From positions 62,001 through 126,000 of the forward strand of contig DATKUL010000003.1 of NCBI GenBank assembly GCA_035530615.1: 64,000 bases of DNA, written 5' to 3'. Positions 1 through 64,000 of this stretch are shown here, one piece after another. The position numbers were made by a program, and so were the translations under genes. Source of the DNA: Candidatus Paceibacterota bacterium (GTDB lineage Bacteria > Actinomycetota > Actinomycetes > Nanopelagicales > Nanopelagicaceae). The notes under the pieces were generated by a model. It ran no database searches. It had not been told where the DNA came from and saw only the letters and a program-made list of their open reading frames with translations. Positions within the stretch are counted from its first letter, which is position 1. Every line of letters begins with the position of its first letter.

Positions 1-174
1 AGCGGTACGAGAATCCCCTTTTGCAGGTCGATGATGGGCCGGATTGGTGGCAGGTTTGAGCGGTAGCGCTGGTTCATTCTTCAAATCAGGAGATTGGGGG
101 GAGCGATTGGCGGGCCTTCTGCGCCGCCTCTTCTTCTTGGTACTTTCGCTGCCCGCACCAGGTGCAGGGATCAT
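1..174 (-). CDS. Partial NUDIX-type hydrolase, N-terminal part
   Basis: An open frame runs leftward from an ATG at 172-174 off the window edge, about 58 codons without a stop. Its first residues are MIPAPGAGSESTKKKRRRRR, a basic tail followed by Pro-rich sequence. An in-frame TAA lies ten codons upstream, so the ATG is a sensible start. Mycobacterium mutT4 sits divergently next to pcnA and has the same kind of Arg/Lys-rich N-terminal tail, so a NUDIX hydrolase (nucleotide-pool or diphosphate cleaning) is the best guess. The NUDIX box itself lies outside the window. The call rests on position and the basic tail only. Confidence 0.45.
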   Translation of the reverse strand, partial: MIPAPGAGSESTKKKRRRRRPANRSPQSPDLKNEPALPLKPATNPAHHRPAKGDSRTA

Positions 175-206
175 GAAGTAAGCGTACTGCTCTAGCCTTA
201 TCCATT

Positions 207-1640
207 ATGACTAGAGCGCTGGGTGCCGCAGAGGAACTTGCTATTAGATCTTTGATTGAACGGGCTCCCTTGGCGAGTTCTTTAGCGGATGCCTTTAAGA
301 GTGCCGGCTATCGCCTAGCGCTAGTCGGAGGCTCAGTAAGGGACGCAATTTTGGGCCGACTTGGAAATGATCTTGATTTCACGACCAATGCTCCCCCAGA
401 GGTGACGAAAAAGATTCTTAGCCGATGGGCCGAGAATATTTGGGATACTGGAATTGCCTTTGGAACTGTGACAGGAAAACGCGGTGAGACCACCGTTGAG
501 GTTACAACCTATCGAAGTGAAAGTTATGACGTCGATAGTAGAAAGCCAGAGGTGAAATATGGGCAATCTCTCGAAGGTGATCTTTCGCGTCGCGACTTCA
601 CAGTGAATGCAATGGCCCTGGAATTAACCCAGGGGGCGCCAATCTTTGTGGACCCGTTTAACGGACTAGAAGATTTAGCGAATCGTCTGCTTCGCACGCC
701 GGGACGAGCAGAAGATTCCTTCTCCGATGATCCACTACGCATGATGCGTGCGGCGCGTTTTGCCGCACAACTTAATTTCATTGTTGCAGAGGATGTCATG
801 ACGGCGTTAAAAAATATGGCTGGAAGAATTTCAATCATTTCCGCAGAACGCGTGCGCGATGAATTCTCCAAGTTACTTCTTTCAAAGAATCCCCGTATTG
901 GAATAACCATACTGGTGGAAAGTGGTTTGGCAGACATTGTCCTTCCGGAAATTCCGAAATTAAAGTTGGAAATCGACGAACACCATCACCATAAAGATGT
1001 GTACGAACATTCACTTACCGTTCTTGACCAAGCAATCGCGCTTGAATATCGCATAGGCGGAGAAAACTTGGTGAGTCGTCTTGCTGCTCTATTACACGAC
1101 ATTGGCAAACCGAAAACCCGCAGTCATATTGCAGGTGGAGGCGTATCCTTTCATCACCATGAAGTTGTGGGTGCACGGCTTGCGAAGGAACGACTCAAAG
1201 CACTTAGATTTGATGGGAAGACGATTGATGATGTATCAACACTCATTGCGCTCCATTTGAGATTTCATGGTTATGGGCAGGGGGAGTGGACTGATTCTGC
1301 TGTAAGACGATACGTCCGTGATGCTGGCGATTTACTAGAATACTTACACGTGCTCACGCGCGCAGACTGCACCACTCGAAATAGACGCAAAGCAGAATCT
1401 CTAGCTGCCACTTACCTAAGCCTGGAAGAGCGCATTGACGTCCTTATGAAGCAGGAGGAATTGTCAAAGATCCGACCTGATCTAGATGGCGGAGAAATAA
1501 TGAAGATTCTTGAGATAAAATCTTCACCTGTCGTCGGTGAGGCACTCGCTTTTCTGCTTGAGCTGCGACTAGAGCGCGGACCTTTAGACAAAGAAAAGGC
1601 GAAAGAAGAATTGATTAACTGGTGGGCCAAGCAGCGTTAA
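207..1640 (+). CDS. cca: CCA tRNA nucleotidyltransferase
   Basis: Adds or repairs the 3'-CCA end of tRNAs from CTP and ATP in the cytoplasm. The nucleotidyltransferase head shows GGSVRD (residues 41-46) and the metal-binding DLDFTT (55-60), followed by the RRDFTVNAMA motif and the RNA-binding region. A C-terminal HD domain is marked by HHHHKDVYEHS and LLHDIGKPKTRS. Length (477 aa) matches the actinobacterial PcnA/Cca type with a fused HD domain. A TAGCCT hexamer at 193-198 lies nine bases before the ATG and no Shine-Dalgarno sequence is visible, so a leaderless message is possible. The 3' end overlaps the convergent MFS gene by 26 bp. Confidence 0.95.
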   Translation: MTRALGAAEELAIRSLIERAPLASSLADAFKSAGYRLALVGGSVRDAILGRLGNDLDFTTNAPPEVTKKILSRWAENIWDTGIAFGTVTGKRGETTVEVTTYRSESYDVDSRKPEVKYGQSLEGDLSRRDFTVNAMALELTQGAPIFVDPFNGLEDLANRLLRTPGRAEDSFSDDPLRMMRAARFAAQLNFIVAEDVMTALKNMAGRISIISAERVRDEFSKLLLSKNPRIGITILVESGLADIVLPEIPKLKLEIDEHHHHKDVYEHSLTVLDQAIALEYRIGGENLVSRLAALLHDIGKPKTRSHIAGGGVSFHHHEVVGARLAKERLKALRFDGKTIDDVSTLIALHLRFHGYGQGEWTDSAVRRYVRDAGDLLEYLHVLTRADCTTRNRRKAESLAATYLSLEERIDVLMKQEELSKIRPDLDGGEIMKILEIKSSPVVGEALAFLLELRLERGPLDKEKAKEELINWWAKQR

Positions 1641-2904
1641 AGCGTGCAGGTCGCAACAAAACGGCGAATGAGAGTGTGTACACGAGAGAAATCAGCCCAA
1701 TGACAATTGTTGATTTACCAGAGAAAGGCAGGATTAATGCCGCTAACACTGCCCCAGAGACAATTGCCCCGTTCACGAGCACGTCATAGACGGCAAAGAC
1801 GCGCCCCCGGAAAATGTCATTTATTTTTGCTTGAACTAAAGCGTCATTGGTGACTTTGAGGCTTTGTCCAAAGAGGCTGGTGAAAAAAGCTGCGATATAA
1901 AGGGTTAGTGGGCTAAAGGAGAGAATGAGTACGAGCGGCGATATTGCACTTGCCGCCATCATGTATCTAATCCAGGTATATCTACCATAGCGATCAACCC
2001 CGATTGGGGCGACGAGAGCGCCACAGATGATGCCAATGCCAGCGATGGATAAAGCAACAGCTAAACCGGATAGTCCAGATCCAGCATCACTTGCGGAGTG
2101 AAATGTGTTGCGTTCCAATAAGAGCGCAACCAGAACGAGTGAAGTGAGACCGCCGCGCTGGATCGCGGTAGCTAATATTCCCCGGGCGGCGTCTTTGTGG
2201 ATGACGAGAAAATCGAAACCCTCTCGCATTTCCTTTAAGCCTTGTCCAATACTTGCTCCACTTCTCTCATGATCTAAAGGTCCTATCTCATTCTTTTTAA
2301 GTCGTAGCGCAAGTAACGCGACGAGAAAATATCCCAGGGCGGCCACGAGCACCAATAAAGCATCTGCCTGATTGGCGTTGTGAAAATTTTCCACGACTTT
2401 TCGCAAGCCAAATCCCGCGCCCCCTCCGAGGACAACCCAGAGGGAGCCGCCGGTTACCGCCATGGCGTTTGCAGAGATCAATGAATCAGTATCAATAAGA
2501 AGAGGTAAGCCGGCCGAGAGTCCGGCCAGAATAAGTCGGTTGATTCCAAAGGCGGCTAATACTGCAGCCGTAAGTTCTACGCCAGTGTGTCCCCTAAAAA
2601 CGAGAAGGGCTATCAGTAGAAGATCAACCGAACGCAATAGATTTGCGTAGAAAAGAGCGCGCTGGCGTGAAACACGATCGAGAATCGTCCCCACAAACGG
2701 ACCGATAATTGAATACGGAAGAAGGACAACGCCGAATGCAAGTGCTGCATCAAGCGCGTTTGCCTGCCGTTCAGGGGAGAAGAGTACGAAAGAAGCCAGA
2801 GCGCTTTGGAACAGACCATCTATCATCTGGCCAATCCAGCGGAGCGCAAAGAGTCGTGAGAGTCTCGGGTGGCGCAAAAGCCTCAGGAAACTCAAACTAT
2901 GCAC
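1615..2904 (-). CDS. MFS transporter
   Basis: A 429-aa polytopic membrane protein of the major facilitator superfamily with about 12 hydrophobic segments. The cytoplasmic loop between TM2 and TM3 has the MFS pattern GTILDRVSRQR (G-x-x-x-D-R-x-x-R-R type), and a basic central loop (LKKNEIGPLDHERSG) separates two six-helix halves. Resembles the drug/metabolite efflux group close to enterobactin exporters, but the substrate cannot be read from sequence. It is divergent from the DUF5318 gene with only 50 bp between starts, so the promoters must overlap, and it is convergent with cca. Confidence 0.85.
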   Translation of the reverse strand: MHSLSFLRLLRHPRLSRLFALRWIGQMIDGLFQSALASFVLFSPERQANALDAALAFGVVLLPYSIIGPFVGTILDRVSRQRALFYANLLRSVDLLLIALLVFRGHTGVELTAAVLAAFGINRLILAGLSAGLPLLIDTDSLISANAMAVTGGSLWVVLGGGAGFGLRKVVENFHNANQADALLVLVAALGYFLVALLALRLKKNEIGPLDHERSGASIGQGLKEMREGFDFLVIHKDAARGILATAIQRGGLTSLVLVALLLERNTFHSASDAGSGLSGLAVALSIAGIGIICGALVAPIGVDRYGRYTWIRYMMAASAISPLVLILSFSPLTLYIAAFFTSLFGQSLKVTNDALVQAKINDIFRGRVFAVYDVLVNGAIVSGAVLAALILPFSGKSTIVIGLISLVYTLSFAVLLRPARFNAAWPTS

Positions 2905-2954
2905 CTTCGAAGAGTAGTTTCTTTAACTTGAATAATCTCGTTATTCTGTGCGAT

Positions 2955-3368
2955 GTGAATTCGGTACGTGCTTACGTTGACTACACCCTCGATAAGCGCG
3001 CAACTTTGTTGGCTCTCTTTCGCGGGAAAGTCGATGCCTGCGACGCGGATCCATATTTATTGAAAGCTGCCAAGTTTCACGGCGCCCGGGTTGAAAGAGC
3101 CTGTCCAGTCTGCAAGAAGCGCTCCCTCGTGGAGTTGAGGTACACCTTCGGGGACCAATTGGGACAATATTCGGGACGCATTAAGTCCGATAAAGAGTTG
3201 GCCGAGATGGAGAAGGAATTCGGGGAGTTCCGTGTCTACGTGGTTGAGGTCTGCCGAGAGTGTTCTTGGAATCATCTGTGTGCTTCCTTTCTCCTAGGTG
3301 ATGGGATTGTCAGAAAAGCGCCGAGACGGCAGCGCACGTTAGAAGATGAGGATTGGGTTAAGCGGTAA
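2955..3368 (+). CDS. DUF5318 family protein
   Basis: A 137-aa cytoplasmic protein of the actinobacterial DUF5318 family, function unknown. Visible family landmarks are VDYTLDKRATLLALFRGKVD, CDADPYLLKAAKFHG, the first Cys pair CPVCKK, FRVYVVEVCRECSWNH with a second Cys pair and His, and a basic C-terminus. The four cysteines suggest zinc binding. The GTG at 2955 is preferred because the family begins just before the VDY motif and the frame upstream encodes low-complexity nonsense antisense to the MFS gene. TATTCT at 2942-2947 lies seven bases before the GTG, compatible with a leaderless transcript. It precedes the PBP gene by 9 bp, as in many actinobacteria. Confidence 0.85.
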   Translation: MNSVRAYVDYTLDKRATLLALFRGKVDACDADPYLLKAAKFHGARVERACPVCKKRSLVELRYTFGDQLGQYSGRIKSDKELAEMEKEFGEFRVYVVEVCRECSWNHLCASFLLGDGIVRKAPRRQRTLEDEDWVKR

Positions 3369-3377
3369 CCTTCACGC

Positions 3378-5351
3378 GTGCTACGTAAAATCCTTCTCCG
3401 AACCGCTATCTTCGTAGGCGGCCTGGGCTTTGTCGCGCTCGCGGCCCTTTTTGCGTTCGCCTATTTCACGGTGGATATCCCTAACCCAAATTCTTTCGTA
3501 AACAGTCAAGCGACGATCATTCAGTACTCCAACGGAGTAGAGATTGGGCGACTGGGTGCCCAGAATCGAACCAGCGTTCCGCTCGCCAGAATTCCACTCA
3601 ATGTTCGCCAGGCAGTTCTCTCCGCCGAAGATCGGAATTATTACTCCGAACAAGCGTTTAGCATCTCGGGGATTTTGCGAGCAGTCCTAAATAATTTACG
3701 AGGTGGAGCACTGCAAGGCGGTTCAACGATTACCCAGCAATATGCCAAAACCGCCTTCCTGACACCGGATCGAAACATCCAGCGTAAAGTAAAAGAGTTG
3801 GTTATCGCCATAAAGTTGGAGCAGCAGTTATCGAAAGATCAGATTCTCGAAAAATATCTCAACACGATTTACTTCGGCCGCGGTTCGTATGGAGTGGAGA
3901 CAGCAGCTCAACAATATTTTAATAGAAGCGTCAATCAACTCACTTTGGCACAAGCTGCTGTAATTGCCAGCATATTGCGCTCGCCTGGTTATTACGATCC
4001 GCAGTATTCCAAAGAAAATAAAGAGCGACTACACAACCGTTTCACTTATGTGATTGCGGGCATGGTGGAAGCCAAATGGATAACGCAAGCCGAAGCAACT
4101 AAAGCTAAGTTTCCAGTTATTAGTCCACCTGTGACATCTGGTTCCCTTTCAGGCCCCAAGGGATACATCATTGCCGCAGCGCAGAAGGAATTGAACACTC
4201 TCGGATTCTCTGACCAGCAATTGATGGTTGGTGGGCTCGTTGTCCGAACCACGCTTGTTCAAAAGGCTCAACAAGCTGCGGTTGATGCAGTTAATAAACA
4301 GACACCTAAGGGCGCGCCTGAAAATCTCCATATTGGACTGGTCGGGATCCGTCCCGGGACCGGAGAAATCTTGGCGCTCTATGGAGGGAAGGATTACTTG
4401 GTTCGCCAACTAAGCGATGCGACTCAATCAATCGCCTTAGCGGGTTCGACCTTTAAGCCATTTGCACTTGCGGCCGCACTCGAACAAGGAATTCCCCTTA
4501 CCTCTATGTGGAATGGAAATTCACCACAAGTTTTTGATGATCTTGGGAAGCCCTACAAGGTCTCCAATTATGGAAACGAACAATGGGGCCAAGTGAGTCT
4601 ACTTAAGGCGACATCCCATTCGGTTAATACCATTTACGTTCCGCTGGGAATTGCAGTTGGTCCTTTGAGAGTTGTCGACGCGGCTCGACGTGCCGGCATT
4701 CCACCCAGTGTGGAGATGATGCCAACTCCATCTGTCGTACTCGGAGCTGCAAGTCCTCATGTAATAGATGTTGCCTCCGCATATGCAACCTTTGCGGCGC
4801 AGGGCGTGTATGCAAAACCATTCCTTATTAGTCAGGTAGAAGGGTCAAATAAAGGGGTGCTGTATCAGGCACGCATTCAGGCCCAGGAAGTCTTCTCCAA
4901 GGATGTGATGGCAGATCTGACATATGCGCTGCAGCAGGTTGTTAGGAGTGGAACCGGAACATATGGCACGTCAGGTTTAGGTCGCCCCGCTGCCGGTAAG
5001 ACTGGTACCAGCGAACAGAATGCATCGGCGTGGTTCAGTGGGTACACACCGCAGCTAGCGGCGTCAGTTGCCTTTTTTAGAGATAATGCATCACAGACAC
5101 TCAATGGAATCGGTGGGCTCAACTCTGTTACTGGAGGAACTTTTCCTGCGAAAATGTGGACCGCTTTTATGAAAGGTGCACTCGCTGGTCAGCCTAAGTT
5201 GGCCTTTCCTAGGCCAGTCCACATCGGTGGTACTGATCCAATTATTATGACGCAGCCACCCGTGAAGGTGACGCCAACACCGACGCCAAGCGAGACTCCT
5301 CCTCTAACTCCGCTACCCATTGATCCACCGATCATAACAATAACCCCGTAG
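3378..5351 (+). CDS. Class A penicillin-binding protein (transglycosylase/transpeptidase)
   Basis: Bifunctional peptidoglycan synthase anchored by one N-terminal TM helix (residues about 8-30). The GT51 transglycosylase domain shows SAEDRNYY (catalytic Glu about 84), GGSTITQQ and the KVKELVIAIKLE segment. The transpeptidase has the SxxK serine at residue 357 (GSTFKPF), SVN (SHSVNTIY) and KTGTSEQ motifs. The C-terminus is a Pro/Thr-rich extracytoplasmic tail as in mycobacterial PonA1. The GTG start at 3378 is nine bases after the DUF5318 stop, implying one operon running on into the GT87 gene. At 657 aa it is a compact member of the family with no visible PASTA domain. Confidence 0.93.
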   Translation: MLRKILLRTAIFVGGLGFVALAALFAFAYFTVDIPNPNSFVNSQATIIQYSNGVEIGRLGAQNRTSVPLARIPLNVRQAVLSAEDRNYYSEQAFSISGILRAVLNNLRGGALQGGSTITQQYAKTAFLTPDRNIQRKVKELVIAIKLEQQLSKDQILEKYLNTIYFGRGSYGVETAAQQYFNRSVNQLTLAQAAVIASILRSPGYYDPQYSKENKERLHNRFTYVIAGMVEAKWITQAEATKAKFPVISPPVTSGSLSGPKGYIIAAAQKELNTLGFSDQQLMVGGLVVRTTLVQKAQQAAVDAVNKQTPKGAPENLHIGLVGIRPGTGEILALYGGKDYLVRQLSDATQSIALAGSTFKPFALAAALEQGIPLTSMWNGNSPQVFDDLGKPYKVSNYGNEQWGQVSLLKATSHSVNTIYVPLGIAVGPLRVVDAARRAGIPPSVEMMPTPSVVLGAASPHVIDVASAYATFAAQGVYAKPFLISQVEGSNKGVLYQARIQAQEVFSKDVMADLTYALQQVVRSGTGTYGTSGLGRPAAGKTGTSEQNASAWFSGYTPQLAASVAFFRDNASQTLNGIGGLNSVTGGTFPAKMWTAFMKGALAGQPKLAFPRPVHIGGTDPIIMTQPPVKVTPTPTPSETPPLTPLPIDPPIITITP

Positions 5352-5360
5352 GTTGAAATT

Positions 5361-6593
5361 TTGCACACGCTCTTTGGAAAACATTCAATCGCTAAGACGC
5401 TAGTTCTTCTAGGAGTTCTAGCCAGTCTCGTCTCATTCGCAAAGTTTGACCACTGCCGAAATACCAATTGGGGATCACCCGATTCGTATGTCCATGCGTG
5501 CTATTCGGATATCCCAGTTCTCTTTACCGATCGATCTATGAATATTCATCAATGGGCATATAAAGGTGGCGAAAAAGCGGTCGAATATCCAGTAATTACT
5601 GGTGCGGTCATGTGGGCAACCTCTTTACTGTCTTCAAGTGGACCTGGCTCTAGCAGAAATTACTTTGACGTAAATGCCATTTTTATTGCACTTCTATTTA
5701 TTGGTGCCCTTCTCGTTATGTGGAAGATCTCACCGCAGTATGGGTATCTGCTGGCACTCTCTCCCGCGGTTCTTGCCTCCCTTTATATAAATTGGGATAT
5801 GTGGGGCATCATCACCATGCTGTTGGCAATCTATTGCTTTGATAGAGAGCGATTTACATGGAGTGCGGTGCTCTTTGGAATATCTATTGCCACAAAATTC
5901 TTTCCGGTATTTCTCTTTCTACCAATTCTCCTAATTTTCTGGCGTAGGAATGAAATTCGCTCCCTCGTGAAGTTCATAGCCACGGCGGGCGCAACCTGGC
6001 TCGCGGTCAACCTGCCAGTAATATTGACGACTCCCGCGGGTTGGTGGCATTTTTACAAATTGAACTTGGATCGAGGTCCAGATTGGGGTTCGCTCTGGTA
6101 CGGACTCTCTCTCTTGGGTGTGAATGTGGGCCATCTCAATTACATCTCCATTCTCGCCCTCCTGGCCGTACTTACAGCCATCACCTTGCTCCTTCTGGAA
6201 ATTTCCTATCCGCCCTCACTGGCCCAGATCAGTTTTATTGTGCTGGCTGCCATTTTGTGCGTGGGCAAGGTCTACTCGCCGCAGTACGTTCTCTGGCTTA
6301 CCCCACTCGCGATCATCGCCCTGCGTGGGAAGAGTCAACTCGCCGCATTCTGGATCTGGCAGGCGGGTGAGGCCATCTACCATGTAGCGATCTGGCAACA
6401 TCTGGCGACGGTGCAAGGCTCCCATTTTGGCCTGCCCGATACGGGGTATGCCCTTGCCTCAATTCTTAGAATCCTCACCACCCTCTATTTCATTGGAATC
6501 TTGGTCCAGGGGCTCCTCAATACCCCACAGGCTCAACTCTCCCGCAGCCGACTCGCTGATTTTCTATTCGGGCCCACCACAAGTTACCCTTAG
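5361..6593 (+). CDS. GT87-like integral membrane glycosyltransferase
   Basis: A 410-aa polytopic protein with about ten hydrophobic helices, resembling Rv0051/DUF2029-type polyprenyl-phosphate-dependent mannosyltransferases that act on the outer face of the membrane. The first extracytoplasmic loop contains acidic and aromatic residues (CYSDIPVLFTDRS, then a YPVITGAVMW segment) typical of GT-C enzymes. It lies ten bases after the PBP stop and before rpsF, the same place as Rv0051 in mycobacteria, so a role in cell-envelope glycan assembly is likely. The start is a TTG with a weak ribosome-binding site, so the exact N-terminus is uncertain. Donor and acceptor are unknown. Confidence 0.8.
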   Translation: MHTLFGKHSIAKTLVLLGVLASLVSFAKFDHCRNTNWGSPDSYVHACYSDIPVLFTDRSMNIHQWAYKGGEKAVEYPVITGAVMWATSLLSSSGPGSSRNYFDVNAIFIALLFIGALLVMWKISPQYGYLLALSPAVLASLYINWDMWGIITMLLAIYCFDRERFTWSAVLFGISIATKFFPVFLFLPILLIFWRRNEIRSLVKFIATAGATWLAVNLPVILTTPAGWWHFYKLNLDRGPDWGSLWYGLSLLGVNVGHLNYISILALLAVLTAITLLLLEISYPPSLAQISFIVLAAILCVGKVYSPQYVLWLTPLAIIALRGKSQLAAFWIWQAGEAIYHVAIWQHLATVQGSHFGLPDTGYALASILRILTTLYFIGILVQGLLNTPQAQLSRSRLADFLFGPTTSYP

Positions 6594-6645
6594 GCTCCTT
6601 CGCAGGTCAGATCCCTGGCTTGTTGAGGAGCACTAACCCTCCTGT

Positions 6646-6660
6646 CACGGAAATACCGTG
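6646..6660 (+). promoter_or_regulatory. Small hairpin in rpsF leader
   Basis: CACGG-AAATA-CCGTG forms a 5-bp stem with a 5-nt loop about 34 bases before rpsF. It is placed where the S6:S18 autoregulatory RNA motif occurs in many bacteria, but the conserved bulge of that motif was not convincingly identified. AGAGGAGGT a little downstream is a strong Shine-Dalgarno for rpsF. Confidence 0.3.
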
Positions 6661-6693
6661 GCCGCTTTAGTCCAGAGGAGGTCGGGTTAACGC

Positions 6694-6978
6694 ATGCGTC
6701 ACTATGAATTAATGGTCATTCTTGATCCAGAACTTGAAGAACGCACAGTCACACCAAGCCTTGAGACTTATCTCAAGATAATCAAAGAGAGCGGCGGCCG
6801 CGTCGACAAGCTCGACGTTTGGGGCAAGCGCCGTATGTCATTTGAGATTTCTAAGAAGTCCGAAGGAATTTACGCGGTTGTTGACATGCACTGCGAGCCA
6901 GCCGCAATCAAAGAGTTGGACCGTCAACTTAATTTGAACGAAGCGGTATTACGCACAAAAGTTATCCGGCCTGAATAG
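6694..6978 (+). CDS. rpsF: 30S ribosomal protein S6
   Basis: A 94-aa S6 protein with the N-terminal [13 protein letters not shown] strand, the [19 protein letters not shown] segment and the C-terminal [14 protein letters not shown]. It binds 16S rRNA as a heterodimer with S18, encoded two genes on. First gene of the rpsF-ssb-rpsR-rplI operon. The strong AGGAGG sits about 12 bases before the ATG. A normal core gene. Confidence 0.97.
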
Positions 6979-7031
6979 TCTAAGAATTATTTAGCCAATA
7001 ATTTGAGCACCACCTAAGAGAAGAGAAGAAA

Positions 7032-7532
7032 ATGGCAGCAGGAGATACAAACATCACAATGATCGGCAATCTCGTCGATGATCCAGAGTTACGTTTCACC
7101 CCTTCCGGTGCGGCGGTAGCAAAATTTCGCGTTGCCTCGACTCCTCGTTATCTTGATAAGAACACGAATGAATGGAAAGACGGAGATAGTCTTTTCTTGC
7201 AATGCCAAATTTGGCGACAGGCAGCAGAGAATGTTGCCGAGTCTCTTACAAAGGGCATGCGTGTCATTGTCTCTGGTCGCTTGAAGCAACGTTCGTACGA
7301 AACTAAAGAAGGCGAAAAGCGCACAGTTTTTGAAGTTGAAGTTGATGAAGTAGGACCATCCCTGCGAAACGCAACCGCGAAAGTCACAAAGACAACTCGC
7401 CAAGGTGGAGCAGCCGGTGGATTCACCGCACCAGCAACAGATACTTTCAACGATGATCCGTGGGCCGCTGCTTCGACTTCACCAGCCGGCGGTGGATGGG
7501 CAACCACCACCAACGACGCACCACCCTTTTAA
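7032..7532 (+). CDS. ssb: Single-stranded DNA-binding protein
   Basis: A 166-aa SSB. The OB fold covers residues 1-110 ([63 protein letters not shown]). A Gly/Ala/Thr-rich linker leads to a C-terminal tip DAPPF that replaces the usual acidic DDDIPF, keeping the terminal PF needed to bind partner proteins but with less charge. It lies between rpsF and rpsR as in most bacteria and coats ssDNA at replication and repair sites. GAGAAGAGAAG precedes the ATG. Confidence 0.96.
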
Positions 7533-7586
7533 ATCCACTATCCATCCATTCCTGCATAAGCAGGGCACCCGTAAAGGAGCACCACA

Positions 7587-7874
7587 ATGGGAGCACGTAA
7601 TAATCGAGCGCTCAAGGAGCCTAAGAACAAATCAGCAAAGGCTGCTGCGCTCAATAAGAAGTTTAAGAAGAAGCCATGCAGTTTCTGCCGCGACAAGGTT
7701 AGCTATATCGATTACAAAGATATTGCCACCCTGCGTAAGTACATCTCCGATCGTGGCAAGATCCGCGCTCGCCGGGTAACCGGTGCCTGCACCCAACACC
7801 AACGCTCGATTGCAACGGCTGTAAAAAACAGTCGCGAAGTTGCTCTCCTGCCCTATACCTCAACCGCGCGATAA
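7587..7874 (+). CDS. rpsR: 30S ribosomal protein S18
   Basis: A 95-aa S18 with a basic Lys-rich N-terminal extension and the S18 core [17 protein letters not shown], then [19 protein letters not shown]. Three cysteines (CSFC and GAC) mark it as the zinc-ribbon C+ form, not the C- paralogue used under zinc starvation. GGAGCACCACAATG provides the Shine-Dalgarno. Forms the S6:S18 heterodimer on the small subunit platform. Confidence 0.97.
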
Positions 7875-7886
7875 GGGGATAAAACA

Positions 7887-8336
7887 ATGAAACTCATCCT
7901 TACGCGTGAAGTATCAGGTCTAGGTCTTGCCGGTGACGTGGTCACCGTAAAAGATGGTTTTGCTCGCAATTTCCTGCTTCCTCGTGGCAACGCTATCGCG
8001 TGGTCATTGGGCGGAGAGAAGCAGATCGAAGGAATTCGCCGTGCACGTGCCTCACGTGAAGTGCGCGATATCGATCATGCCAAGGAGATCAAGGCATCTC
8101 TAGAAGCCGCAACTGTCACAGTCTCTGTGAAAGTTGGAACTTCAGGTCGCCTCTTTGGTTCCGTCACCGATAAAGACGTTGCTGCAGCCATCAAGGCCGC
8201 AACCGGGTTGGATATCGATCGACATGACGTCAAGCTCGCCGGTCACATTAAGAAGACCGGTATCCACTCTGCAAAGGTTTCACTCGCTCACCAGATCGTG
8301 GCGAATGTTTCCATCACGGTGGTAGCCGCCGCTTAA
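7887..8336 (+). CDS. rplI: 50S ribosomal protein L9
   Basis: A 149-aa L9. The N-terminal rRNA-binding domain begins MKLILTREVSGLGLAGDVV with KDGFARNFLLPRGNA, then the long connecting helix and a C-terminal domain ending in KVSLAHQIVANVSITVV. It is 12 bases after rpsR and last in the operon; a strong terminator follows. L9 limits forward slippage of ribosomes. Confidence 0.97.
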   Translation: MKLILTREVSGLGLAGDVVTVKDGFARNFLLPRGNAIAWSLGGEKQIEGIRRARASREVRDIDHAKEIKASLEAATVTVSVKVGTSGRLFGSVTDKDVAAAIKAATGLDIDRHDVKLAGHIKKTGIHSAKVSLAHQIVANVSITVVAAA

Positions 8337-8353
8337 GTAACACCTACATTTAG

Positions 8354-8391
8354 AACGGGTTCACTGATTACAGTGGGCCCGTTTTATTTTT
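8354..8391 (+). terminator. Intrinsic terminator after rplI
   Basis: AACGGGTTCACTG (8354-8366) pairs with CAGTGGGCCCGTT (8371-8383), a 13-bp stem with two G-U pairs and a 4-nt loop, followed by a T-rich tract. It ends the rpsF-rplI operon, and being nearly symmetric with A-rich flanks it may also serve the convergent choline-kinase-like gene. Confidence 0.9.
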
Positions 8392-9283
8392 CACTTACTT
8401 GCTTAAGCATCTTCGTGAACATTTCGCCGGAGAACTCCGACTGAGCAAGGTCGTATTTCTCCATCCCCCATGACCAGAAATCAAAATCCAATTCAGAAAT
8501 CGAACTTTGAATTGATGCCCAGAGAGTCCAGCCGTATTTCGCCATTAAAGCGTGCAACCATGCCCGAGCAAATTTCTCCGGCCTACTTTCTCCATAGTAG
8601 GCGGTGACTAGCTCCTCCAACTGTTCGACATCAAGGAATGCTTCAGCCCAGATATTTCCAAGTTCGAAACAGGCGTCGTTATTTCCGGAATATTCGTAGT
8701 CAATAATCCAAATCTTCTCTCCATCATCAATGAAGTTACCTGGAAGCAGATCGTTATTACACGGGACGGTGCCCTCATCCAGAATCCTTATTGCTTTCTG
8801 AATCTGCAGTGCGCGGTCCGCAAAGTCCAGATAATAAGCGGGAAGTCGGAATCCGCGCTCTTGCACAATGCCTAGATATGTTCTTTGAATGTCAAACATA
8901 TTAAAATCTCGAACAAAGGCTGGTCCGGAATGGAGCATTCGACAACTCTGCGCTATCCGTGACAAATTTGCGGCGACGTCTGTTGCCGAATATGTGCGCC
9001 CACTCAGATAGCCAATTACGAGCAATCCTTTTCCGGGCAGATAGTCGAGTACTGGCGCGGCAATCCCAACCGAGGCTGCGATTTTAGAATTTTGATATTC
9101 GGATTCGCGGTCAATCGAAAGAAGGGCCGAACTATTGCTCGAAATACGGGCAACGTATTGATTGTCGCCGTTTTGGACGAGAAGGTTTCGATTGGTAAGC
9201 CCGCCGGATAATTCACTGAGCGAATCACGATTGGCTAGAAAGGAAACTTGATCGAGTAACGACCCATACGTTTCCTCCAGCAT
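8384..9283 (-). CDS. Choline/ethanolamine kinase-like phosphotransferase
   Basis: About 299 aa of the APH/choline kinase fold. The N-lobe has LSGGLTNRNLLVQ and the ATP-binding region QYVARISSNS. The C-lobe shows CNNDLLPGNF (the Brenner/catalytic motif, usual form HNDLxxxN, here CNND) and IIDYEYSGNNDACFELGN (DFG-like plus choline-kinase signature). It probably phosphorylates choline or a related amino alcohol. The start is uncertain: the frame stays open to 9412, but ATG at 9340 or 9349 would touch the start of the divergent dehydrogenase. ATG at 9283 places the motif at the normal distance and leaves about 65 bp for promoters. Pairing with a dimethylglycine/sarcosine dehydrogenase-like gene fits choline/betaine metabolism. 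Confidence 0.75.
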   Translation of the reverse strand: MLEETYGSLLDQVSFLANRDSLSELSGGLTNRNLLVQNGDNQYVARISSNSSALLSIDRESEYQNSKIAASVGIAAPVLDYLPGKGLLVIGYLSGRTYSATDVAANLSRIAQSCRMLHSGPAFVRDFNMFDIQRTYLGIVQERGFRLPAYYLDFADRALQIQKAIRILDEGTVPCNNDLLPGNFIDDGEKIWIIDYEYSGNNDACFELGNIWAEAFLDVEQLEELVTAYYGESRPEKFARAWLHALMAKYGWTLWASIQSSISELDFDFWSWGMEKYDLAQSEFSGEMFTKMLKQVSEK

Positions 9284-9347
9284 CTCCTCATCAGATTCCT
9301 CAAAATATGTGGTGGAGTCGCTCACGCCTTCAGGATACATTTCAGAC

Positions 9348-11795
9348 ATGGTTATGTCTGTCCTTCCGCAAAGAGCAAAAATTGTCATTATTGGTGGAGG
9401 AGTCGGCGGCACATCCGTTGCTTATCACCTGGCCGAGTTGGGTGAAAAAGATGTGATTTTGCTGGATCGCAGCGACCTCACCAGCGGATCGACCTTTCAC
9501 TCTGCTGGATTGGTAGGCCAGTTGAGAGCCGATCCGACGCTTACCAAAATGAATATGCACTCGGTGGATCTGTACCGGAAACTTGAGGGCACTGATACAC
9601 CGCCCGGCTGGAAAGAGTGTGGCAGTATCAAATTGGCCTCGACACCTGAACGGATGGAAGAAATTCGCAGGCAAATCGGTTGGGCGCGCACTTTTGGCCT
9701 TGATCTTAAGGAGATCTCCCCAAGGCAGGCACAAGAACTATTTCCGTTGATGGACATAGAGGGCGTTGTCGGTGCTTGTTATATGGCATCCGATGGTCAG
9801 GTTGATCCCTCTCAACTCGCGCAAGCTCTTGCTTCCGGGGCTCGCGCCAACGGAGTCCAAATCTTTACTCATACTCGGGTATTGGGAATTAAAACTGCCA
9901 ATGGACGGGTGACACACGTCGAGACTGAGAAGGGCACGATTGAGTGCGAGATCGTTGTTAATTGTGGAGGAATGTTTGCCGCTGAAATCGGGCGATTAGT
10001 TGATGTGCGGATCCCAATTGTTCCGATGAGTCACCAGTACCTCATTACCGAAAACTTTATGCCGCAAGGGGAGCCGTATCTCCCCTCGTTGCGTGATCCC
10101 GATTTGCTCATCTACTTCCGACAGGAAGTGAGTGGACTTTTGATGGGGGGATATGAGCGCAATTCAAAAGCATGGACCGCTGACTACGAACACCTTGACA
10201 ATATTCCCAGTGACTTCAACGGGCGACTTCTTCCAGAGGAGTGGGATCGCTTTGAAGAGATCGCAATAAATTCGCAGATTCGTGTTCCGAAGATGGGTGA
10301 AGTGGGTGTCAAGAATTTCATCAATGGCCCAGAAGGATTTACTCCCGATAACGAATTCTGCCTGGGTGAAACTTCCGTCGGAGGTTTCTACGTTGCTGCT
10401 GGTTTTTGCGCACACGGTATCGCTGGGGCGGGAGGAATCGGCAAAGTTGTAGCCGAGTGGATTATCGCAGGCGAGCCCACCATGGATTTGTGGCACATGG
10501 ATATCCGTCGCTTTGGTAGTTCGTACAATTCTCCGAAATTTACTCTGGAAAGAGTGACGGAGAACTACGAGGAATATTACGACATTCATTACCCTGGCGA
10601 AGAGCGCCAAAGTGCACGCCCAGCAAGGAAATCTCCGATATATGAATGGCATAAGGAGGCTGATGCAGTTTTTGGCGAGAAAGCCAGTTGGGAACGAGTG
10701 AATTATTACAGTACCAATGTGAGCGACGATTCTCTCCGACCTTATGGCTGGGCCGGTAAACATTGGTCAAGTGCGGTGCGCACTGAGCACCTGGCAACCC
10801 GCCAGAGCGCGGGGCTCTTTGATGAATCTAGTTTCGCGAAAATGAGTGTTAAAGGAAAGGATTGTTCCGAATTTCTTAATTACCTGTGCGCTAATGATGT
10901 CGTTAAAGGTGTAGGGCGCACTGTTTATACGCAAGCTCTCAATTCCCGTGGAGGAATCGAATCTGACTTTACGGTGACTCGGCTATCTGAAGATGAGTAC
11001 ATGGTCGTCACTGGTACTGCCTTTGGAGTGCATGACATGGGTTGGATGGAAAAGGTGGCAAGAGAGAAGAATTTCAAGATCTCTATCGTGGATGTCACGA
11101 GTTCATTGGCCTGTTTTGGAATTTGGGGACCGCGGGCAAGAGAAATTCTGCAGCGCCTGACTGAGTACGACATGAGCCATAAGAATTTTCCATTTATGCA
11201 TTCTCGCGAGATTGTTCTTGGTGGAGTCAAGGTTCGCGCTACTCGAATCACTTATGTAGGCGAACTTGGCTGGGAACTTTATTTGCCTACAGACAATGGC
11301 GAAGCGCTCTGGCAGCAAATAATTGAAGCAGGTAAGCAGTTTGATTTGAAAGTGTGCGGTTACCGAGCGATCGAATCTCTTAGACTTGAAAAGGGATATC
11401 GCGCATGGGGCGTTGAAATATCTACGGAGACAAATCCATGGGAAGCCGGACTTGATTTTGCGGTAGCACTGGGCAAGGAATCATTTCTTGGTAAAGAGGC
11501 GTTACTCGCAACTCAAGGTCGTATCACTAGAAAACTTGTACCGATACTTTTTGATGACATTCGACAAGTTCCACTTGGTAATGAGCCAATTCAGATTGGC
11601 GATGAAATCATCGGCCGAGTTAAAAGCGGGGGGCAGGGATACACCATCGATAAAGCGATTGCGTATGCATATCTGCCCATTAAACACTCAGATGTCGGGA
11701 CTGTTCTTCAGGTGGAGTTCTTCGGTCAATGGCGCGAAGGTGTGGTGGCGGCTGAGCCGCTCTTTGATCCGACCAACTCGCGGATCCGTTCCTAA
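9348..11795 (+). CDS. FAD-dependent dimethylglycine/sarcosine dehydrogenase-like protein with GcvT domain
   Basis: An 815-aa two-part enzyme. The N-terminal DAO-type FAD domain has the dinucleotide-binding motif IIGGGVGGTSVAYHLAELG, and SGSTFHSAGL carries the His that binds FAD covalently in dimethylglycine dehydrogenases. The second half is a GcvT-like folate-binding domain (SFAKMSVKGKDCSEFLNYL, FTVTRLSEDEYMVVT, YVGELGWELYLP) ending with the GCV_T C-terminal barrel. The family oxidatively demethylates N-methylated glycines, passing the C1 unit to tetrahydrofolate. ATG at 9348 or 9354 is preferred to the TTG/GTG candidates upstream, since the N-terminal beta strand begins directly after. The exact substrate is inferred. 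Confidence 0.88.
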   Translation: MVMSVLPQRAKIVIIGGGVGGTSVAYHLAELGEKDVILLDRSDLTSGSTFHSAGLVGQLRADPTLTKMNMHSVDLYRKLEGTDTPPGWKECGSIKLASTPERMEEIRRQIGWARTFGLDLKEISPRQAQELFPLMDIEGVVGACYMASDGQVDPSQLAQALASGARANGVQIFTHTRVLGIKTANGRVTHVETEKGTIECEIVVNCGGMFAAEIGRLVDVRIPIVPMSHQYLITENFMPQGEPYLPSLRDPDLLIYFRQEVSGLLMGGYERNSKAWTADYEHLDNIPSDFNGRLLPEEWDRFEEIAINSQIRVPKMGEVGVKNFINGPEGFTPDNEFCLGETSVGGFYVAAGFCAHGIAGAGGIGKVVAEWIIAGEPTMDLWHMDIRRFGSSYNSPKFTLERVTENYEEYYDIHYPGEERQSARPARKSPIYEWHKEADAVFGEKASWERVNYYSTNVSDDSLRPYGWAGKHWSSAVRTEHLATRQSAGLFDESSFAKMSVKGKDCSEFLNYLCANDVVKGVGRTVYTQALNSRGGIESDFTVTRLSEDEYMVVTGTAFGVHDMGWMEKVAREKNFKISIVDVTSSLACFGIWGPRAREILQRLTEYDMSHKNFPFMHSREIVLGGVKVRATRITYVGELGWELYLPTDNGEALWQQIIEAGKQFDLKVCGYRAIESLRLEKGYRAWGVEISTETNPWEAGLDFAVALGKESFLGKEALLATQGRITRKLVPILFDDIRQVPLGNEPIQIGDEIIGRVKSGGQGYTIDKAIAYAYLPIKHSDVGTVLQVEFFGQWREGVVAAEPLFDPTNSRIRS

Positions 11796-13240
11796 TGTTT
11801 CAGCGGAGTATTGCGGCGGCGGGAGAGTGCCTTACGGACCTGTTTACTGAGGTCTTTCGCCAAGGGTGCAACGGCCAGGCCAGCGGCGCCCAAACCTGAG
11901 AGTCAGGAGATCAGCGGGGCCTTTCCGTACGCAGTGGCAAAGGGATGCACCACCGCCAACCCAAGAACGGTCAGGGAGGCGGTGACATCGGTAGCTTCTG
12001 AGACATTCAAATTTTTCCAGTGACGTTCATGGTTGTACGCAAGGGCAGCGGCAGGATCCACTGTGAGAATACCAAGGTCGATCAGGTCGATAATGATGTA
12101 TCTGAGGTCAGATTCCAGGACCATGTTGTGCATCTGGTAGGCGATATATCCGTCATCGAAAATATTGAAGGTGCTACGTTGCCGCAATGCGGCGGCGGCA
12201 TGGATATCCGCGATACTCACGGGGATGCGGACCTCATAAAGGTCCAGCAGTAGCGCTACTAGTGCGAAGTCAAGGAACTCGTCCATCCATTCTCGGCGTA
12301 TATCCCAGCCGTTCTTCAGGTGAGCATCCAGAAGTTGCTTGATGGCGGTAACCGGAGAATGGGTGAAGGTTTTTGCTTTCTTGGTCGCACTCAACGTACC
12401 GTTTCGCATCTTTAATAAACCGATTGTCTTCGCCAGCGCGATGATCCGGTCCAGGTGAAATAGCTCCCGGGTACTGCTGGTACGGAAGACCATCTCCCCG
12501 ATCTCCCTATCGAACTGATCGCGGGTGCCGAGCAGTTCCACCAGCGCCTTGCCATCAGCCAGTTTGAGGTTGCCCATTTTGGTGAGTTTGATCCCACTTC
12601 CGATGAATTCCACAAGCGCAACCATGCGCCTTACCTGGGTCGTGGCAACTGCGGCGGCGGCTAACTCTTCCGCGGCTGCGGCGTGCAGCGGTTCATAGAT
12701 CCGGCCCACGATCCGCGGGGCCGCGGTGATAGTCGGGCCCAGAGCCCAGGCTCGCTGGATCCCCGATAGCGCATTGAAGTCATTCATCGCCTTCTTGATC
12801 CGGCGCGTGACGGTGTCCATGTCAGGCGCATCGTGCAGATCAACGTTCCTATCGTCGAAGATCCGCTTGTTCTGTCCCCAGCGACCCTTGATCTGCATTG
12901 CCTGTTCAAATTTGGGCAACAGATTCTCCGCGTGCCGGACCAGGCCTGGCGCGATCTGTCGCTGGTAGGCACCGGGAAACCCGGGTAGTCGCCGCAGCAA
13001 CTCGACCACGGCTTTACCCACAGTTGGGTAGTCGGCCGACTCGAAGGTGCCGTTGCGCGGCAGCCCCCAGAGCAAGATTTCCTCGACCTTGACCTCGTCC
13101 CAGTCGGGCAACTCGGTTGGGTAGCGCGCGGCGATGCTCAGGATCTGCTCGAGGTGGGCAACCCAAGGCTCGCTCTCGCTGCCTGCCTTGACATGCTTGA
13201 TGATTTCCTCGATAAGCCCCTGGTCGGGTATCTCTATCAC
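11792..13240 (-). pseudogene. Unrecognised GC-rich gene interrupted by an in-frame TGA
   Basis: A GTG at 13238-13240 with an upstream GAAGG opens a frame of 445 codons to TGA at 11903-11905. Past that TGA the same frame continues for another 36 sense codons (LSGLGAAGLAVAPLAKDLSK and a basic tail ending NTPLKH) to TAG at 11792-11794, overlapping the dehydrogenase stop by 4 bp. The product is soluble and largely helical. It has an Asp/Trp segment (LPDWDEVKVEEILLWGLPR), an Ala-rich stretch and a winged-helix-like LTKMGNLKLADGKALVELLG. I do not recognise the family; similar segments occur, from memory, in large actinobacterial proteins of unknown function. Base composition is clearly GC-richer than the neighbours, suggesting transfer. 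Either a recent nonsense mutation or a slightly shortened functional protein. Confidence 0.6.
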
Positions 13241-13282
13241 GTCGCCTTCTCTTGCCTGCAGGTTGAGGTTGATCAGTCTTAG

Positions 13283-13554
13283 TGTGGATACTACAAGCGG
13301 CGATCCAGTTGGGGACCGCGGGTACGTGACATTCTGCAAGTTCCACTTGGCAATGAGCCAATTTGCAGATCCGATCCTGATTCCCATACCAATATATGAG
13401 ATTGGCTAAAAAACTTTTCTTCACACCCTCTGGATAAAGGTTAAGGCTCTGACCTGGACTTTTATCTCGCAAGCGACAGATTTCCACTCTTATCCACACA
13501 CCCTCCACAGGTGAGCACACAGGGAAAGCGGGGTTATTCACCCCCTTGTCTACA
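13283..13554. promoter_or_regulatory. Cluster of DnaA-box-like sites upstream of dnaB
   Basis: The 400-bp gene-free stretch 13241-13643 holds five DnaA-box-like nonamers. TTATCCACA at 13490-13498 is a perfect box. TGTGGATAC (13283-13291) and TCTGGATAA (13429-13437) are reverse-strand 8/9 matches. TTGTCTACA (13546-13554) is 8/9 to the actinobacterial TTGTCCACA, and TTATTCACC (13534-13542) is 7/9. An A/T run (13407-13420) lies inside. This may be DnaA control of dnaB, or part of an origin or DnaA-titration site. No protein-coding gene is evident in the interval. Confidence 0.5.
13328..13370 (+). repeat. Diverged copied fragment of the 3' part of the dehydrogenase gene
   Basis: Positions 13337-13363 match 11565-11591 at 26 of 27 bases (core CCACTTGG, then T or C, then AATGAGCCAATT), with weaker similarity on both sides. 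In the proper frame it still reads QVPLGNEPI, part of the GcvT-domain C-terminus. It is in the same orientation as the parent and lies just upstream of the start of the GC-rich unrecognised gene, so that gene is flanked by the two copies. Confidence 0.75.
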
Positions 13555-13643
13555 GGTTCTCTACAGGGCCAAAGAGATATTCTCGCTTCTTGATTGCCAC
13601 ATCTCTACCGTTCGGCGTGCACCCCTTGTCAGTGGTGAATGGA

Positions 13644-15050
13644 ATGGTGGTGGATGTGAGCATTACAGAACTTCCCCAACGGTCCAATCGAGAGCAAGAG
13701 TTCGAACGCACACCTCCGCAGGATCTCATTGCAGAGCAGAGCGTGCTCGGAGGAATGCTTCTGAGTAAAGATGCGATTGCCGATGTTATTGAGATTCTCC
13801 GCGAACGCGATTTTTACAGACCTGCTCACGAGAGCATTTACGACGCGATTCTAGATTTGTACGGTCGCGGCGAACCGGCTGATGCTGTGACGGTATCGGC
13901 CGAACTCACAAAACGTGGTGAAATTGCACGCGCGGGCGGTGCACCATATTTACATACTCTGATTTCCTCAGTTCCGACGGCAGCCAATGCTGGGTATTAC
14001 GCGAAGATAGTTCGCGAGAAGGCGATTATGCGCCGCCTGGTCGAGGCTGGCACGAAGATAGTTCAGCTTGGCTATCGGGACGAAGGTGATGTGGATGATT
14101 CTGTTGACCAAGCCCAAGCAGAGGTTTATTCCGTAACCGAACGACGCACGAATGAAGATTATGTTCAGCTCAGCACTTTGCTTCCACAAGCACTCGATGA
14201 GATTGAGGCCATTTCTAAAGGGGTTGGCGCAGAAGGCGTGAAGACTGGTTTTAAAGACCTAGACACATTAACCAACGGTCTTCATCCCGGAAATATGATT
14301 GTCCTCGCCGCACGTCCCGCGGTAGGTAAGTCAACCCTCGGTCTTGATATTGCACGCTATGCATCTATTCACGGTGGTAATACTGCGGTCATCTTCTCAC
14401 TTGAAATGAGCCGTTCGGAAATCACCATGCGTATGTTGTCGGCCGAAGCACGCGTCGGACTCAACAATATTCGCGCCGGTAATTTGAGTGATGAAGAATG
14501 GTCCAGGCTGGCGCGCCGTATGGGTGAGATTTCGGCGGCTCCACTTTTTATAGATGACTCTCCCAATCTTTCTCTTATGGAGATTCGTGCCAAGGCGCGT
14601 CGCCTTAAACAGCGCCATGACTTGAAGTTGATTGTTATTGATTATTTGCAGTTGATGACGAGTGGAAAACGAGTCGAGAGTCGCCAGCAGGAAGTATCCG
14701 AATTCTCCCGCCAATTAAAGCTTCTGGCCAAGGAATTGGATGTTCCAGTGATCGCGATCTCCCAGCTCAACCGTTCTCCCGAACAGCGCTCGGACAAGAA
14801 GCCGATGCTCTCGGACCTGCGTGAATCAGGCTCTATTGAGCAGGACGCGGACGTAGTAATTCTTCTCCACCGCGATGATATGTATGACAGTCAGAATCGA
14901 TCTGGCGAAGCCGACCTCATTATCGCTAAGCACCGTAACGGACCGACTCGAACAATTACTGTATCGGCGCAACTCCACTTTGCCCGCTTCGTTGATATGC
15001 CACAAGGTTCGGGTACAACCGACTTCACGCAACAACGGGGCGGCAACTAG
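13644..15050 (+). CDS. dnaB: Replicative DNA helicase DnaB
   Basis: Hexameric 5'-3' helicase that drives the replication fork. The N-terminal domain starts at PPQDLIAEQSVLGGMLLSKDAI and reaches DFYRPAHESIYDAI. The RecA-like C-terminal domain has Walker A AARPAVGKSTLG, Walker B LKLIVIDYLQLM, H3/H4 motifs (RQQEVSEFSRQLKLLAKEL, ISQLNRSPEQR) and the arginine-finger region. About 468 aa from the ATG at 13644, a typical length, and there is no intein. In-frame GTG/TTG codons up to 13590 could extend it, and GTG 13656 could shorten it. It overlaps the convergent EamA gene by 4 bp. Confidence 0.95.
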   Translation: MVVDVSITELPQRSNREQEFERTPPQDLIAEQSVLGGMLLSKDAIADVIEILRERDFYRPAHESIYDAILDLYGRGEPADAVTVSAELTKRGEIARAGGAPYLHTLISSVPTAANAGYYAKIVREKAIMRRLVEAGTKIVQLGYRDEGDVDDSVDQAQAEVYSVTERRTNEDYVQLSTLLPQALDEIEAISKGVGAEGVKTGFKDLDTLTNGLHPGNMIVLAARPAVGKSTLGLDIARYASIHGGNTAVIFSLEMSRSEITMRMLSAEARVGLNNIRAGNLSDEEWSRLARRMGEISAAPLFIDDSPNLSLMEIRAKARRLKQRHDLKLIVIDYLQLMTSGKRVESRQQEVSEFSRQLKLLAKELDVPVIAISQLNRSPEQRSDKKPMLSDLRESGSIEQDADVVILLHRDDMYDSQNRSGEADLIIAKHRNGPTRTITVSAQLHFARFVDMPQGSGTTDFTQQRGGN

Positions 15051-15967
15051 CGCGCCTCTCGTCTCACGCGATCGGCCAGAATGATTCCGGCGATAACAAC
15101 GCTCCCACCCATAAGCTGAATTGCAGTGAAAGTTTCATTCAGCCACCACCACGCAATCACTCCTGCGATTACCGGCTCGAGCATTCCGATTACGCTACTG
15201 GTTGAGGCGGAGAGTTGCTTGAGACCGGTCAGGATCAACAAGTACGGCAGGATTGTTCCCATCACGATAATCCAGGAGATCAGGATCCATCCGGGCAGAG
15301 TGTGCTCCTTGAATGTACCGAGCAGGTTGACGTTCTTTGAAAAAATTTGGAAAGGAAAACTCCATATAGGGGTTGCAATCGCCCAGACCAGAGAAGCGAA
15401 TCCCAGTCCCCAAACGGTCAACGTGTCGGTGGAACGAGATGCTACGAGTTTCTCGCCGAGGAGAAAGTAAGCGGCCAGGGCGAAGGCATCGAGAAAGGCC
15501 GCGATGACTCCAATGCCATCTAGGGTGAGGCCCTTCCATACTTGTCCAACAAGTAGCAGCCCCGCAAAACCCAGAGCAAGGGAGAGCCACATCATTGGCG
15601 GCACAAATCTCTTTCTGATGAACCGAATATAGATCACGATCCAGATGGGTGCGGTAAATTCAATGATGAGGGCAATGCTTATTGGCATACGACCAATCGC
15701 TATGAAATAGCCGACTTGAATGAGGGCAAACCCGATAATTCCGTAAGCGGCCAACCAGGGAAGTTCACTCTTCGTTGTAAGTAGCGACCTCCAATTTCGA
15801 AATGCTACATAGACAAGCAGAACAAGAAAGGCGCCGGTGCATCGAATCTGGGTAAGGCGCCAGGCTGATAGCCCATCGGTCAGCACCAATTTAGAGACGA
15901 TGCCGTTGAAGGCGAAAGCGAACGCGCCAAGTACAAGAAATGCCTCAGCGCGGAGGGCTTTAAGCAT
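15047..15967 (-). CDS. EamA (DMT) family transporter
   Basis: A 306-aa membrane protein with about ten hydrophobic segments in two EamA repeats; each repeat ends in the pattern near a Pro-rich/Glu helix (FTAPIWIVIYIRFIRKR in the first, GMLEPVIAGVIAWWWLNE in the second). The RhaT/drug-metabolite transporter group exports or imports small metabolites; the substrate is unknown. It starts 15 bp downstream of fadE5 on the same strand, so the two may be cotranscribed. Confidence 0.85.
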   Translation of the reverse strand: MLKALRAEAFLVLGAFAFAFNGIVSKLVLTDGLSAWRLTQIRCTGAFLVLLVYVAFRNWRSLLTTKSELPWLAAYGIIGFALIQVGYFIAIGRMPISIALIIEFTAPIWIVIYIRFIRKRFVPPMMWLSLALGFAGLLLVGQVWKGLTLDGIGVIAAFLDAFALAAYFLLGEKLVASRSTDTLTVWGLGFASLVWAIATPIWSFPFQIFSKNVNLLGTFKEHTLPGWILISWIIVMGTILPYLLILTGLKQLSASTSSVIGMLEPVIAGVIAWWWLNETFTAIQLMGGSVVIAGIILADRVRREAR

Positions 15968-15981
15968 CCGCCAAGAGTACT

Positions 15982-17814
15982 TTAGAAAGCGCTCTCCGAA
16001 ATCTCCATAATTGAGTTCTCGGTTGCCTCGACAATGACACGGTCAGCCGAAATGTGTGGCAAGTAGTTGTGAACGAAAAACTTAGCAGCAGCGATCTTTC
16101 CTATATAGAAATCGCGATCTTTGGTGGACGATGGCAATTTCTCAGCGGCAATATCTGCCTGGCGCAGAAGCAACCACGCCGTAATAACGTCGCCAACCGC
16201 CATGAGCGTCCGAGTTGTGTTAAGGCCCACTTTGTAGATCTCTTCTTCATTTTCAAGTGAAGCGATAGCGCGTTCAACGAGTGTCCCAATAATTGCGTTG
16301 ACGTCATCGAGTGCTTTCTGAAGGATTTCTTTCTCGGCGGAGTGCACTCCACCCGTGCGGGCAAAAGCGGCCATTTCCTTTGCTAGCAGATTGACTGCTC
16401 GTCCGTTGTCTTTGACAATCTTTCTGAAGAAGAAATCCAACCCTTGAATTGCGGTGGTTCCCTCATAAAGTGTGTCGATTTTTGCATCGCGCACGTACTG
16501 CTCAAGTGGCCAATCTTGTGTGAATCCTGATCCTCCAAATGTTTGGAGCGACTCAGTGCCGAGAAGAGTCCAGGATTTCTCACTTCCATAGCCCTTAACA
16601 ATAGGTAATAACAAGTCATTTAACGCCTCAAGATCATCGAGTTTCTCTTGACTCACACCACTTCCTTCAGCGCGGGCGAGTTTTATATGGTCTTGGATGG
16701 AGGCTGTGTAAAGGACAAGGGCGCGCATGCCCTCTGAATAGGACTTTTGAACCATCAAAGAACGGCGGATATCTGGGTGATGAATGATTGAAACACGGGG
16801 GCTTGCTTTGTCGTTTATCGCTTTCATATCTCCGCCTTGCACGCGAGTCTTCGCGTAGGCGAGCGCTTGTTGATAACCGGCAGAGAGTGTGGCAATTGCC
16901 TTTGTACCAACCATCATTCGCGCGAATTCAATAATCTTGAACATTTGAGCGATGCCATCGTGTACTTCACCAAGGAGATAGCCAACAGCGGGTTCATTCT
17001 CGCCAAGATTCATTTCGCAGGTTGAAGAGACATTAAGTCCCATTTTGTGCTCGACTTTGGTCGCATAAACTCCATTGCGTTTGCCAAGTGCACCTGTTTC
17101 GAGATCAAAGATGAATTTCGGAACGAGGAAAAGGCTAAGTCCCTTCGTTCCAGGTCCGCCACCTTCACGACGTGCAAGCACAAAGTGAACAATATTTTCG
17201 TTAAGGTCACTATCACCTGATGTGATGAACCGTTTTGTTCCTGTGATGTGCCACGTTCCATCGCTCTGTTGCGCAGCTTTGCTCCGTCCAACTCCGACGT
17301 CGCTACCTGCATCGGGTTCGGTGAGCATCATGCTCGCACCCCAGTCGCGATCAACCATCAATTTTGCAATCTTTTTCTGCTCAGCAGTGCCGAGGTAGTA
17401 CGCGACATTTGCAAATGACATCCCGGAGGCATAAATATGTATTGCAGGGTTCGAACCAAGAACCATTTCGGCAATCGCCCAACGCAAGGAAGAAGGAATG
17501 GCGGTGCCACCAAGTTCGACTGGTGCATCAATGCGCCACCACTCGCCATCCATGTATGCGCGGTATGATTTTTTAAATGATTCGGGTAATTTCACATCAC
17601 CAGTTGCTGGATTGAAATCAACTCCAGCGCGATCTCCTTCAACGAAAGAAGCGGCGAGATCATTCTCTGCAAGACGTTTCACCTCTTCGAGCATGCCCAT
17701 TACAGTTTCGCGATCAAGATCCTTGAAAATTGACGTGCCAAGAATTTTCTCCCTCTCCAAGAGGTCGAAGAGGCAGAATTCAATATCTCGTAAGTTGGCG
17801 AGGTAATGACCCAT
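15982..17814 (-). CDS. Acyl-CoA dehydrogenase, FadE5 type
   Basis: About 610 aa, matching mycobacterial FadE5 in length and in many signature stretches: MGHYLANLRDIEFCLFDLLE, AASFVEGDRAGVDFNP, LPESFKKSYRAYMDGEWW, LTEPDAGSDVG, GTKRFITSGD and IAQMFKIIEFARMMVGTKAI. It catalyses the first dehydrogenation of fatty-acyl-CoA beta-oxidation with FAD; FadE5 accepts a broad range of chain lengths. The ATG at 17814 is preferred over 17862 because AAGGAG precedes it and homologues begin MGHY. The C-terminal extra helical region after residue 450 is normal for this subgroup. Confidence 0.9.
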   Translation of the reverse strand: MGHYLANLRDIEFCLFDLLEREKILGTSIFKDLDRETVMGMLEEVKRLAENDLAASFVEGDRAGVDFNPATGDVKLPESFKKSYRAYMDGEWWRIDAPVELGGTAIPSSLRWAIAEMVLGSNPAIHIYASGMSFANVAYYLGTAEQKKIAKLMVDRDWGASMMLTEPDAGSDVGVGRSKAAQQSDGTWHITGTKRFITSGDSDLNENIVHFVLARREGGGPGTKGLSLFLVPKFIFDLETGALGKRNGVYATKVEHKMGLNVSSTCEMNLGENEPAVGYLLGEVHDGIAQMFKIIEFARMMVGTKAIATLSAGYQQALAYAKTRVQGGDMKAINDKASPRVSIIHHPDIRRSLMVQKSYSEGMRALVLYTASIQDHIKLARAEGSGVSQEKLDDLEALNDLLLPIVKGYGSEKSWTLLGTESLQTFGGSGFTQDWPLEQYVRDAKIDTLYEGTTAIQGLDFFFRKIVKDNGRAVNLLAKEMAAFARTGGVHSAEKEILQKALDDVNAIIGTLVERAIASLENEEEIYKVGLNTTRTLMAVGDVITAWLLLRQADIAAEKLPSSTKDRDFYIGKIAAAKFFVHNYLPHISADRVIVEATENSIMEISESAF

Positions 17815-17963
17815 ATTCGCACTCTCCTTCTTGATGGCCCCTTTAACCCGAAAAGAGCCCATTCGGGAGCCTTTTCAGATAGAAGATAAGGATGCTACTG
17901 GTGAGTAACTTATGCAAGTAGCCGAGGGATCGGAGTCTTTCTTACAAATTCATATAACTTTCC

Positions 17964-18005
17964 GTAAAGTTACTCTTTACTGATTGCCTAGTTCGTGGTT
18001 ATGCT
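17964..18005 (+). promoter_or_regulatory. pilB promoter with operator-like palindrome
   Basis: TTTACT (17976-17981), an 18-bp spacer and TATGCT (18000-18005) make a plausible promoter ending six bases before the GTG of pilB, so the mRNA is probably leaderless. GTAAAG-TTACT-CTTTAC (17964-17980) is a perfect inverted repeat covering the -35 region, a likely regulator site. The same hexamers recur at the pilin promoter. Confidence 0.5.
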
Positions 18006-18011
18006 CCAAGC

Positions 18012-19649
18012 GTGACCACTTCCTCCTTGAGTTCGCGACCCACTTCGGACGGCGATGACCAGTCAGAAGTCCCGTTTCTTACTGTTCGCACCGTTGATTT
18101 AGCAAGTGATCTTGATTCTGCGCGAGCTCGTGCGACCCTGGCCGGGATCCCCTATGTCGAATTACTCGATTACCCCATTGATCGGACGGCAATCTCCTTC
18201 GTCACCGCAGCTATCTGCCGCCGCCACGAAGTTCTACCCATTGGAATCAATAACGGTCGCCTGGTTCTGGCTATGGCCGATCCTGGCAATGTCATCGCCC
18301 TCGATGATGTTCGTGCCTCAGCAAAGATGCAGGTCTCCTCGGTTGGCGTGGAGCGGATTGATCTCCTTGCCGCTATCGATCGATTCCTCAGAGCCGATGA
18401 TGAACTGAGCGATTTAACGAGCGCACTCCTTGAAAAGAATGTCCCGCAGGAGAGCCAGGATTTCGGAGTCTCTAACTCCCTAGAAGATGATGCCCCAATT
18501 GTCCGTTTTGTAAATCTGCTGGTCAGTCAAGCGATTCAAGACCACGCCTCCGATATCCATATCGAGCCCGATGAGTATGACGTTCGCGTTCGATACCGCA
18601 TTGACGGCGTTCTCCATGAGATGCAGACGGCGCCCAAGAGCATTCAGAGCGGCGTGATTTCTCGACTCAAAATTATGAGCGAAATCGATATTGCGGAGCG
18701 GCGCAAACCGCAGGATGGACGGATGTCTGTCCGCCATGGCGGGCGAAAAATCGATCTCCGCGTTGCGACCCTGCCGACGGTATGGGGCGAGAAGATCGTC
18801 ATGCGCATCCTCGACAATCCGAACTCAAGTTTGGATGTGCGAGACCTAGCCCTGCTCGATCGAAATTTTAGCGCGTACGAGAAGTCCTACACAAAGCCAT
18901 ACGGAATGATTCTGATTACCGGTCCAACCGGGTCGGGTAAATCTACAACGCTGTACACAACCCTTGGCGCGGTCTCCCGCCCAGAGATCAATGTCATCAC
19001 CGTTGAAGACCCAGTCGAGTACCGGATGAAGGGGATCAACCAGGTCCAAGTCAATCCGAAGGCCGGACTTACCTTTGCTAGCGCACTCCGCTCGATCCTT
19101 CGAAGCGATCCCGATGTGGTTCTGATCGGTGAAATCCGCGACCATGAGACTGCTCAAATTGCGGTGGAGGCATCTCTTACTGGTCACCTCGTTCTCTCAA
19201 CCCTGCACACCAACGATGCGCCCAGTGCGATCACCCGTCTGACCGAAATGGATATCGAACCATTCCTTGTGGGTTCAGCTCTGGATTCGGTTATGGCCCA
19301 GCGACTCACCCGCCGACTGTGCGCCCATTGCAAGAAACCAGTGGAGCACGACCCCGAATATCTAGCTAGCCTGCGCTTTGTTGTCGATCCAGATCACATG
19401 CCGCCAACGATTTATCAGCCCGTGGGTTGCCCATCCTGTTCCAACACTGGGTACCGCGGTCGAATTGCAGTGCACGAGGTCATGACTGTGACTGAGGAGA
19501 TCGAGCGACTTGCTGTTGCGCGCGCATCGAGTGCAGAGATCGGTCGGATGGCCCGCGAGCAGGGCATGATCACACTTCGCGAGGATGGCTGGGCCAAGGT
19601 ACAGATGGGTCTTACCTCCGTTGAAGAAATCTTGCGTGTGGTTGCGTAA
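18012..19649 (+). CDS. pilB: Type IV pilus extension ATPase PilB (GspE family)
   Basis: Cytoplasmic hexameric ATPase that powers pilin polymerisation. The N-terminal MshEN/GspE_N-like domain spans about residues 30-125. The core starts near DDAPIVRFVNLLVSQAI, with the Asp box DHASDIHIEP, Walker A GPTGSGKSTT (about residue 304), the Walker B-like VVLIGEIRDHETA, and the His box LVLSTLHTNDAP. A zinc-binding Cys tetrad CAHC...CPSC follows, as in GspE/PilB. 545 aa, GTG start. Its last base overlaps the pilT ATG. First gene of a 10.6-kb pilus locus. Confidence 0.95.
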   Translation: MTTSSLSSRPTSDGDDQSEVPFLTVRTVDLASDLDSARARATLAGIPYVELLDYPIDRTAISFVTAAICRRHEVLPIGINNGRLVLAMADPGNVIALDDVRASAKMQVSSVGVERIDLLAAIDRFLRADDELSDLTSALLEKNVPQESQDFGVSNSLEDDAPIVRFVNLLVSQAIQDHASDIHIEPDEYDVRVRYRIDGVLHEMQTAPKSIQSGVISRLKIMSEIDIAERRKPQDGRMSVRHGGRKIDLRVATLPTVWGEKIVMRILDNPNSSLDVRDLALLDRNFSAYEKSYTKPYGMILITGPTGSGKSTTLYTTLGAVSRPEINVITVEDPVEYRMKGINQVQVNPKAGLTFASALRSILRSDPDVVLIGEIRDHETAQIAVEASLTGHLVLSTLHTNDAPSAITRLTEMDIEPFLVGSALDSVMAQRLTRRLCAHCKKPVEHDPEYLASLRFVVDPDHMPPTIYQPVGCPSCSNTGYRGRIAVHEVMTVTEEIERLAVARASSAEIGRMAREQGMITLREDGWAKVQMGLTSVEEILRVVA

Positions 19650-20803
19650 TGAATTCAGTTGGGCAAAGTGCAGATTCTGATTTAACCGCAGCATTGCAAG
19701 AGGTTGTTAATCAACGCGCCTCAGATTTGCACCTCACTGTCGGTGCACCGCCCATGTATCGAATTAATGGTGGATTAAAATCCACCCTCAATAGTCTTCC
19801 TTGGACAGCCGATAAAATCAGATCCGCCGTGATGAGCATCCTTACGCAATCCCAACGGGACACTTTTGAAAATGAACTTGAGCTTGACTTCGCTTACACA
19901 ATTTCCAGTAAAGCGCGATTCCGGGTAAATATTTATCAACAACGCGGATCGATTGGCGGAGCCTTTCGAATCATTCCGACTGAATTGAAACAATTAAATG
20001 AACTGGGAGTTCCGGAATCGGTTGGTAGCTTTGCCCAACTCCAGCGCGGACTGGTTCTGGTTACCGGTCCGACTGGGTCTGGTAAATCGACAACGCTTGC
20101 CGCGTTGATTGACCTTGTGAACAGCACCCGAGCAGATCACATTGTCACCGTCGAAGACCCCATTGAATTTCTGCACAGTCATAAGAGATCGATCGTGAAT
20201 CAACGCGAAGTGGGTACAGACACACATAGTTTTGCCGCGGCACTCAAACATGTTCTCCGGCAGGATCCAGACGTCATTCTCATCGGTGAGTTGAGAGACT
20301 TGGAGACGATCTCTGTCGCACTTACGGCTGCCGAGACCGGACATTTGGTTTTCGCGACTCTCCATACACAAGATGCGCCGCAGACGATTGATCGCATCAT
20401 TGATGTCTTTCCTCCCCATCAGCAAGGACAAGTCAGAACTCAACTCGCAGCAACACTACAAGGGGTCATATGTCAGACGTTAGTGAAACGAGCCGACGGT
20501 CTTGGCAGGGCAGTTGCTACGGAAGTTCTCGTGACGACACCAGCTATCGCAAACCTCATCCGTGAGGGCAAGACCTACCAGATTATTTCAATGATGCAGT
20601 CTGGGCGCGCGCAGGGAATGCATACGATGGATCAGCATTTAGCCGAGCTTGCCAACGCGGGAACGATTGCCGTAGATGACGCATTGGAAAACGCGCATGA
20701 TGTTGATGGGATCGAACGTTTACTCCAGGGTGCCAGGATCAATCACACTCGATCAACCCTCGAACCTATTGATTTTGGTGACACTTTCTCCGGAGTGCGT
20801 TGA
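19649..20803 (+). CDS. pilT: Type IV pilus retraction ATPase PilT
   Basis: A 384-aa ATPase that depolymerises the pilus and gives twitching and DNA-uptake force. It opens with ALQEVVNQRASDLHLTVGAPP, the PilT N-terminal signature. Walker A is GPTGSGKSTTLAALID (about residues 140-150), Walker B VILIGELRDLETI, the His box FATLHTQDAPQT, and a C-terminal AIRNLIREGK-like motif is present (AIANLIREGKTYQI). No Cys tetrad, as expected for PilT. Overlaps pilB by one base and pilC by one base (TGATG), so it is translationally coupled on both sides. Confidence 0.95.
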   Translation: MNSVGQSADSDLTAALQEVVNQRASDLHLTVGAPPMYRINGGLKSTLNSLPWTADKIRSAVMSILTQSQRDTFENELELDFAYTISSKARFRVNIYQQRGSIGGAFRIIPTELKQLNELGVPESVGSFAQLQRGLVLVTGPTGSGKSTTLAALIDLVNSTRADHIVTVEDPIEFLHSHKRSIVNQREVGTDTHSFAAALKHVLRQDPDVILIGELRDLETISVALTAAETGHLVFATLHTQDAPQTIDRIIDVFPPHQQGQVRTQLAATLQGVICQTLVKRADGLGRAVATEVLVTTPAIANLIREGKTYQIISMMQSGRAQGMHTMDQHLAELANAGTIAVDDALENAHDVDGIERLLQGARINHTRSTLEPIDFGDTFSGVR

Positions 20804-21951
20804 TGGCCACTACACAGATCTCTCAAAACTCTGGAGGGAGTACTCCGCGAAGAAGCGCAAAGCCGGTCGCTCCGACTGGACTCAAAAAGGAAATATCAAT
20901 CCCTGGTTTTACCAAGCGGATCAAACTCAAAGAGTTGGCCGTGATGAGCCGCCAAATGGCCACGATGATCGGTGCGGGACTCTCACTCCTTCGGGCGTTG
21001 AATATTCTGGCGGCACAAACAGAGAGCAAGCCCCTAGCAAGAATTCTGGGAGAAATTCGCGACGACGTGGAAGCCGGCGTCTCCACTTCCGATGCCTTTG
21101 CCAAGTATCCAGAAGTATTTCCACCTCTCATGATTAGCATGATCCGCGCAGGCGAAGCTGGTGGATTTCTCGAGGGAGCACTCGACTCGGTAGCCGTGAA
21201 TTTCGAGAAGGAAGTCAGGCTCCGCGGAAAAATAAAATCGGCCCTGACGTACCCAGTGATAGTTCTCGTCATGTCACTTGTATCCGTGGTGGCCATGTTG
21301 ATATTTATCGTTCCAGTTTTTCAAAAGATGTTCACGGGTCTCGGTGGGACACTTCCCCTTCCGACCATGATGCTGGTGTACGCATCGCATGCAATGGTAT
21401 GGGTCGGACCACTCATGGTCGTCTTCGCTATTGTTTTTTCTATCTGGTGGCGCAGGAACAAGAACACCGTACGGGTCCGCAAAGTAATCGACCCGATCAA
21501 ACTCAAACTGCCAGTCTTCGGATTGTTAATGCGCAAAATTGCGGTTGCCCGCTTTAGCCGAAATTTCTCGGACATGATCGGGGCAGGGGTTCCCATACTC
21601 AAAGCCCTGCAGATTGTCGGTGAGACGTCGGGCAACTGGGTCATTGAAGATGCACTTAAGAAGGTTGCGGAGTCCGTCAGGCAAGGTCACTCGATCTCAG
21701 TCCCACTTGCACACCAACCCGTTTTCCCACCGATGGTGACGCAGATGATTGCAGTTGGTGAGGATGCCGGTTCACTTGAAGTGATGCTCGACAAGATTGC
21801 CGATTTTTATGATCAAGAAGTTGAAGCCGCAACCGAACAACTCACCGCAATGATCGAACCACTGATGGTGGCATTTCTCGGAGTCGTTATCGGGGGAATG
21901 GTTGTAGCTCTCTATTTACCGATCTTCAACATCTCAAAACTGATTAAGTAA
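20803..21951 (+). CDS. pilC: Type IV pilus inner-membrane platform protein PilC (GspF family)
   Basis: About 382 aa with two GspF domains: LAVMSRQMATMIGAGLSLLRAL (first) and VARFSRNFSDMIGAGVPILKAL (second). Three TM helices lie near residues 165-190, 210-230 and 360-380. PilC converts ATPase rotation into pilin insertion. The ATG at 20803 overlaps the pilT TGA by one base and is preferred over the TTG at 20800. The last gene before the separately promoted pilin. Confidence 0.94.
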   Translation: MATTQISQNSGGSTPRRSAKPVAPTGLKKEISIPGFTKRIKLKELAVMSRQMATMIGAGLSLLRALNILAAQTESKPLARILGEIRDDVEAGVSTSDAFAKYPEVFPPLMISMIRAGEAGGFLEGALDSVAVNFEKEVRLRGKIKSALTYPVIVLVMSLVSVVAMLIFIVPVFQKMFTGLGGTLPLPTMMLVYASHAMVWVGPLMVVFAIVFSIWWRRNKNTVRVRKVIDPIKLKLPVFGLLMRKIAVARFSRNFSDMIGAGVPILKALQIVGETSGNWVIEDALKKVAESVRQGHSISVPLAHQPVFPPMVTQMIAVGEDAGSLEVMLDKIADFYDQEVEAATEQLTAMIEPLMVAFLGVVIGGMVVALYLPIFNISKLIK

Positions 21952-22018
21952 GTTACCCATCGGTAGTGCCTTATCTGGGTGACTTTCCTCCCTTATCACA
22001 AGAACCTTACAAAAGGGC

Positions 22019-22048
22019 TTTACAAAGTGTAAATGTCGGCTGTAAAGT
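22019..22048 (+). promoter_or_regulatory. Putative promoter of the major pilin gene
   Basis: TTTACA (22019-22024), an 18-bp spacer and TAAAGT (22043-22048), the same spacing as the pilB promoter. TTTACA-AAG-TGTAAA (22019-22033) is a perfect inverted repeat over the -35, and GTAAAG (22042-22047) covers the -10, echoing the pilB operator hexamers. The predicted transcript would begin about 22055, at the foot of the hairpin that follows. Confidence 0.45.
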
Positions 22049-22052
22049 TTCC

Positions 22053-22103
22053 GTCTGGCCTAGTTGGAATCTTCCCTCCGCATATTTTCCAACTAGGCCA
22101 GAC
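22053..22103 (+). repeat. Perfect 17-bp inverted repeat in the pilin 5' leader
   Basis: GTCTGGCCTAGTTGGAA (22053-22069) is exactly complementary to TTCCAACTAGGCCAGAC (22087-22103), with a 17-nt loop. There is no T-tract after it, so it is not a classical terminator of pilC. Its position at the predicted 5' end of the pilin message suggests an mRNA-stabilising stem-loop, or a protein-binding palindrome. Confidence 0.85.
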
Positions 22104-22146
22104 AGTTATATATCCGTGCAGTACTCGATTGAAAAGGATGTTTCTC

Positions 22147-22617
22147 ATGATTTCTCACATTGCCGGCGGGCTACAAAGTCGCCGTACTTCCCTGCAGGAG
22201 AAGGAAAAGGGTTTCACCCTGATCGAGCTCCTCGTCGTTATCGTGATTATCGGCATTCTCGCCGCTATCGCGATTCCGGTGTATATGAACGTTCAGAACA
22301 ATGCCAAGGACAGCGCGGTTCAGTCGGATCTGACCAACGCCAAGACTGCGGTGATTTCCGTTCAGACGACAAGCGGCACTCTTCCCCCAACCCCAACAGA
22401 CGGCAACATCGCCTTAATACCCCTCACGGCCGCTGATGGTTATACAAAGAGCGCCAGCACAGGCACGATCACATATCTCGTAACGGGTAGCTCCTTCTGT
22501 ATCGCAGCCGAGAGCGTAACGGGCTCCGAATTCTTCGTGACCGATACTGGCGGTGTCGTAAAAGTCGACGCGACCAACACGCTTCCCGCTACATGTACGG
22601 CACCATCGTTCCCATAA
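22147..22617 (+). CDS. Major type IV pilin (prepilin)
   Basis: 156 aa with a class III signal: a 22-residue basic leader ending KEKG, cleavage before FTLIELLVVIVIIGILAAIA, with Glu5 present. The N-terminal helix continues to about residue 60 and is followed by a small Thr/Ser-rich globular domain with a Cys pair (SSFCIAAES and LPATC) that probably forms the C-terminal disulfide loop. ATG at 22147 is chosen because AAGGA lies eight bases upstream; an in-frame ATG at 22138 is the alternative. PilD, encoded downstream, would process it. Flanked by two strong hairpins and its own promoter, so it is likely the most abundant product of the locus. Confidence 0.92.
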   Translation: MISHIAGGLQSRRTSLQEKEKGFTLIELLVVIVIIGILAAIAIPVYMNVQNNAKDSAVQSDLTNAKTAVISVQTTSGTLPPTPTDGNIALIPLTAADGYTKSASTGTITYLVTGSSFCIAAESVTGSEFFVTDTGGVVKVDATNTLPATCTAPSFP

Positions 22618-22634
22618 ACCGGAACTAACTTCCC

Positions 22635-22670
22635 ATCGTTATGGGGTGTCACACGACACCCCATAACGAT
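22635..22670 (+). terminator. 16-bp perfect hairpin after the pilin gene
   Basis: ATCGTTATGGGGTGTC (22635-22650) pairs exactly with GACACCCCATAACGAT (22655-22670) around an ACAC loop, 18 bases after the pilin stop. The downstream bases are CTTCCCC, not a run of T, so it may be a partial terminator or a 3'-end protecting structure that lowers minor-pilin expression relative to the major pilin. Confidence 0.75.
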
Positions 22671-22701
22671 CTTCCCCGATGGCAGTACAAAGGCAGGTGA
22701 C

Positions 22702-23151
22702 ATGAAGACCAATAATTTCGGATTACTACTCCAGAAATTCCGGAATAAAGAGAGCGGATTCGGAATTATCGAAGTCGTCGTCTCCATGTTCCTGCTCGGC
22801 ATGATGTCAGTCTCCTTTGTTCCGCTGCTTCTGAATTCTTGGAAAGACACCAGCGCCAATACCACCATCGCCACGGCTACCCAGATCGTCAATGAACAGA
22901 TCGAAGGAGCACGAGCAGTCCGTTCCGCATCCGTATCAACTCCGAGTTGCGCCGACATCATTGCCTATTTGCAAGTGACGCTTCCGCCAGTTATCGACCC
23001 GCGCGGAGTGACTCTTCAACCAGAATGGAATCCCACCACCTGTCCAACAATGTATCCAGGTGTGGTACGTGCGAGTGTTGAGGTCTCACGAGTGGGCGTC
23101 ACGACACCCATTGCATCCGCCGTCACATTCATCTACGTAGGAACGGCCTGA
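22702..23151 (+). CDS. Minor pilin / prepilin-like protein (PilV/GspI position)
   Basis: 149 aa. The class III leader MKTNNFGLLLQKFRNKESG precedes FGIIEVVVSMFLLGMMSVSF, with Glu5 in place. A short C-terminal domain has three cysteines (one in SCADI, one in TTCPT). By order and size it is a minor pilin that helps initiate pilus assembly. Five bases separate its stop from the next pilin-like gene. Confidence 0.82.
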   Translation: MKTNNFGLLLQKFRNKESGFGIIEVVVSMFLLGMMSVSFVPLLLNSWKDTSANTTIATATQIVNEQIEGARAVRSASVSTPSCADIIAYLQVTLPPVIDPRGVTLQPEWNPTTCPTMYPGVVRASVEVSRVGVTTPIASAVTFIYVGTA

Positions 23152-23156
23152 GTGCA

Positions 23157-23756
23157 ATGAACCAACGTCAGGAAATTGCGACGAGTCCACGCGAGCGCGG
23201 CTTCACCCTTGTGGAGTTACTCATTACAAGCACCCTCTCCATCATTGTGGTGACGATCGCCGGCGGATTACTCATCAACGGTCTGCGAACCCAGGAGATG
23301 ACTCAAACGGTTACGGCGGCATCAACTACCGCGCAACAAGTTGTCCGCTCTGTTCAAGCGGGTGTCAAGAATGCATCAGCCATAACGGTGATTAGCGATG
23401 CGGTGACGGGCACTCAATTGTTGCTGGCCAGGACGATTGGTTTGGATCCAGATTCCACAGCTGCCTCATGTCAAGCCTGGTATTACACACCTTCAAATGG
23501 CGGCACCGTCTACACCCACAGAACCACCCCTGCTTCACTTATTAGCCTGCCCGCTGCTGGTCCGCAAGGAAATTGGACTGTTCTGGGCACTGGAATTACA
23601 CCGTCAGATCCAGTAACCGGCAAAGTCTTTAACGCACCAAGTGGCGGTCGGGTTGAATTGAAATTTGATGTCAAAGCCGGCTCGCATCCGTACGTACTTA
23701 TCAAGACAATGACTTATACAACGCAATCTTCAACTGTGAGTACACCATGCTTCTAG
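23157..23756 (+). CDS. Minor pilin / prepilin-like protein (PilW/GspJ position)
   Basis: 199 aa with leader MNQRQEIATSPRERG, then FTLVELLITSTLSIIVVTIA, a canonical prepilin cleavage and hydrophobic helix. The C-terminal domain is Thr/Ser-rich and ends STPCF. In the order V-W-X it occupies the PilW/GspJ slot. Its 3' end overlaps an ATG at 23747 that begins the displaced leader of the next pilin-like gene. Confidence 0.85.
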   Translation: MNQRQEIATSPRERGFTLVELLITSTLSIIVVTIAGGLLINGLRTQEMTQTVTAASTTAQQVVRSVQAGVKNASAITVISDAVTGTQLLLARTIGLDPDSTAASCQAWYYTPSNGGTVYTHRTTPASLISLPAAGPQGNWTVLGTGITPSDPVTGKVFNAPSGGRVELKFDVKAGSHPYVLIKTMTYTTQSSTVSTPCF

Positions 23757-23806
23757 AATTTCTTGCTCGGATTATTGTGCCCAGAATTGCTTTGCGCAGA
23801 AATCGG

Positions 23807-23814
23807 GAGAGAGA
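23807..23814 (+). repeat. (GA)4 tract that puts the PilX-like leader out of frame
   Basis: From ATG 23747 the frame reads MLLEFLARIIVPRIALRRNR, then runs into GAGAGAGAGG. With three GA units it would continue ERGSALIGVLGVMGVASII, a perfect class III signal joined to the downstream coding frame; with the four units present the frames are separated by 2 nt. This is a candidate slippage or phase-variation site. Confidence 0.6.
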
Positions 23815-23844
23815 GGCAGCGCACTCATTGGCGTTCTCGGCGTC

Positions 23845-25398
23845 ATGGGCGTGGCAAGTATTATCGGCGTGACGAGCGTGACGATGTCGCTACATTCGAT
23901 CGGATACACGACCTCGACCCGCGCCGGAGTGCAGGCCGAAGCCGCTGCCGAAGCGGGTATTGACTTTGCGGCGGCGAGTTTAGCGACGAGTGTCTGCCAA
24001 CCTGTTTATACGAATTCGACCGCACCGGTCTTCTCTGTTCTCATCTCGTACTCCACCTTGGCCTCCTCACCTGGCGATGTCGACACTTCATGGGTGAGCG
24101 GATGTCCGACAACGACCAGTGCCGCTCGGCTCAAACTCGTCTCTACCGGATGGGCGAGTCAGTATGGAGTTGCCGGGAACTCTTCCAATGATGCACGTAT
24201 GGTCGAGGCTATCTACCCATACACACCTACGCCTCCTTCATACGTAATCACCCCTTCCGGTGCTTCACTCTATGCATATGCTCAACTCGATCCAACGATC
24301 AATAATTTGACCATCACCCAAGCATCAACGGAGCGACCAAGTGTGCAGTATTACTCGGGAAGCGTGACCTGCACATCCGGAACAGTGATTCAAGGCGATG
24401 TGATTCTGGGTGGTGGAGATCTATCGGTAACAAGTGGATGCACAATCAACGGTGATCTTTGGGCATCTGGCGCGATAAGCATTTCTTCAGGAGAAGTCAC
24501 TGGAAATGTGGTTACTGACAATACGAGTACTGGAGTGGGTCAATACGCGTTAACACTTTCCAGTTCTTCGACCATTGATGGAAATGTATTTTCATCCGGT
24601 GGTGTGAACATCGGCGGAAAAGTCGGTGGAAATGTGGTTGCGGGTCCAAATGCCTTATCCTCCACTTTCGCCAACCATTCATCGGTTGGGGGATCGGTCG
24701 TCACATCGGGGAGTGTCACTGCCCCAGCAGGAATAATTCAAGGGACTACTACGACAAATCAGGCGGGAATTGTCACACCGGTGATCCCCGCTGCGCCGCC
24801 CTGGATTGATTTCGCCTATAACCCGGCTGATTGGAAAACTTCCACCGGTGCTCCATTCACGGTGCTCACAATGTCGACGTGCAGTTCGGCAGACTTGCAG
24901 AACGCGCTCAACGCGGCCCAAGCATCCACAAATCCCATGATCGTCGATACGCGGGCGTGTGGGAGTGACACAGATCTGCGTGGGATTCCGTTATCGCTCC
25001 ATAGCGATCTCGTCATCATTACAAACAGTTTCACAATGAGTGCAAATAATATTCAGTCTTCTGATGGAGTCGATAAGCGGTTCTGGATCATCATCCCTGA
25101 TGCTGTTCTTGATCGACTCCCCACCTGTCTCAATAATGCTTCTCCGTCTATTGGACAGAATGTGACGATTAATACACATGTTGGCGCAATGGTCTACTCG
25201 CCATGTGAAGTGAGTAATTCCGGAGATGTATGGCGTGGGCAGATGTATGCGTCGTCAGTGGCGACGAGCTCTAATTTCGTTCTGGAGTATATTCCAATTG
25301 GTTTGCCTACCGTTAATCTCAGTACCGGACAGTTCTTAGCTCCCCCTGGTACTGGAGTTCTTGGCGGCCGTACTTCAATTCGAGACTTGGCGATGTGA
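23845..25398 (+). CDS. PilX-like minor pilin with beta-solenoid-like domain (leader out of frame)
   Basis: 517 codons from the first in-frame ATG, but the coding frame clearly begins upstream: codons from about 23806 read ERGSALIGVLGVMGVASIIG, the start of a PilX-type prepilin helix, with no usable start codon in that frame. The leader lies in another frame from ATG 23747. After the helix, residues about 140-300 are Gly/Ser/Thr/Val-rich with repeating short strands (VIQGDVILGGGDLSV, TINGDLWASGAISI, TIDGNVFSSGGVNI, VGGNVVAG), like bactofilin or polymer-forming beta-solenoids. The C-terminal domain contains scattered cysteines. Likely a large surface-exposed tip or adhesive subunit, or switched off in this sequence. 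Confidence 0.7.
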   Translation: MGVASIIGVTSVTMSLHSIGYTTSTRAGVQAEAAAEAGIDFAAASLATSVCQPVYTNSTAPVFSVLISYSTLASSPGDVDTSWVSGCPTTTSAARLKLVSTGWASQYGVAGNSSNDARMVEAIYPYTPTPPSYVITPSGASLYAYAQLDPTINNLTITQASTERPSVQYYSGSVTCTSGTVIQGDVILGGGDLSVTSGCTINGDLWASGAISISSGEVTGNVVTDNTSTGVGQYALTLSSSSTIDGNVFSSGGVNIGGKVGGNVVAGPNALSSTFANHSSVGGSVVTSGSVTAPAGIIQGTTTTNQAGIVTPVIPAAPPWIDFAYNPADWKTSTGAPFTVLTMSTCSSADLQNALNAAQASTNPMIVDTRACGSDTDLRGIPLSLHSDLVIITNSFTMSANNIQSSDGVDKRFWIIIPDAVLDRLPTCLNNASPSIGQNVTINTHVGAMVYSPCEVSNSGDVWRGQMYASSVATSSNFVLEYIPIGLPTVNLSTGQFLAPPGTGVLGGRTSIRDLAM

Positions 25399-25401
25399 TA
25401 A

Positions 25402-26199
25402 ATGGTGATAATCGCTGGCATTCTCGGTTTAGCGGTGGGCTCTTTTTTGAACGTGGTGATCTATCGAGTTCCGCTTCGACAATCGGTGGTTTCACCACCA
25501 AGCGCATGTCCTCACTGCAGTGCACGTATCAAGGGCTATGACAATATTCCTGTGATCTCATGGCTTCTTCTGCGTGGCAAGTGTCGCACCTGCAATTGCG
25601 CAATTTCGCCGCGGTATCCAATGGTTGAATTCGGCACGGCAATCCTCTTCGCATTGGTCGCATGGAAGTTCGAGTTCCCAAACTTGCATTTATTTTTCCT
25701 GTTGGCTGCCTTTCTTTATTTAGCTGCGATCACTATTGCCCTTGCCTTGATTGATCTGTCAACCCACACACTTCCCAATGCGATAGTCCTTCCAAGTTAT
25801 ATTGTTGGAGGTGTTCTTCTTGCTACCGATGGACTAATAAATGGGGACCAGCGCGCTCTAGTAAGGGCCATTATCGGAGCAGCGGTGATGTGGTTGCTCT
25901 ATTTGGCTATGGCGCTGATGTACCCAGAGGGGATGGGGTTTGGCGACGTGAAATTTGCCGGAGTTCTCGGACTTTTTCTGGGCTATCTAGGATGGGATGT
26001 GCTGGTTACCGGTGCTTTCGCAGCTTTCGTATTAGGCGGAACCTTTGCTATTGCCCTCATTCTCTTTAAGAAAACGAATCTAAAGAGTGGTATTCCATTC
26101 GGGCCCTGGATGGTGGCGGGCGCGTGGTTGGGTGTCTTTTTTGGTGTGCCGATTGTCCAAAGTTACTTTTCGATCTTTTCACTTTCACCGGGTATTTGA
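25402..26199 (+). CDS. pilD: Prepilin peptidase / N-methyltransferase PilD
   Basis: 265-aa membrane aspartyl protease that cuts prepilin leaders at G|F and methylates the new N-terminus. The N-terminal methyltransferase domain has GSFLNVVIYRVP and two Cys pairs (CPHC, CRTC). The peptidase aspartates are in IDLSTHTLPN and GMGFGDVKFAG, the two expected motifs. About seven TM helices. Three bases separate it from the preceding minor-pilin stop. It serves all four pilin-like proteins of the locus. Confidence 0.94.
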   Translation: MVIIAGILGLAVGSFLNVVIYRVPLRQSVVSPPSACPHCSARIKGYDNIPVISWLLLRGKCRTCNCAISPRYPMVEFGTAILFALVAWKFEFPNLHLFFLLAAFLYLAAITIALALIDLSTHTLPNAIVLPSYIVGGVLLATDGLINGDQRALVRAIIGAAVMWLLYLAMALMYPEGMGFGDVKFAGVLGLFLGYLGWDVLVTGAFAAFVLGGTFAIALILFKKTNLKSGIPFGPWMVAGAWLGVFFGVPIVQSYFSIFSLSPGI

Positions 26200-26217
26200 G
26201 TAGAAGCGGAGTAAAGA

Positions 26218-27333
26218 GTGGCTGCGAACGTTGTTGGTCTGGACATTGGAAGTACCGCGGTGCGCGGGGTCGAACTAAGGGCTGCTAAGAAAAACAAACC
26301 TAATTTGCTGCGATTTCACGAAGTGGCTCTTCCGCCGGGAGCGGTGAGCCGTGGGGAAATATTGGACGCGGTTGCTGTTGGATCTGCCCTTAAACAACTC
26401 TGGTCCGAGGGGCGTTTTAAAACCAAAGATGTAGTTCTTGGCACGGGCAATCAGAACGTTCTCGTCCGTGACCTTACTGTCCCAAAGATGTCGCTCAGAG
26501 AAATTCGTGAATCCTTGCCTGTCCAAGTCCAGAGTCTTCTTCAGATGACTCTGGAGGATTCAATTCTCGACTTCTATCCAGTTTCAGAAGGGATGAACGA
26601 GCAGGGTCCTACGGTCAATGGATTGCTGATTGCCGCCGAAAAGGAAGGAATTCTGAGCACGATTCGAGTGGCCGAACGCGCCGGCCTCACTCCAGTCGAC
26701 GTCGATCTCATACCGTTTGCCCTCAATCGACTTCTTATAGGTAAGTCAGGTGTGGAGGCAACGGTAGCAATTATCGATGTCGGGGGTAGTACGACCAGCA
26801 TGATTATTGTCCGAGAGGGTGTTCCACAATTCGTCCGAATAATTCCGGCTGGCGGAGATGATCTGACTCAAGCTCTAAAAGCTGGGCTTGAAATAAATGC
26901 CAACGCAACCGAGGAACTCAAGCGAACTTTACATGTTGGTGCTGCGCTCGCTGCAGATGATGATTCTGAAACAGGCAAGTCCCAGTGTTCATGTCCTAAG
27001 TGCTTGGCCGATATTGTCACCGTCGAGGACCCGCGCGCCAATGAAATTCTCCAAAGAGTCACCGGGGAGTTGCTTAGTGGTCTCCGAAATACCGTGAGTT
27101 ACTTCAACAACACTCACTTCCAGAACCCTGTCACTCAAATACTTCTTACCGGTGGTGGTTCACGACTTTCGGGATTTGCTACTGCACTGCGTGCGATGAC
27201 GCAGATTCCAGTTTCACCAGCAAATCCATTATCGATGGTCAATCTCTCGCGCAAGAGCTCCAATAAGAATCAGATTGGAAATACCCAATCTCTCTCGGTC
27301 GCCTTAGGGCTCGCGATGCGGAATCTATCGTGA
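26218..27333 (+). CDS. pilM: Type IV pilus assembly protein PilM
   Basis: A 371-aa actin/FtsA-like cytoplasmic protein. Phosphate-1 motif VVGLDIGSTAVRGVEL starts it, phosphate-2 is VAIIDVGGSTTSMIIV and the adenosine motif is QILLTGGGSRLSGF. PilM binds the cytoplasmic N-terminus of PilN and couples the ATPases to the alignment complex. GTG start with GGAG upstream. An unusual CSCPKC cluster (Cys257, 259, 262) sits in the subdomain between phosphate-2 and the adenosine motif. Overlaps pilN by 4 bp (GTGA). Confidence 0.93.
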   Translation: MAANVVGLDIGSTAVRGVELRAAKKNKPNLLRFHEVALPPGAVSRGEILDAVAVGSALKQLWSEGRFKTKDVVLGTGNQNVLVRDLTVPKMSLREIRESLPVQVQSLLQMTLEDSILDFYPVSEGMNEQGPTVNGLLIAAEKEGILSTIRVAERAGLTPVDVDLIPFALNRLLIGKSGVEATVAIIDVGGSTTSMIIVREGVPQFVRIIPAGGDDLTQALKAGLEINANATEELKRTLHVGAALAADDDSETGKSQCSCPKCLADIVTVEDPRANEILQRVTGELLSGLRNTVSYFNNTHFQNPVTQILLTGGGSRLSGFATALRAMTQIPVSPANPLSMVNLSRKSSNKNQIGNTQSLSVALGLAMRNLS

Positions 27334-28001
27334 TTCTAAAAAAGAAGAATTCGGAACTTCTCATTGGGGGAGAATCACGGGTTGATTTCCTGCCCGCAGA
27401 AGTCCGCCTTAAGCGCCGCGGTAAAGTTATTGGTCGCCGACTTGGTTTTAGCATATTCATTATCATTTTGTTGATGATTGGTTGCACAGCCTTGGTCCGA
27501 GCGCAAGCTCTCCAAGCGCATCGAAACTTGGCAATTGAAGAAGCGAACACGAGATATTTGATTGCCGAACAACAAAAATATGGTGAAGTCGCCCAGGCAC
27601 AGAATGAGGTCGCAACTATCCAAGCGGCGCAACAAGTCGGAACTTCTACGGAGATTGACTGGCAGAACTATCTGACTTCTGTGCAGGCCACCCTTCCTTC
27701 TAATGTAACTATCGAAACCATAAATATTGATTCTGCTACTCCATTTGCTCCGTACACGCAGGCGACTGCGCCACTGCAAGGTTCACGCATCGCCACTTTG
27801 AGTTTCACGGCTCTAAGTCCCACACTTCCGAAAGTTCCCACGTGGCTCATTGCACTTACTTCTCTTCCCGGATATTCCGATGCCTCGCCCGGTTCTGTGA
27901 CACGGATTGAATCGGGTGCATATTCGGTGAATATAACGATGCACATTAATCAAGATGCCTTCACCCATCGCTTTGCAGGTAATGCGGAGGGATTGAAATG
28001 A
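27330..28001 (+). CDS. pilN: Type IV pilus assembly protein PilN
   Basis: A 223-aa bitopic membrane protein. The short cytoplasmic N-terminus contains INLLP-like VDFLPAEVRLKRRGK, the PilM-binding segment. One TM helix (about residues 37-57) is followed by a coiled coil (HRNLAIEEANTRYLIAEQQK) and an alpha/beta extracytoplasmic domain. Starts with GTG overlapping pilM and overlaps pilO by 4 bp (ATGA). Confidence 0.9.
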   Translation: MILKKKNSELLIGGESRVDFLPAEVRLKRRGKVIGRRLGFSIFIIILLMIGCTALVRAQALQAHRNLAIEEANTRYLIAEQQKYGEVAQAQNEVATIQAAQQVGTSTEIDWQNYLTSVQATLPSNVTIETINIDSATPFAPYTQATAPLQGSRIATLSFTALSPTLPKVPTWLIALTSLPGYSDASPGSVTRIESGAYSVNITMHINQDAFTHRFAGNAEGLK

Positions 28002-28666
28002 AAAGTAGCAAATTGAGAGTTCTTGCACTCTCTTTCTTATTGGTCGTCGTGATCATCGCGGGTTGGTTTGTGGGAATCGCGCCACAATTGGCCGATGCCT
28101 CCCGCACCAATGCAAATCGAGCAGCCGTCCTTGGCCAAAATGCCGCCAATGAAGCGATTCTACGAAAGTTAAAAGCAGACTACGCGGGAATTGACGCACT
28201 CAGGAAAGAGTTGTCCGTTCTTAAAGTTGCCGTACCAACGAGCGCAGAGATTTCAACTTTCGTCACTGAGTTAAACTCCCTTGCCAACTCAAACAAGGTT
28301 ACGGTTCGTTCCATTACTGTTAATGACGCAAAGTCCTACACGCCAGTAGCGCTAGTAGCGCCGACGTCTGAAAGTGGGACCTCGGGAGCAAGTACTTCAA
28401 TAACTACCAATCCGAGAATCACCTCCAGTAACTTCATTGTGATTCCCGTGCAATTTTCCGTGACAGGCGACTACTCCAGGGTTCTGGATTTTGTCCACGC
28501 GGTCCAGGTCGGTCCGCGGCTTTTCCTTATCTCCAATCTTTCGAGCATGGGTGCAACAGATGCCAAGGCAGTCACAAGTGGTGGGCAATCTGGCCCGAAT
28601 ATTTACCAGAAAGTCGATGCCACTGTGGGAGGCTATGTTTATGTGCTCCTAGCTGGGCAAAAGTAG
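27998..28666 (+). CDS. pilO: Type IV pilus assembly protein PilO
   Basis: A 222-aa bitopic partner of PilN: one TM helix at about residues 7-27, a coiled coil (ILRKLKADYAGIDALRKELS) and a C-terminal ferredoxin-like domain with FSVTGDYSRVLDFVHAVQ, a PilO signature. Last pil gene. No PilP or secretin PilQ follows, as expected for a single-membrane cell. Decayed toxin-antitoxin DNA begins within 40 bp of its stop. Confidence 0.9.
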   Translation: MKSSKLRVLALSFLLVVVIIAGWFVGIAPQLADASRTNANRAAVLGQNAANEAILRKLKADYAGIDALRKELSVLKVAVPTSAEISTFVTELNSLANSNKVTVRSITVNDAKSYTPVALVAPTSESGTSGASTSITTNPRITSSNFIVIPVQFSVTGDYSRVLDFVHAVQVGPRLFLISNLSSMGATDAKAVTSGGQSGPNIYQKVDATVGGYVYVLLAGQK

Positions 28667-28682
28667 CCGTTGAACCGCGCCA

Positions 28683-28814
28683 GCCTCGATTTCCCAGTCG
28701 TATATGTGGCAAATTGAGGCTGGACGCCCCACCATCTACGCCAGCAGATTGTTCGAACTAATGCGGGAGACGGGTGTTCACTTGAAGGCAGAAATAGATC
28801 GGGATTCGGACTGA
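28683..28814 (+). pseudogene. hipB antitoxin remnant (5'-truncated)
   Basis: The frame reads ASISQSYMWQIEAGRPTIYA then SRLFELMRETGVHLKAEI, the recognition helix and C-terminal part of a HipB/Xre-like HTH antitoxin. The first part of the HTH is missing: pilO ends 17 bases before. The only ATG (28704) lies inside the recognition helix, so no functional repressor is encoded. Confidence 0.65.
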
Positions 28815-28817
28815 TTA

Positions 28818-29308
28818 ATGGCTGATCTCAGTGTTGAGTTATATGGTCATCCAATAGGTTGCCTTGTCAAAACAGGAACAGAGTCATTTGATTTCCGTAC
28901 GGACAGTACGACGTTTAAGAAATTTCAATTGGGGCGCGCGAATTCGATGTACTAACACTCTTGACCCATTTTGGTCGGGACGTCGCCGGGGCTGTACAAA
29001 TTTATGATCCATCCAAACCAGCCTACGACACGGTGCCGTTAACTCATCACCCGGATACAGACAAAAAGATGGCATTAGCGGTTAACGGAAAGTACTTCCA
29101 TGCTCAAATTACCGTGGCCGACATTGTTGCGGAAGCGGTTTCCTGGGGTCTGAAAGAATCTCGGAAAATCGTGAACGACACACTTGAAATTGTGCGTTCA
29201 GTCGCGGTGACTCAAAAGCCAGATTCACGTGCCTACAGAGACCTAGACACGGATATTGGCAGGTCCACCCAGAACCTTTTGGATGGCAAGCCCACGCTGG
29301 GTGCTTGA
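28818..29308 (+). pseudogene. hipA toxin kinase remnant (frameshifted, kinase core deleted)
   Basis: ATG 28818 opens MADLSVELYGHPIGCLVKTG and STTFKKFQLG, the HipA N-terminal domain, ending at TAA 28953-28955. A second frame from about 28940 continues EFDVLTLLTHFGRDVAGAVQ. It then jumps directly to YDTVPLTHHPDTDKKMALAV and later HipA C-terminal sequence (DIVAEAVSWGLKESRKIV), ending at 29308. The whole Ser/Thr kinase core with its catalytic Asp is gone, and at least one frameshift is present. A dead toxin gene. Confidence 0.7.
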
Positions 29309-29418
29309 ATGAAACGCCTTGGAAAAGCTCTTAGACAAAGATCGCGTAGATTTCGAGCGAATTTCTAGGAATCCCGCCCATCCAACAGATGTCCACTACT
29401 TGACCTTTGTACTGCTAG

Positions 29419-29448
29419 TGAGACCATTACAGATGAGACCATTACAGA
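29419..29448. repeat. Tandem 15-bp direct repeat
   Basis: TGAGACCATTACAGA occurs twice head to tail (29419-29433, 29434-29448) within the gene-free interval 29309-29722. No coding meaning is evident; probably a small duplication. Confidence 0.7.
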
Positions 29449-29506
29449 TGATGGTGTTCTAGAGCCGGGTTCGGCCGAAATCGCCAGAGGTAGGGGATCC
29501 GCTATA

Positions 29507-29545
29507 TTAGCAAAGTCTAAATTATGCTAAGTTAAACTTTGCTAA
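29507..29545. repeat. 39-bp palindromic element, copy 1
   Basis: TTAGCAAAGT (29507-29516) and ACTTTGCTAA (29536-29545) are perfect inverted arms around a 19-bp centre (CTAAATTATGCTAAGTTAA). It is identical at 38 of 39 positions to copy 2, which begins exactly 100 bp downstream. Lies in the promoter region of the DUF234-type ATPase. Confidence 0.85.
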
Positions 29546-29593
29546 TGATTTGTGGTTTTTACCTTCACTCTATTGCTCCCAATCTGATCTCTG

Positions 29594-29658
29594 ACAAGGG
29601 TTTATCTTAGCAAAGTCTAAACTATGCTAAGTTAAACTTTGCTAAAATAAACCCTTGT
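29594..29658. repeat. 39-bp palindromic element, copy 2, with extended 23-bp arms
   Basis: Copy 2 (29607-29645) sits inside a longer inverted repeat: ACAAGGGTTTAT then C then TTAGCAAAGT (29594-29616) pairs with 29636-29658 at 22 of 23 positions, with a 19-nt loop. The right edge is 64 bp before the ATPase ATG. It could be an operator, a hairpin in the leader, or the trace of a small mobile element. Confidence 0.85.
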
Positions 29659-29722
29659 GGGAAGTCGTCACAAACTGACTATCGGAAGTGAAGTCGGGAA
29701 GCCAAGAAACGGGGTCTGGGAA

Positions 29723-31180
29723 ATGTCGATAGAAATCTACAACTGGGAAGCTGAACCTCAGTTTCTTGGCAGGGTCTCTGTATTGAGGCGCCTTGAAGAT
29801 TGGTGGGATAGCGCCGATGTCCAACCATTTAACCTCTTTGGTCGCCGTCGAGTGGGAAAGAGTTGGTTGTTCCGTAAATTTGCTCACGGGAAGCCAGCCA
29901 TTGTCCTGGTAGCCGAGAACACCTTGCCCACCCTGCAGTTTTCGCGACTCGCTGACCAACTTGAGCCGCATATGGTTGCCAGACCAGACATAAGAGATAT
30001 CTCTACGCTGTTTCGAGTTATCTACGAGGTTGCTAAAAACGAAAAGACTCTCGTAGTTATCGACGAGTTTCCAAATCTGCTGGGCAATACAGATTCCGAT
30101 CGGCAGTCTGCGCTGTCTTCAATTCAGGCTGTGATGGAGAATTACCGGGACAAATCTCGGATCAAACTCATTCTTTGTGGGTCTGCAATTTCACAGATGG
30201 AAGCGTTGCAATCAGAAGATAGCCCACTTCATGGAAGGTTGCTGCCTCTGGAGTTGGTCCCGTTAACATTTGCAGAATCTAGGGACTACTTTGAGGGTAG
30301 CGACATCATCGACCACTTCACGCGGTATTCCATAACCGGTGGGATGCCACGATATCTCGCTCTGCTCGGAAAGGGCGACCTCGGACCTTTGTTGGCGGGT
30401 GCAATTGTGGACCCTAACGCACCCCTCTTCGGGGAAGTCCCCTCATTGCTCGCCGCAGAACTTAAAGAGACCTCTGTTTATTTCGCAATCCTTTCTGAGC
30501 TTGCTAATAATGCAAAGGATCGAGGTTCAATAGCCAACGCAATTGGAAAAGATGGTGGCGCACTGACACATTACTTTGACAAGCTTGAAGCTATGAGGTT
30601 GCTGAAGCGCAAACACCCAGTTGGAGCGGATCCGAGCGGAAGGGCAACCCAGTACGAATGTATTGATGGTTTTGTTCGTTTTTGGTTCAGATTCATAGCT
30701 CCATACTGTGCGGACCTTGAGGGTGGTGTCAACCCAGTTTCCTACGTGGACACATTTATTAAGCCAAATTTGGCAGACCACGCATCTGTTGAGTTTGAGC
30801 ATGTTTTTCAAAGATGGATAAGGCAGCAGTATCCATCAGCCCGACAAGTTAGTTGGTGGTGGGGTAACACAGCAAACGTTCACCGAGTTGCGAAAACCAG
30901 ATCAACGGAAGAGATTGACGCCGTTGGAATTGCGGCCAAGAAAGTGATTTTGGTGGGCGAAGCTAAATGGACAAATGGCCAACTTTCGCATGATGTCATC
31001 AACGACTTGATTCAATTCAAACTTCCCGCACTTACTGACGCCGGCTTTCGCTCGGCTGAGAGCTGCGAGATAGTGGTTACGAGCCGAGCGGGTTTCAGCC
31101 AAAGCGTAATGAAATCAGCCGAGGAGAACTCGCGTATTCGCCTCGTGGAGGCTCAAGACTTGCTTCGAGAAGTCGTGTAG
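29723..31180 (+). CDS. AAA ATPase with DUF234 C-terminal nuclease-like domain
   Basis: About 485 aa of the archaeal/bacterial DUF234 ATPase family. N-terminal FLGRVSVLRRLEDWW leads to Walker A LFGRRRVGKSWL, Walker B LVVIDEFPNLLG, sensor-1 LILCGSAISQME and a MPRYLALL motif, followed by a winged helix. The C-terminal DUF234 domain has the PD-(D/E)XK-like pattern TEEIDAVGIAAKKVILVGEAKW, with E, D and ExK in place. Cellular role unknown; possible defence or mobile-element functions are guesses. ATG 29723 is preferred over GTG 29657 since the family begins shortly before the GR motif. It is alone between a decayed toxin-antitoxin and a tRNA gene, and its promoter has twin palindromes. Confidence 0.85.
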   Translation: MSIEIYNWEAEPQFLGRVSVLRRLEDWWDSADVQPFNLFGRRRVGKSWLFRKFAHGKPAIVLVAENTLPTLQFSRLADQLEPHMVARPDIRDISTLFRVIYEVAKNEKTLVVIDEFPNLLGNTDSDRQSALSSIQAVMENYRDKSRIKLILCGSAISQMEALQSEDSPLHGRLLPLELVPLTFAESRDYFEGSDIIDHFTRYSITGGMPRYLALLGKGDLGPLLAGAIVDPNAPLFGEVPSLLAAELKETSVYFAILSELANNAKDRGSIANAIGKDGGALTHYFDKLEAMRLLKRKHPVGADPSGRATQYECIDGFVRFWFRFIAPYCADLEGGVNPVSYVDTFIKPNLADHASVEFEHVFQRWIRQQYPSARQVSWWWGNTANVHRVAKTRSTEEIDAVGIAAKKVILVGEAKWTNGQLSHDVINDLIQFKLPALTDAGFRSAESCEIVVTSRAGFSQSVMKSAEENSRIRLVEAQDLLREVV

Positions 31181-31221
31181 CTCTTCAGGAGAGGTGGCCC
31201 ATCTTTTCGGGGAAACCCCTT

Positions 31222-31295
31222 TGGAGCGGGCGACGGGAATCGAACCCGCGCTGTCAGCTTGGGAAGCTGACGTGATGCCATTTCACTACGCCCGC
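31222..31295 (-). tRNA. tRNA-Gly (CCC anticodon)
   Basis: On the minus strand GCGGGCG pairs with CGCCCGC as the acceptor stem, followed by T73 and an encoded CCA. D-arm GTG...CAC, anticodon arm TCAGC-TTCCCAA-GCTGA giving anticodon CCC, and T-arm around TTCGATT. All four arms fold. U73 is normal for bacterial tRNA-Gly. Its 3' end faces the accessory patch. Confidence 0.95.
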
Positions 31296-31344
31296 GTATG
31301 GTTCTACTAGGAAAGCATAGGCAAGAGAGGTAAAGTCGCCAACC

Positions 31345-31923
31345 ATGTTGCTAAGTGACCGAGATATACGCGCTCAAATCCAGGAAAACCGGGTTCGAGT
31401 GGAGCCATTCGACGTTGGGATGATCCAACCCTCCAGTATTGACGTCCGCCTCGATCGTTTTTTCCGTGTCTTCGAAAATCATAAATACTCGGTCATCGAT
31501 CCATCCGTTGAGCAGAGCGAACTGACTCGCGAAGTGGCGGTCGCCCCGAATGAATATTTCATTTTGCACCCCGGCGAGTTCGTTCTGGCCAGCACCTATG
31601 AAGTGATTACCCTTCCCGACGATATAGCCGGGCGGCTTGAAGGAAAATCCTCCCTTGGCCGCCTGGGATTACTTACTCATTCAACGGCGGGTTTCATCGA
31701 CCCAGGTTTCTCAGGGCACATCACTCTCGAACTTTCCAATGTGGCAAACCTGCCAGTCAAGCTTTTCCCGGGCATGAAAATTGGCCAACTCTGTCTTATC
31801 AAACTCACATCGCCTGCCGAGCATCCATACGGCTCCGCACTCTACGGTTCGAGATACCAAGGTCAGCGTGGTCCTACGCCTAGTCGTTCTTGGATGAATT
31901 TCCACCAGACTCAAGTGGAATAG
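31345..31923 (+). CDS. dcd: dCTP deaminase
   Basis: 192 aa. Converts dCTP to dUTP (or dUMP in the bifunctional form) to supply thymidylate synthesis. Visible motifs are [27 protein letters not shown], the active-site [27 protein letters not shown] region and the C-terminal [10 protein letters not shown] that closes over the site. Actinobacterial homologues are often bifunctional dCTP deaminase/dUTPases, which could apply here. The stop is 14 bases before the LemA start. Confidence 0.95.
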
Positions 31924-31937
31924 ATAGGATTAAAAGC

Positions 31938-32492
31938 ATGAATACCACAGTAATTGTCCTTATTGTTCTTGCGCTACTTGTCCTCTTTGTCGTTTCGATT
32001 TACAACCGGCTGGTCAGACTCAATATCAACGTTAATGAAGCGTTCTCTCAGATTGAGGTTCAACTCAAACGACGCTCTGACCTGATTCCAAATCTGGTTG
32101 AGACCGTAAAAGGATATGCCGCGCATGAGCGCGAAACCTTTGAGAAAGTTATTGCCGCACGAGCAAAGGCAACAACCGCCACGACCGTTGCTGATGTGGC
32201 TGCCGCTGATGGGATGCTCACTCAAGCGCTGCGTGGCTTGCTCGCTGTCGCTGAGGCGTACCCAGATCTCAAAGCATCAGCAAATTTCCTGGCTTTACAA
32301 GAAGAACTTTCGACCACTGAAAATAAGGTCTCTTTCGCTCGCCAGTATTACAACGACAACGTGCGTTCCTTGAATTCTGCCGTAAAAACCATCCCCACAT
32401 CATTCTTTGCTGGGATGGCCAAGGTCACCGAGCGAGAGTTTTATGTTGTGGAAGATCCTCAATCTCGCCAAGCGCCAAACGTAAAGTTCTAG
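31938..32492 (+). CDS. LemA family protein
   Basis: 184 aa with an N-terminal TM helix (VIVLIVLALLVLFVVSIYN) and the LemA signature RLVRLNINVNEAFSQIEVQL, RRSDLIPNLVETVKGYA and AEAYPDLKASANFLALQEEL. Forms a helical bundle outside the membrane; function unresolved. It is followed ten bases later by htpX, a very common pairing that suggests a joint role in membrane protein quality control. ATG 31938 has the helix directly after it. Confidence 0.93.
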   Translation: MNTTVIVLIVLALLVLFVVSIYNRLVRLNINVNEAFSQIEVQLKRRSDLIPNLVETVKGYAAHERETFEKVIAARAKATTATTVADVAAADGMLTQALRGLLAVAEAYPDLKASANFLALQEELSTTENKVSFARQYYNDNVRSLNSAVKTIPTSFFAGMAKVTEREFYVVEDPQSRQAPNVKF

Positions 32493-32502
32493 AGCGAACT
32501 CA

Positions 32503-33420
32503 ATGGCGGGAGTATCTTTTCGCGCGTCTCAAAGCGCGAATCAGCGTAAAACCTATCTTCTCCTAGCAGGGATGGGAGTACTCGTCTGGCTCATCGTTTA
32601 TTCTGCACTTACGTATTTCGGTAAGAGTACGACCGCTATTGTTCCGATCGCTGTAGGAATTGCGTTGATTTCTGTCTGGGGCTCTTACTACTCCTCTGAT
32701 TCCATAGTTTTGCGAATGACTGGCGCTCGCCAAATTCAACAGAGCGATAATCCAAATTTGTTCAATTTAATTCATGAGGTAACAATTGCGAGTGGATTGC
32801 CGATGCCCAAAGTCGCGATTGTTGAGGATAGCGCTCCAAACGCTTTTGCCACAGGACGCAATCCCGAACATGCGGTGATTGCATTTACCACGGGGATTCT
32901 TGCCGTGATGGATCGAGATCAATTACAGGGAGTTGTTGCCCACGAAATGTCCCACGTTGGAAATCGTGACACGCTGGTTTCCGCTGTAGCTGCAACGACG
33001 GCAGGAGCCATCGCACTTCTGAGCGATTTTCTGACAAGGATGATGTGGTTTGGAGGTGGGCGACGAGATAGCCGAGATCACAACTCCAATCCGTTGGCGC
33101 TTATCGTCTCGCTCATCATTATTATTTTGGCGCCGATCGCCGCAGTACTTCTCAAGTCGGCTGTTTCGCGCCGCAGGGAAGCCTTGGCTGATGCAACTGC
33201 GGTGGCTTTTACTCGTAATCCCGCAGGTCTGCGTTCGGCCCTTGAAGTACTTGCGGCAGATTCCACGGTCGTACGCCAGCGCTCAACCGCAGTTGCCCAT
33301 ATCTGGATTGAGTCGCCACTTGATGCCAAGTCAGTTTCACGCTTATTCGCAACTCACCCTCCCATTGAGGAGCGAATTGCTGCATTGCGAGCGATGGAGA
33401 GTTTGGGACCTGCTACATAA
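32503..33420 (+). CDS. htpX: Zinc metalloprotease HtpX
   Basis: 305 aa. TM helices near residues 18-35 and 42-60, the zinc motif HEMSH at 147-151 with the third ligand Glu in the SRRREALADATAVAFTRNP region, and two more hydrophobic segments around 160-225. A membrane M48 protease that clips misfolded membrane proteins. In an operon with lemA. Confidence 0.94.
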   Translation: MAGVSFRASQSANQRKTYLLLAGMGVLVWLIVYSALTYFGKSTTAIVPIAVGIALISVWGSYYSSDSIVLRMTGARQIQQSDNPNLFNLIHEVTIASGLPMPKVAIVEDSAPNAFATGRNPEHAVIAFTTGILAVMDRDQLQGVVAHEMSHVGNRDTLVSAVAATTAGAIALLSDFLTRMMWFGGGRRDSRDHNSNPLALIVSLIIIILAPIAAVLLKSAVSRRREALADATAVAFTRNPAGLRSALEVLAADSTVVRQRSTAVAHIWIESPLDAKSVSRLFATHPPIEERIAALRAMESLGPAT

Positions 33421-33440
33421 AAAGAGATACAGATCAACCT

Positions 33441-34970
33441 TTAGTCTGTTGAATCTTCAGTATTCTCCAACGGAAATACGAGAGTGAAGGTTGCTCCTTC
33501 TCCCAGGGCAGAGGTGACACTTGCTTTTCCTCTATGCGCTCGCATCACGGCATCGACAATGGAGAGCCCAAGCCCGCTTCCTTCTTCACGCGCGCGAGCT
33601 CGTGATGGATCTGCACGGAAGAACCGTTCGAAAATTCTCTCCTGATCTTCAGAACTCAATCCAGGCCCCTTGTCTGCCACAGAAACCGTCGCACCTTCAT
33701 TGGATTGCGAAACAGAGACTTCAATTGGAGTGCCGACCTCAGTATGCGTGCGCGCGTTGGCCAGCAAGTTTGCGACTACTTGGTGGATTCGATCAGGATC
33801 GCCAAGGATGTAGAACTCATCATCTGGAACATTTACTGTAATCGGGTGTCCTGGCCCAGCGGCGCGCGCGGATGCCACAGCATCATTAACTGTCTCAATT
33901 AAATTAACTGGCTCTTTCTTTAAATCTCGCGATTGGTCAAGCCGAGCAAGGAGTAAGAGATCTTCAACGAGAGACCCCATTCGAAGAGACTCTTTCTCGA
34001 TGCGACCAATTAACTCTTTCGTCTGCTCTTCGCCCTTAACTGCTCCTTGGCGATGCAATTCTGCGAATCCTCGGATGGCGGTGAGAGGTGTGCGCAGTTC
34101 GTGACTCGCATCGGCTACGAATCTACGAAGACGATTTTCGCTAGCGCTACGCGCTGCGAATGACTCTTCAATTCGCGCCAGCATCTGGTTGAGCGATTCA
34201 ACAAGTCGCCCTACTTCTGTGTCTGGTTTAGCATCTGGAAGACGCGCAGACAGATCGCCCGCTGCAATAGATTCTGCAGTTGCTTCGACTGCCTCCAAGG
34301 GCTTCAGTCCAATCGAAATCACTTTTCGTGATGCGAGGGCGATAAGGAGGAGCGCGATGAGTCCGACAAATATGAAGAGGACTTCAAGTCGATGCAGGGT
34401 CTGATCAATATTGTCCAATGACTGTGCAACAACGACACTACCTAGGGCCGAAGGAAGAACTCGTGCTAAAACTCGGAACTCGCCACCGGGTATATCCAGC
34501 GTGAAAGGCTTATTTTTATGGCTTATCACCTTGGCGGGGGTCAATCCTTCAATGAAATTTGTAATTGCCTGTGTATTGAGGTCACCACCAACGACACCCA
34601 CTACTTTCCCCTCTGGATTAAGCAGCGTGACGGACATGGCGGTTGGAACCTGCCGTAGTGGTTGCATGGTCCCTGTGCCAGCTTGATTCTTCAGAGGGGT
34701 CGAGTCATTATCTGACTCGGAATCCATCATCATCGGATAGTTCTCATCAGGCGCAATTCCGGCGCGATCCAAACGAAGAGTTGACCCACCGGCAACACTG
34801 GTGAGTTGCGCATCAACTTGATCTATGAGGTACGAATGAAGGGCACTGCGCGCTGCGACGTCGGATGCGATAAAACCTAAAGCGGAAAGAGCTACGACAC
34901 CCACAATGAGACGATTACGAAGACTCCACAAACTCAGCGGGTTGGAAACCTTGCGAAAGGGAGAGTCCAT
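33441..34970 (-). CDS. Sensor histidine kinase
   Basis: 509 aa. TM1 at about 20-38, an extracytoplasmic sensor of about 150 residues (DENYPMMMDSESDND acidic patch), TM2 at about 196-215, HAMP (RKVISIGLKPLEAV...LSARLPD), and HisKA with phospho-acceptor His290 in FVADASHELRTP. HATPase boxes are N (HQVVANLLANARTH), G1 (VSVADKGPGLS) and G2 (REEGSGLGLSIV). The layout resembles mycobacterial TcrY/PrrB-type kinases. Signal unknown. Cotranscribed after its regulator, 29 bp apart. Confidence 0.92.
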   Translation of the reverse strand: MDSPFRKVSNPLSLWSLRNRLIVGVVALSALGFIASDVAARSALHSYLIDQVDAQLTSVAGGSTLRLDRAGIAPDENYPMMMDSESDNDSTPLKNQAGTGTMQPLRQVPTAMSVTLLNPEGKVVGVVGGDLNTQAITNFIEGLTPAKVISHKNKPFTLDIPGGEFRVLARVLPSALGSVVVAQSLDNIDQTLHRLEVLFIFVGLIALLLIALASRKVISIGLKPLEAVEATAESIAAGDLSARLPDAKPDTEVGRLVESLNQMLARIEESFAARSASENRLRRFVADASHELRTPLTAIRGFAELHRQGAVKGEEQTKELIGRIEKESLRMGSLVEDLLLLARLDQSRDLKKEPVNLIETVNDAVASARAAGPGHPITVNVPDDEFYILGDPDRIHQVVANLLANARTHTEVGTPIEVSVSQSNEGATVSVADKGPGLSSEDQERIFERFFRADPSRARAREEGSGLGLSIVDAVMRAHRGKASVTSALGEGATFTLVFPLENTEDSTD

Positions 34971-34999
34971 GGTGGCTGCAGTCTAGAAGAATTATGCTA

Positions 35000-35719
35000 T
35001 TAAGACTTAGGAGGCATACGCAGTCTGTAACCAACACCTCGAACAGTATGAATTAGCGGTGGGTCGAAGATGTCAATCTTCTTACGAAGGTAGGAAACAT
35101 AAGTCTCCACAATTCCCGCGTCTCCTCGGAAGTCGTACTGCCATACATGGTCAAGAATCTGTGCCTTGGATACAACTCGGTCTGCGTTAATTAAAAGATA
35201 ACGCAGGAGGAGGAACTCGGTTGGGGAGAGATCAATCAACTGCCCGGCGCGACGGACTTCGTGAGTAGCTTCGTCCAACTCAAGGTCGGCAAAGCGGATT
35301 TTCTCGTCGTCCGGAAGTGATTCGATCGCGCCTGTGCGTCGGAGAAGTGCTCGCAGACGTGCAACCAACTCTTCTAAACTGAAGGGCTTTGTCATGTAGT
35401 CATCGCCACCAATTGTGAGACCGGCGACTTTGTCTTCCATTCCATCTTTCGCGGTGAGAAATAGAACGCCCACGGTGTGACCTTCGCTGCGCAACTGGCG
35501 ACAGACCTCAAACCCATCAAGGTCGGGCAACATCACATCAAGGACAATGGCATGAGGTTGGAACTCCTCAGCAACCTGCAGTGCCTGGGCACCATTGGCC
35601 GCAGTCCGGACATCGAAACCGACGAAACGCAGACTGGTGGAAATCAGGTCGCTGATGCTGGACTCGTCATCAACGACCAAGATCCGATGGGTTGTCACTT
35701 CTTTCACGTCTTGCTGCAC
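35000..35719 (-). CDS. OmpR/PhoB-family response regulator
   Basis: About 239 aa. The receiver has the acidic pair VVDDES, phospho-acceptor Asp (AIVLDVMLPD, residue 61 in this numbering), the Thr switch FLTAKD and KPFSLEEL. The C-terminal winged helix shows LSPTEFLLLRYLL and VETYVSYLRKKID, then HTVRGVGYRLR. GTG at 35719 is chosen because AAGGAG lies six bases upstream; GTG/ATG codons at 35752/35749 could add 10-11 residues. Pairs with the kinase encoded next on the strand. Confidence 0.92.
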   Translation of the reverse strand: MQQDVKEVTTHRILVVDDESSISDLISTSLRFVGFDVRTAANGAQALQVAEEFQPHAIVLDVMLPDLDGFEVCRQLRSEGHTVGVLFLTAKDGMEDKVAGLTIGGDDYMTKPFSLEELVARLRALLRRTGAIESLPDDEKIRFADLELDEATHEVRRAGQLIDLSPTEFLLLRYLLINADRVVSKAQILDHVWQYDFRGDAGIVETYVSYLRKKIDIFDPPLIHTVRGVGYRLRMPPKS

Positions 35720-35819
35720 TGATCGCTCCTTGAGAGTCGTCATAGTCATCACCTCTGAGGCTGATAATGCCCTGTGAATCTGGGGATTATCTGAGAATAT
35801 TCCGTCAGCAGCCTCTGGA

Positions 35820-37886
35820 TTAGTGAGGCTTTACGGAGCGGAGCAACGCTTGAGCGACATCGAGGACTTCGACATCACTCTCACGCCCACTCACTCCATC
35901 GCTGACCATGACGCGACAGAACGGGCAGGCGACTGCGACTTCCTCCGCGCCGGTGGCGATTGCTTCATCCACGCGGTTGAGGTTAATGCGGGTGCCGAGG
36001 TTCTCTTCCATCCACATCCGCCCACCACCGCCACCACAGCAGAATGAGCGCTCGCGATTTCGGGGCATTTCCGTAATTTCAACACCAGTGGCTTCAAGAA
36101 GTTCTCGGGGAGCTTCATAAATTTGATTGTGCCGACCAAGATAACAAGGGTCGTGGTAGGTCAATTTCTTCGCGCTCTTGTTCACCGGAATAAGCCGGCC
36201 TTCTCTTACCAATTGATTGAGAAGTTGGGTGTGGTGAACCATCACCAATTCGAAACCGCTCTGTGCGTAGTCGCGGCCAATTGTGGTGAAGCAATGGGGG
36301 CAGGTGACAACTATTTTTTTTGTGCCTTTATCGGCTCGATTAGCAAATACTTCTTTGAAGGTCTCGATGTTTTCTTTTGCCAGAATTTGGTAAAGGAATT
36401 CATTTCCGGCTCGTCGAGCAGGATCTCCCGTACAAGTTTCTTTCTTTCCAAGAACCGCAAAACTCACGCCCGACATGTACAGAAGCTCGGCGACAGCCTT
36501 TGTGGTTTTTTTGGCGCGTTCTTCATATGCGCCGGCGCAACCGACCCAGAACAAATATTCGACATCATCGGGGAGTTGGCCTTCAACAACGCGTACCGGG
36601 AAGTTGCATTCGGCAATCCAACCTTCCCGATCGCTTCTATTAGCTCCCCATGGATTTCCGGCATTCTCCAAATTGCGAAATGTGCCGCCAAGTTCGGATG
36701 GGAATTGAGATTCGACGAGTACTTGAAAACGGCGCATATTAACAATGTGATCAATATGCTCGATATCTACCGGACACTCGTTTACGCACGCACCACAAGT
36801 AGTACATGACCATAGAACGTCATAGGAAATTGGGGCCAATTCTCCAACTAGAGATTCACTTTCAACCACCTTGGCCATGGCGTGATCTCGCATTGCCATA
36901 ATGAGAAGTTTTGGTGAGAGTGGTTTTTCGGTATGCCAGGCTGGACATTGCGACTGGCACCGCCCGCACTCGGTGCAGGTCGTCATGTCGAGCAGGCCCT
37001 TCCAGGAAATGTCTGCTCTAGTACCGAGTCCAAATACATCGTTCTCAGAAGGATCTTCAAAATCAATGGGTCGACCGTGCGACAACATCTCTGGGAGTTC
37101 ACCGAGGGATGATGTCCCATCGCTGTGGCGTTTGTAGTAAACATTGAAGAACGCCAGGAAGCGGTGCCACGCAACGCCCATCGTTAGATTCAACGCGATA
37201 ACGATGAACCAGAACATCGAAACGACGATCTTCACGGCTGCGACTACCTGGATGGAAGTTTCAATAGTGTGAAGTGGAAGGTCCTTAAATAATTCAACGA
37301 TCCACCATGAGAATGGATAGTGCCAGCTCCACGCAGTGTCACTTGATAACGCGCCTTCAAGTCCACGCAAAACACCTACGCAAATGGCGATCGCAACAAT
37401 GGTCGCCTCAACGTAGTACGCCTTGAGTGATCCAGATCCAAAGAATCTCGACCGCCTTCCCTTTTGGAAAATGCGGGTGTACTGGCGGATGAAAATCAGT
37501 CCCAGAATTCCCAGACCGGTGAGGACGGTGATGAGTTCTGTGAAGTATTCATAGGGGACAAAATGGCCAATGAAAGGTAGCGCGAAAGTTGGATCTAAAA
37601 CTTGTCCATAAGCGGTAATCAATGTTCCAAAAAGGGCGACGAATCCAACCATGACAACCCAGTGGGCAATGCCGGTTCCGGTGAAATTGAGCATCTTTGT
37701 ATGCCCCAGGATTTCGCCCAACATATGCCCCATTCGCGAAGATCGATTCTCACTTCGTGTTGGGTCGGGTTGCCCACCTCTGTAAATAGCAAGGAGCTTT
37801 TTCCCGTTGACGTAGAGCAATATGAGCGCAAAAAGAGTTATCCCGTAGGAGATGAGCGGCAGGATCAGATTCAACCAATATGACAT
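35820..37886 (-). CDS. Membrane iron-sulfur heterodisulfide reductase-like protein (Rv0338c type)
   Basis: 688 aa. The N-terminal part has about six TM helices with a NarI-like arrangement and histidines for haem b (GTGIAHWVVMVG). The middle carries two 4Fe-4S motifs, CTECGRCQSQCP and CTTCGACVNECP. The C-terminal half has two CCG domains (WVGCAGAYEERAKKT...CPHC; HDPCYLGRHNQ...SFCCGGGGGRMW) that hold a noncubane cluster in HdrB-type proteins. The equivalent Rv0338c of M. tuberculosis is conserved and essential. It probably passes electrons between a quinone pool and an unknown cytoplasmic partner. Standalone, minus strand. Confidence 0.9.
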   Translation of the reverse strand: MSYWLNLILPLISYGITLFALILLYVNGKKLLAIYRGGQPDPTRSENRSSRMGHMLGEILGHTKMLNFTGTGIAHWVVMVGFVALFGTLITAYGQVLDPTFALPFIGHFVPYEYFTELITVLTGLGILGLIFIRQYTRIFQKGRRSRFFGSGSLKAYYVEATIVAIAICVGVLRGLEGALSSDTAWSWHYPFSWWIVELFKDLPLHTIETSIQVVAAVKIVVSMFWFIVIALNLTMGVAWHRFLAFFNVYYKRHSDGTSSLGELPEMLSHGRPIDFEDPSENDVFGLGTRADISWKGLLDMTTCTECGRCQSQCPAWHTEKPLSPKLLIMAMRDHAMAKVVESESLVGELAPISYDVLWSCTTCGACVNECPVDIEHIDHIVNMRRFQVLVESQFPSELGGTFRNLENAGNPWGANRSDREGWIAECNFPVRVVEGQLPDDVEYLFWVGCAGAYEERAKKTTKAVAELLYMSGVSFAVLGKKETCTGDPARRAGNEFLYQILAKENIETFKEVFANRADKGTKKIVVTCPHCFTTIGRDYAQSGFELVMVHHTQLLNQLVREGRLIPVNKSAKKLTYHDPCYLGRHNQIYEAPRELLEATGVEITEMPRNRERSFCCGGGGGRMWMEENLGTRINLNRVDEAIATGAEEVAVACPFCRVMVSDGVSGRESDVEVLDVAQALLRSVKPH

Positions 37887-37998
37887 AGGGATGAGGGTAT
37901 CCGCGCTTTTGAAAGAATGTCACTTTTCGCGAGGGGCAGTTCTCACAAGTTCGGGGGAGTTATAGATTCAGTTCCAATTTCGGAGTGATGGGAGTGCA

Positions 37999-38130
37999 AT
38001 GAAAACGTACCGTCGAATTGATCGGTCACCTGCCGGGCTGAGGGAAGCTGCCTGGTTAGGCGCTGACATCAGTTTCACCCTTTCGAATGAGTCACGGCCC
38101 AGTCAAGTATCCTCTCGATATGAAGGATGA
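37999..38130 (+). CDS. Possible small ORF ahead of the GNAT gene
   Basis: ATG 37999 with GGAG five bases before it opens 43 codons (begins MKTYRRIDRSPAGLREAAWL) ending at TGA 38128-38130, which overlaps the start of the GNAT gene. It may be a leader peptide giving translational coupling, or a chance frame. No family was recognised and there is no hydrophobic segment. Confidence 0.2.
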   Translation: MKTYRRIDRSPAGLREAAWLGADISFTLSNESRPSQVSSRYEG

Positions 38131-39265
38131 AAATAGTGAGTGGGAAATCAAAGTCTGCGATGACCTGGACGAATCGGATCTCCAACTTGTTTCACGTTTC
38201 TTCAATGAGTATTTTCCTGGCGTTTTCTACCCCGAATGTTCCCCACGAATATTTCAATGGAAGCTTGGAAGTGGGAATCCCTCGGGGAGCGGTTTCTTGA
38301 CCATCGCCATACATGACGGAAAAGTGATCGGTACAACCTCTGGGACCCGTCAGAGAGTCCTTAAAGGAAAGAGATTAGTTACCGCCATAGAGATCGGAGA
38401 CACCTTCACCCATCCGGACTTTCGAAGAAAAGGCACTTGTGCTTCCCTCTATCCAGGTACCGCTGGTCCAAATGACTATTTAAATAAGAGCATCTTTGGG
38501 CGTCTAGTGACGGAGACTTTAGATCGAGCACAAGCTTCGGGAATTCATTACGTCTTCGGAACTCCAAATGAGAATTCGAGACCTCCATACCTCAATAGAC
38601 TTAAATTTCAAGAAATTGGTTGGGGGAGGGTGAAGTCTTGGAGTTCGCCCACACAAAAATTCAAAATGGGGTCACGAAAAAGTCTAGTGGTTTCACTCGC
38701 AACTTTTCTTCTCAAAGTGTTGCGAAAAATAAATCTATTGATTTCCGGACGAAATATCAAGATTGAAGAAGATGGATTTGAATCATTCGCGCTCGGTCTA
38801 GAGGCAATTCTTCAAAATACCCCACAAGATATATTGGAGCCTGGTTCAATTTGCATGGATCAAAACCTAGCATTTTTCAAGTACAGATACGCCTCGCATC
38901 CCAACTATAGGTATCAGTACTTTAAAATTCAGGTACGCGATAGAACTGTTGGTTGGATTATTTGTGTTGTGCTCGTTCGACAATCGGGGAGGGAAACACT
39001 TGTTGTTTCGGATTGGATTATTCCCGATCGGTCTATGGAAAAGAATCTACCTAAATATGTGGCCATTCTTTCGTCTAAATTTAAGATTGTTCAACTGATT
39101 TCTCTCTGGGCGGAAAGCACTAGGTATTCGTCATTTGAGTGGGGTCGGTTTGGATTTTTTAGTTGGAACCAAGTCTCACTCATTATAAAAACTTTGAATG
39201 TGGAAGATGGCGAAGTTATTCGTGAGTTTGCCGACTTTAGGATTGGATGGAGTGACAATGGTTAA
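38120..39265 (+). CDS. GNAT-family N-acetyltransferase
   Basis: About 381 aa. The N-terminal GNAT fold has GKVIGTTSGTRQRVLKG, the acetyl-CoA-binding HPDFRRKGTCASLY (R/Q-x-x-G-x-A-like loop, here RRKGTC) and a YVFGTPNENSRPPYLNRLKF motif typical of large GNATs with a substrate-binding C-terminal half. The second half looks like another, degenerate GNAT fold. Context (deacetylase, GT2, flippase) suggests acylation of a cell-surface sugar. AT-richer than the neighbouring core genes. The start could also be the ATG at 38087. Confidence 0.7.
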   Translation: MKDENSEWEIKVCDDLDESDLQLVSRFFNEYFPGVFYPECSPRIFQWKLGSGNPSGSGFLTIAIHDGKVIGTTSGTRQRVLKGKRLVTAIEIGDTFTHPDFRRKGTCASLYPGTAGPNDYLNKSIFGRLVTETLDRAQASGIHYVFGTPNENSRPPYLNRLKFQEIGWGRVKSWSSPTQKFKMGSRKSLVVSLATFLLKVLRKINLLISGRNIKIEEDGFESFALGLEAILQNTPQDILEPGSICMDQNLAFFKYRYASHPNYRYQYFKIQVRDRTVGWIICVVLVRQSGRETLVVSDWIIPDRSMEKNLPKYVAILSSKFKIVQLISLWAESTRYSSFEWGRFGFFSWNQVSLIIKTLNVEDGEVIREFADFRIGWSDNG

Positions 39266-39301
39266 TTTCATAAAGCAGACCTATTTGTTGGCTATCTGAT
39301 C

Positions 39302-40234
39302 ATGCAATTTGCCATCAGGGAGAGGTTGATCAATCTAACTCGTACTGCAGTCGGATTTGTTTATGTTCTTTCCGGTAAGCCGTTTCTACATCAAGGAATG
39401 ACTGTCTTTGTATTTCATGAGGTAAACGACAATCCTCGTCTTCACGCGAGAGAAACCAACACCTATTCAGATGTGGAACTGTTTAAGAAGCAGATGGGAT
39501 GGATTAAGGAGAGTTTTCCACTCCTAAACCCCGGCGACGGGAGAGGAGCAATGCCGCAGCAGGGATGTTTGATTACCTTTGACGACGGATACAGTGGAGT
39601 GTTATCGAATGCTGTGCCTATTCTGGAGCATTACCAAATACCTGCCGTCTGCTTTGTTAACATTGCAACAATACAAGGGGATATAAATTCGTCCGCTATG
39701 ACAATGTACATGGCAAAACGAGATCAAAATCCCCTGCACTGGGCGGATTCAAATCCTCAATTTCTAAAGGAATCGTTGGCACATCTCTCGGTCAAGGAAA
39801 TTGAAGAAGTCAGGCAGTATCAAGGACCCTACATCAATGGGGAAGAACTCGAGCTCTTGTCACAGAATCCTCTAATAACCATTGGCGATCATCTTAACAA
39901 TCATTGGTATATAAACAGCTTGGGCATAGATGAACTCGATATCGAAATTGCCGCAGGTCGATCAAAACTGCAGAACTACACGTGGGATGGTCGATTCTTC
40001 GCATCCCCTCACGGAGTAACTTCTGACCTGGCGATTCAATCGATTGAACGTGCCGGATATTCATATATCTTTTCTGGCAAATCCGCTATAACCACGAAGG
40101 AATTATCTCGCATCTATCCCCGTATTGATATGAATTTAAGGATTCGAAGTCGGTATCAACTTTTTGGGAGTATCGGGATAGCCAAGATGCGCAGTATTCG
40201 AATTTTCAGAAGTCTCAGGAAAATAGGTCTTTGA
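39302..40234 (+). CDS. Polysaccharide deacetylase (NodB/CE4-like)
   Basis: 310 aa. CE4 motif 1 is LITFDDGYSGV with Asp94-Asp95; the metal histidine motif is TIGDHLNNHW (H-x3-H, residues about 197-201); motif 3 is around GRFFASPHGVTSD. Removes acetyl groups from a GlcNAc-type glycan, or acts on another N-acyl sugar. The C-terminus overlaps the convergent GT2 gene by 20 bp. Part of the surface-glycan patch. Confidence 0.82.
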   Translation: MQFAIRERLINLTRTAVGFVYVLSGKPFLHQGMTVFVFHEVNDNPRLHARETNTYSDVELFKKQMGWIKESFPLLNPGDGRGAMPQQGCLITFDDGYSGVLSNAVPILEHYQIPAVCFVNIATIQGDINSSAMTMYMAKRDQNPLHWADSNPQFLKESLAHLSVKEIEEVRQYQGPYINGEELELLSQNPLITIGDHLNNHWYINSLGIDELDIEIAAGRSKLQNYTWDGRFFASPHGVTSDLAIQSIERAGYSYIFSGKSAITTKELSRIYPRIDMNLRIRSRYQLFGSIGIAKMRSIRIFRSLRKIGL

Positions 40235-41162
40235 GGTAATACTTAGGTATTTGAGTGAGAAGAGTAGGAAAGAATGCTCGCATCCGAGCTACTGAATTTC
40301 TTCGTAGGATGCAAAGAGCGAGAATCATCAAGTAAAAGAAGGATCGTGGGCGACGACTAATCGCAAAGAGTTTTTCCTTTGAGAAATTTTGCCTTAAGTC
40401 TTGCAAAAAAATATAAGCATCGTGTTTGTCATCCATGTGAGTACCAAGAATACGACTCGCCTTGCCGTGTTTTTGTCGGAGGTATTCTAAATCCGAGGAG
40501 AGCATTTCAAGATTCGCGTGCCATTGACCAGTATAAATACGGTATTTCATGTAGGTGTCTTTCGCAGTAAGAATCTTTCCAAGCGCTTCTAGTCTCAAAG
40601 TGAGATCCAGCCCGGCAGAAGTTGAGAGCTGGGTGTCGAAACCCCCAAGTGAGAGCAAGAAGTTCCTGCGCGCCATCCCGGTAGATTCCGTACCAGCACC
40701 GAATCCCCGCAAATTAAGCCAATTTGTCAACATCTTTCGATTGTTCACGTGAAGAACTAGCCGACCCTTCTCTTGGCTCTCGCCTTGCTTATAGATTCGA
40801 TAAGGACAGATCACCAAGGAAGAATCGCTATTTGCGTCCAATAGCTTGACTTGGACGTCGAGTTTGTTTTCAGCCCAGGTGTCATCCCCATCTAAGAAAG
40901 CAATGTATTCACCTTCGGATTTTTCGATACCGCGGTTTCGGGCGACGCACTGTCCGCTATTGCTTTGAGTAATGAGGTGCCAGTTTCCAGGGTTTACCTC
41001 AATGAATTTATGTATTACCTTATGGCTTTCGTCGGTAGACCCATCATCAATGATGATGCACTCCCAATCCTTATACGATTGATTTGCAACTGAATTCAAC
41101 GTCTCTTCTATCCATTGAGACTTGTTATAAACGGGAATTATTATTGATACTTTTGGACTCAT
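40215..41162 (-). CDS. Family 2 glycosyltransferase
   Basis: 315 aa of the GT-A fold. KVSIIIPVYNKSQWIEETLNS starts it; ECIIIDDGSTD holds the nucleotide-binding DD; the metal-binding DxD is AFLDGDDTW. No TM helices apart from a short hydrophobic patch near the C-terminus (FFYLMILALCIL). Transfers a sugar to a surface glycan. Its ATG overlaps the stop of the flippase gene by 4 bp, so the two are translationally coupled. Confidence 0.88.
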   Translation of the reverse strand: MSPKVSIIIPVYNKSQWIEETLNSVANQSYKDWECIIIDDGSTDESHKVIHKFIEVNPGNWHLITQSNSGQCVARNRGIEKSEGEYIAFLDGDDTWAENKLDVQVKLLDANSDSSLVICPYRIYKQGESQEKGRLVLHVNNRKMLTNWLNLRGFGAGTESTGMARRNFLLSLGGFDTQLSTSAGLDLTLRLEALGKILTAKDTYMKYRIYTGQWHANLEMLSSDLEYLRQKHGKASRILGTHMDDKHDAYIFLQDLRQNFSKEKLFAISRRPRSFFYLMILALCILRRNSVARMRAFFPTLLTQIPKYYLKDLFS

Positions 41163-42379
41163 TTTTTCGTGGGCCTAAGCAAGGTTGCTTTCAGATACAC
41201 GTTCAAAACCACGTAACTTATGCCGATGCCTAAGGGCACTCCGTAAATTCCCATGATTTTTGATCCAATGATCGGGAGGATGAAACTTGAAAAGATCAGT
41301 GCGAGGGATAGATTTCTCACCTGGCGCTCGGAGCCGTCTGAAATCAATTTGGAAATGACTATCTGGTAGTAGCCTCGTGCGATTTCCTGTGCAGCAAACA
41401 GAAGTAGGACAAGGGATGGTAGTTTCCAAGCATCCCCGAAGAATAAATTTACGAAAATTTGTGACAATGCCGAACCGATTAAAGCCAAACCTGAAACCGC
41501 AAACAGTCTGCGAAGAAAAGTTCGATTGATCGCGCCAAAAGTTGGGATCGAATTACCACCGACGATTAGTCGACTCGCGGCTTCAGGTAAAAACCGCAAA
41601 AATGAAATCAAGCTGGTTCCGACTGCGTACTTACCAAGGATCCCTAATGGTAGAAACCAGGCGATTATGATTCGGTCGATTCGGTCGGCGAACCCATTGG
41701 CGATCCCAAACAGGTGGTAATTCTTGCTTGAATTTATGAGGAAACGTATCGCCTGAAAATCAAGCTTAATCGAAGAGTCCTTTATGCTAATCAAAAGCAA
41801 GAGCGCTGCGGTAGTTGAGGTTATGTAGGAAATGATTAGTGCGGTAAAAAGCGACACGGCTATGCTCACCTGGTTTACCAAGAAGAGCATGGAATAGATT
41901 AATATCTGGATGCTAATAGTTAGCACGTCCAGAATTGCTGCTAATTTGAATAAGTTGAAGGCTATTAATGCTTGGTGATAGCAAAAATCTAAACAGGCGA
42001 AGAACGCATAGATGACCGTGATGAGAAGTAAGGTTTTGGGAATTTCTGTCTTCGTTTTTGAATAAATCAAGACGAATATTAAGGTGAGACCGGAGGCAAG
42101 AATTGAGAGAAATGTGGTCAAATAAAGATACGAGTTGAGTGTGAGCTTATTTTCTGCAGTGGGAACAGACCTTCGAAAAGCTAGGCTCACCCCTGAAGTT
42201 AGAATCACCGAAACGACCATTGTGGTCGCCATAATGAAGGCGACGAGTGATCTTCTTTCAACCCCCAGGTTGGTGCTGTAGACGAGGGCGAAAACCATCG
42301 CCAAGCCAGCGGCCAGTCCCCGAGCGCTCAGGTACCCATTTGTGATGCCCCGCGATAACTTCTTTGAGGGGGTTGCCAT
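41159..42379 (-). CDS. Oligosaccharide flippase (Wzx/polysaccharide biosynthesis protein family)
   Basis: 406 aa with about 12 TM helices, Lys/Arg-rich at the N-terminus (ATPSKKLSRG). Charged residues in FGIANGFADRIDRIIIAWFLPLG match the conserved loop of Wzx/MATE-like flippases. It would move an undecaprenyl-linked oligosaccharide across the membrane. Upstream of, and coupled to, the GT2 gene. AT-rich relative to dnaK next door. Confidence 0.82.
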   Translation of the reverse strand: MATPSKKLSRGITNGYLSARGLAAGLAMVFALVYSTNLGVERRSLVAFIMATTMVVSVILTSGVSLAFRRSVPTAENKLTLNSYLYLTTFLSILASGLTLIFVLIYSKTKTEIPKTLLLITVIYAFFACLDFCYHQALIAFNLFKLAAILDVLTISIQILIYSMLFLVNQVSIAVSLFTALIISYITSTTAALLLLISIKDSSIKLDFQAIRFLINSSKNYHLFGIANGFADRIDRIIIAWFLPLGILGKYAVGTSLISFLRFLPEAASRLIVGGNSIPTFGAINRTFLRRLFAVSGLALIGSALSQIFVNLFFGDAWKLPSLVLLLFAAQEIARGYYQIVISKLISDGSERQVRNLSLALIFSSFILPIIGSKIMGIYGVPLGIGISYVVLNVYLKATLLRPTKK

Positions 42380-42502
42380 GGTCTCCCTAGATAATTTCCC
42401 AGAATGGTGGATGCTACTTTTGAGCCAGATTGCACTCTACAAGACCTCTGAATGAAACCGAGGTCATCCGCTGCCTCGCTCTCCAGTTCAAAGGAATCCA
42501 GC

Positions 42503-42523
42503 CTTGAGTCGGAGCGACTCAAT
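42503..42523. promoter_or_regulatory. HAIR element (HspR operator) upstream of dnaK
   Basis: CTTGAGT-N7-ACTCAAT matches the HspR-associated inverted repeat CTTGAGT-N7-ACTCAAG at 13 of 14 positions. A TTGACA hexamer follows directly (42528-42533), so HspR binding would block the dnaK operon promoter. HspR itself is the fourth gene of the operon. Confidence 0.9.
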
Positions 42524-42617
42524 CTTTTGACAAAACTCGACGCAAGGTTGAGAATTAACTCATGGTTCCTCTGGTTCCTAGAGGGGCCCAGAAATATGGG
42601 AAAAAGGAGTAATAAAG

Positions 42618-44435
42618 ATGGCTAGAGCAGTTGGAATCGACCTCGGTACCACCAATAGTTGCGTGTCGGTCCTAGAGGGCGGCGAACCAACCGTGATCGC
42701 TAACGCTGAGGGCGCACGTACTACCCCCTCAATTGTGGCTTTTGCGAAAAACGGGGAAGTTCTCGTCGGTGAGGTGGCCAAGCGTCAGTCGGTCACCAAT
42801 GTGGAGCGGACCATCCGTTCAGTAAAGCGACACATGGGTACTTCCTGGAGCATTGATATTGATGGCAAAAAGTACACGCCACAGGAGATCAGCGCACGCG
42901 TGCTTCAGAAGTTGAAGCGCGATGCGGAGTCCTACTTAGGAGAGACAGTGACCGATGCGGTCATTACCGTGCCGGCCTACTTCAATGACGCGCAACGTCA
43001 GGCGACAAAGGAAGCTGGTGAAATCGCCGGTCTTAATGTCTTGCGCATTATCAACGAGCCTACAGCCGCGGCCCTTGCCTACGGTCTAGATAAGGCAGAT
43101 GAAGAGAACACCATTCTCGTCTTCGACCTTGGTGGTGGAACATTCGATGTCTCTCTTCTTGAAATTGGCGGCGGTGTTGTAGAAGTTAAAGCAACCAACG
43201 GCGATAACCACTTAGGTGGAGACGATTGGGATCAAGCACTTGTCGACTATCTCGTAAAGACTTTTGGATCGAAGAACGGTATCGACCTCACTAAAGACAA
43301 GATGGCGATGCAGCGAATTCGTGAAGCAGCAGAGAAGGCAAAGATCGAGCTCTCTTCTTCGCAGCAAGCATCCATCAACTTGCCTTACATCACCGTTGAT
43401 GCAGAGAAGAATCCACTCTTCCTAGATGAGACCATCACGCGCGCGCAGTTCCAGGCACTCACGGCAGACTTGCTCGACCGCTGCAAGAAGCCTTTCCAAT
43501 CCGTACTCAAGGACGCGGGAATTCCGGTCTCTGATATTCACCATGTTGTTCTCGTGGGTGGATCAACACGTATGCCAGCAGTTGTGGATCTTGTTCGAGA
43601 TCTCACAGGCGGTCGCGAACCAAACAAGGGCGTCAACCCAGATGAGGTTGTTGCAGTCGGGGCGTCGCTACAAGCAGGCGTACTTAAGGGTGAAGTGAAA
43701 GATGTACTTCTTCTGGATGTCACACCTCTTTCCCTTGGCATTGAAACCAAGGGTGGGGTAATGACTCGATTGATCGAACGAAACACGACTATCCCAACAA
43801 AGCGAAGTGAGATTTTCACTACCGCTGATGACAACCAACCTGCAGTGCAAATTCAGGCTTACCAAGGTGAGCGCGAAATGGCTGCGTACAACAAGAAGTT
43901 GGGAATGTTCGAACTCACCGGTCTTCCTCCGGCACCACGTGGCGTGCCACAGATCGAAGTAACTTTCGATATCGATGCCAACGGAATTGTGCACGTTTCA
44001 GCGAAGGATCTCGGCACTGGTAAAGAGCAGAGGATGACTATCACTGGCGGCTCCGCACTTTCCAAGGACGAAATTGACCGCATGATGAAAGATGCTGAGG
44101 CGCACGCCGAAGAGGATCGCCAACGTAAAGAAGAAGCCGAAATTCGCAATACCGGCGACTCACTTCTTTACCAGACCGAGAAGTTCTTGGCAGAAAATGG
44201 CGAGAAGCTCAACGAAGGTGAAGCCGCTGCCAAGAAGGCTGAAACTGAGGAAGCGCTCGCTGAACTCAAAACCGCGCTTGGCGGTGCCAACTTCGAGATG
44301 ATCAAGAGCGCAACCGAGAAGGTCTCAACCTTGAGCCAGGCACTTGGTTCTGCTCTCTACGCCGCAACTGCGCAGACTTCAGCCACTGAAGGTGGAGAAG
44401 AAGGCGTGGAAGACGCAGAGATTGTCGAAGAATAA
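42618..44435 (+). CDS. dnaK: Molecular chaperone DnaK (Hsp70)
   Basis: 605 aa. Nucleotide-binding domain motifs: phosphate-1 [15 protein letters not shown], connect-1 [12 protein letters not shown], phosphate-2 [17 protein letters not shown], adenosine [13 protein letters not shown]. The linker [19 protein letters not shown] leads to the substrate-binding beta domain and a helical lid with the acidic C-terminus [11 protein letters not shown]-driven folding with GrpE and DnaJ. AAAGGAG precedes the ATG. Expression is expected to be repressed by HspR at the HAIR site. Confidence 0.98.
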
Positions 44436-44911
44436 TGTCAACAGAGAATGAATCTCTGGCTGATGAAGTTATAGAGGATCTTCAAAGTGAGGCGGTGGAG
44501 AGCGATCTCGCCGTCCTCACTGGAGATCTGCAGCGGCTTCAAGCTGAGTACATAAATTATCGTAAACGCGTTGAGCGAGATCGTTCACTCTCGCATGAGT
44601 TGGCCGTTGGGGCAGTGCTCGCCGAACTTCTTCCAGTCTTGGACGATCTCGATCGAGCCAAGGAGCACGGCGAACTGAGCGGTGGCTTTAAAGCAGTCGC
44701 CGATCGATTGGTCGGCGTCACGACAAAGATAGGACTTGAGCAATTTGGGGAAGTCGGGACAACTTTCGATCCACAAATTCACGAAGCGCTCTCCCACACA
44801 ACATCATCGGAAGTTAGTGAAACAACTGCGACGGCAATTCTGCAACCGGGTTACAAGTACAAGAACCGTATTCTTCGCCCTGCTAGAGTCGCCGTAACAG
44901 ATCCGGAGTAA
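44435..44911 (+). CDS. grpE: Nucleotide exchange factor GrpE
   Basis: 158 aa. An acidic N-terminal helix, then the coiled coil LQRLQAEYINYRKRVERDRS, LLPVLDDLDRAKEHG and the beta domain FDPQIHEALSH...ILQPGYKYKNRILRPARVAV. Releases ADP from DnaK. Its ATG overlaps the last base of the dnaK TAA. Confidence 0.96.
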   Translation: MSTENESLADEVIEDLQSEAVESDLAVLTGDLQRLQAEYINYRKRVERDRSLSHELAVGAVLAELLPVLDDLDRAKEHGELSGGFKAVADRLVGVTTKIGLEQFGEVGTTFDPQIHEALSHTTSSEVSETTATAILQPGYKYKNRILRPARVAVTDPE

Positions 44912-44914
44912 ACC

Positions 44915-45841
44915 TTGGCCGCCAAAGATCTTTACGAGAAAGACTTCTATAAGATCCTTGGCGTTGCAAAGGATGCGACGAGCAAGGACATTAGAAAGCA
45001 GTACCGCCTGCTTGCTCACAAATTGCACCCAGATAAAAACACCGGAAACAAGAAACTTGAAGAAGAGTTCAAGGCCGTCTCCGAGGCCTATGAGATCTTG
45101 TCGGATGAAAAATCTCGCGCTGAATACGACGAAGCCCGTTCGTTATTCGAACGCGGCGGCTTTCGATCTCAACCGGCTGGACCTGGTGGCGGATTCGGAG
45201 GTAGTCGCGACTACACAGATTTGTTCAACGAGGGCTCACCCCAAGATATATTCGCCAATCTTTTTGGGGGACGCCGAGGTCCGCGGCGGGGTGCCGATCT
45301 CCAGACGGAGTCCACCATCTCTTTTCGAGAATCGATTTTTGGAACAAACCTAGAACTCCGCCTTTCCAGTGACGGTGGCGCGCCCGCCAATATCACTGTC
45401 CGGGTACCGCCAGGGGTGAAAAATGAGGGAAAGATCCGAATCAAGGGCAAGGGCGCGCCAGGCGAGGCGGGTCCAGGGGACCTCTTTATTCATCTCAAAG
45501 TTCGACCCCATCCGATCTTCTCCCACAAAGGCGAGAATCTTCATATGACGCTTCCAGTCACTTTCACGGAAGTCGCTCTTGGGGCGGATATCAAAGTTCC
45601 AACGCTTTCGGGGGAAGAAGTAACGGTTCGGATTGCGCCTGGAACACCCAATGGTCGAGTTCTTCGAGTCAAGGGCCGCGGAGTAAAAACCGCTAATGGA
45701 GTTGGGGACTTGTTGGTTCAGGTCGATGTTCAAATTCCCCGGCGTCTTAATTCAAAGGCGCAGAAAGCGCTAGAGGACTTCGCCCGCGAGAGCGCAGATG
45801 AGGATGTTCGCGCCGAATTCAAGTCAGAGGCAAAAGCATGA
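44915..45841 (+). CDS. dnaJ: DnaJ/CbpA-type co-chaperone lacking the zinc finger
   Basis: 308 aa. The J domain (residues about 9-75) has HPD at 38-40 and KDFYKILGVAKDATSKDIRK. A Gly/Phe-rich linker (GGFRSQPAGPGGGFGG) leads directly to two beta-barrel client domains. The four CxxCxGxG repeats of class I DnaJ are absent, so it is class II (CbpA-like), although it occupies the usual dnaJ1 place between grpE and hspR. TTG start three bases after grpE; overlaps hspR by 4 bp (ATGA). Confidence 0.93.
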   Translation: MAAKDLYEKDFYKILGVAKDATSKDIRKQYRLLAHKLHPDKNTGNKKLEEEFKAVSEAYEILSDEKSRAEYDEARSLFERGGFRSQPAGPGGGFGGSRDYTDLFNEGSPQDIFANLFGGRRGPRRGADLQTESTISFRESIFGTNLELRLSSDGGAPANITVRVPPGVKNEGKIRIKGKGAPGEAGPGDLFIHLKVRPHPIFSHKGENLHMTLPVTFTEVALGADIKVPTLSGEEVTVRIAPGTPNGRVLRVKGRGVKTANGVGDLLVQVDVQIPRRLNSKAQKALEDFARESADEDVRAEFKSEAKA

Positions 45842-46224
45842 GCGAAGAATTGAAGAATCCAGAAGATGATGATGCAGCTGCCGTCTACGTCATATCCATC
45901 GCATCTCAACTTTCCGGGCTACACCCGCAGACCTTGCGTCAATATGATCGACTTGGTCTGGTTTCACCGGGCCGCGCAAGTGGCAGAGGCCGCAGATATT
46001 CATTGCGCGACATTGCCCTGCTTCGCAATGTGCAACGCCTCATCGGGGAAGGAATTAATCACGCTGGCATCAAAAGGATTATCGAACTTGAATCGGCTAT
46101 GGCAAATATGGCACTTGAAGTGGCAAAGCTTCGAGTTGAAGTTGATGCCCTCCTGGAAGCGAATCCGCCTAAGACGCTGGCGCGGAGAGTTTCAACTCCG
46201 CTGGTGATTTACAAACAAGATTAG
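45838..46224 (+). CDS. hspR: Heat-shock repressor HspR (MerR family)
   Basis: 128 aa. MerR-type winged HTH: YVISIASQLSGLHPQTLRQY, DRLGLVSPGRASGRGRRYS and DIALLRNVQRLIGEGINHAG, then a coiled-coil helix. It binds HAIR elements, using DnaK as corepressor in relatives. The last gene of dnaK-grpE-dnaJ-hspR, and the HAIR site at the operon head closes the feedback loop. Confidence 0.95.
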   Translation: MSEELKNPEDDDAAAVYVISIASQLSGLHPQTLRQYDRLGLVSPGRASGRGRRYSLRDIALLRNVQRLIGEGINHAGIKRIIELESAMANMALEVAKLRVEVDALLEANPPKTLARRVSTPLVIYKQD

Positions 46225-46266
46225 GACAAGATTAGAAAGAGCCCGACCACTCGGTAGGATTTCATT

Positions 46267-46800
46267 ATGAATTCACGCGAAGCTCTAAAAGAAGAGATAA
46301 ATAAAAAGGCCGTCGTCCACGGAAAAGTAATTTTGTCTTCAGGCATTGAGGCGGATTATTACGTTGACTTGCGCCGCGTGACTCTGGACGCAGTGGCTGC
46401 GCCACTCGTTGGTGACGTGATGCTCGATCTGTTAGAGGGTTGGGAGTTCGATGCAGTTGGTGGGCTCACCTTAGGCGCGGATCCCGTCGCAGCGGCAATA
46501 ATGCACGTCGCCGCACAACGCGGTCGTCTGATTGATTCGTTTGTTGTTCGCAAAGCGGAGAAGCAGCACGGATTGCAAAGAAGAATTGAAGGACCAGATG
46601 TCAAGGGTCGACGAGTGGTTGCGGTCGAGGACACTTCCACAACAGGTGGTTCTGTGTTGACTGCGGTCGAAGCACTTCGCGAAGCGGGCGCAATAGTTGT
46701 TGGAGTGGCAGTGATCGTTGAACGTGGAGCCGAGCAGGCAATTCTGGATGCAGGATTGGAATATCGCGCTGCATTTTCACTCGGAGATTTAGGGCTATAG
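46267..46800 (+). CDS. pyrE: Orotate phosphoribosyltransferase
   Basis: 177 aa. Makes orotidine 5'-phosphate from orotate and PRPP in pyrimidine synthesis. The PRPP-binding motif is RRVVAVEDTSTTGGSVLTAV; the N-terminal LSSGIEADYYVDLRRVTLD and GGLTLGADPVAAA are typical. It follows hspR by 42 bp and precedes the aldo/keto reductase by two bases. Confidence 0.95.
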   Translation: MNSREALKEEINKKAVVHGKVILSSGIEADYYVDLRRVTLDAVAAPLVGDVMLDLLEGWEFDAVGGLTLGADPVAAAIMHVAAQRGRLIDSFVVRKAEKQHGLQRRIEGPDVKGRRVVAVEDTSTTGGSVLTAVEALREAGAIVVGVAVIVERGAEQAILDAGLEYRAAFSLGDLGL

Positions 46801-46802
46801 AA

Positions 46803-47762
46803 ATGACTACTCGCACGATCGGCCCGTGGAAAGTTTCGGCGCTGGGGCTTGGCTGTATGCAACTCTCGGGAATGTCCACCACTAATGCACCAATACTGCA
46901 TGAGAGCGAAAGAGCTTTTGGAGTTATTCATGCGGCGTTGGACGCAGGGGTGACATTGCTTGATACCGCGGATATTTACGCGCCGAGTTGGGATACTTTC
47001 GGCCATAACGAAAGCCTTGTTGGAGCGGCTTTCCAATCCTGGAACGGGTCGCCTTTTCAAAAGGCGAAGGTTGTTATCGCCACAAAAGGCGGCATCACTC
47101 GCGGGCCCGGTGAGAGTTGGGGTAGGTCTTCATCCCTTGATTACTTACTTCGTGCCGTCGAAGATTCGACGACGCGGTTAGAAGTCGAAAAAATCCAACT
47201 CTGGCAGCACCACCGCCTGGATCCTACGATGATTTTTGAAGACCAATTTGAGAATGTCCTCGAGCTTCAAGCACGTGGACTCGTGGAAAGAATTGGGGTG
47301 AGCAATTACAATGCCGCACAACTTCGTCGCGCGATAAAGATGGGTGGAACGCCGGCGCAAGGCGGTCTCGTCTCTGTTCAAAATGAATATAGCCCGAGAT
47401 ATCGCCATGCGGCTGAAGTTATAGAGATTTGCGAAGAGTATGGGATTGCATATCTTCCTTGGTCCCCACTTGGTGGAATTAGAAATGCCCGGCAACTCGG
47501 CGAGGGAGATTTTGCAGCTTTTGGCGATTTGGGTCAGAAGAAAGGAGTCTCGGCATTTGCAATGACAATTGCCTGGCTGCTGCATCTCTCGCCAACTATG
47601 ATCCCAATTCCCGGAACCACTCGCGTTTCCTCGCTGCTTGATGATCTGGAAGGAGTTGGCATTTCACTGACCGCAGATGAGATGAAGTATTTGAACTCGA
47701 GTTTGCCAGAAAGCGTTCCAGTCGATGATGAGTTATTGGATCAACCGCCTTTTAGATACTAA
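46803..47762 (+). CDS. Aldo/keto reductase
   Basis: 319 aa NADPH-dependent (alpha/beta)8 oxidoreductase. Catalytic tetrad: Asp and Tyr in LLDTADIYAP, Lys in KVVIATKGGI, and His in IQLWQHHRLDP. Cofactor phosphate is bound by IPGTTRVSSLLDDLEG. The physiological substrate is unknown. Directly downstream of pyrE, possibly cotranscribed. Confidence 0.92.
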   Translation: MTTRTIGPWKVSALGLGCMQLSGMSTTNAPILHESERAFGVIHAALDAGVTLLDTADIYAPSWDTFGHNESLVGAAFQSWNGSPFQKAKVVIATKGGITRGPGESWGRSSSLDYLLRAVEDSTTRLEVEKIQLWQHHRLDPTMIFEDQFENVLELQARGLVERIGVSNYNAAQLRRAIKMGGTPAQGGLVSVQNEYSPRYRHAAEVIEICEEYGIAYLPWSPLGGIRNARQLGEGDFAAFGDLGQKKGVSAFAMTIAWLLHLSPTMIPIPGTTRVSSLLDDLEGVGISLTADEMKYLNSSLPESVPVDDELLDQPPFRY

Positions 47763-47788
47763 ATTTCCAAAATAAAAACGGAACTAAA

Positions 47789-48427
47789 TTAACTCAGGTG
47801 TCGCCTTGTTCGTATTTCACGAATTATTTCGAGCCCAAGTGGGAGCAGACTAAGCAGGATGATCACTCCGATTATCGGAAGTAGGTAGGAGTCAATCGAC
47901 CCTTTAAGTTTTTCTCCAAGCAGGTAGCCGAGCAGAGCGATTCCATCGGCCCAGATAATTCCTCCGATGACATTCCAGAGTAAGAATTTTGAAGCTGGTA
48001 CGCGCACGATTCCGCAGAGCGGATTTATCAGGGTGCGCACGAAGGGTACATATCGGGCGAGAACAATTGCCCGACCCGGTCCGTACTTCTTGAGCCATTT
48101 TTCAGTAGCGACTACCCGGGAGTGATTGAAGAATCGTCCATCTGGGCGGTCAAAGAGTGGACGTCCAAAGCGATGGCCGATGTAGTGCCCCAACTGCGAG
48201 CCGAGGATTGTCGCAAGCGGGGCTCCGATGAAGAGCCCGAGGACGGAGAGGTGGGTGCCACCCAGCAGGGCGGCTGCCGAACCGGAGGCAGCTAGCCCGG
48301 CGACAAAAAGGAGGGAGTCTCCCGGCAGGATGAGCCCAATCAGCAGGCCGGTCTCGGCAAAAAGGGCCCCCAGGATTCCAAGCAGTCCCAGATCGACAAT
48401 GATGGATTTAGCGTCCAGGAGGTTCAT
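47789..48427 (-). CDS. DedA family membrane protein
   Basis: About 212 aa with five to six hydrophobic segments, the DedA motif GLILPGDSLLFVAGLAA, the LGSQLGHYIGHRFGRPLFDR loop and RYVPFVRTLINPLCGIVRVP. DedA/SNARE-associated proteins are proposed lipid scramblases or undecaprenyl-phosphate flippases. The start at ATG 48427 is preferred over 48499, since the upstream codons are polar and not family-like. Divergent from hppA. Confidence 0.88.
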   Translation of the reverse strand: MNLLDAKSIIVDLGLLGILGALFAETGLLIGLILPGDSLLFVAGLAASGSAAALLGGTHLSVLGLFIGAPLATILGSQLGHYIGHRFGRPLFDRPDGRFFNHSRVVATEKWLKKYGPGRAIVLARYVPFVRTLINPLCGIVRVPASKFLLWNVIGGIIWADGIALLGYLLGEKLKGSIDSYLLPIIGVIILLSLLPLGLEIIREIRTRRHLS

Positions 48428-48603
48428 AGGTCGCAACCCTAACCCCATAGGGCCAGAATCAAAACGCGAGTGTGTCCCGATAGACCCCAATAGACCCAAA
48501 TAGATAGGTACAGAACGCTCAATTTGGGGTTAAGGCGGGCCCTATGCGTACACTCTGCTCATCTTTGCCCCAAGAGGGGGTCCCGATCTCCAATGGAGGA
48601 GAA

Positions 48604-50880
48604 ATGCGAGCTGCCAGCTCTCTCGTACATGTCACAGGAACAAACCTCACATATGTCTATATCGTCCTAGCAATCTCGCTCGGCGCACTCGCAATTGCCT
48701 GGGCATTGCGCGCCCAAGTACTTGCCGCCGATGAAGGCACCGAAAAAATGCGCGAAATTGCCGCCGCTGTTCAAGAGGGCGCCGCCGCATATCTCACACG
48801 TCAATTTAGAACACTTTCTTATTTTGTGGGAATCGTATTCCTTCTTCTCTTTGCCCTTCCCGGTACTGGAGACATCCGCATTGGCCGCTCGATCTTCTTC
48901 TTAATGGGTGCGGTATTTAGCGCGCTCGTGGGTTACAACGGAATGTGGCTGGCTGTACGGGCGAATGTTCGCGTGGCAGAAGCTGCTCGGCAAAGATCAG
49001 CAGAGAAGGCAGTTCGAATTGCTTTCCGTACCGGTGGAGTTGTGGGTATGACCACTGTCGGTCTCGGACTTGTCGGCGCTTCGCTCGTTGTAATCATTTA
49101 TCGCGAGAATGCGCCAGCTGTACTTGAAGGATTCGGATTTGGTGCGGCAATGGTTGCCATGTTCATGCGGGTTGGTGGCGGTATCTTCACTAAGGCAGCA
49201 GACGTTGGAGCCGACCTCGTCGGTAAAGTTGAAAAGAACATTCCAGAAGATGATCCACGTAACGCCGCGACAATCGCAGATAACGTTGGAGATAACGTCG
49301 GTGACTGTGCTGGTATGGCGGCAGACCTCTTCGAGTCTTATGCCGTGACACTCGTCGCTGCACTCATTCTCGGCAAGGCTGGCTTCGGTGATTCGGGTCT
49401 GATCTACCCACTGATTGTTCCTGCAATCGGAACCGTCACCGCGGTTATCGGAATCTTCTTGACTCGTATGCGAAGCACCGACAAGTCTGCAATGGATTCG
49501 ATCAACCGGTCATTCTTTATGTCAGCAGTTATTAGCGCCATCCTGACTGGACTTGCAACATTCATTTATCTTCCGAGTGATTTCAGTCTTCTCACTGGCC
49601 TATCTGCAACTGCAGTCACAGATGCTGGAAGTATCAACCCACGAATTCTTGCATTCGGCGCAGTCCTAATCGGCATCGTTCTTGCTGCATCAATTCAAGT
49701 ACTCACTGGCTTCTTCACCTCAGTTGGCAGGCGCCCCGTCAATGATGTTGCCGCGTCCTCGCAAACAGGCGCTGCGACAGTGCTCCTGTCAGGTATCTCC
49801 GTAGGTTTCGAATCCGCGGTTTATTCAGCTATTTTGATCGCGTCGGCAGTATTTGGAGCTTTCTTACTCGGCGGTGGAAGTATCGTTCTTTCACTTCTCG
49901 CTATTGCGCTCGCGGGTACTGGTTTGCTCACAACTGTGGGTGTAATTGTGGCCATGGATACCTTTGGTCCCATTTCAGATAACGCCCAAGGCATTGCTGA
50001 AATGTCGGGTGACGTTGAGGGCGAAGGTTCGTTGATCCTTACATCCCTGGATGCAGTTGGTAACACCACCAAGGCAATCACCAAGGGAATCGCAATCGCA
50101 ACCGCGGTACTTGCAGCGACCGCACTCTTTGGAGCATTTACCGATGCGATCAAGAGTGCAGTTGAGGCAGCAGGTGAGAATGCGGCAAATCTTGCCCTTC
50201 AATTCCAAGGGGTACTTGATGTTGCTAACCCGCGCAACCTGGTAGGACTGATCATCGGAGCAGCGGTTGTGTTCCTCTTCTCTGGTCTGGCAATCAATGC
50301 TGTATCGCGCGCGGCTGGCGCGGTTGTTGTAGAGGTCCGCAAGCAGTTCATCGAGCACCCCGGCATTATGGAAGGCACCGAGAAGCCTGAATACGGTCGT
50401 GTTGTTGATATCTGTACTCGTGACTCACTGCGCGAACTTGCCACCCCAGGACTTCTTGCAGTTATGGCACCTATTGCTGTCGGCTTTGGTCTCGGCGTCG
50501 GATCACTTGGCGCATACCTAGCTGGTGCAATCGGAACCGGAACCCTGATGGCAGTATTCCTCGCCAACTCTGGTGGCGCGTGGGATAACGCAAAGAAGAT
50601 GGTTGAAGATGGCCATTACGGCGGCAAGGGTTCAGAAGCACATGCGGCAACAATCATCGGAGACACTGTCGGAGATCCGTTCAAAGACACCGCGGGTCCG
50701 GCAATCAACCCGTTGATCAAGGTCATGAACCTTGTTGGTCTCTTGATTACCCCAGCGATCGTCAGCATGTCACTAGGTGGTCACACCGCAACGAGTACAG
50801 CAATTGGCCTCTTCGCCTTTGCGGTCATTGTTGGCGCACTTATTCATAACCGTCGCAAATCGACAATGATTGAGTATTAA
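48604..50880 (+). CDS. hppA: K+-independent proton-pumping pyrophosphatase
   Basis: About 758 aa with 16 TM helices. Hydrolyses PPi and pumps H+ across the membrane. Active-site segments are DVGADLVGKVEKNIPEDDPR, NVGDNVGDCAGMAADLFES and GDTVGDPFKDTAGPAINPL. In VGNTTKAITKG the Lys at the position that distinguishes subclasses is that of potassium-insensitive H+ pumps. ATG 48604 has a strong AATGGAGGAG Shine-Dalgarno; ATG 48544 upstream does not. A TACACT at 48549-48554 is a possible -10. Conserves energy from biosynthetic PPi, useful in an oligotrophic lifestyle. Confidence 0.96.
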   Translation: MRAASSLVHVTGTNLTYVYIVLAISLGALAIAWALRAQVLAADEGTEKMREIAAAVQEGAAAYLTRQFRTLSYFVGIVFLLLFALPGTGDIRIGRSIFFLMGAVFSALVGYNGMWLAVRANVRVAEAARQRSAEKAVRIAFRTGGVVGMTTVGLGLVGASLVVIIYRENAPAVLEGFGFGAAMVAMFMRVGGGIFTKAADVGADLVGKVEKNIPEDDPRNAATIADNVGDNVGDCAGMAADLFESYAVTLVAALILGKAGFGDSGLIYPLIVPAIGTVTAVIGIFLTRMRSTDKSAMDSINRSFFMSAVISAILTGLATFIYLPSDFSLLTGLSATAVTDAGSINPRILAFGAVLIGIVLAASIQVLTGFFTSVGRRPVNDVAASSQTGAATVLLSGISVGFESAVYSAILIASAVFGAFLLGGGSIVLSLLAIALAGTGLLTTVGVIVAMDTFGPISDNAQGIAEMSGDVEGEGSLILTSLDAVGNTTKAITKGIAIATAVLAATALFGAFTDAIKSAVEAAGENAANLALQFQGVLDVANPRNLVGLIIGAAVVFLFSGLAINAVSRAAGAVVVEVRKQFIEHPGIMEGTEKPEYGRVVDICTRDSLRELATPGLLAVMAPIAVGFGLGVGSLGAYLAGAIGTGTLMAVFLANSGGAWDNAKKMVEDGHYGGKGSEAHAATIIGDTVGDPFKDTAGPAINPLIKVMNLVGLLITPAIVSMSLGGHTATSTAIGLFAFAVIVGALIHNRRKSTMIEY

Positions 50881-50932
50881 AGGGTACGGTTTCGTACCTT
50901 GAAATACCTAAGAGCACATACCTAAGGCGGTT

Positions 50933-53698
50933 ATGGCAAAGGATCTGAAAAAGTTGGTGATTGTTGAATCCCCAGCTAAAGCGCGCAAGATTGGCGGCTA
51001 CCTCGGCGATGAGTACATCGTCGAGGCTAGCGTCGGTCATATTCGCGATCTGCCCCAGCGTGCCGCCGACATCCCCAAGGAGTACAAGGGGATCGCGTGG
51101 GCAAAAGAAGGCGTCAATATTGAGGAGGATTTCGCCCCTTTATATGTAATTAACCCAGATAAGAAGGCCAAAGTGGCCGAATTAAAGGCGTTAATGAAGG
51201 ATGTCGATGAGTTGATCCTGGCAACTGACGAGGACCGAGAGGGCGAGGCAATCGCCTGGCACTTGGTCGAAGTGCTACAACCGAAGATTCCAATCAAACG
51301 GATGGTCTTTAACGAAATCACAAAGGAGGCGATTCAGAAAGCGATAAACGAAACTCGCGATCTGGATTACCACCTGATCGATGCGCAGGAAACCCGGCGC
51401 GTACTTGATCGACTCTTTGGATATCGCCTTTCTCCGGTGCTCTGGAAGAAAGTCATGCCACGCATTTCTGCTGGACGAGTGCAGTCCGTGGCGACTCGAC
51501 TTATCGTTGAAAAGGAACGCGAACGGATGGCCTTCATTTCATCGTCGTGGTGGGATGTGGCCGCGAAGTGCGACCTCGGATTTAACGCCAGACTGATCAG
51601 TGTTGAGGGTAAGAAAGTCGCTGCGACAAGTGACTTCGGTGCTGATGGAGCAGTTAAAGAGAAATCACTCGCCAACATTCTTCTTCTCAATGAATCTAGC
51701 GCAAGAGAGTTGGTCGATTCTCTAAAGATTTCCCCGCTCACTGTTAGATCTATTGAAGAGTCGCCGCGCACCGAACGCCCCAAACCACCTTTCACAACCT
51801 CGACGCTGCAGCAAGATGCCGGTGGACGTTTGGGCTGGGGCGCGCAGATCACAATGCGCATTGCCCAACGTCTTTACGAAAACGGGTACATCACTTATAT
51901 GCGTACGGATTCGGTAAATCTTTCCGCGCAGGCGATCACTGCCGCACGTAACGCCGCAAAAGCGCTTTACGGAGCCGATCATCTTTCGGATGCTCCGCGC
52001 GTCTATGCCAGCAAGACCAAGAACGCACAGGAAGCGCACGAAGCTATCCGCCCTGCCGGAGATAGTTTTCGCACCCCTGGAGAATTGGCTCCCGAACTTT
52101 CACGCGATGAATTTGCACTTTATGATTTGATTTGGAAACGTACTGTTGCCTCGCAGATGGCCGATGCCAAGAAGATGCAGATGCGGGTGGATTTCGATGC
52201 ACCAACAAATGATGGGAAGCAGACTCTATTTAGAGCAAATGGTTCGGTCATTACTTTTCATGGATTCTTAGCGGCTTATGATGATGCGACTGACGAGAAG
52301 AGCGATGAAGAAAATGTAGACCGCCGACTACCTGCGATGAGCGTCGGCCAGGCGATAAAAGTGGCGGAATATAGCTGCGAAGGCCATGACACAAAGCCTC
52401 CCGCCCGATACACCGAGCCAACTCTTGTCAAGAAATTGGAAGAACTCGGGATTGGTCGCCCATCTACATTTGCATCCATTATTCAAACAATTCAGGATCG
52501 GGGCTACGTATACAAGCGCGGTCGGGCACTCGTTCCCACCTTCCTTGCCTTCTCGGTGACGGGTTTGCTCGAGCAGCATTTTGCAAAATTAGTGGATTAC
52601 GAATTCACGGCCAGCATGGAAGAAGACCTCGACAAGATTGCCGCTGGCGAAGCAGAGCGCGTGGATTGGCTCCGAGATTTCTTTTACGGTCACGATGGAC
52701 AGCCAGGATTAAATGAATTGTCAGCCGATCTTGGTGCAATTGACGCGCGCGAAGTAAACACGATGCGTCTAGGTGATGATATTCAGATCCGCGTCGGAAG
52801 ATACGGCGCCTATCTCCAGCAAGGCGAGGGCGAAGATCGCAAGCTTGCCAATATTCCAGAGACGATGGCACCGGATGAATTAACCCTGGAAGTAGCGAAG
52901 GAAATTCTGGCGCAGCCATCCGGCGAGCGCGAACTAGGAGTTGATCCAGCTACGGGACTTGAAGTGATTGCTAAGTCCGGACGTTTTGGTCCCTACGTTT
53001 CAGAAGTATTGCCAGAGGCCAAAAAAAAGGGCGATAAGGCAAAAACTGCCTCATTGCTTTCAACCATGACTTTGGACACGATCACATTTGAAGATGCCAT
53101 GAAGTTGCTCTCGCTGCCGCGCACCCTCGGAACAGATTCTGAAACCGGCGAGGAGATAACCGTTCAGAACGGGCGTTATGGTCCTTACTTAAAGCGCGGT
53201 GCTGATTCGCGCACTCTCACAAGTGAAGATCAACTTTTCTCACTCTCTCTGGATGAAGCGATCGCAATCTACAAAGAACCGAAAATTCGACGACGAGGAG
53301 TTGCGAAGCCGCCTCTGAAGGAATTGGGCGTGGACCCGACGACTCAGAAACCGGTCATTGTCAAAGATGGTCGATTTGGCATGTATGTGACCGATGGAGA
53401 AACAAACGCGACGCTACGTCGTGGTGACACTCTAGAAGGATTGACCTTAGAGCGAGGACTCGAACTGTTGGCTGGGCGCCGCGCGTGGGAAGCTGAGAAT
53501 GGGCCGTCTCCCAAGAAGGGCCGCAAAAAAGTGACTTCCAAGAAGAGCGCCGCCAAATCGTCCAAATCACCCAAATCATCGAGAGCCGCCAAATCAAGTG
53601 CTCCTACTTTGACGAAGAACACTGTAAAGAAGTCTGCAGCAAAGCGAGTCGCAAAGAAGGCGGCTACGGGCAAGGCAAAGGCAAAAAGTACTTCATAA
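50933..53698 (+). CDS. topA: DNA topoisomerase I
   Basis: 921 aa, type IA. TOPRIM domain LVIVESPAKARKI with DEDREGEAIAWHL, and catalytic Tyr322 in YITYMRTDSVNLS. The C-terminal part lacks zinc fingers and instead has actinobacterial Topo_C repeats (GRYGAYL, GRFGPYV, GRYGPYL, GRFGMYV), ending in a long Lys/Ala/Ser-rich tail (residues about 860-921) as in mycobacteria. Removes negative supercoils. The stop codon is the left edge of the operator palindrome of the next gene. Confidence 0.97.
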   Translation: MAKDLKKLVIVESPAKARKIGGYLGDEYIVEASVGHIRDLPQRAADIPKEYKGIAWAKEGVNIEEDFAPLYVINPDKKAKVAELKALMKDVDELILATDEDREGEAIAWHLVEVLQPKIPIKRMVFNEITKEAIQKAINETRDLDYHLIDAQETRRVLDRLFGYRLSPVLWKKVMPRISAGRVQSVATRLIVEKERERMAFISSSWWDVAAKCDLGFNARLISVEGKKVAATSDFGADGAVKEKSLANILLLNESSARELVDSLKISPLTVRSIEESPRTERPKPPFTTSTLQQDAGGRLGWGAQITMRIAQRLYENGYITYMRTDSVNLSAQAITAARNAAKALYGADHLSDAPRVYASKTKNAQEAHEAIRPAGDSFRTPGELAPELSRDEFALYDLIWKRTVASQMADAKKMQMRVDFDAPTNDGKQTLFRANGSVITFHGFLAAYDDATDEKSDEENVDRRLPAMSVGQAIKVAEYSCEGHDTKPPARYTEPTLVKKLEELGIGRPSTFASIIQTIQDRGYVYKRGRALVPTFLAFSVTGLLEQHFAKLVDYEFTASMEEDLDKIAAGEAERVDWLRDFFYGHDGQPGLNELSADLGAIDAREVNTMRLGDDIQIRVGRYGAYLQQGEGEDRKLANIPETMAPDELTLEVAKEILAQPSGERELGVDPATGLEVIAKSGRFGPYVSEVLPEAKKKGDKAKTASLLSTMTLDTITFEDAMKLLSLPRTLGTDSETGEEITVQNGRYGPYLKRGADSRTLTSEDQLFSLSLDEAIAIYKEPKIRRRGVAKPPLKELGVDPTTQKPVIVKDGRFGMYVTDGETNATLRRGDTLEGLTLERGLELLAGRRAWEAENGPSPKKGRKKVTSKKSAAKSSKSPKSSRAAKSSAPTLTKNTVKKSAAKRVAKKAATGKAKAKSTS

Positions 53699-53720
53699 CT
53701 CTTACGGTATAGTAAGAGTT
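53697..53720 (+). promoter_or_regulatory. Palindromic operator over a leaderless promoter
   Basis: AACTCTTAC-GGTATA-GTAAGAGTT is a perfect 9-bp inverted repeat ending at the base before the ATG of the wHTH-MNT gene. TATAGT (53708-53713) inside it is a good -10, seven bases from the start codon, giving a leaderless mRNA. A dimeric wHTH protein binding here would shut the promoter: classic autoregulation of a toxin-antitoxin pair. Confidence 0.75.
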
Positions 53721-54311
53721 ATGAAACATTCCGTGCTCTTGCCCATTTTACGTTCGCAAACCCAGGGCGACCTCTTAGCTTTGCTATTTTTTAACCCGGA
53801 GATGGAATTCACTATTGCCGAAGCTGCTCGGCAAATCGGCGTATCTGCCCCGGGTGTCCATCATGAAGTAACGAGGCTTTACGAGGCTGGGTTGATCGCT
53901 GATCGACGAGACGGCCAGAGCCGGAAAATACGGGCCCTCCAGACTTCTGTTCTGGCTAAGCCCCTCTTCGATCTACTCGCGGTCACCTACGGCCCTCTGC
54001 CGGTGTTGACAAAAGAACTTGCGCATATCAAGGGAATTGACCGGGCTTACATCTATGGCTCTTGGGCCGCCCGGTATAGCGGCAGAACTGGGAAAGTGCC
54101 TAACGATATTGATGTTCTCGTTGTTGGCTCGCCCGACCTAGACGAACTTGACTCCGCGTCGTTGCGTGCAAGATCTGCACTTCTAAGAGATGTGGACATT
54201 CAACGGGTCTCTACGAGTGCTTGGCAGGATGCGGTCAGTAAATCGAAGGGCGCAAGTTCTTTCCTAGCCACGCTACTAGCAAATCCCTTGGTCGAGATCC
54301 ACAGGCCTTAA
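53721..54311 (+). CDS. wHTH-MNT nucleotidyltransferase (antitoxin-like)
   Basis: 196 aa. Residues 15-75 are an ArsR-like winged HTH (FTIAEAARQIGVSAPGVHHE then VTRLYEAGLIADRRDGQSRK). Residues 105-196 are a minimal nucleotidyltransferase with GS at 113-114 and the metal motif NDIDVLVVG (Asp129, Asp131). MNT proteins of MNT-HEPN pairs AMPylate and neutralise the HEPN toxin; the fused wHTH would add DNA binding at its own palindrome. Followed by a HEPN-like gene. The start is the ATG directly after the operator. Confidence 0.82.
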   Translation: MKHSVLLPILRSQTQGDLLALLFFNPEMEFTIAEAARQIGVSAPGVHHEVTRLYEAGLIADRRDGQSRKIRALQTSVLAKPLFDLLAVTYGPLPVLTKELAHIKGIDRAYIYGSWAARYSGRTGKVPNDIDVLVVGSPDLDELDSASLRARSALLRDVDIQRVSTSAWQDAVSKSKGASSFLATLLANPLVEIHRP

Positions 54312-54343
54312 GAAAAGTCAGAGCAGTATGCGAAAGTGGTTGG

Positions 54344-54691
54344 GTGAAGAAATGGAATCAGGGCCAAGATGATGATCTCGAGGGTGCCTACACCCTGCTT
54401 TACGATGCAGCACGGAAATCTTTGGTTGCACTTTTAGAAATACAAGGTCTGCGACCAACTACTCAGGGTGGGCATATTGTTGTGTTTGAATCTCTAATCG
54501 CACAATTACAGCCACCCTTGGGAAGGGTCATCAGTCCATTCAATCGAATGCGACGCACGAGAAGAGTTGCGGAATATCCGCAAAGGAGAGATCGGGACGT
54601 CACGGAAGTGGATATTCGTGAGGACCTAGAAAAGGCAGAAGAAATCGTCAAACTTGCCGAAATGCTCATAGGAGAACTTCCTCCGTTCTGA
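54344..54691 (+). CDS. HEPN-domain protein (toxin-like partner)
   Basis: About 115 aa, all-helical. DLEGAYTLLYDAARKSLVAL forms the first helices; LRPTTQGGH gives the R-x6-H type motif of HEPN ribonucleases; a C-terminal helix follows (IREDLEKAEEIVKLAEMLI). Likely the RNase toxin of the pair. The start is a weak GTG. The frame is open further upstream into the MNT gene (reading DPQALRKVRAVCESGW) with no ATG/GTG/TTG seen back to about 54242, so the true N-terminus is uncertain. Confidence 0.7.
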   Translation: MKKWNQGQDDDLEGAYTLLYDAARKSLVALLEIQGLRPTTQGGHIVVFESLIAQLQPPLGRVISPFNRMRRTRRVAEYPQRRDRDVTEVDIREDLEKAEEIVKLAEMLIGELPPF

Positions 54692-54721
54692 GGTGCTGCA
54701 CGGCGCCAGATTCAGGTAGAT

Positions 54722-56860
54722 ATGTCGGGTCCTGGGGAGGACGAACGGACTTATTCTTTTGACCATTCCGACTACCCTTACCCCGTGGCACGTTCACTCC
54801 CAACCCCAGCAGCTCTCGCGCCGGATCAGACCCGTGGCGTCATGGCTATCCCGGCCTTCCGCAAACTCTGGAACTCCATGGCTTTCTCCTCCCTGGGAGA
54901 CTGGCTAGGCCTCTTGGCTACAACCGCGATGGCTCAACAACTCTCCGGTGGGGATTATGCCAAGGCCAACTTTGCGATCGCTGGTGTATTCATCGCCCGA
55001 CTTGTCCCTTCGGTTTTCTTGGGGCCACTTGCCGGAGTGATTGCTGATCGATTTGATCGACGCAGATTGATGATCATGTGCGACATAATTCGCGCTGGTT
55101 TCTATATTTCGATTCCAATTATCGGCAATTACCTCTGGCTCTACATCGCCACCATTTCGGTTGAGTGTGTAACGCTTTTCTGGTCGCCAGCAAAGGAGGC
55201 GAGCGTTCCCAATTTAGTGCCAAAAGAGAAATTGGAAAGTGCCAACCAAGTCTCACTGCTTGCAGCATACGGAAGCGCTCCGATTGCGGCAGTCCTATTT
55301 TCTCTTTTAGCCCTGGTTAATGGCGTGCTTGCAAATGCTCTTCCATTCATTGAGAGCAATTCAGTTGATCTTGCTCTTTACATTAATGCAGTAAGTTTTC
55401 TCTTTGGTGCGTGGACCGTCTGGGGTCTGCATGAAATACCAAAGGGTGCAGCATCGAAGAATGCTAGTGAAGTTGGAGTAGCCAAGTCCCTCCTGGAGGG
55501 CTGGCGCTTCGTCAGTACTTCTAAAATTGTGCGCGGACTCATTGTTGGGATGGTCGGCGCATTCGTCGCGGCGGGTGCTGTCATCGGTCTTGCTCGGACA
55601 TTTGTAGGAGATCTTGGTGGAGGTGACGCGGCATACGGTGTTCTCTTTGGAGCAGTCTTCACGGGGCTCGCAGTGGGCATTGCATTTGGTCCAAAAGTCT
55701 TTGCGCAGTTTTCAAGACGCCGGCTCTTTGGCGCTTCATTAGCGATTGCCGGGTTCTTCCTTGTTCTCCTTGCGATTATCCCTAACTTGGTTTTGGCGGT
55801 ATTTATCGTCATAGTCCTTGGGTCTTTCTCTGGAGTTTGCTGGGTTACCGGATTCACCATGCTAGGAATGGAAGTTGCCGACGATGTACGCGGACGCACC
55901 TTTGCGTTTATGCAATCACTCATACGCGTGACTCTCGTAGCTGTCCTGGCAATTTCGCCACTCATTGCCGCTGCAGTGGGTCAGCATAATTTCAAATTTC
56001 AAAACACGCAGATTAGTTACAACGGAGCGGCCATAACGATACTAATTGCCGGCGTAATTGCCTCAATTATTGGCATGGTCTCGTATCGACAGATGAAGGA
56101 CCGCCCCAATGTCTCGATCTGGAGCGATATCTCAAATGCGCTGAAAGGTGAACTAGGGTCCATTACTGGTGCTTCAACCAAGGGCGTCTTCATTGCCTTT
56201 GAAGGCGGAGAAGGTTCGGGAAAATCTACCCAGGTGAAGTTGTTAAAGAAATGGTTAGAGGGGCAGGGCCATGACGTCCTTCTCACTCGCGAACCCGGCG
56301 GTACCGAACTTGGCAAGGCTCTGAGAGAAATACTGCTCTCCCATGAAACAGGAGATATTTCCCCCCGTGCTGAGGCGCTGCTCTACGCAGCCGATCGGGC
56401 GCACCATGTTCATTCGGTGATCCGTCCCGCACTGGAGGCGGGACAGATAGTAATCACTGATAGATACTTTGATTCTTCTATCGCCTACCAGGGCGCGGGT
56501 CGGATTTTGGAGCCCGGGGAAGTTGCACGTATATCGCGTTGGGCAACCGAATCCCTTTTCCCAACCCTTACGGTGGTTCTGGATCTTCCGGCAGATGTTG
56601 GATTGAGCCGTCTGAAAAAGAAGGATCGGCTGGAAGTCGAACCCTTAGCCTTTCACGAGCGAATTAGGCAGGAATATTTACAGTTGGCACTTTTGGATCC
56701 CGAACGCTATTTGGTGGTAGATGCGCAGATGAGCCTTGCGGATATCGAGCACTCCATTATTACTCGCGTTGCAGAGTTGCCTGCGTTGAGCAAGGTTCCC
56801 AAGAAAGAGAGACCAATTCGGATTCCGGCAGGACTTAAACGTAAGCCGAGAGTGAAATAG
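54722..56860 (+). CDS. tmk: MFS transporter-thymidylate kinase fusion
   Basis: 712 aa. Residues about 40-460 are a 12-TM MFS module (LGPLAGVIADRFDRRRLMIM loop; WVTGFTMLGMEVADDVRGRT). Residues about 487-690 are a complete dTMP kinase: P-loop FEGGEGSGKSTQ, DR/TREPGGTELGKALRE, lid region and TDRYFDSSIAYQGAGR. It phosphorylates dTMP to dTDP. Such fusions are known in other actinobacteria; the benefit of the transporter half is unclear. No frameshift or stop separates the halves. One base before holB. Confidence 0.92.
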   Translation: MSGPGEDERTYSFDHSDYPYPVARSLPTPAALAPDQTRGVMAIPAFRKLWNSMAFSSLGDWLGLLATTAMAQQLSGGDYAKANFAIAGVFIARLVPSVFLGPLAGVIADRFDRRRLMIMCDIIRAGFYISIPIIGNYLWLYIATISVECVTLFWSPAKEASVPNLVPKEKLESANQVSLLAAYGSAPIAAVLFSLLALVNGVLANALPFIESNSVDLALYINAVSFLFGAWTVWGLHEIPKGAASKNASEVGVAKSLLEGWRFVSTSKIVRGLIVGMVGAFVAAGAVIGLARTFVGDLGGGDAAYGVLFGAVFTGLAVGIAFGPKVFAQFSRRRLFGASLAIAGFFLVLLAIIPNLVLAVFIVIVLGSFSGVCWVTGFTMLGMEVADDVRGRTFAFMQSLIRVTLVAVLAISPLIAAAVGQHNFKFQNTQISYNGAAITILIAGVIASIIGMVSYRQMKDRPNVSIWSDISNALKGELGSITGASTKGVFIAFEGGEGSGKSTQVKLLKKWLEGQGHDVLLTREPGGTELGKALREILLSHETGDISPRAEALLYAADRAHHVHSVIRPALEAGQIVITDRYFDSSIAYQGAGRILEPGEVARISRWATESLFPTLTVVLDLPADVGLSRLKKKDRLEVEPLAFHERIRQEYLQLALLDPERYLVVDAQMSLADIEHSIITRVAELPALSKVPKKERPIRIPAGLKRKPRVK

Positions 56861-56861
56861 G

Positions 56862-58022
56862 GTGTCCGTCTTTGCGGAGTTGGTAGGACAGTCACACATC
56901 GTTCTTGCCCTACAAGATGCAGTTAAGGCATCTCGAAATGGGGAAGAGTCACAGGAGATGACACACGCTTGGCTCTTTACCGGTCCACCCGGAAGTGGAC
57001 GATCCAGCGCAGCCATTGCATTTGCCGCAGCACTTATCTGTCCCGAAGAAGGGTGTGGAACCTGCATTGACTGCCGCTCTGCCCAGGCAGGTGGTCATGC
57101 TGACGTGGAAATCGTAAGGACCGAAGGACTCTCTATCAAAGTCGATGAAATCAGGGAGCTCCTCCAACGCGTGGCCTGGGCGCCCAGCCTGGGCGGTTGG
57201 CGCGTTGTGGTGATGGAAGATGCTGACCGGCTTACCGAATCGGCTGCAAATGCCCTTCTTAAGGCAATTGAGGAGCCTGGTGCGCGTACGGTCTGGTTGC
57301 TCTGCGCACCCACTCTCTTTGATGTTCTTCCAACGATTCGCTCCCGCACCCGTCATCTTCAGTTGCATACCCCTTCGACGCAGGATGTCTCAGAAGTACT
57401 CATACGACGCGACGGTATTTCACCGGGGATGGCTGAATTTGCCGCACGCGTAAGCCAGGGCCACATAGGGCGCGCACGTCATTTAGCAAATGACGAAAGT
57501 ATCCGCTCGCGTAGAAATACCATTATGAATTTACCGTTCACTCTGACATCTCTCTCCGCTGCCTTCGCCGCCGCCGCGACACTTGTCGAACTTGTAACCC
57601 AGGAGGCGAACTCTCAATCGGAGGCTCGCTCTGAAAAGGAGTCACACGATCTTGGCCAAGCGTGGGGACAAGGTGCGACTGGACGTGGCATGGCGACGGG
57701 TGGAGCAAGGGCACTTAAGGAATTAGAGAAGGAACAGAAATCACGAGCGACTCGTATGGTGCGGGATTCGCTCGATGGCGCATTACTTGATCTGGCTACT
57801 TTGTATCGCGACGTCATGATGGTCCAATCCTTTTCAACAACTTCAGCGCTTTCCTTACTTAATAAGGAACTCGAAGAAAAAATATTGGTGATGGCGCAGA
57901 GATCACAACCCGAAAGAATCCTAGAAAAATTAGACGCAATTATGCAGGCACGGACGAGTTTGAGTTACAACGCTGCTCCCTTGCTAACTATTGAGGCGCT
58001 CATGTGCGCCTTAGCGCAGTAG
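56862..58022 (+). CDS. holB: DNA polymerase III delta-prime subunit
   Basis: 386 aa clamp-loader AAA+ protein. The P-loop is WLFTGPPGSGRSSAAIAFA, the zinc Cys set CPEEGCGTCIDC, the SRC-like region is in RSRTRHLQL, and VVVMEDADRLTESAANALLKAIEEP is the delta-prime Walker B/DExx region. GTG start one base after the tmk stop. With tmk it forms the usual tmk-holB pair. Confidence 0.94.
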   Translation: MSVFAELVGQSHIVLALQDAVKASRNGEESQEMTHAWLFTGPPGSGRSSAAIAFAAALICPEEGCGTCIDCRSAQAGGHADVEIVRTEGLSIKVDEIRELLQRVAWAPSLGGWRVVVMEDADRLTESAANALLKAIEEPGARTVWLLCAPTLFDVLPTIRSRTRHLQLHTPSTQDVSEVLIRRDGISPGMAEFAARVSQGHIGRARHLANDESIRSRRNTIMNLPFTLTSLSAAFAAAATLVELVTQEANSQSEARSEKESHDLGQAWGQGATGRGMATGGARALKELEKEQKSRATRMVRDSLDGALLDLATLYRDVMMVQSFSTTSALSLLNKELEEKILVMAQRSQPERILEKLDAIMQARTSLSYNAAPLLTIEALMCALAQ

Positions 58023-58042
58023 TTATCGGGGCGCACTGAGAT

Positions 58043-59554
58043 ATGAAACGTCCTGGTCCGCGGATTTCTAAGAGAAAACGGAACATATCCATCCTTGTTG
58101 TCGTGGTTTTTGTATTTATGGGAACTTTCTCAGCGCCGAAAATTGAGGACCTTCCAACATCGCTAGCCCAGTATGAAAGACAGTCATTGGATTGGTCTTC
58201 TTGTTATGACAATTTTGACTGTTCTTACTTGCAAGTGCCTATTGATTACGAAAATCTCGCCCTGGGTAGATTCAAACTACGTGTTTTAAGGCATGCGGCA
58301 ATCGAACAGAAGAATCGGATTGGCTCTCTGGTCCTAAATCCTGGCGGTCCAGGCGCATCTGGGGTTGAGTATGCCTATAACGCTGAATATATATTTAACG
58401 CCAATATATTGCAGAGATACGACATAGTTGGATTTGATCCACGCGGAATCGGAGAGAGCTCCCCGATTAGGTGTCTGACGGATCGTGAAACTGATGAGAG
58501 TTATGCGGCAGACAGTAAGCCAGATAACGCAAAGGAATTGATTACTCTAATTGAAGAAGTGCGCGTCTACGCGGAGAAATGCAAGTCACGGACAAAGAAT
58601 GTCCTGCACTACAGTACGCGCGATTCGGCTCGAGATATGGACATACTTCGCGCTTCCCTCAAAGAGAAGAAATTGAATTTCTTAGGCGTTAGCTATGGCA
58701 CCTATCTGGGAACACTGTATGCAGAACTCTTTCCAAAAAAAGTCGGCCGGATGGTTCTTGATGGCGCAGTGAGCCCCAATGTGGATAGTGAGGATCAGAA
58801 TCTGACTCAAGCAATTGGGTTTGATACAGCACTGAATGCTTTTGTATCCGATTGTTATTCCAAAACAGACTGCTCTCTGGCGCAACCCATGGAGAATGGT
58901 CGAGCGCAGATCATCGCGCTCTTTGCGAAGAGCGCGCGATCGCCTCTCACAAGTGAGAGTGGTCGTGCTGTGACCGAGTCGCTTATTGTTCTTGGCACCG
59001 CATCTGCGCTTTATGACAGTTCAACTGGTTGGCCGCAACTTCGAGTTGGATTGGCGCAAGCAATGAAGGGAGATGGAACCACACTTCTCTCTCTGGCCGA
59101 TGACTATTCGCAGCGACGAAGTGATGGCACGTATATGAATAATGAAACGGATGCAGCTTTCGTAATTGACTGCCTTGACTGGCGCGGTCCGAAATCGACT
59201 GCATCAATAAAGGGATTGGCTCAGAAGTTTTCTCAAGTAGCCCCAGTGTTTGGACCGTATCTGGCTTACAGTGGACTTTCGTGTCAGTTCTTCACTGCAC
59301 CGACGCGAAGTGTGATGAAAGAGGTATCTACGACGCCAGTCATTATTATTGGAACTACGCGCGACCCGGCGACTCCTTATGTTTGGGCACAAGAGTTACA
59401 TAAGACAATTCGGAACTCACTTCTCATCACATTCGAGGCAGACGGGCATACGGGGTACGGGCACGGTTCTAGTTGTGTAGATTCCGCGGTGAACCAGTAC
59501 TTCCTGACGGGCATTTTGCCAACCTCTGACCTGACATGCAAATCGCCCGCTTGA
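58043..59554 (+). CDS. TAP-like alpha/beta hydrolase (S33 tripeptidyl aminopeptidase family)
   Basis: 503 aa. N-terminal signal/TM (SILVVVVFVFMGTFS), then RIGSLVLNPGGPGASGVEYA (oxyanion loop), VGFDPRGIGESSPI, the nucleophile elbow GVSYGTYLGTLYAELFP (Ser), and a TAP_C-like C-terminal domain with TRDPATPYVWAQEL (Asp region) and EADGHTGYGHGSSC (His). A secreted or membrane-anchored peptidase or esterase. Its place after holB is common in actinobacteria. Confidence 0.9.
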   Translation: MKRPGPRISKRKRNISILVVVVFVFMGTFSAPKIEDLPTSLAQYERQSLDWSSCYDNFDCSYLQVPIDYENLALGRFKLRVLRHAAIEQKNRIGSLVLNPGGPGASGVEYAYNAEYIFNANILQRYDIVGFDPRGIGESSPIRCLTDRETDESYAADSKPDNAKELITLIEEVRVYAEKCKSRTKNVLHYSTRDSARDMDILRASLKEKKLNFLGVSYGTYLGTLYAELFPKKVGRMVLDGAVSPNVDSEDQNLTQAIGFDTALNAFVSDCYSKTDCSLAQPMENGRAQIIALFAKSARSPLTSESGRAVTESLIVLGTASALYDSSTGWPQLRVGLAQAMKGDGTTLLSLADDYSQRRSDGTYMNNETDAAFVIDCLDWRGPKSTASIKGLAQKFSQVAPVFGPYLAYSGLSCQFFTAPTRSVMKEVSTTPVIIIGTTRDPATPYVWAQELHKTIRNSLLITFEADGHTGYGHGSSCVDSAVNQYFLTGILPTSDLTCKSPA

Positions 59555-59612
59555 CCTTGGATGGGCCATCGATGGTAATTAGCACCCCTTTTTATAGGGC
59601 AGGATATTACTT

Positions 59613-60257
59613 ATGCGCCTAGACCATGTTTCCTATGTGACTTCCCATGACCAACTCGCCGACACCGTACAACGCCTCGGCTCTCGACTTGGAACAGCTT
59701 TCGTCGATGGAGGAGTGCATCCGCGTTTTGGTACGCGCAACTTCACACTGCCCTTATCCAATGGCCATTACATAGAAGTCGTGTGCCCCCTCGATCACCC
59801 AGCATCCGACGCATCACCATTTGGGAAAGCGGTATCAAAGCGCGCAAGTGAAGGTGGCGGATGGTTGACATGGGTTGTTTCTGTTGACGATTTAGCACAG
59901 GTTGAAAATCGGCTTGGCCGTCCAGCGGTTGAAGGGCACCGCAGAAAGCCAGATGGAACAGATCTTCGTTGGAAGCAGATTGGCGTGCTAGACACGCTCG
60001 AAGATTCTCAACTTCCCTTCTTTATCCATTGGCTCTCCGAGGAGCATCCCTCTGCTGATGGGAAAGCACACGCAAAGATTACTCAAATTGAAATTGCAGG
60101 GGACGAGCAGACGATTACTAATTACCTCGGAACCGATCTGGCTCATGCGATTGGTGACATTGAAGTTATGTGGAGCGAACCTTCTGACTCAGATGGCAAC
60201 AATGGAATTATTGCCGTGCACCTCGAAACTCTTGGTGGAGTAATCCGCATAGATTAG
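59613..60257 (+). CDS. VOC-superfamily (glyoxalase-like) protein
   Basis: 214 aa. MRLDHVSYVTSHDQLADTVQ begins a glyoxalase-like domain with GGVHPRFGTRNFTLPLSNGHYIEV. Histidines and a Glu could bind metal (LDHVSY, YIEVVCPLDHP). The second half, FIHWLSEEHPSADGKAH, is a further VOC repeat. Function unknown. AGGA lies eight bases ahead of the ATG. Convergent with the SDR gene. Confidence 0.82.
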   Translation: MRLDHVSYVTSHDQLADTVQRLGSRLGTAFVDGGVHPRFGTRNFTLPLSNGHYIEVVCPLDHPASDASPFGKAVSKRASEGGGWLTWVVSVDDLAQVENRLGRPAVEGHRRKPDGTDLRWKQIGVLDTLEDSQLPFFIHWLSEEHPSADGKAHAKITQIEIAGDEQTITNYLGTDLAHAIGDIEVMWSEPSDSDGNNGIIAVHLETLGGVIRID

Positions 60258-60311
60258 TTTCACCAGGCCTCCTTGTCTTGAGGTGGAAATTAGGAATTAG
60301 TCAAGTTGTTA

Positions 60312-61334
60312 TTAGAGAATCACTCCATCAGGTGCAATAACTGCAAGTCGATCTTGCCACGATTGAAGCAATTGATACCAGGCCATGGTCTTCGTCTTCT
60401 CGTCTGGAGTGACTATGCCTGCGCTGAGAGCTGAAGCAATTTCCGCCGCAGCTCTCTCTACAGTCCACTCCGTCTTGAAATCCAAAACACGGGCGATTTT
60501 CGAGAAATCTATTTGGTAAGAGCGATGATCAGGCTGACCGTACCACTCGAATTTGAATTCCTTATTGAGTCCTTGAGCGACCAAACGTGCCAGTTGCATC
60601 AGTTGGTAATTTTGATCGTTTGCCCCAACGTTGAAGGTCTCCCCGTTTACTTTCGAAGTGTCAGCCCGCAGTACTTTGATAAATGCATCTGATGTATCGC
60701 GAACATGGACCATTGGTCGCCACTGGTTCCCATCGCGCATAAGAGGAATTTGGCCGTTCTGCCACATTCCAAGGGTCATGCCATTGATCGCCAGATCAAA
60801 ACGCATTCGTTGGCTCAACCCATAGACAGTTGCTTGTCGAAGAACGGTAATGGAGAGATCAGTTCCAGATCTCTCCAATTCCATCGCAGCTTTTTCGGCG
60901 CGGATATTCGCTTCAGCGTACGTCGTGAGCGGGTTGGTCGGAGAGTCCTCGGTCAAGATTCCCTCTTGAAAGCCATAGACGCTGCAAGATGAGGCTAAAA
61001 CGTATCTCTCGACTCCACTCTCAGATGCGATCTCCTGGAGTCTTCTTCGAGATCTATAATTTATGTCAAGCGTCTTTGTCGGATCTAATTCACCGGCAGG
61101 GTCATTACTTATAGCCGCCAGATCAAGGATTCCGAAAACTCCATCGACGACCGAACTTCGTAAATTTCTTACATCACCGCGAATCGCCTCAAGATCAGGA
61201 TCCGTCGGAAGCGTCTCTCCGAAGAAGAAACGGTCGTACACGCGTACCGCAAAGCCATCTTCGAGTAATTTTCGCACCAGCACGCTTCCGATGTAACCTG
61301 CGCCGCCTGTGACCAATATTAGTTTCTTCGCCAT
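60312..61334 (-). CDS. NAD-dependent epimerase/dehydratase (extended SDR), catalytic Lys replaced
   Basis: 340 aa. Rossmann motif GGAGYIGSVL at 10-19, AAISNDPAGELDPTKTLDIN and ASSCSVYG (Ser). The active-site Tyr139 is followed by Ala-Glu-Ala-Asn143 where Lys is normal (YxxxK). The downstream LRQATVYG and HVRDTSDA are typical of nucleotide-sugar epimerases. It may work on an NDP-sugar, with altered chemistry or another base helping. Last in a minus-strand cluster. Confidence 0.88.
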   Translation of the reverse strand: MAKKLILVTGGAGYIGSVLVRKLLEDGFAVRVYDRFFFGETLPTDPDLEAIRGDVRNLRSSVVDGVFGILDLAAISNDPAGELDPTKTLDINYRSRRRLQEIASESGVERYVLASSCSVYGFQEGILTEDSPTNPLTTYAEANIRAEKAAMELERSGTDLSITVLRQATVYGLSQRMRFDLAINGMTLGMWQNGQIPLMRDGNQWRPMVHVRDTSDAFIKVLRADTSKVNGETFNVGANDQNYQLMQLARLVAQGLNKEFKFEWYGQPDHRSYQIDFSKIARVLDFKTEWTVERAAAEIASALSAGIVTPDEKTKTMAWYQLLQSWQDRLAVIAPDGVIL

Positions 61335-61343
61335 GCTCAGATG

Positions 61344-62546
61344 CTACAGGTTTGGAAGAACATGCTCAGTGACAGTCCAATCGGAAAAGGGGATGCATGA
61401 AGTCCACCCTGGTGAGACAGCGTTGAGGATATGCGTTGAATTGGCTCCATTTCTAACAATGAAATCTTGCTCCAGTCTTCCAGAAGGGAGGTGGATAAGT
61501 TGGGCTCTAATGCCGGGAGGGTTGCGATGCCAGCCTCTTACCGACTTCGAACTGGGTACCAATTCGGTAGCTTCTCTCATCAGAGTAGATGTCAATATTT
61601 TCGACCACTCTGATTTAATGATTGCCGACAAGTCGTGAACTCCTCCTCGCATCATTGCACGAATTCCGGCGAGGGAGTTTAAGGAATCATTCAAAGACCA
61701 GCCTTTGAGGAGTCCATATTGCTCGCGGCCCAGTATCGGAATTGCGGTTGGACCTATTTTCACTTTGTGGTCAGCGGTGAGGGTGATATGGACTCCTAAG
61801 AAAGGATTAAGTGGGTGGGGTACCGGATAGACGAGATGTTTAAGTGGCAACCTATTCTCAGGCACGGAGCGGTAGAGACCCATAAAGGGGATCATGGAGT
61901 ATTCATGGCCAACATGATATTTATGTGCAATTCGATCTGACTGCGTACCAGTTGCATTAATGAAGTGACGAGTCTGAACGGCAATGCCATTCAATGCGAT
62001 GACCTGTCCATTGAGTATCTCCAAGGTGGAATTCATTCTGACCTCAGCTCCAAGAGCTCCCACCTCATGGTTGAGGGCTCTTATAATTGAATTCGGATCA
62101 CTGACGCCAGTCGTTGGCGACCAGAGGAAACTGCCGAATGTTGTCGCAAGGGGCTCAATTTTCTTGAGTTCACTTGCCTCATACCTTTCGAGTGCAACAC
62201 CGTTAGCCTGTCCGCGCTCAAAGAGTGCTTGTAGACGCAGGACTTCCCCTGAATCTCGAGCGACAATCACCTTGCCCACATCCCGCACCACGATGTCATA
62301 TTTTCTAGCAATCTCCCTGATGGCCAAGTTGCCATCTCGGCAGAATTTGGCCTTTAAAGAATCGGGAGAGTAGTAAAAACCTGCATGTAAAACTCCCGAG
62401 TTCCGCCCACTTGCGTGTGCACCAAGAATGGATTCCTTCTCAACAACTAGCACTTTTAGGAGTGGTTCGCGAAGCAGTAGTGCTCTAGCGAGCGACAAAC
62501 CAATGACTCCGGCTCCACCAATTAGTACATCAAATCTCTCCATCAC
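61344..62546 (-). CDS. lhgO: L-2-hydroxyglutarate oxidase-like FAD enzyme
   Basis: 400 aa DAO-fold flavoprotein. FDVLIGGAGVIGLSLARALL is the FAD motif; ASGRNSGVLHAGFYY is highly characteristic of LhgO; the C-terminal SPGWTSC holds a final FAD contact. It oxidises L-2-hydroxyglutarate to 2-oxoglutarate in relatives; in this cluster a different 2-hydroxy acid may be the substrate. Overlaps the GNAT gene upstream by 17 bp. Confidence 0.82.
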   Translation of the reverse strand: MMERFDVLIGGAGVIGLSLARALLLREPLLKVLVVEKESILGAHASGRNSGVLHAGFYYSPDSLKAKFCRDGNLAIREIARKYDIVVRDVGKVIVARDSGEVLRLQALFERGQANGVALERYEASELKKIEPLATTFGSFLWSPTTGVSDPNSIIRALNHEVGALGAEVRMNSTLEILNGQVIALNGIAVQTRHFINATGTQSDRIAHKYHVGHEYSMIPFMGLYRSVPENRLPLKHLVYPVPHPLNPFLGVHITLTADHKVKIGPTAIPILGREQYGLLKGWSLNDSLNSLAGIRAMMRGGVHDLSAIIKSEWSKILTSTLMREATELVPSSKSVRGWHRNPPGIRAQLIHLPSGRLEQDFIVRNGANSTHILNAVSPGWTSCIPFSDWTVTEHVLPNL

Positions 62547-63141
62547 GCGATTCCCGACTGCTCGCGGCGTAATTTTTGAGAAAGTTTTCCATTCTTGGAA
62601 TTGTAATTGAAAGGTAGTCTTCGCGGATCAGTGAAACAAGGTAGGAGTCTTCGTGGTCCGAAGACTCCTCCATTTGTTGATCTAGACGGCCCTCGATAAC
62701 CATCCCGTAATACTGTTGCCACGCGAGCATACGTTCATTGGATCCCGCGATCCGTCCGTGAAGTTTCTGCAACCCCAACATCTCAAAAGCTACTTTGTAT
62801 AGAATCAACGTTGCCTCAACGGCGATTGGTTGATTGCTAAAGTTTTTATCAACGAGAAACCGGGCGGGCTCTGCAAGTAGGTTCACTAAATCAATCTTCA
62901 CGAGTGAGATCATCCCGCAAGGTTCACCATTGGTTGTCTCGATGATGAAATTCAATTCATTTTCAGGCCGAGATTGGATCCACTCTTCTTGCTCACTGAT
63001 CTTTTGGGCTCCAACGTGGAGTAGCCGTGCACGGGGAGAGAGTCTCCAATTAAGGGTGAGCTCAGCATCGGAGACCACTAGGAGTCTGAGCCTCACATAC
63101 TTCCCAGTGAGGCACTTCTCCAATATTTCAGGAATCCGCAA
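62530..63141 (-). CDS. GNAT N-acetyltransferase (RimJ/PseH-like)
   Basis: 203 aa. KYVRLRLLVVSDAELTLNWR start, EWIQSRPENELNFIIET, PCGMISLVKIDLVNLLAEPA, a Q/R-x-x-G/A-type loop near VEATLILYKVAFEMLGLQK and a GSNERMLAWQQYYGMVIEGR tail are typical of RimJ/PseH acetyltransferases. Probably acetylates an amino sugar made by this cluster. Overlaps lhgO by 17 bp. Confidence 0.8.
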   Translation of the reverse strand: MRIPEILEKCLTGKYVRLRLLVVSDAELTLNWRLSPRARLLHVGAQKISEQEEWIQSRPENELNFIIETTNGEPCGMISLVKIDLVNLLAEPARFLVDKNFSNQPIAVEATLILYKVAFEMLGLQKLHGRIAGSNERMLAWQQYYGMVIEGRLDQQMEESSDHEDSYLVSLIREDYLSITIPRMENFLKNYAASSRESRDGEI

Positions 63142-63179
63142 GGTCTAATCCGAGACCATGTGGTTTATGCATTTATGTT

Positions 63180-63860
63180 TCATCGAACACTTTGATCGAT
63201 ATCGATGACAGTTCCATTTACTGAGGGTGCACCTACTAGAGTTTTAATAACTGAGGCAATATCTTTGGGATCCAAACTTGCAGCGGTCGGTATGCGCAAT
63301 TTGAGTGCGTCCATATTCTTCTGCGGAAGATTCTGGCTGTACCCGAAATCCAACAGCCCAAGCTGCAGTACGTTCGATGTGATACCGAATTTCGCATACT
63401 CGACGGCAATAGTCCTGCTTAACCCAACCTGCGCAGACTTAATCATTGCGTAGATGGACCCGCCAGCAACGCCTCTCGAACTCTCCTTTGATCCAATAAA
63501 GATGACCCGTCCAAAGTTTTGTTGGATCATTGTTAGCAGAACGTCCTTGATAAGCAGAGTTGGAAATTCAAGATTAGATTCAAGGTCAGCAGTTAACTGT
63601 TCATGCGAGATATCTTTGAGCAACGTCGGCTCGGTACCTATTCCGACAAAGACAAGGACGATGTCTTTATTCGAACTTATCTGCGCTGCGACAGATGGCG
63701 CATCGTGATAATTGGTGTCGATGAAACCGATATCTCGTCCACTGAATTCACCCGTAAGGCTGGCCGGGCGTTGTCGTCCAACCAGAACTACTTCTTCTTT
63801 CTCAAAGTGTCGGAGCAAGCGCTCGGTTAAAGCGGCGTTGGCACCAATGAAGAAAATCAT
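63180..63860 (-). CDS. Short-chain dehydrogenase/reductase
   Basis: About 226 aa from ATG 63860, which has GGAGG seven bases upstream and overlaps the preceding stop (ATGA). Reading on to 63953 adds residues that belong to the end of the upstream gene in another frame. The Rossmann start IFFIGANAALTERLL is an atypical form of TGxxxGIG. The active site is RVIFIGSKES (Ser) and YAMIKSAQVGLSRTIAVEYA (YxxxK). An FabG-like reductase acting with the KAS III-like enzyme is plausible. Confidence 0.85.
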   Translation of the reverse strand: MIFFIGANAALTERLLRHFEKEEVVLVGRQRPASLTGEFSGRDIGFIDTNYHDAPSVAAQISSNKDIVLVFVGIGTEPTLLKDISHEQLTADLESNLEFPTLLIKDVLLTMIQQNFGRVIFIGSKESSRGVAGGSIYAMIKSAQVGLSRTIAVEYAKFGITSNVLQLGLLDFGYSQNLPQKNMDALKLRIPTAASLDPKDIASVIKTLVGAPSVNGTVIDIDQSVR

Positions 63861-64000
63861 CCTTTCGCCTCCAATAAAACCGATGTCATGCTCAATCCGA
63901 CCCCGAAGGCGTGAAGGAGAATATTCCTCCCCAATGCCCCATCTGAAATACATTTCAATCTCTCTTTGAGGGCAATTGGGATGCTGGAAGAGACTGTATT
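63857..64000 (-). CDS. Partial 3-oxoacyl-ACP synthase III-like protein (C-terminus)
   Basis: 48 codons enter from the window edge: NTVSSSIPIALKERLKCISD is the conserved Asn-containing C-terminal motif of KAS III/FabH-like thiolases, and ILLHAFGVGLSMTSVLLEAK is the terminal Gly-rich strand. The stop TGA overlaps the ATG of the SDR gene. The catalytic Cys and His lie outside the window. Whether it starts fatty acid synthesis or makes a special acyl chain cannot be told from here. Confidence 0.75.
   Translation of the reverse strand, partial: NTVSSSIPIALKERLKCISDGALGRNILLHAFGVGLSMTSVLLEAKG

Follow-up and report, generated by a model that had tools for sequence, protein, structure and literature searches.

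Twin palindromes upstream of a DUF234 ATPase gene are probably the autoregulatory operator of that gene, bound, it appears, by the winged helix of its own product and repressing the gene of a candidate anti-phage nuclease. The site, described here for a 64,000-nucleotide stretch of DNA (the window) and for relatives of the gene, presents a model where the palindromes would be a duplicated, extended form of an array of dyad half-sites, repeating every 15 bp, that most genes of the family carry where transcription starts. Through its winged helix the ATPase would bind its own array as an oligomer, and the bound ATPase would repress its own promoter. Repression would keep the ATP-controlled PD-(D/E)XK nuclease, the candidate anti-phage effector, scarce until release or titration. 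We infer autoregulation as the simplest mechanism that uses all the observations.

The two elements, copy 1 (29507 to 29545, plus strand) and copy 2 (29607 to 29645, plus strand), are each 39 bp long, start 100 bp apart and agree at 38 of 39 positions, with a T/C mismatch at element position 16. Both contain perfect 10-bp arms, TTAGCAAAGT and ACTTTGCTAA, and in positions, spacing, near identity and arms they agree with the first-pass annotation. An intact ATPase gene follows. Arms paired in this way at a distance of 15 to 25 bp occur twice in the 64 kb, a count that none of 100 dinucleotide shuffles equals; the pair is far above chance expectation. The palindrome also holds dyad half-sites in a tandem array that repeats every 15 bp, a point that the annotation missed. 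Copy 1 consists of the 10-mers A (29507–29516, TTAGCAAAGT), B (29521–29530, ATTATGCTAA) and C (29536–29545, ACTTTGCTAA), and copy 2 of A (29607–29616), B (29621–29630, ACTATGCTAA) and C (29636–29645). In each 39-mer, A is inverted relative to B and C, and B and C are direct repeats 15 bp apart. The minus strand of each 39-mer spells out the 15-bp units TTAGCAAAGTTTAAC, TTAGCATAGTTTAGA and CTTTGCTAA, which score 13/16 in the best 16-base window at lag 15. Some 60 bp before copy 1, the 15-mer TGAGACCATTACAGA is present twice in a perfect tandem duplication (29419–29448) that also has a 15-bp period but no dyad, and its sequence is unrelated to the palindromes.

A promoter-like sequence, TCGCCA and TATATT separated by 16 bp (29481 to 29508, plus strand), places its −10 box directly against copy 1. 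This layout resembles that of Clostridia, where TATAAT is followed at once by the array, although by consensus the match is weak, with 0.5 expected by chance. An extended −10-like sequence, TGCTAAAAT (29640 to 29648, plus strand), was read by eye within the last arm of copy 2. Copy 2 also lies inside the larger inverted repeat that had been reported, which is confirmed at 29594 to 29658 (unstranded). Its 27-nt arms (29594–29620 and 29632–29658) are 93% complementary and stop 64 bp short of the start codon (ATG at 29723). Folded as RNA, positions 29590–29662 reach −35.3 kcal/mol (z −8.4), and transcription through the repeat from a promoter at copy 1 would give a transcript with a strong hairpin. 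The outer repeat was not seen at close homologous loci. The array also lies farther from the ATG than is normal for the family, copy 2 starting 116 bp upstream against a family median of 55 bp.

The surrounding DNA is an islet (28667 to 31221, plus strand) that is absent from a sister genome (G017), in which tRNA-Gly comes about 25 bp after the pilO stop. The islet contains a decayed hipBA-like pair, the palindromes and the ATPase gene, and no transposase, integrase or replication gene was found in it. The hipBA-like remnant (28674 to 29308, plus strand) comprises hipB at 28674–28811 and hipA at 28818–28952, continued in another frame from about 28943 to 29308; it was identified by eye, with weak profile support (HipA_C, E 0.18). 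The 3' end of a tRNA-Gly(CCC) gene (31222 to 31295, minus strand) adjoins the islet. A search of the islet's left edge for a copy of this 3' end found none, so site-specific integration is not established. The same genome has two further genes of the family: on a different contig (L027), directly upstream of an intact hipBA, a 54% paralog, and at C3:142080 a third, distant paralog. ATPase and hipBA-type genes are thus associated twice in the host genome, in the islet remnant and at L027. Directly upstream of hipB at L027 (8098–8250) there is an imperfect 21-bp inverted repeat, GGCTTATATTTAGTCC...GGACTAGATATAAGCC, which is likely the HipB operator.

The ATPase gene (29723 to 31180, plus strand) encodes 485 aa with both an ATPase_2 domain (PF01637, E 5.3e-13) and a DUF234 domain (PF03008, E 1e-11), each above the curated cut-off. 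The Walker A and B motifs, GRRR.GK (40–46) and LVV.DEFP (110–117), are intact and invariant in 38 proteins. An AlphaFold2 model (pLDDT 94.8) presents an ATPase core at residues 1–235, modelled as AAA/STAND-type, then a winged helix (238–313), further helices and a PD-(D/E)XK-like fold (375–454). The winged-helix domain (30434 to 30661, plus strand) lies within a region, 231–345, that matches profiles of MarR/ArsR repressors, among them MarR-type ZitR and ArsR-type SmtB. The ATPase part matches TnsC and 2qen in profile searches, along with a weak match to TniB, and a fold search with the model returns STAND proteins and DNA-bound Orc1/Cdc6 structures. The putative nuclease (30845 to 31084, plus strand) has the motif EEID...GEAKW. 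The model strands at 375–415 carry its residues D399 and E413, which are invariant, and K415.

The 39-mer itself is private to the host genome. With up to 3 mismatches allowed, the 2.16 Mb contain no further copy besides these two, and no exact or near-exact match occurs outside the host among relatives, IMG/VR and plasmids. The check for scattered, MITE-like copies proposed in the first-pass annotation thus found none. As to the other check proposed there, for the palindrome at orthologous loci, none of 149 other genomes contains the exact 39-mer, yet orthologs carry their own version of the array. This became visible only when upstream regions were compared by structure rather than by sequence.

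Upstream regions of relatives at 80 loci show the design, and for a test across the family predicted start codons were anchored by profile HMM and duplicates were removed. A lag-15 repeat of at least 12/16 matches is present in 58.4% of 113 non-redundant family upstream regions and in 2.2% of 595 control regions upstream of other genes at the same loci, while any other lag from 8 to 30 reaches at most 3.5% (Mann-Whitney p 3e-34). The period was first noticed on the initial loci, and the sets fetched later therefore weigh most. Among Clostridia PF03008 matches, 55% have the array at lag 15 against 1% per other lag; among Thermococcales DUF234 genes, where the array extends across the start codon, 45% have it, against 0.2%. 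The sister DUF4143 ATPases, used as a negative control, show a lag-15 array in none of 26 cases. The family arrays are dyad-symmetric (0.674 versus 0.536 ± 0.008 in shuffles). A general repeat score pooled every spacing and therefore gave only a weak signal, the Streptomyces and Nocardia arrays emerged only after correct placement of start codons, and the Thermococcales signal was weak until 30 bp of coding sequence were included.

The array is found in Actinobacteria, Clostridia, Treponema and Archaea, with the same design spelled in different letters between lineages and between paralogs. The Clostridia array, TATAATAATA then AAATCAGGATTTAGTAAATCAGGATTAG, comes directly after the −10 box and before the ribosome site. 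Streptomyces and Nocardia share AGGAGTATACTCCTAAGGAGTGTACTCCTAA, close actinobacterial orthologs have CTACTGTAGAGTAGGCTACTGTAGAGTAGG and ATTAGGCTAGTTACGATTAGGCTAATTACG, and the paralogs in the host genome have TAATCCAAACTAGTATAGTTCAAAC and ATGATACTATCATTAGTGATACTAT. The three family genes of the host genome thus carry three different arrays, each with a lag-15 score of 13. In Thermococcales, the arrays begin some 30 bp upstream of the gene and extend into its start codon, next to a TATA-like box. Roughly 40% of the family does not reach 12/16, and no 15-bp array was detected in clades L005–L009, L102, L192 and L202, an absence explained by loss, other spacing or misplaced starts.

What the family does not share is the doubling of the site. 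In 77 other genes with an array, the 600 bp upstream were searched for a second one and none was found, and the twin arrangement, the 100-bp spacing and the outer hairpin are a local elaboration, not a design rule of the family. The two-site operator with DNA looping that had been suggested is not supported as a family mechanism. Looping is not favoured at the locus either, since 100 bp correspond to about 9.5 helical turns and the copies face opposite sides of the DNA. The predicted link between operator and ATPase, on the other hand, is supported and now extends family-wide through the lag-15 arrays.

This link is close. A search with the Clostridia-type pattern (26 bp, up to 2 mismatches) finds a single place in each of 12 genomes, always the ATPase promoter. 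Two IMG/VR contigs carry the Clostridia array with the ATPase directly downstream in both; the Streptomyces-type pattern has no match in IMG/VR. The array also changes together with the protein, as similarity between arrays correlates with similarity between proteins (Mantel 0.66–0.71), most strongly for the recognition-helix region 262–292 (0.706). The partial correlation of this region is 0.257 given the ATPase domain and 0.346 given the nuclease. Its preference over the other domains is modest, and general co-inheritance may account for the tracking seen in these sequence comparisons. The sites lie at the gene's own promoter and are conserved in orthologs, and the gene product itself has a DNA-binding domain, seen as a winged helix in the model and in the MarR/ArsR profile matches.

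Autorepressors with tandem operators include ParA/RepA of partition operons, MarR/ArsR repressors and autoregulated toxin-antitoxin systems. The DUF234 ATPase resembles them as a protein with a DNA-binding domain and dyad sites, presumably its targets, at its own promoter, and its winged helix is MarR/ArsR-like. The whole proteins are not homologous, however, and the DUF234 arrays keep a fixed 15-bp period in two domains of life with the presumed binder fused to a nuclease. The Walker-type ATPase PABY2304 of P. abyssi (2qen) and Orc1/Cdc6, which are among the best structural matches, likewise place a winged helix after an AAA ATPase. The 2qen chain, at 350 aa, is too short for the C-terminal nuclease part of the window protein, and Orc1/Cdc6 differ in being replication initiators.

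The defence role is suggested by a match to the PADLOC profile PDLC04984 of PDC-S27 (E 1.9e-29 over 410 residues, 13–422), which belongs to a library without a curated cut-off. PDC-S27 is a class of phage-defence candidates, an ATPase fused to PD-(D/E)XK, with about 8,000 systems, 43% of them in Archaea; experimental validation of most PDCs is still pending, according to the account given there (PMC12988326). The window protein has the same architecture of ATPase and putative nuclease. The description of the class, as far as its text on PDC-S27 goes, includes neither a winged helix nor a cis operator array (PMC12988326), whereas the window locus has the array and, in the model, the winged helix. 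The Pfam entries PF01637 and PF03008 are annotated as 'unknown function' and assign no operator. A description of such an array at DUF234 ATPase genes was not found in the open-access literature, and the family-wide 15-bp array is a new result. DUF234 ATPases are numerous with no mechanism known, and a cognate array in Bacteria and Archaea provides an immediate handle: a candidate binding site, a guide both to the real start codons and to the specificity of paralogs, and a model of how a candidate defence system may be regulated. It is conceivable, if doubtful, that the array does more, and that an Orc1/STAND-like ATPase oligomer assembled on it holds the nuclease inactive, a self-tethering safety catch freed once an invader has titrated away or altered the complex. 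The promoter array would then be part of sensing in a defence family of Bacteria and Archaea, beyond a plain repressor site.

Points against autoregulation by the ATPase are the family members below the threshold and the clades lacking the array, the modest preference for the recognition helix and, at the window locus, the distance of the array from the ATG and the weak promoter beside copy 1. It also has to be weighed against other readers of the array. Promoter operators generally have a regulator of their own, and with a hipBA remnant in the islet and the 54% paralog beside intact hipBA, a HipB-type repressor is conceivable at one locus. A separate host regulator is nonetheless unlikely, as the array spans Actinobacteria, Clostridia, Treponema and Archaea with no common neighbouring regulator noticed, hipBA adjoins only one of the related loci searched, and the array sequence follows that of the ATPase, so that paralogs of a single cell have different arrays. 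With one array per genome, no regulon is seen, and the scattered-regulon reading is not supported. An operator of HipBA itself was rejected: the elements are found between the hipA remnant and the ATPase gene, not directly upstream of hipB, and hipBA is not close by at the other related loci that were searched.

Rather improbable is a docking or loading site of the Orc1/Cdc6 or TnsC kind, at which the ATPase would act on DNA in a process such as replication, silencing or mobility and control the promoter only secondarily. The fold likeness to Orc1/Cdc6–DNA complexes and TnsC, the weak TniB match, the iteron-like tandem arrays and the location of the gene in an islet beside a tRNA gene speak for it. 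The arrays, however, sit at the transcription start region, whether 55 bp upstream in the median, after the −10 box of Clostridia or at the start codon of Thermococcales, one per gene, and the window islet has no transposase, integrase or replication gene. Being neither paired at element ends nor scattered, they also give no support to the recombination or replication sites proposed earlier, and a transposon-end reading is not supported. The folding energy of copy 2 with its outer arms and the Clostridia arrays between −10 box and ribosome site would suit an element that works at the RNA level, with a hairpin in the 5'-UTR controlling attenuation or processing. This is very unlikely, since none of the other loci examined showed the outer arms, part of the Thermococcales array beside the TATA-like box is probably untranscribed, and the conserved trait, dyads in direct repeat every 15 bp, is one that DNA-binding sites typically have. 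A functionless MITE, REP-like repeat or decayed mobile-element end, suggested by a palindromic, intergenic element next to a pseudogene, is barely credible given two copies in the whole genome, where a dispersed repeat has many, and a period conserved family-wide at the same place.

Some relatives depart from the common design. L187, L178 and L005–L009 lack the 15-bp array, some have inverted repeats of other spacing, and they are possibly clades with a different operator geometry. Upstream of the DUF234 ATPase at L163, a 39-bp palindrome, TTTAGTCAAGTGCGATTTGCATAATCGTACTTGACTAAA, lies just upstream of the promoter and resembles the window form rather than the tandem array; L174 has a related stretch, and both score low at lag 15. 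Among relatives of a Thermococcus genome (L203–L231), a genome of 2 Mb can have as many as 14 DUF234 ATPase genes, and the arrays often cross the start codon, which suggests leaderless mRNAs.
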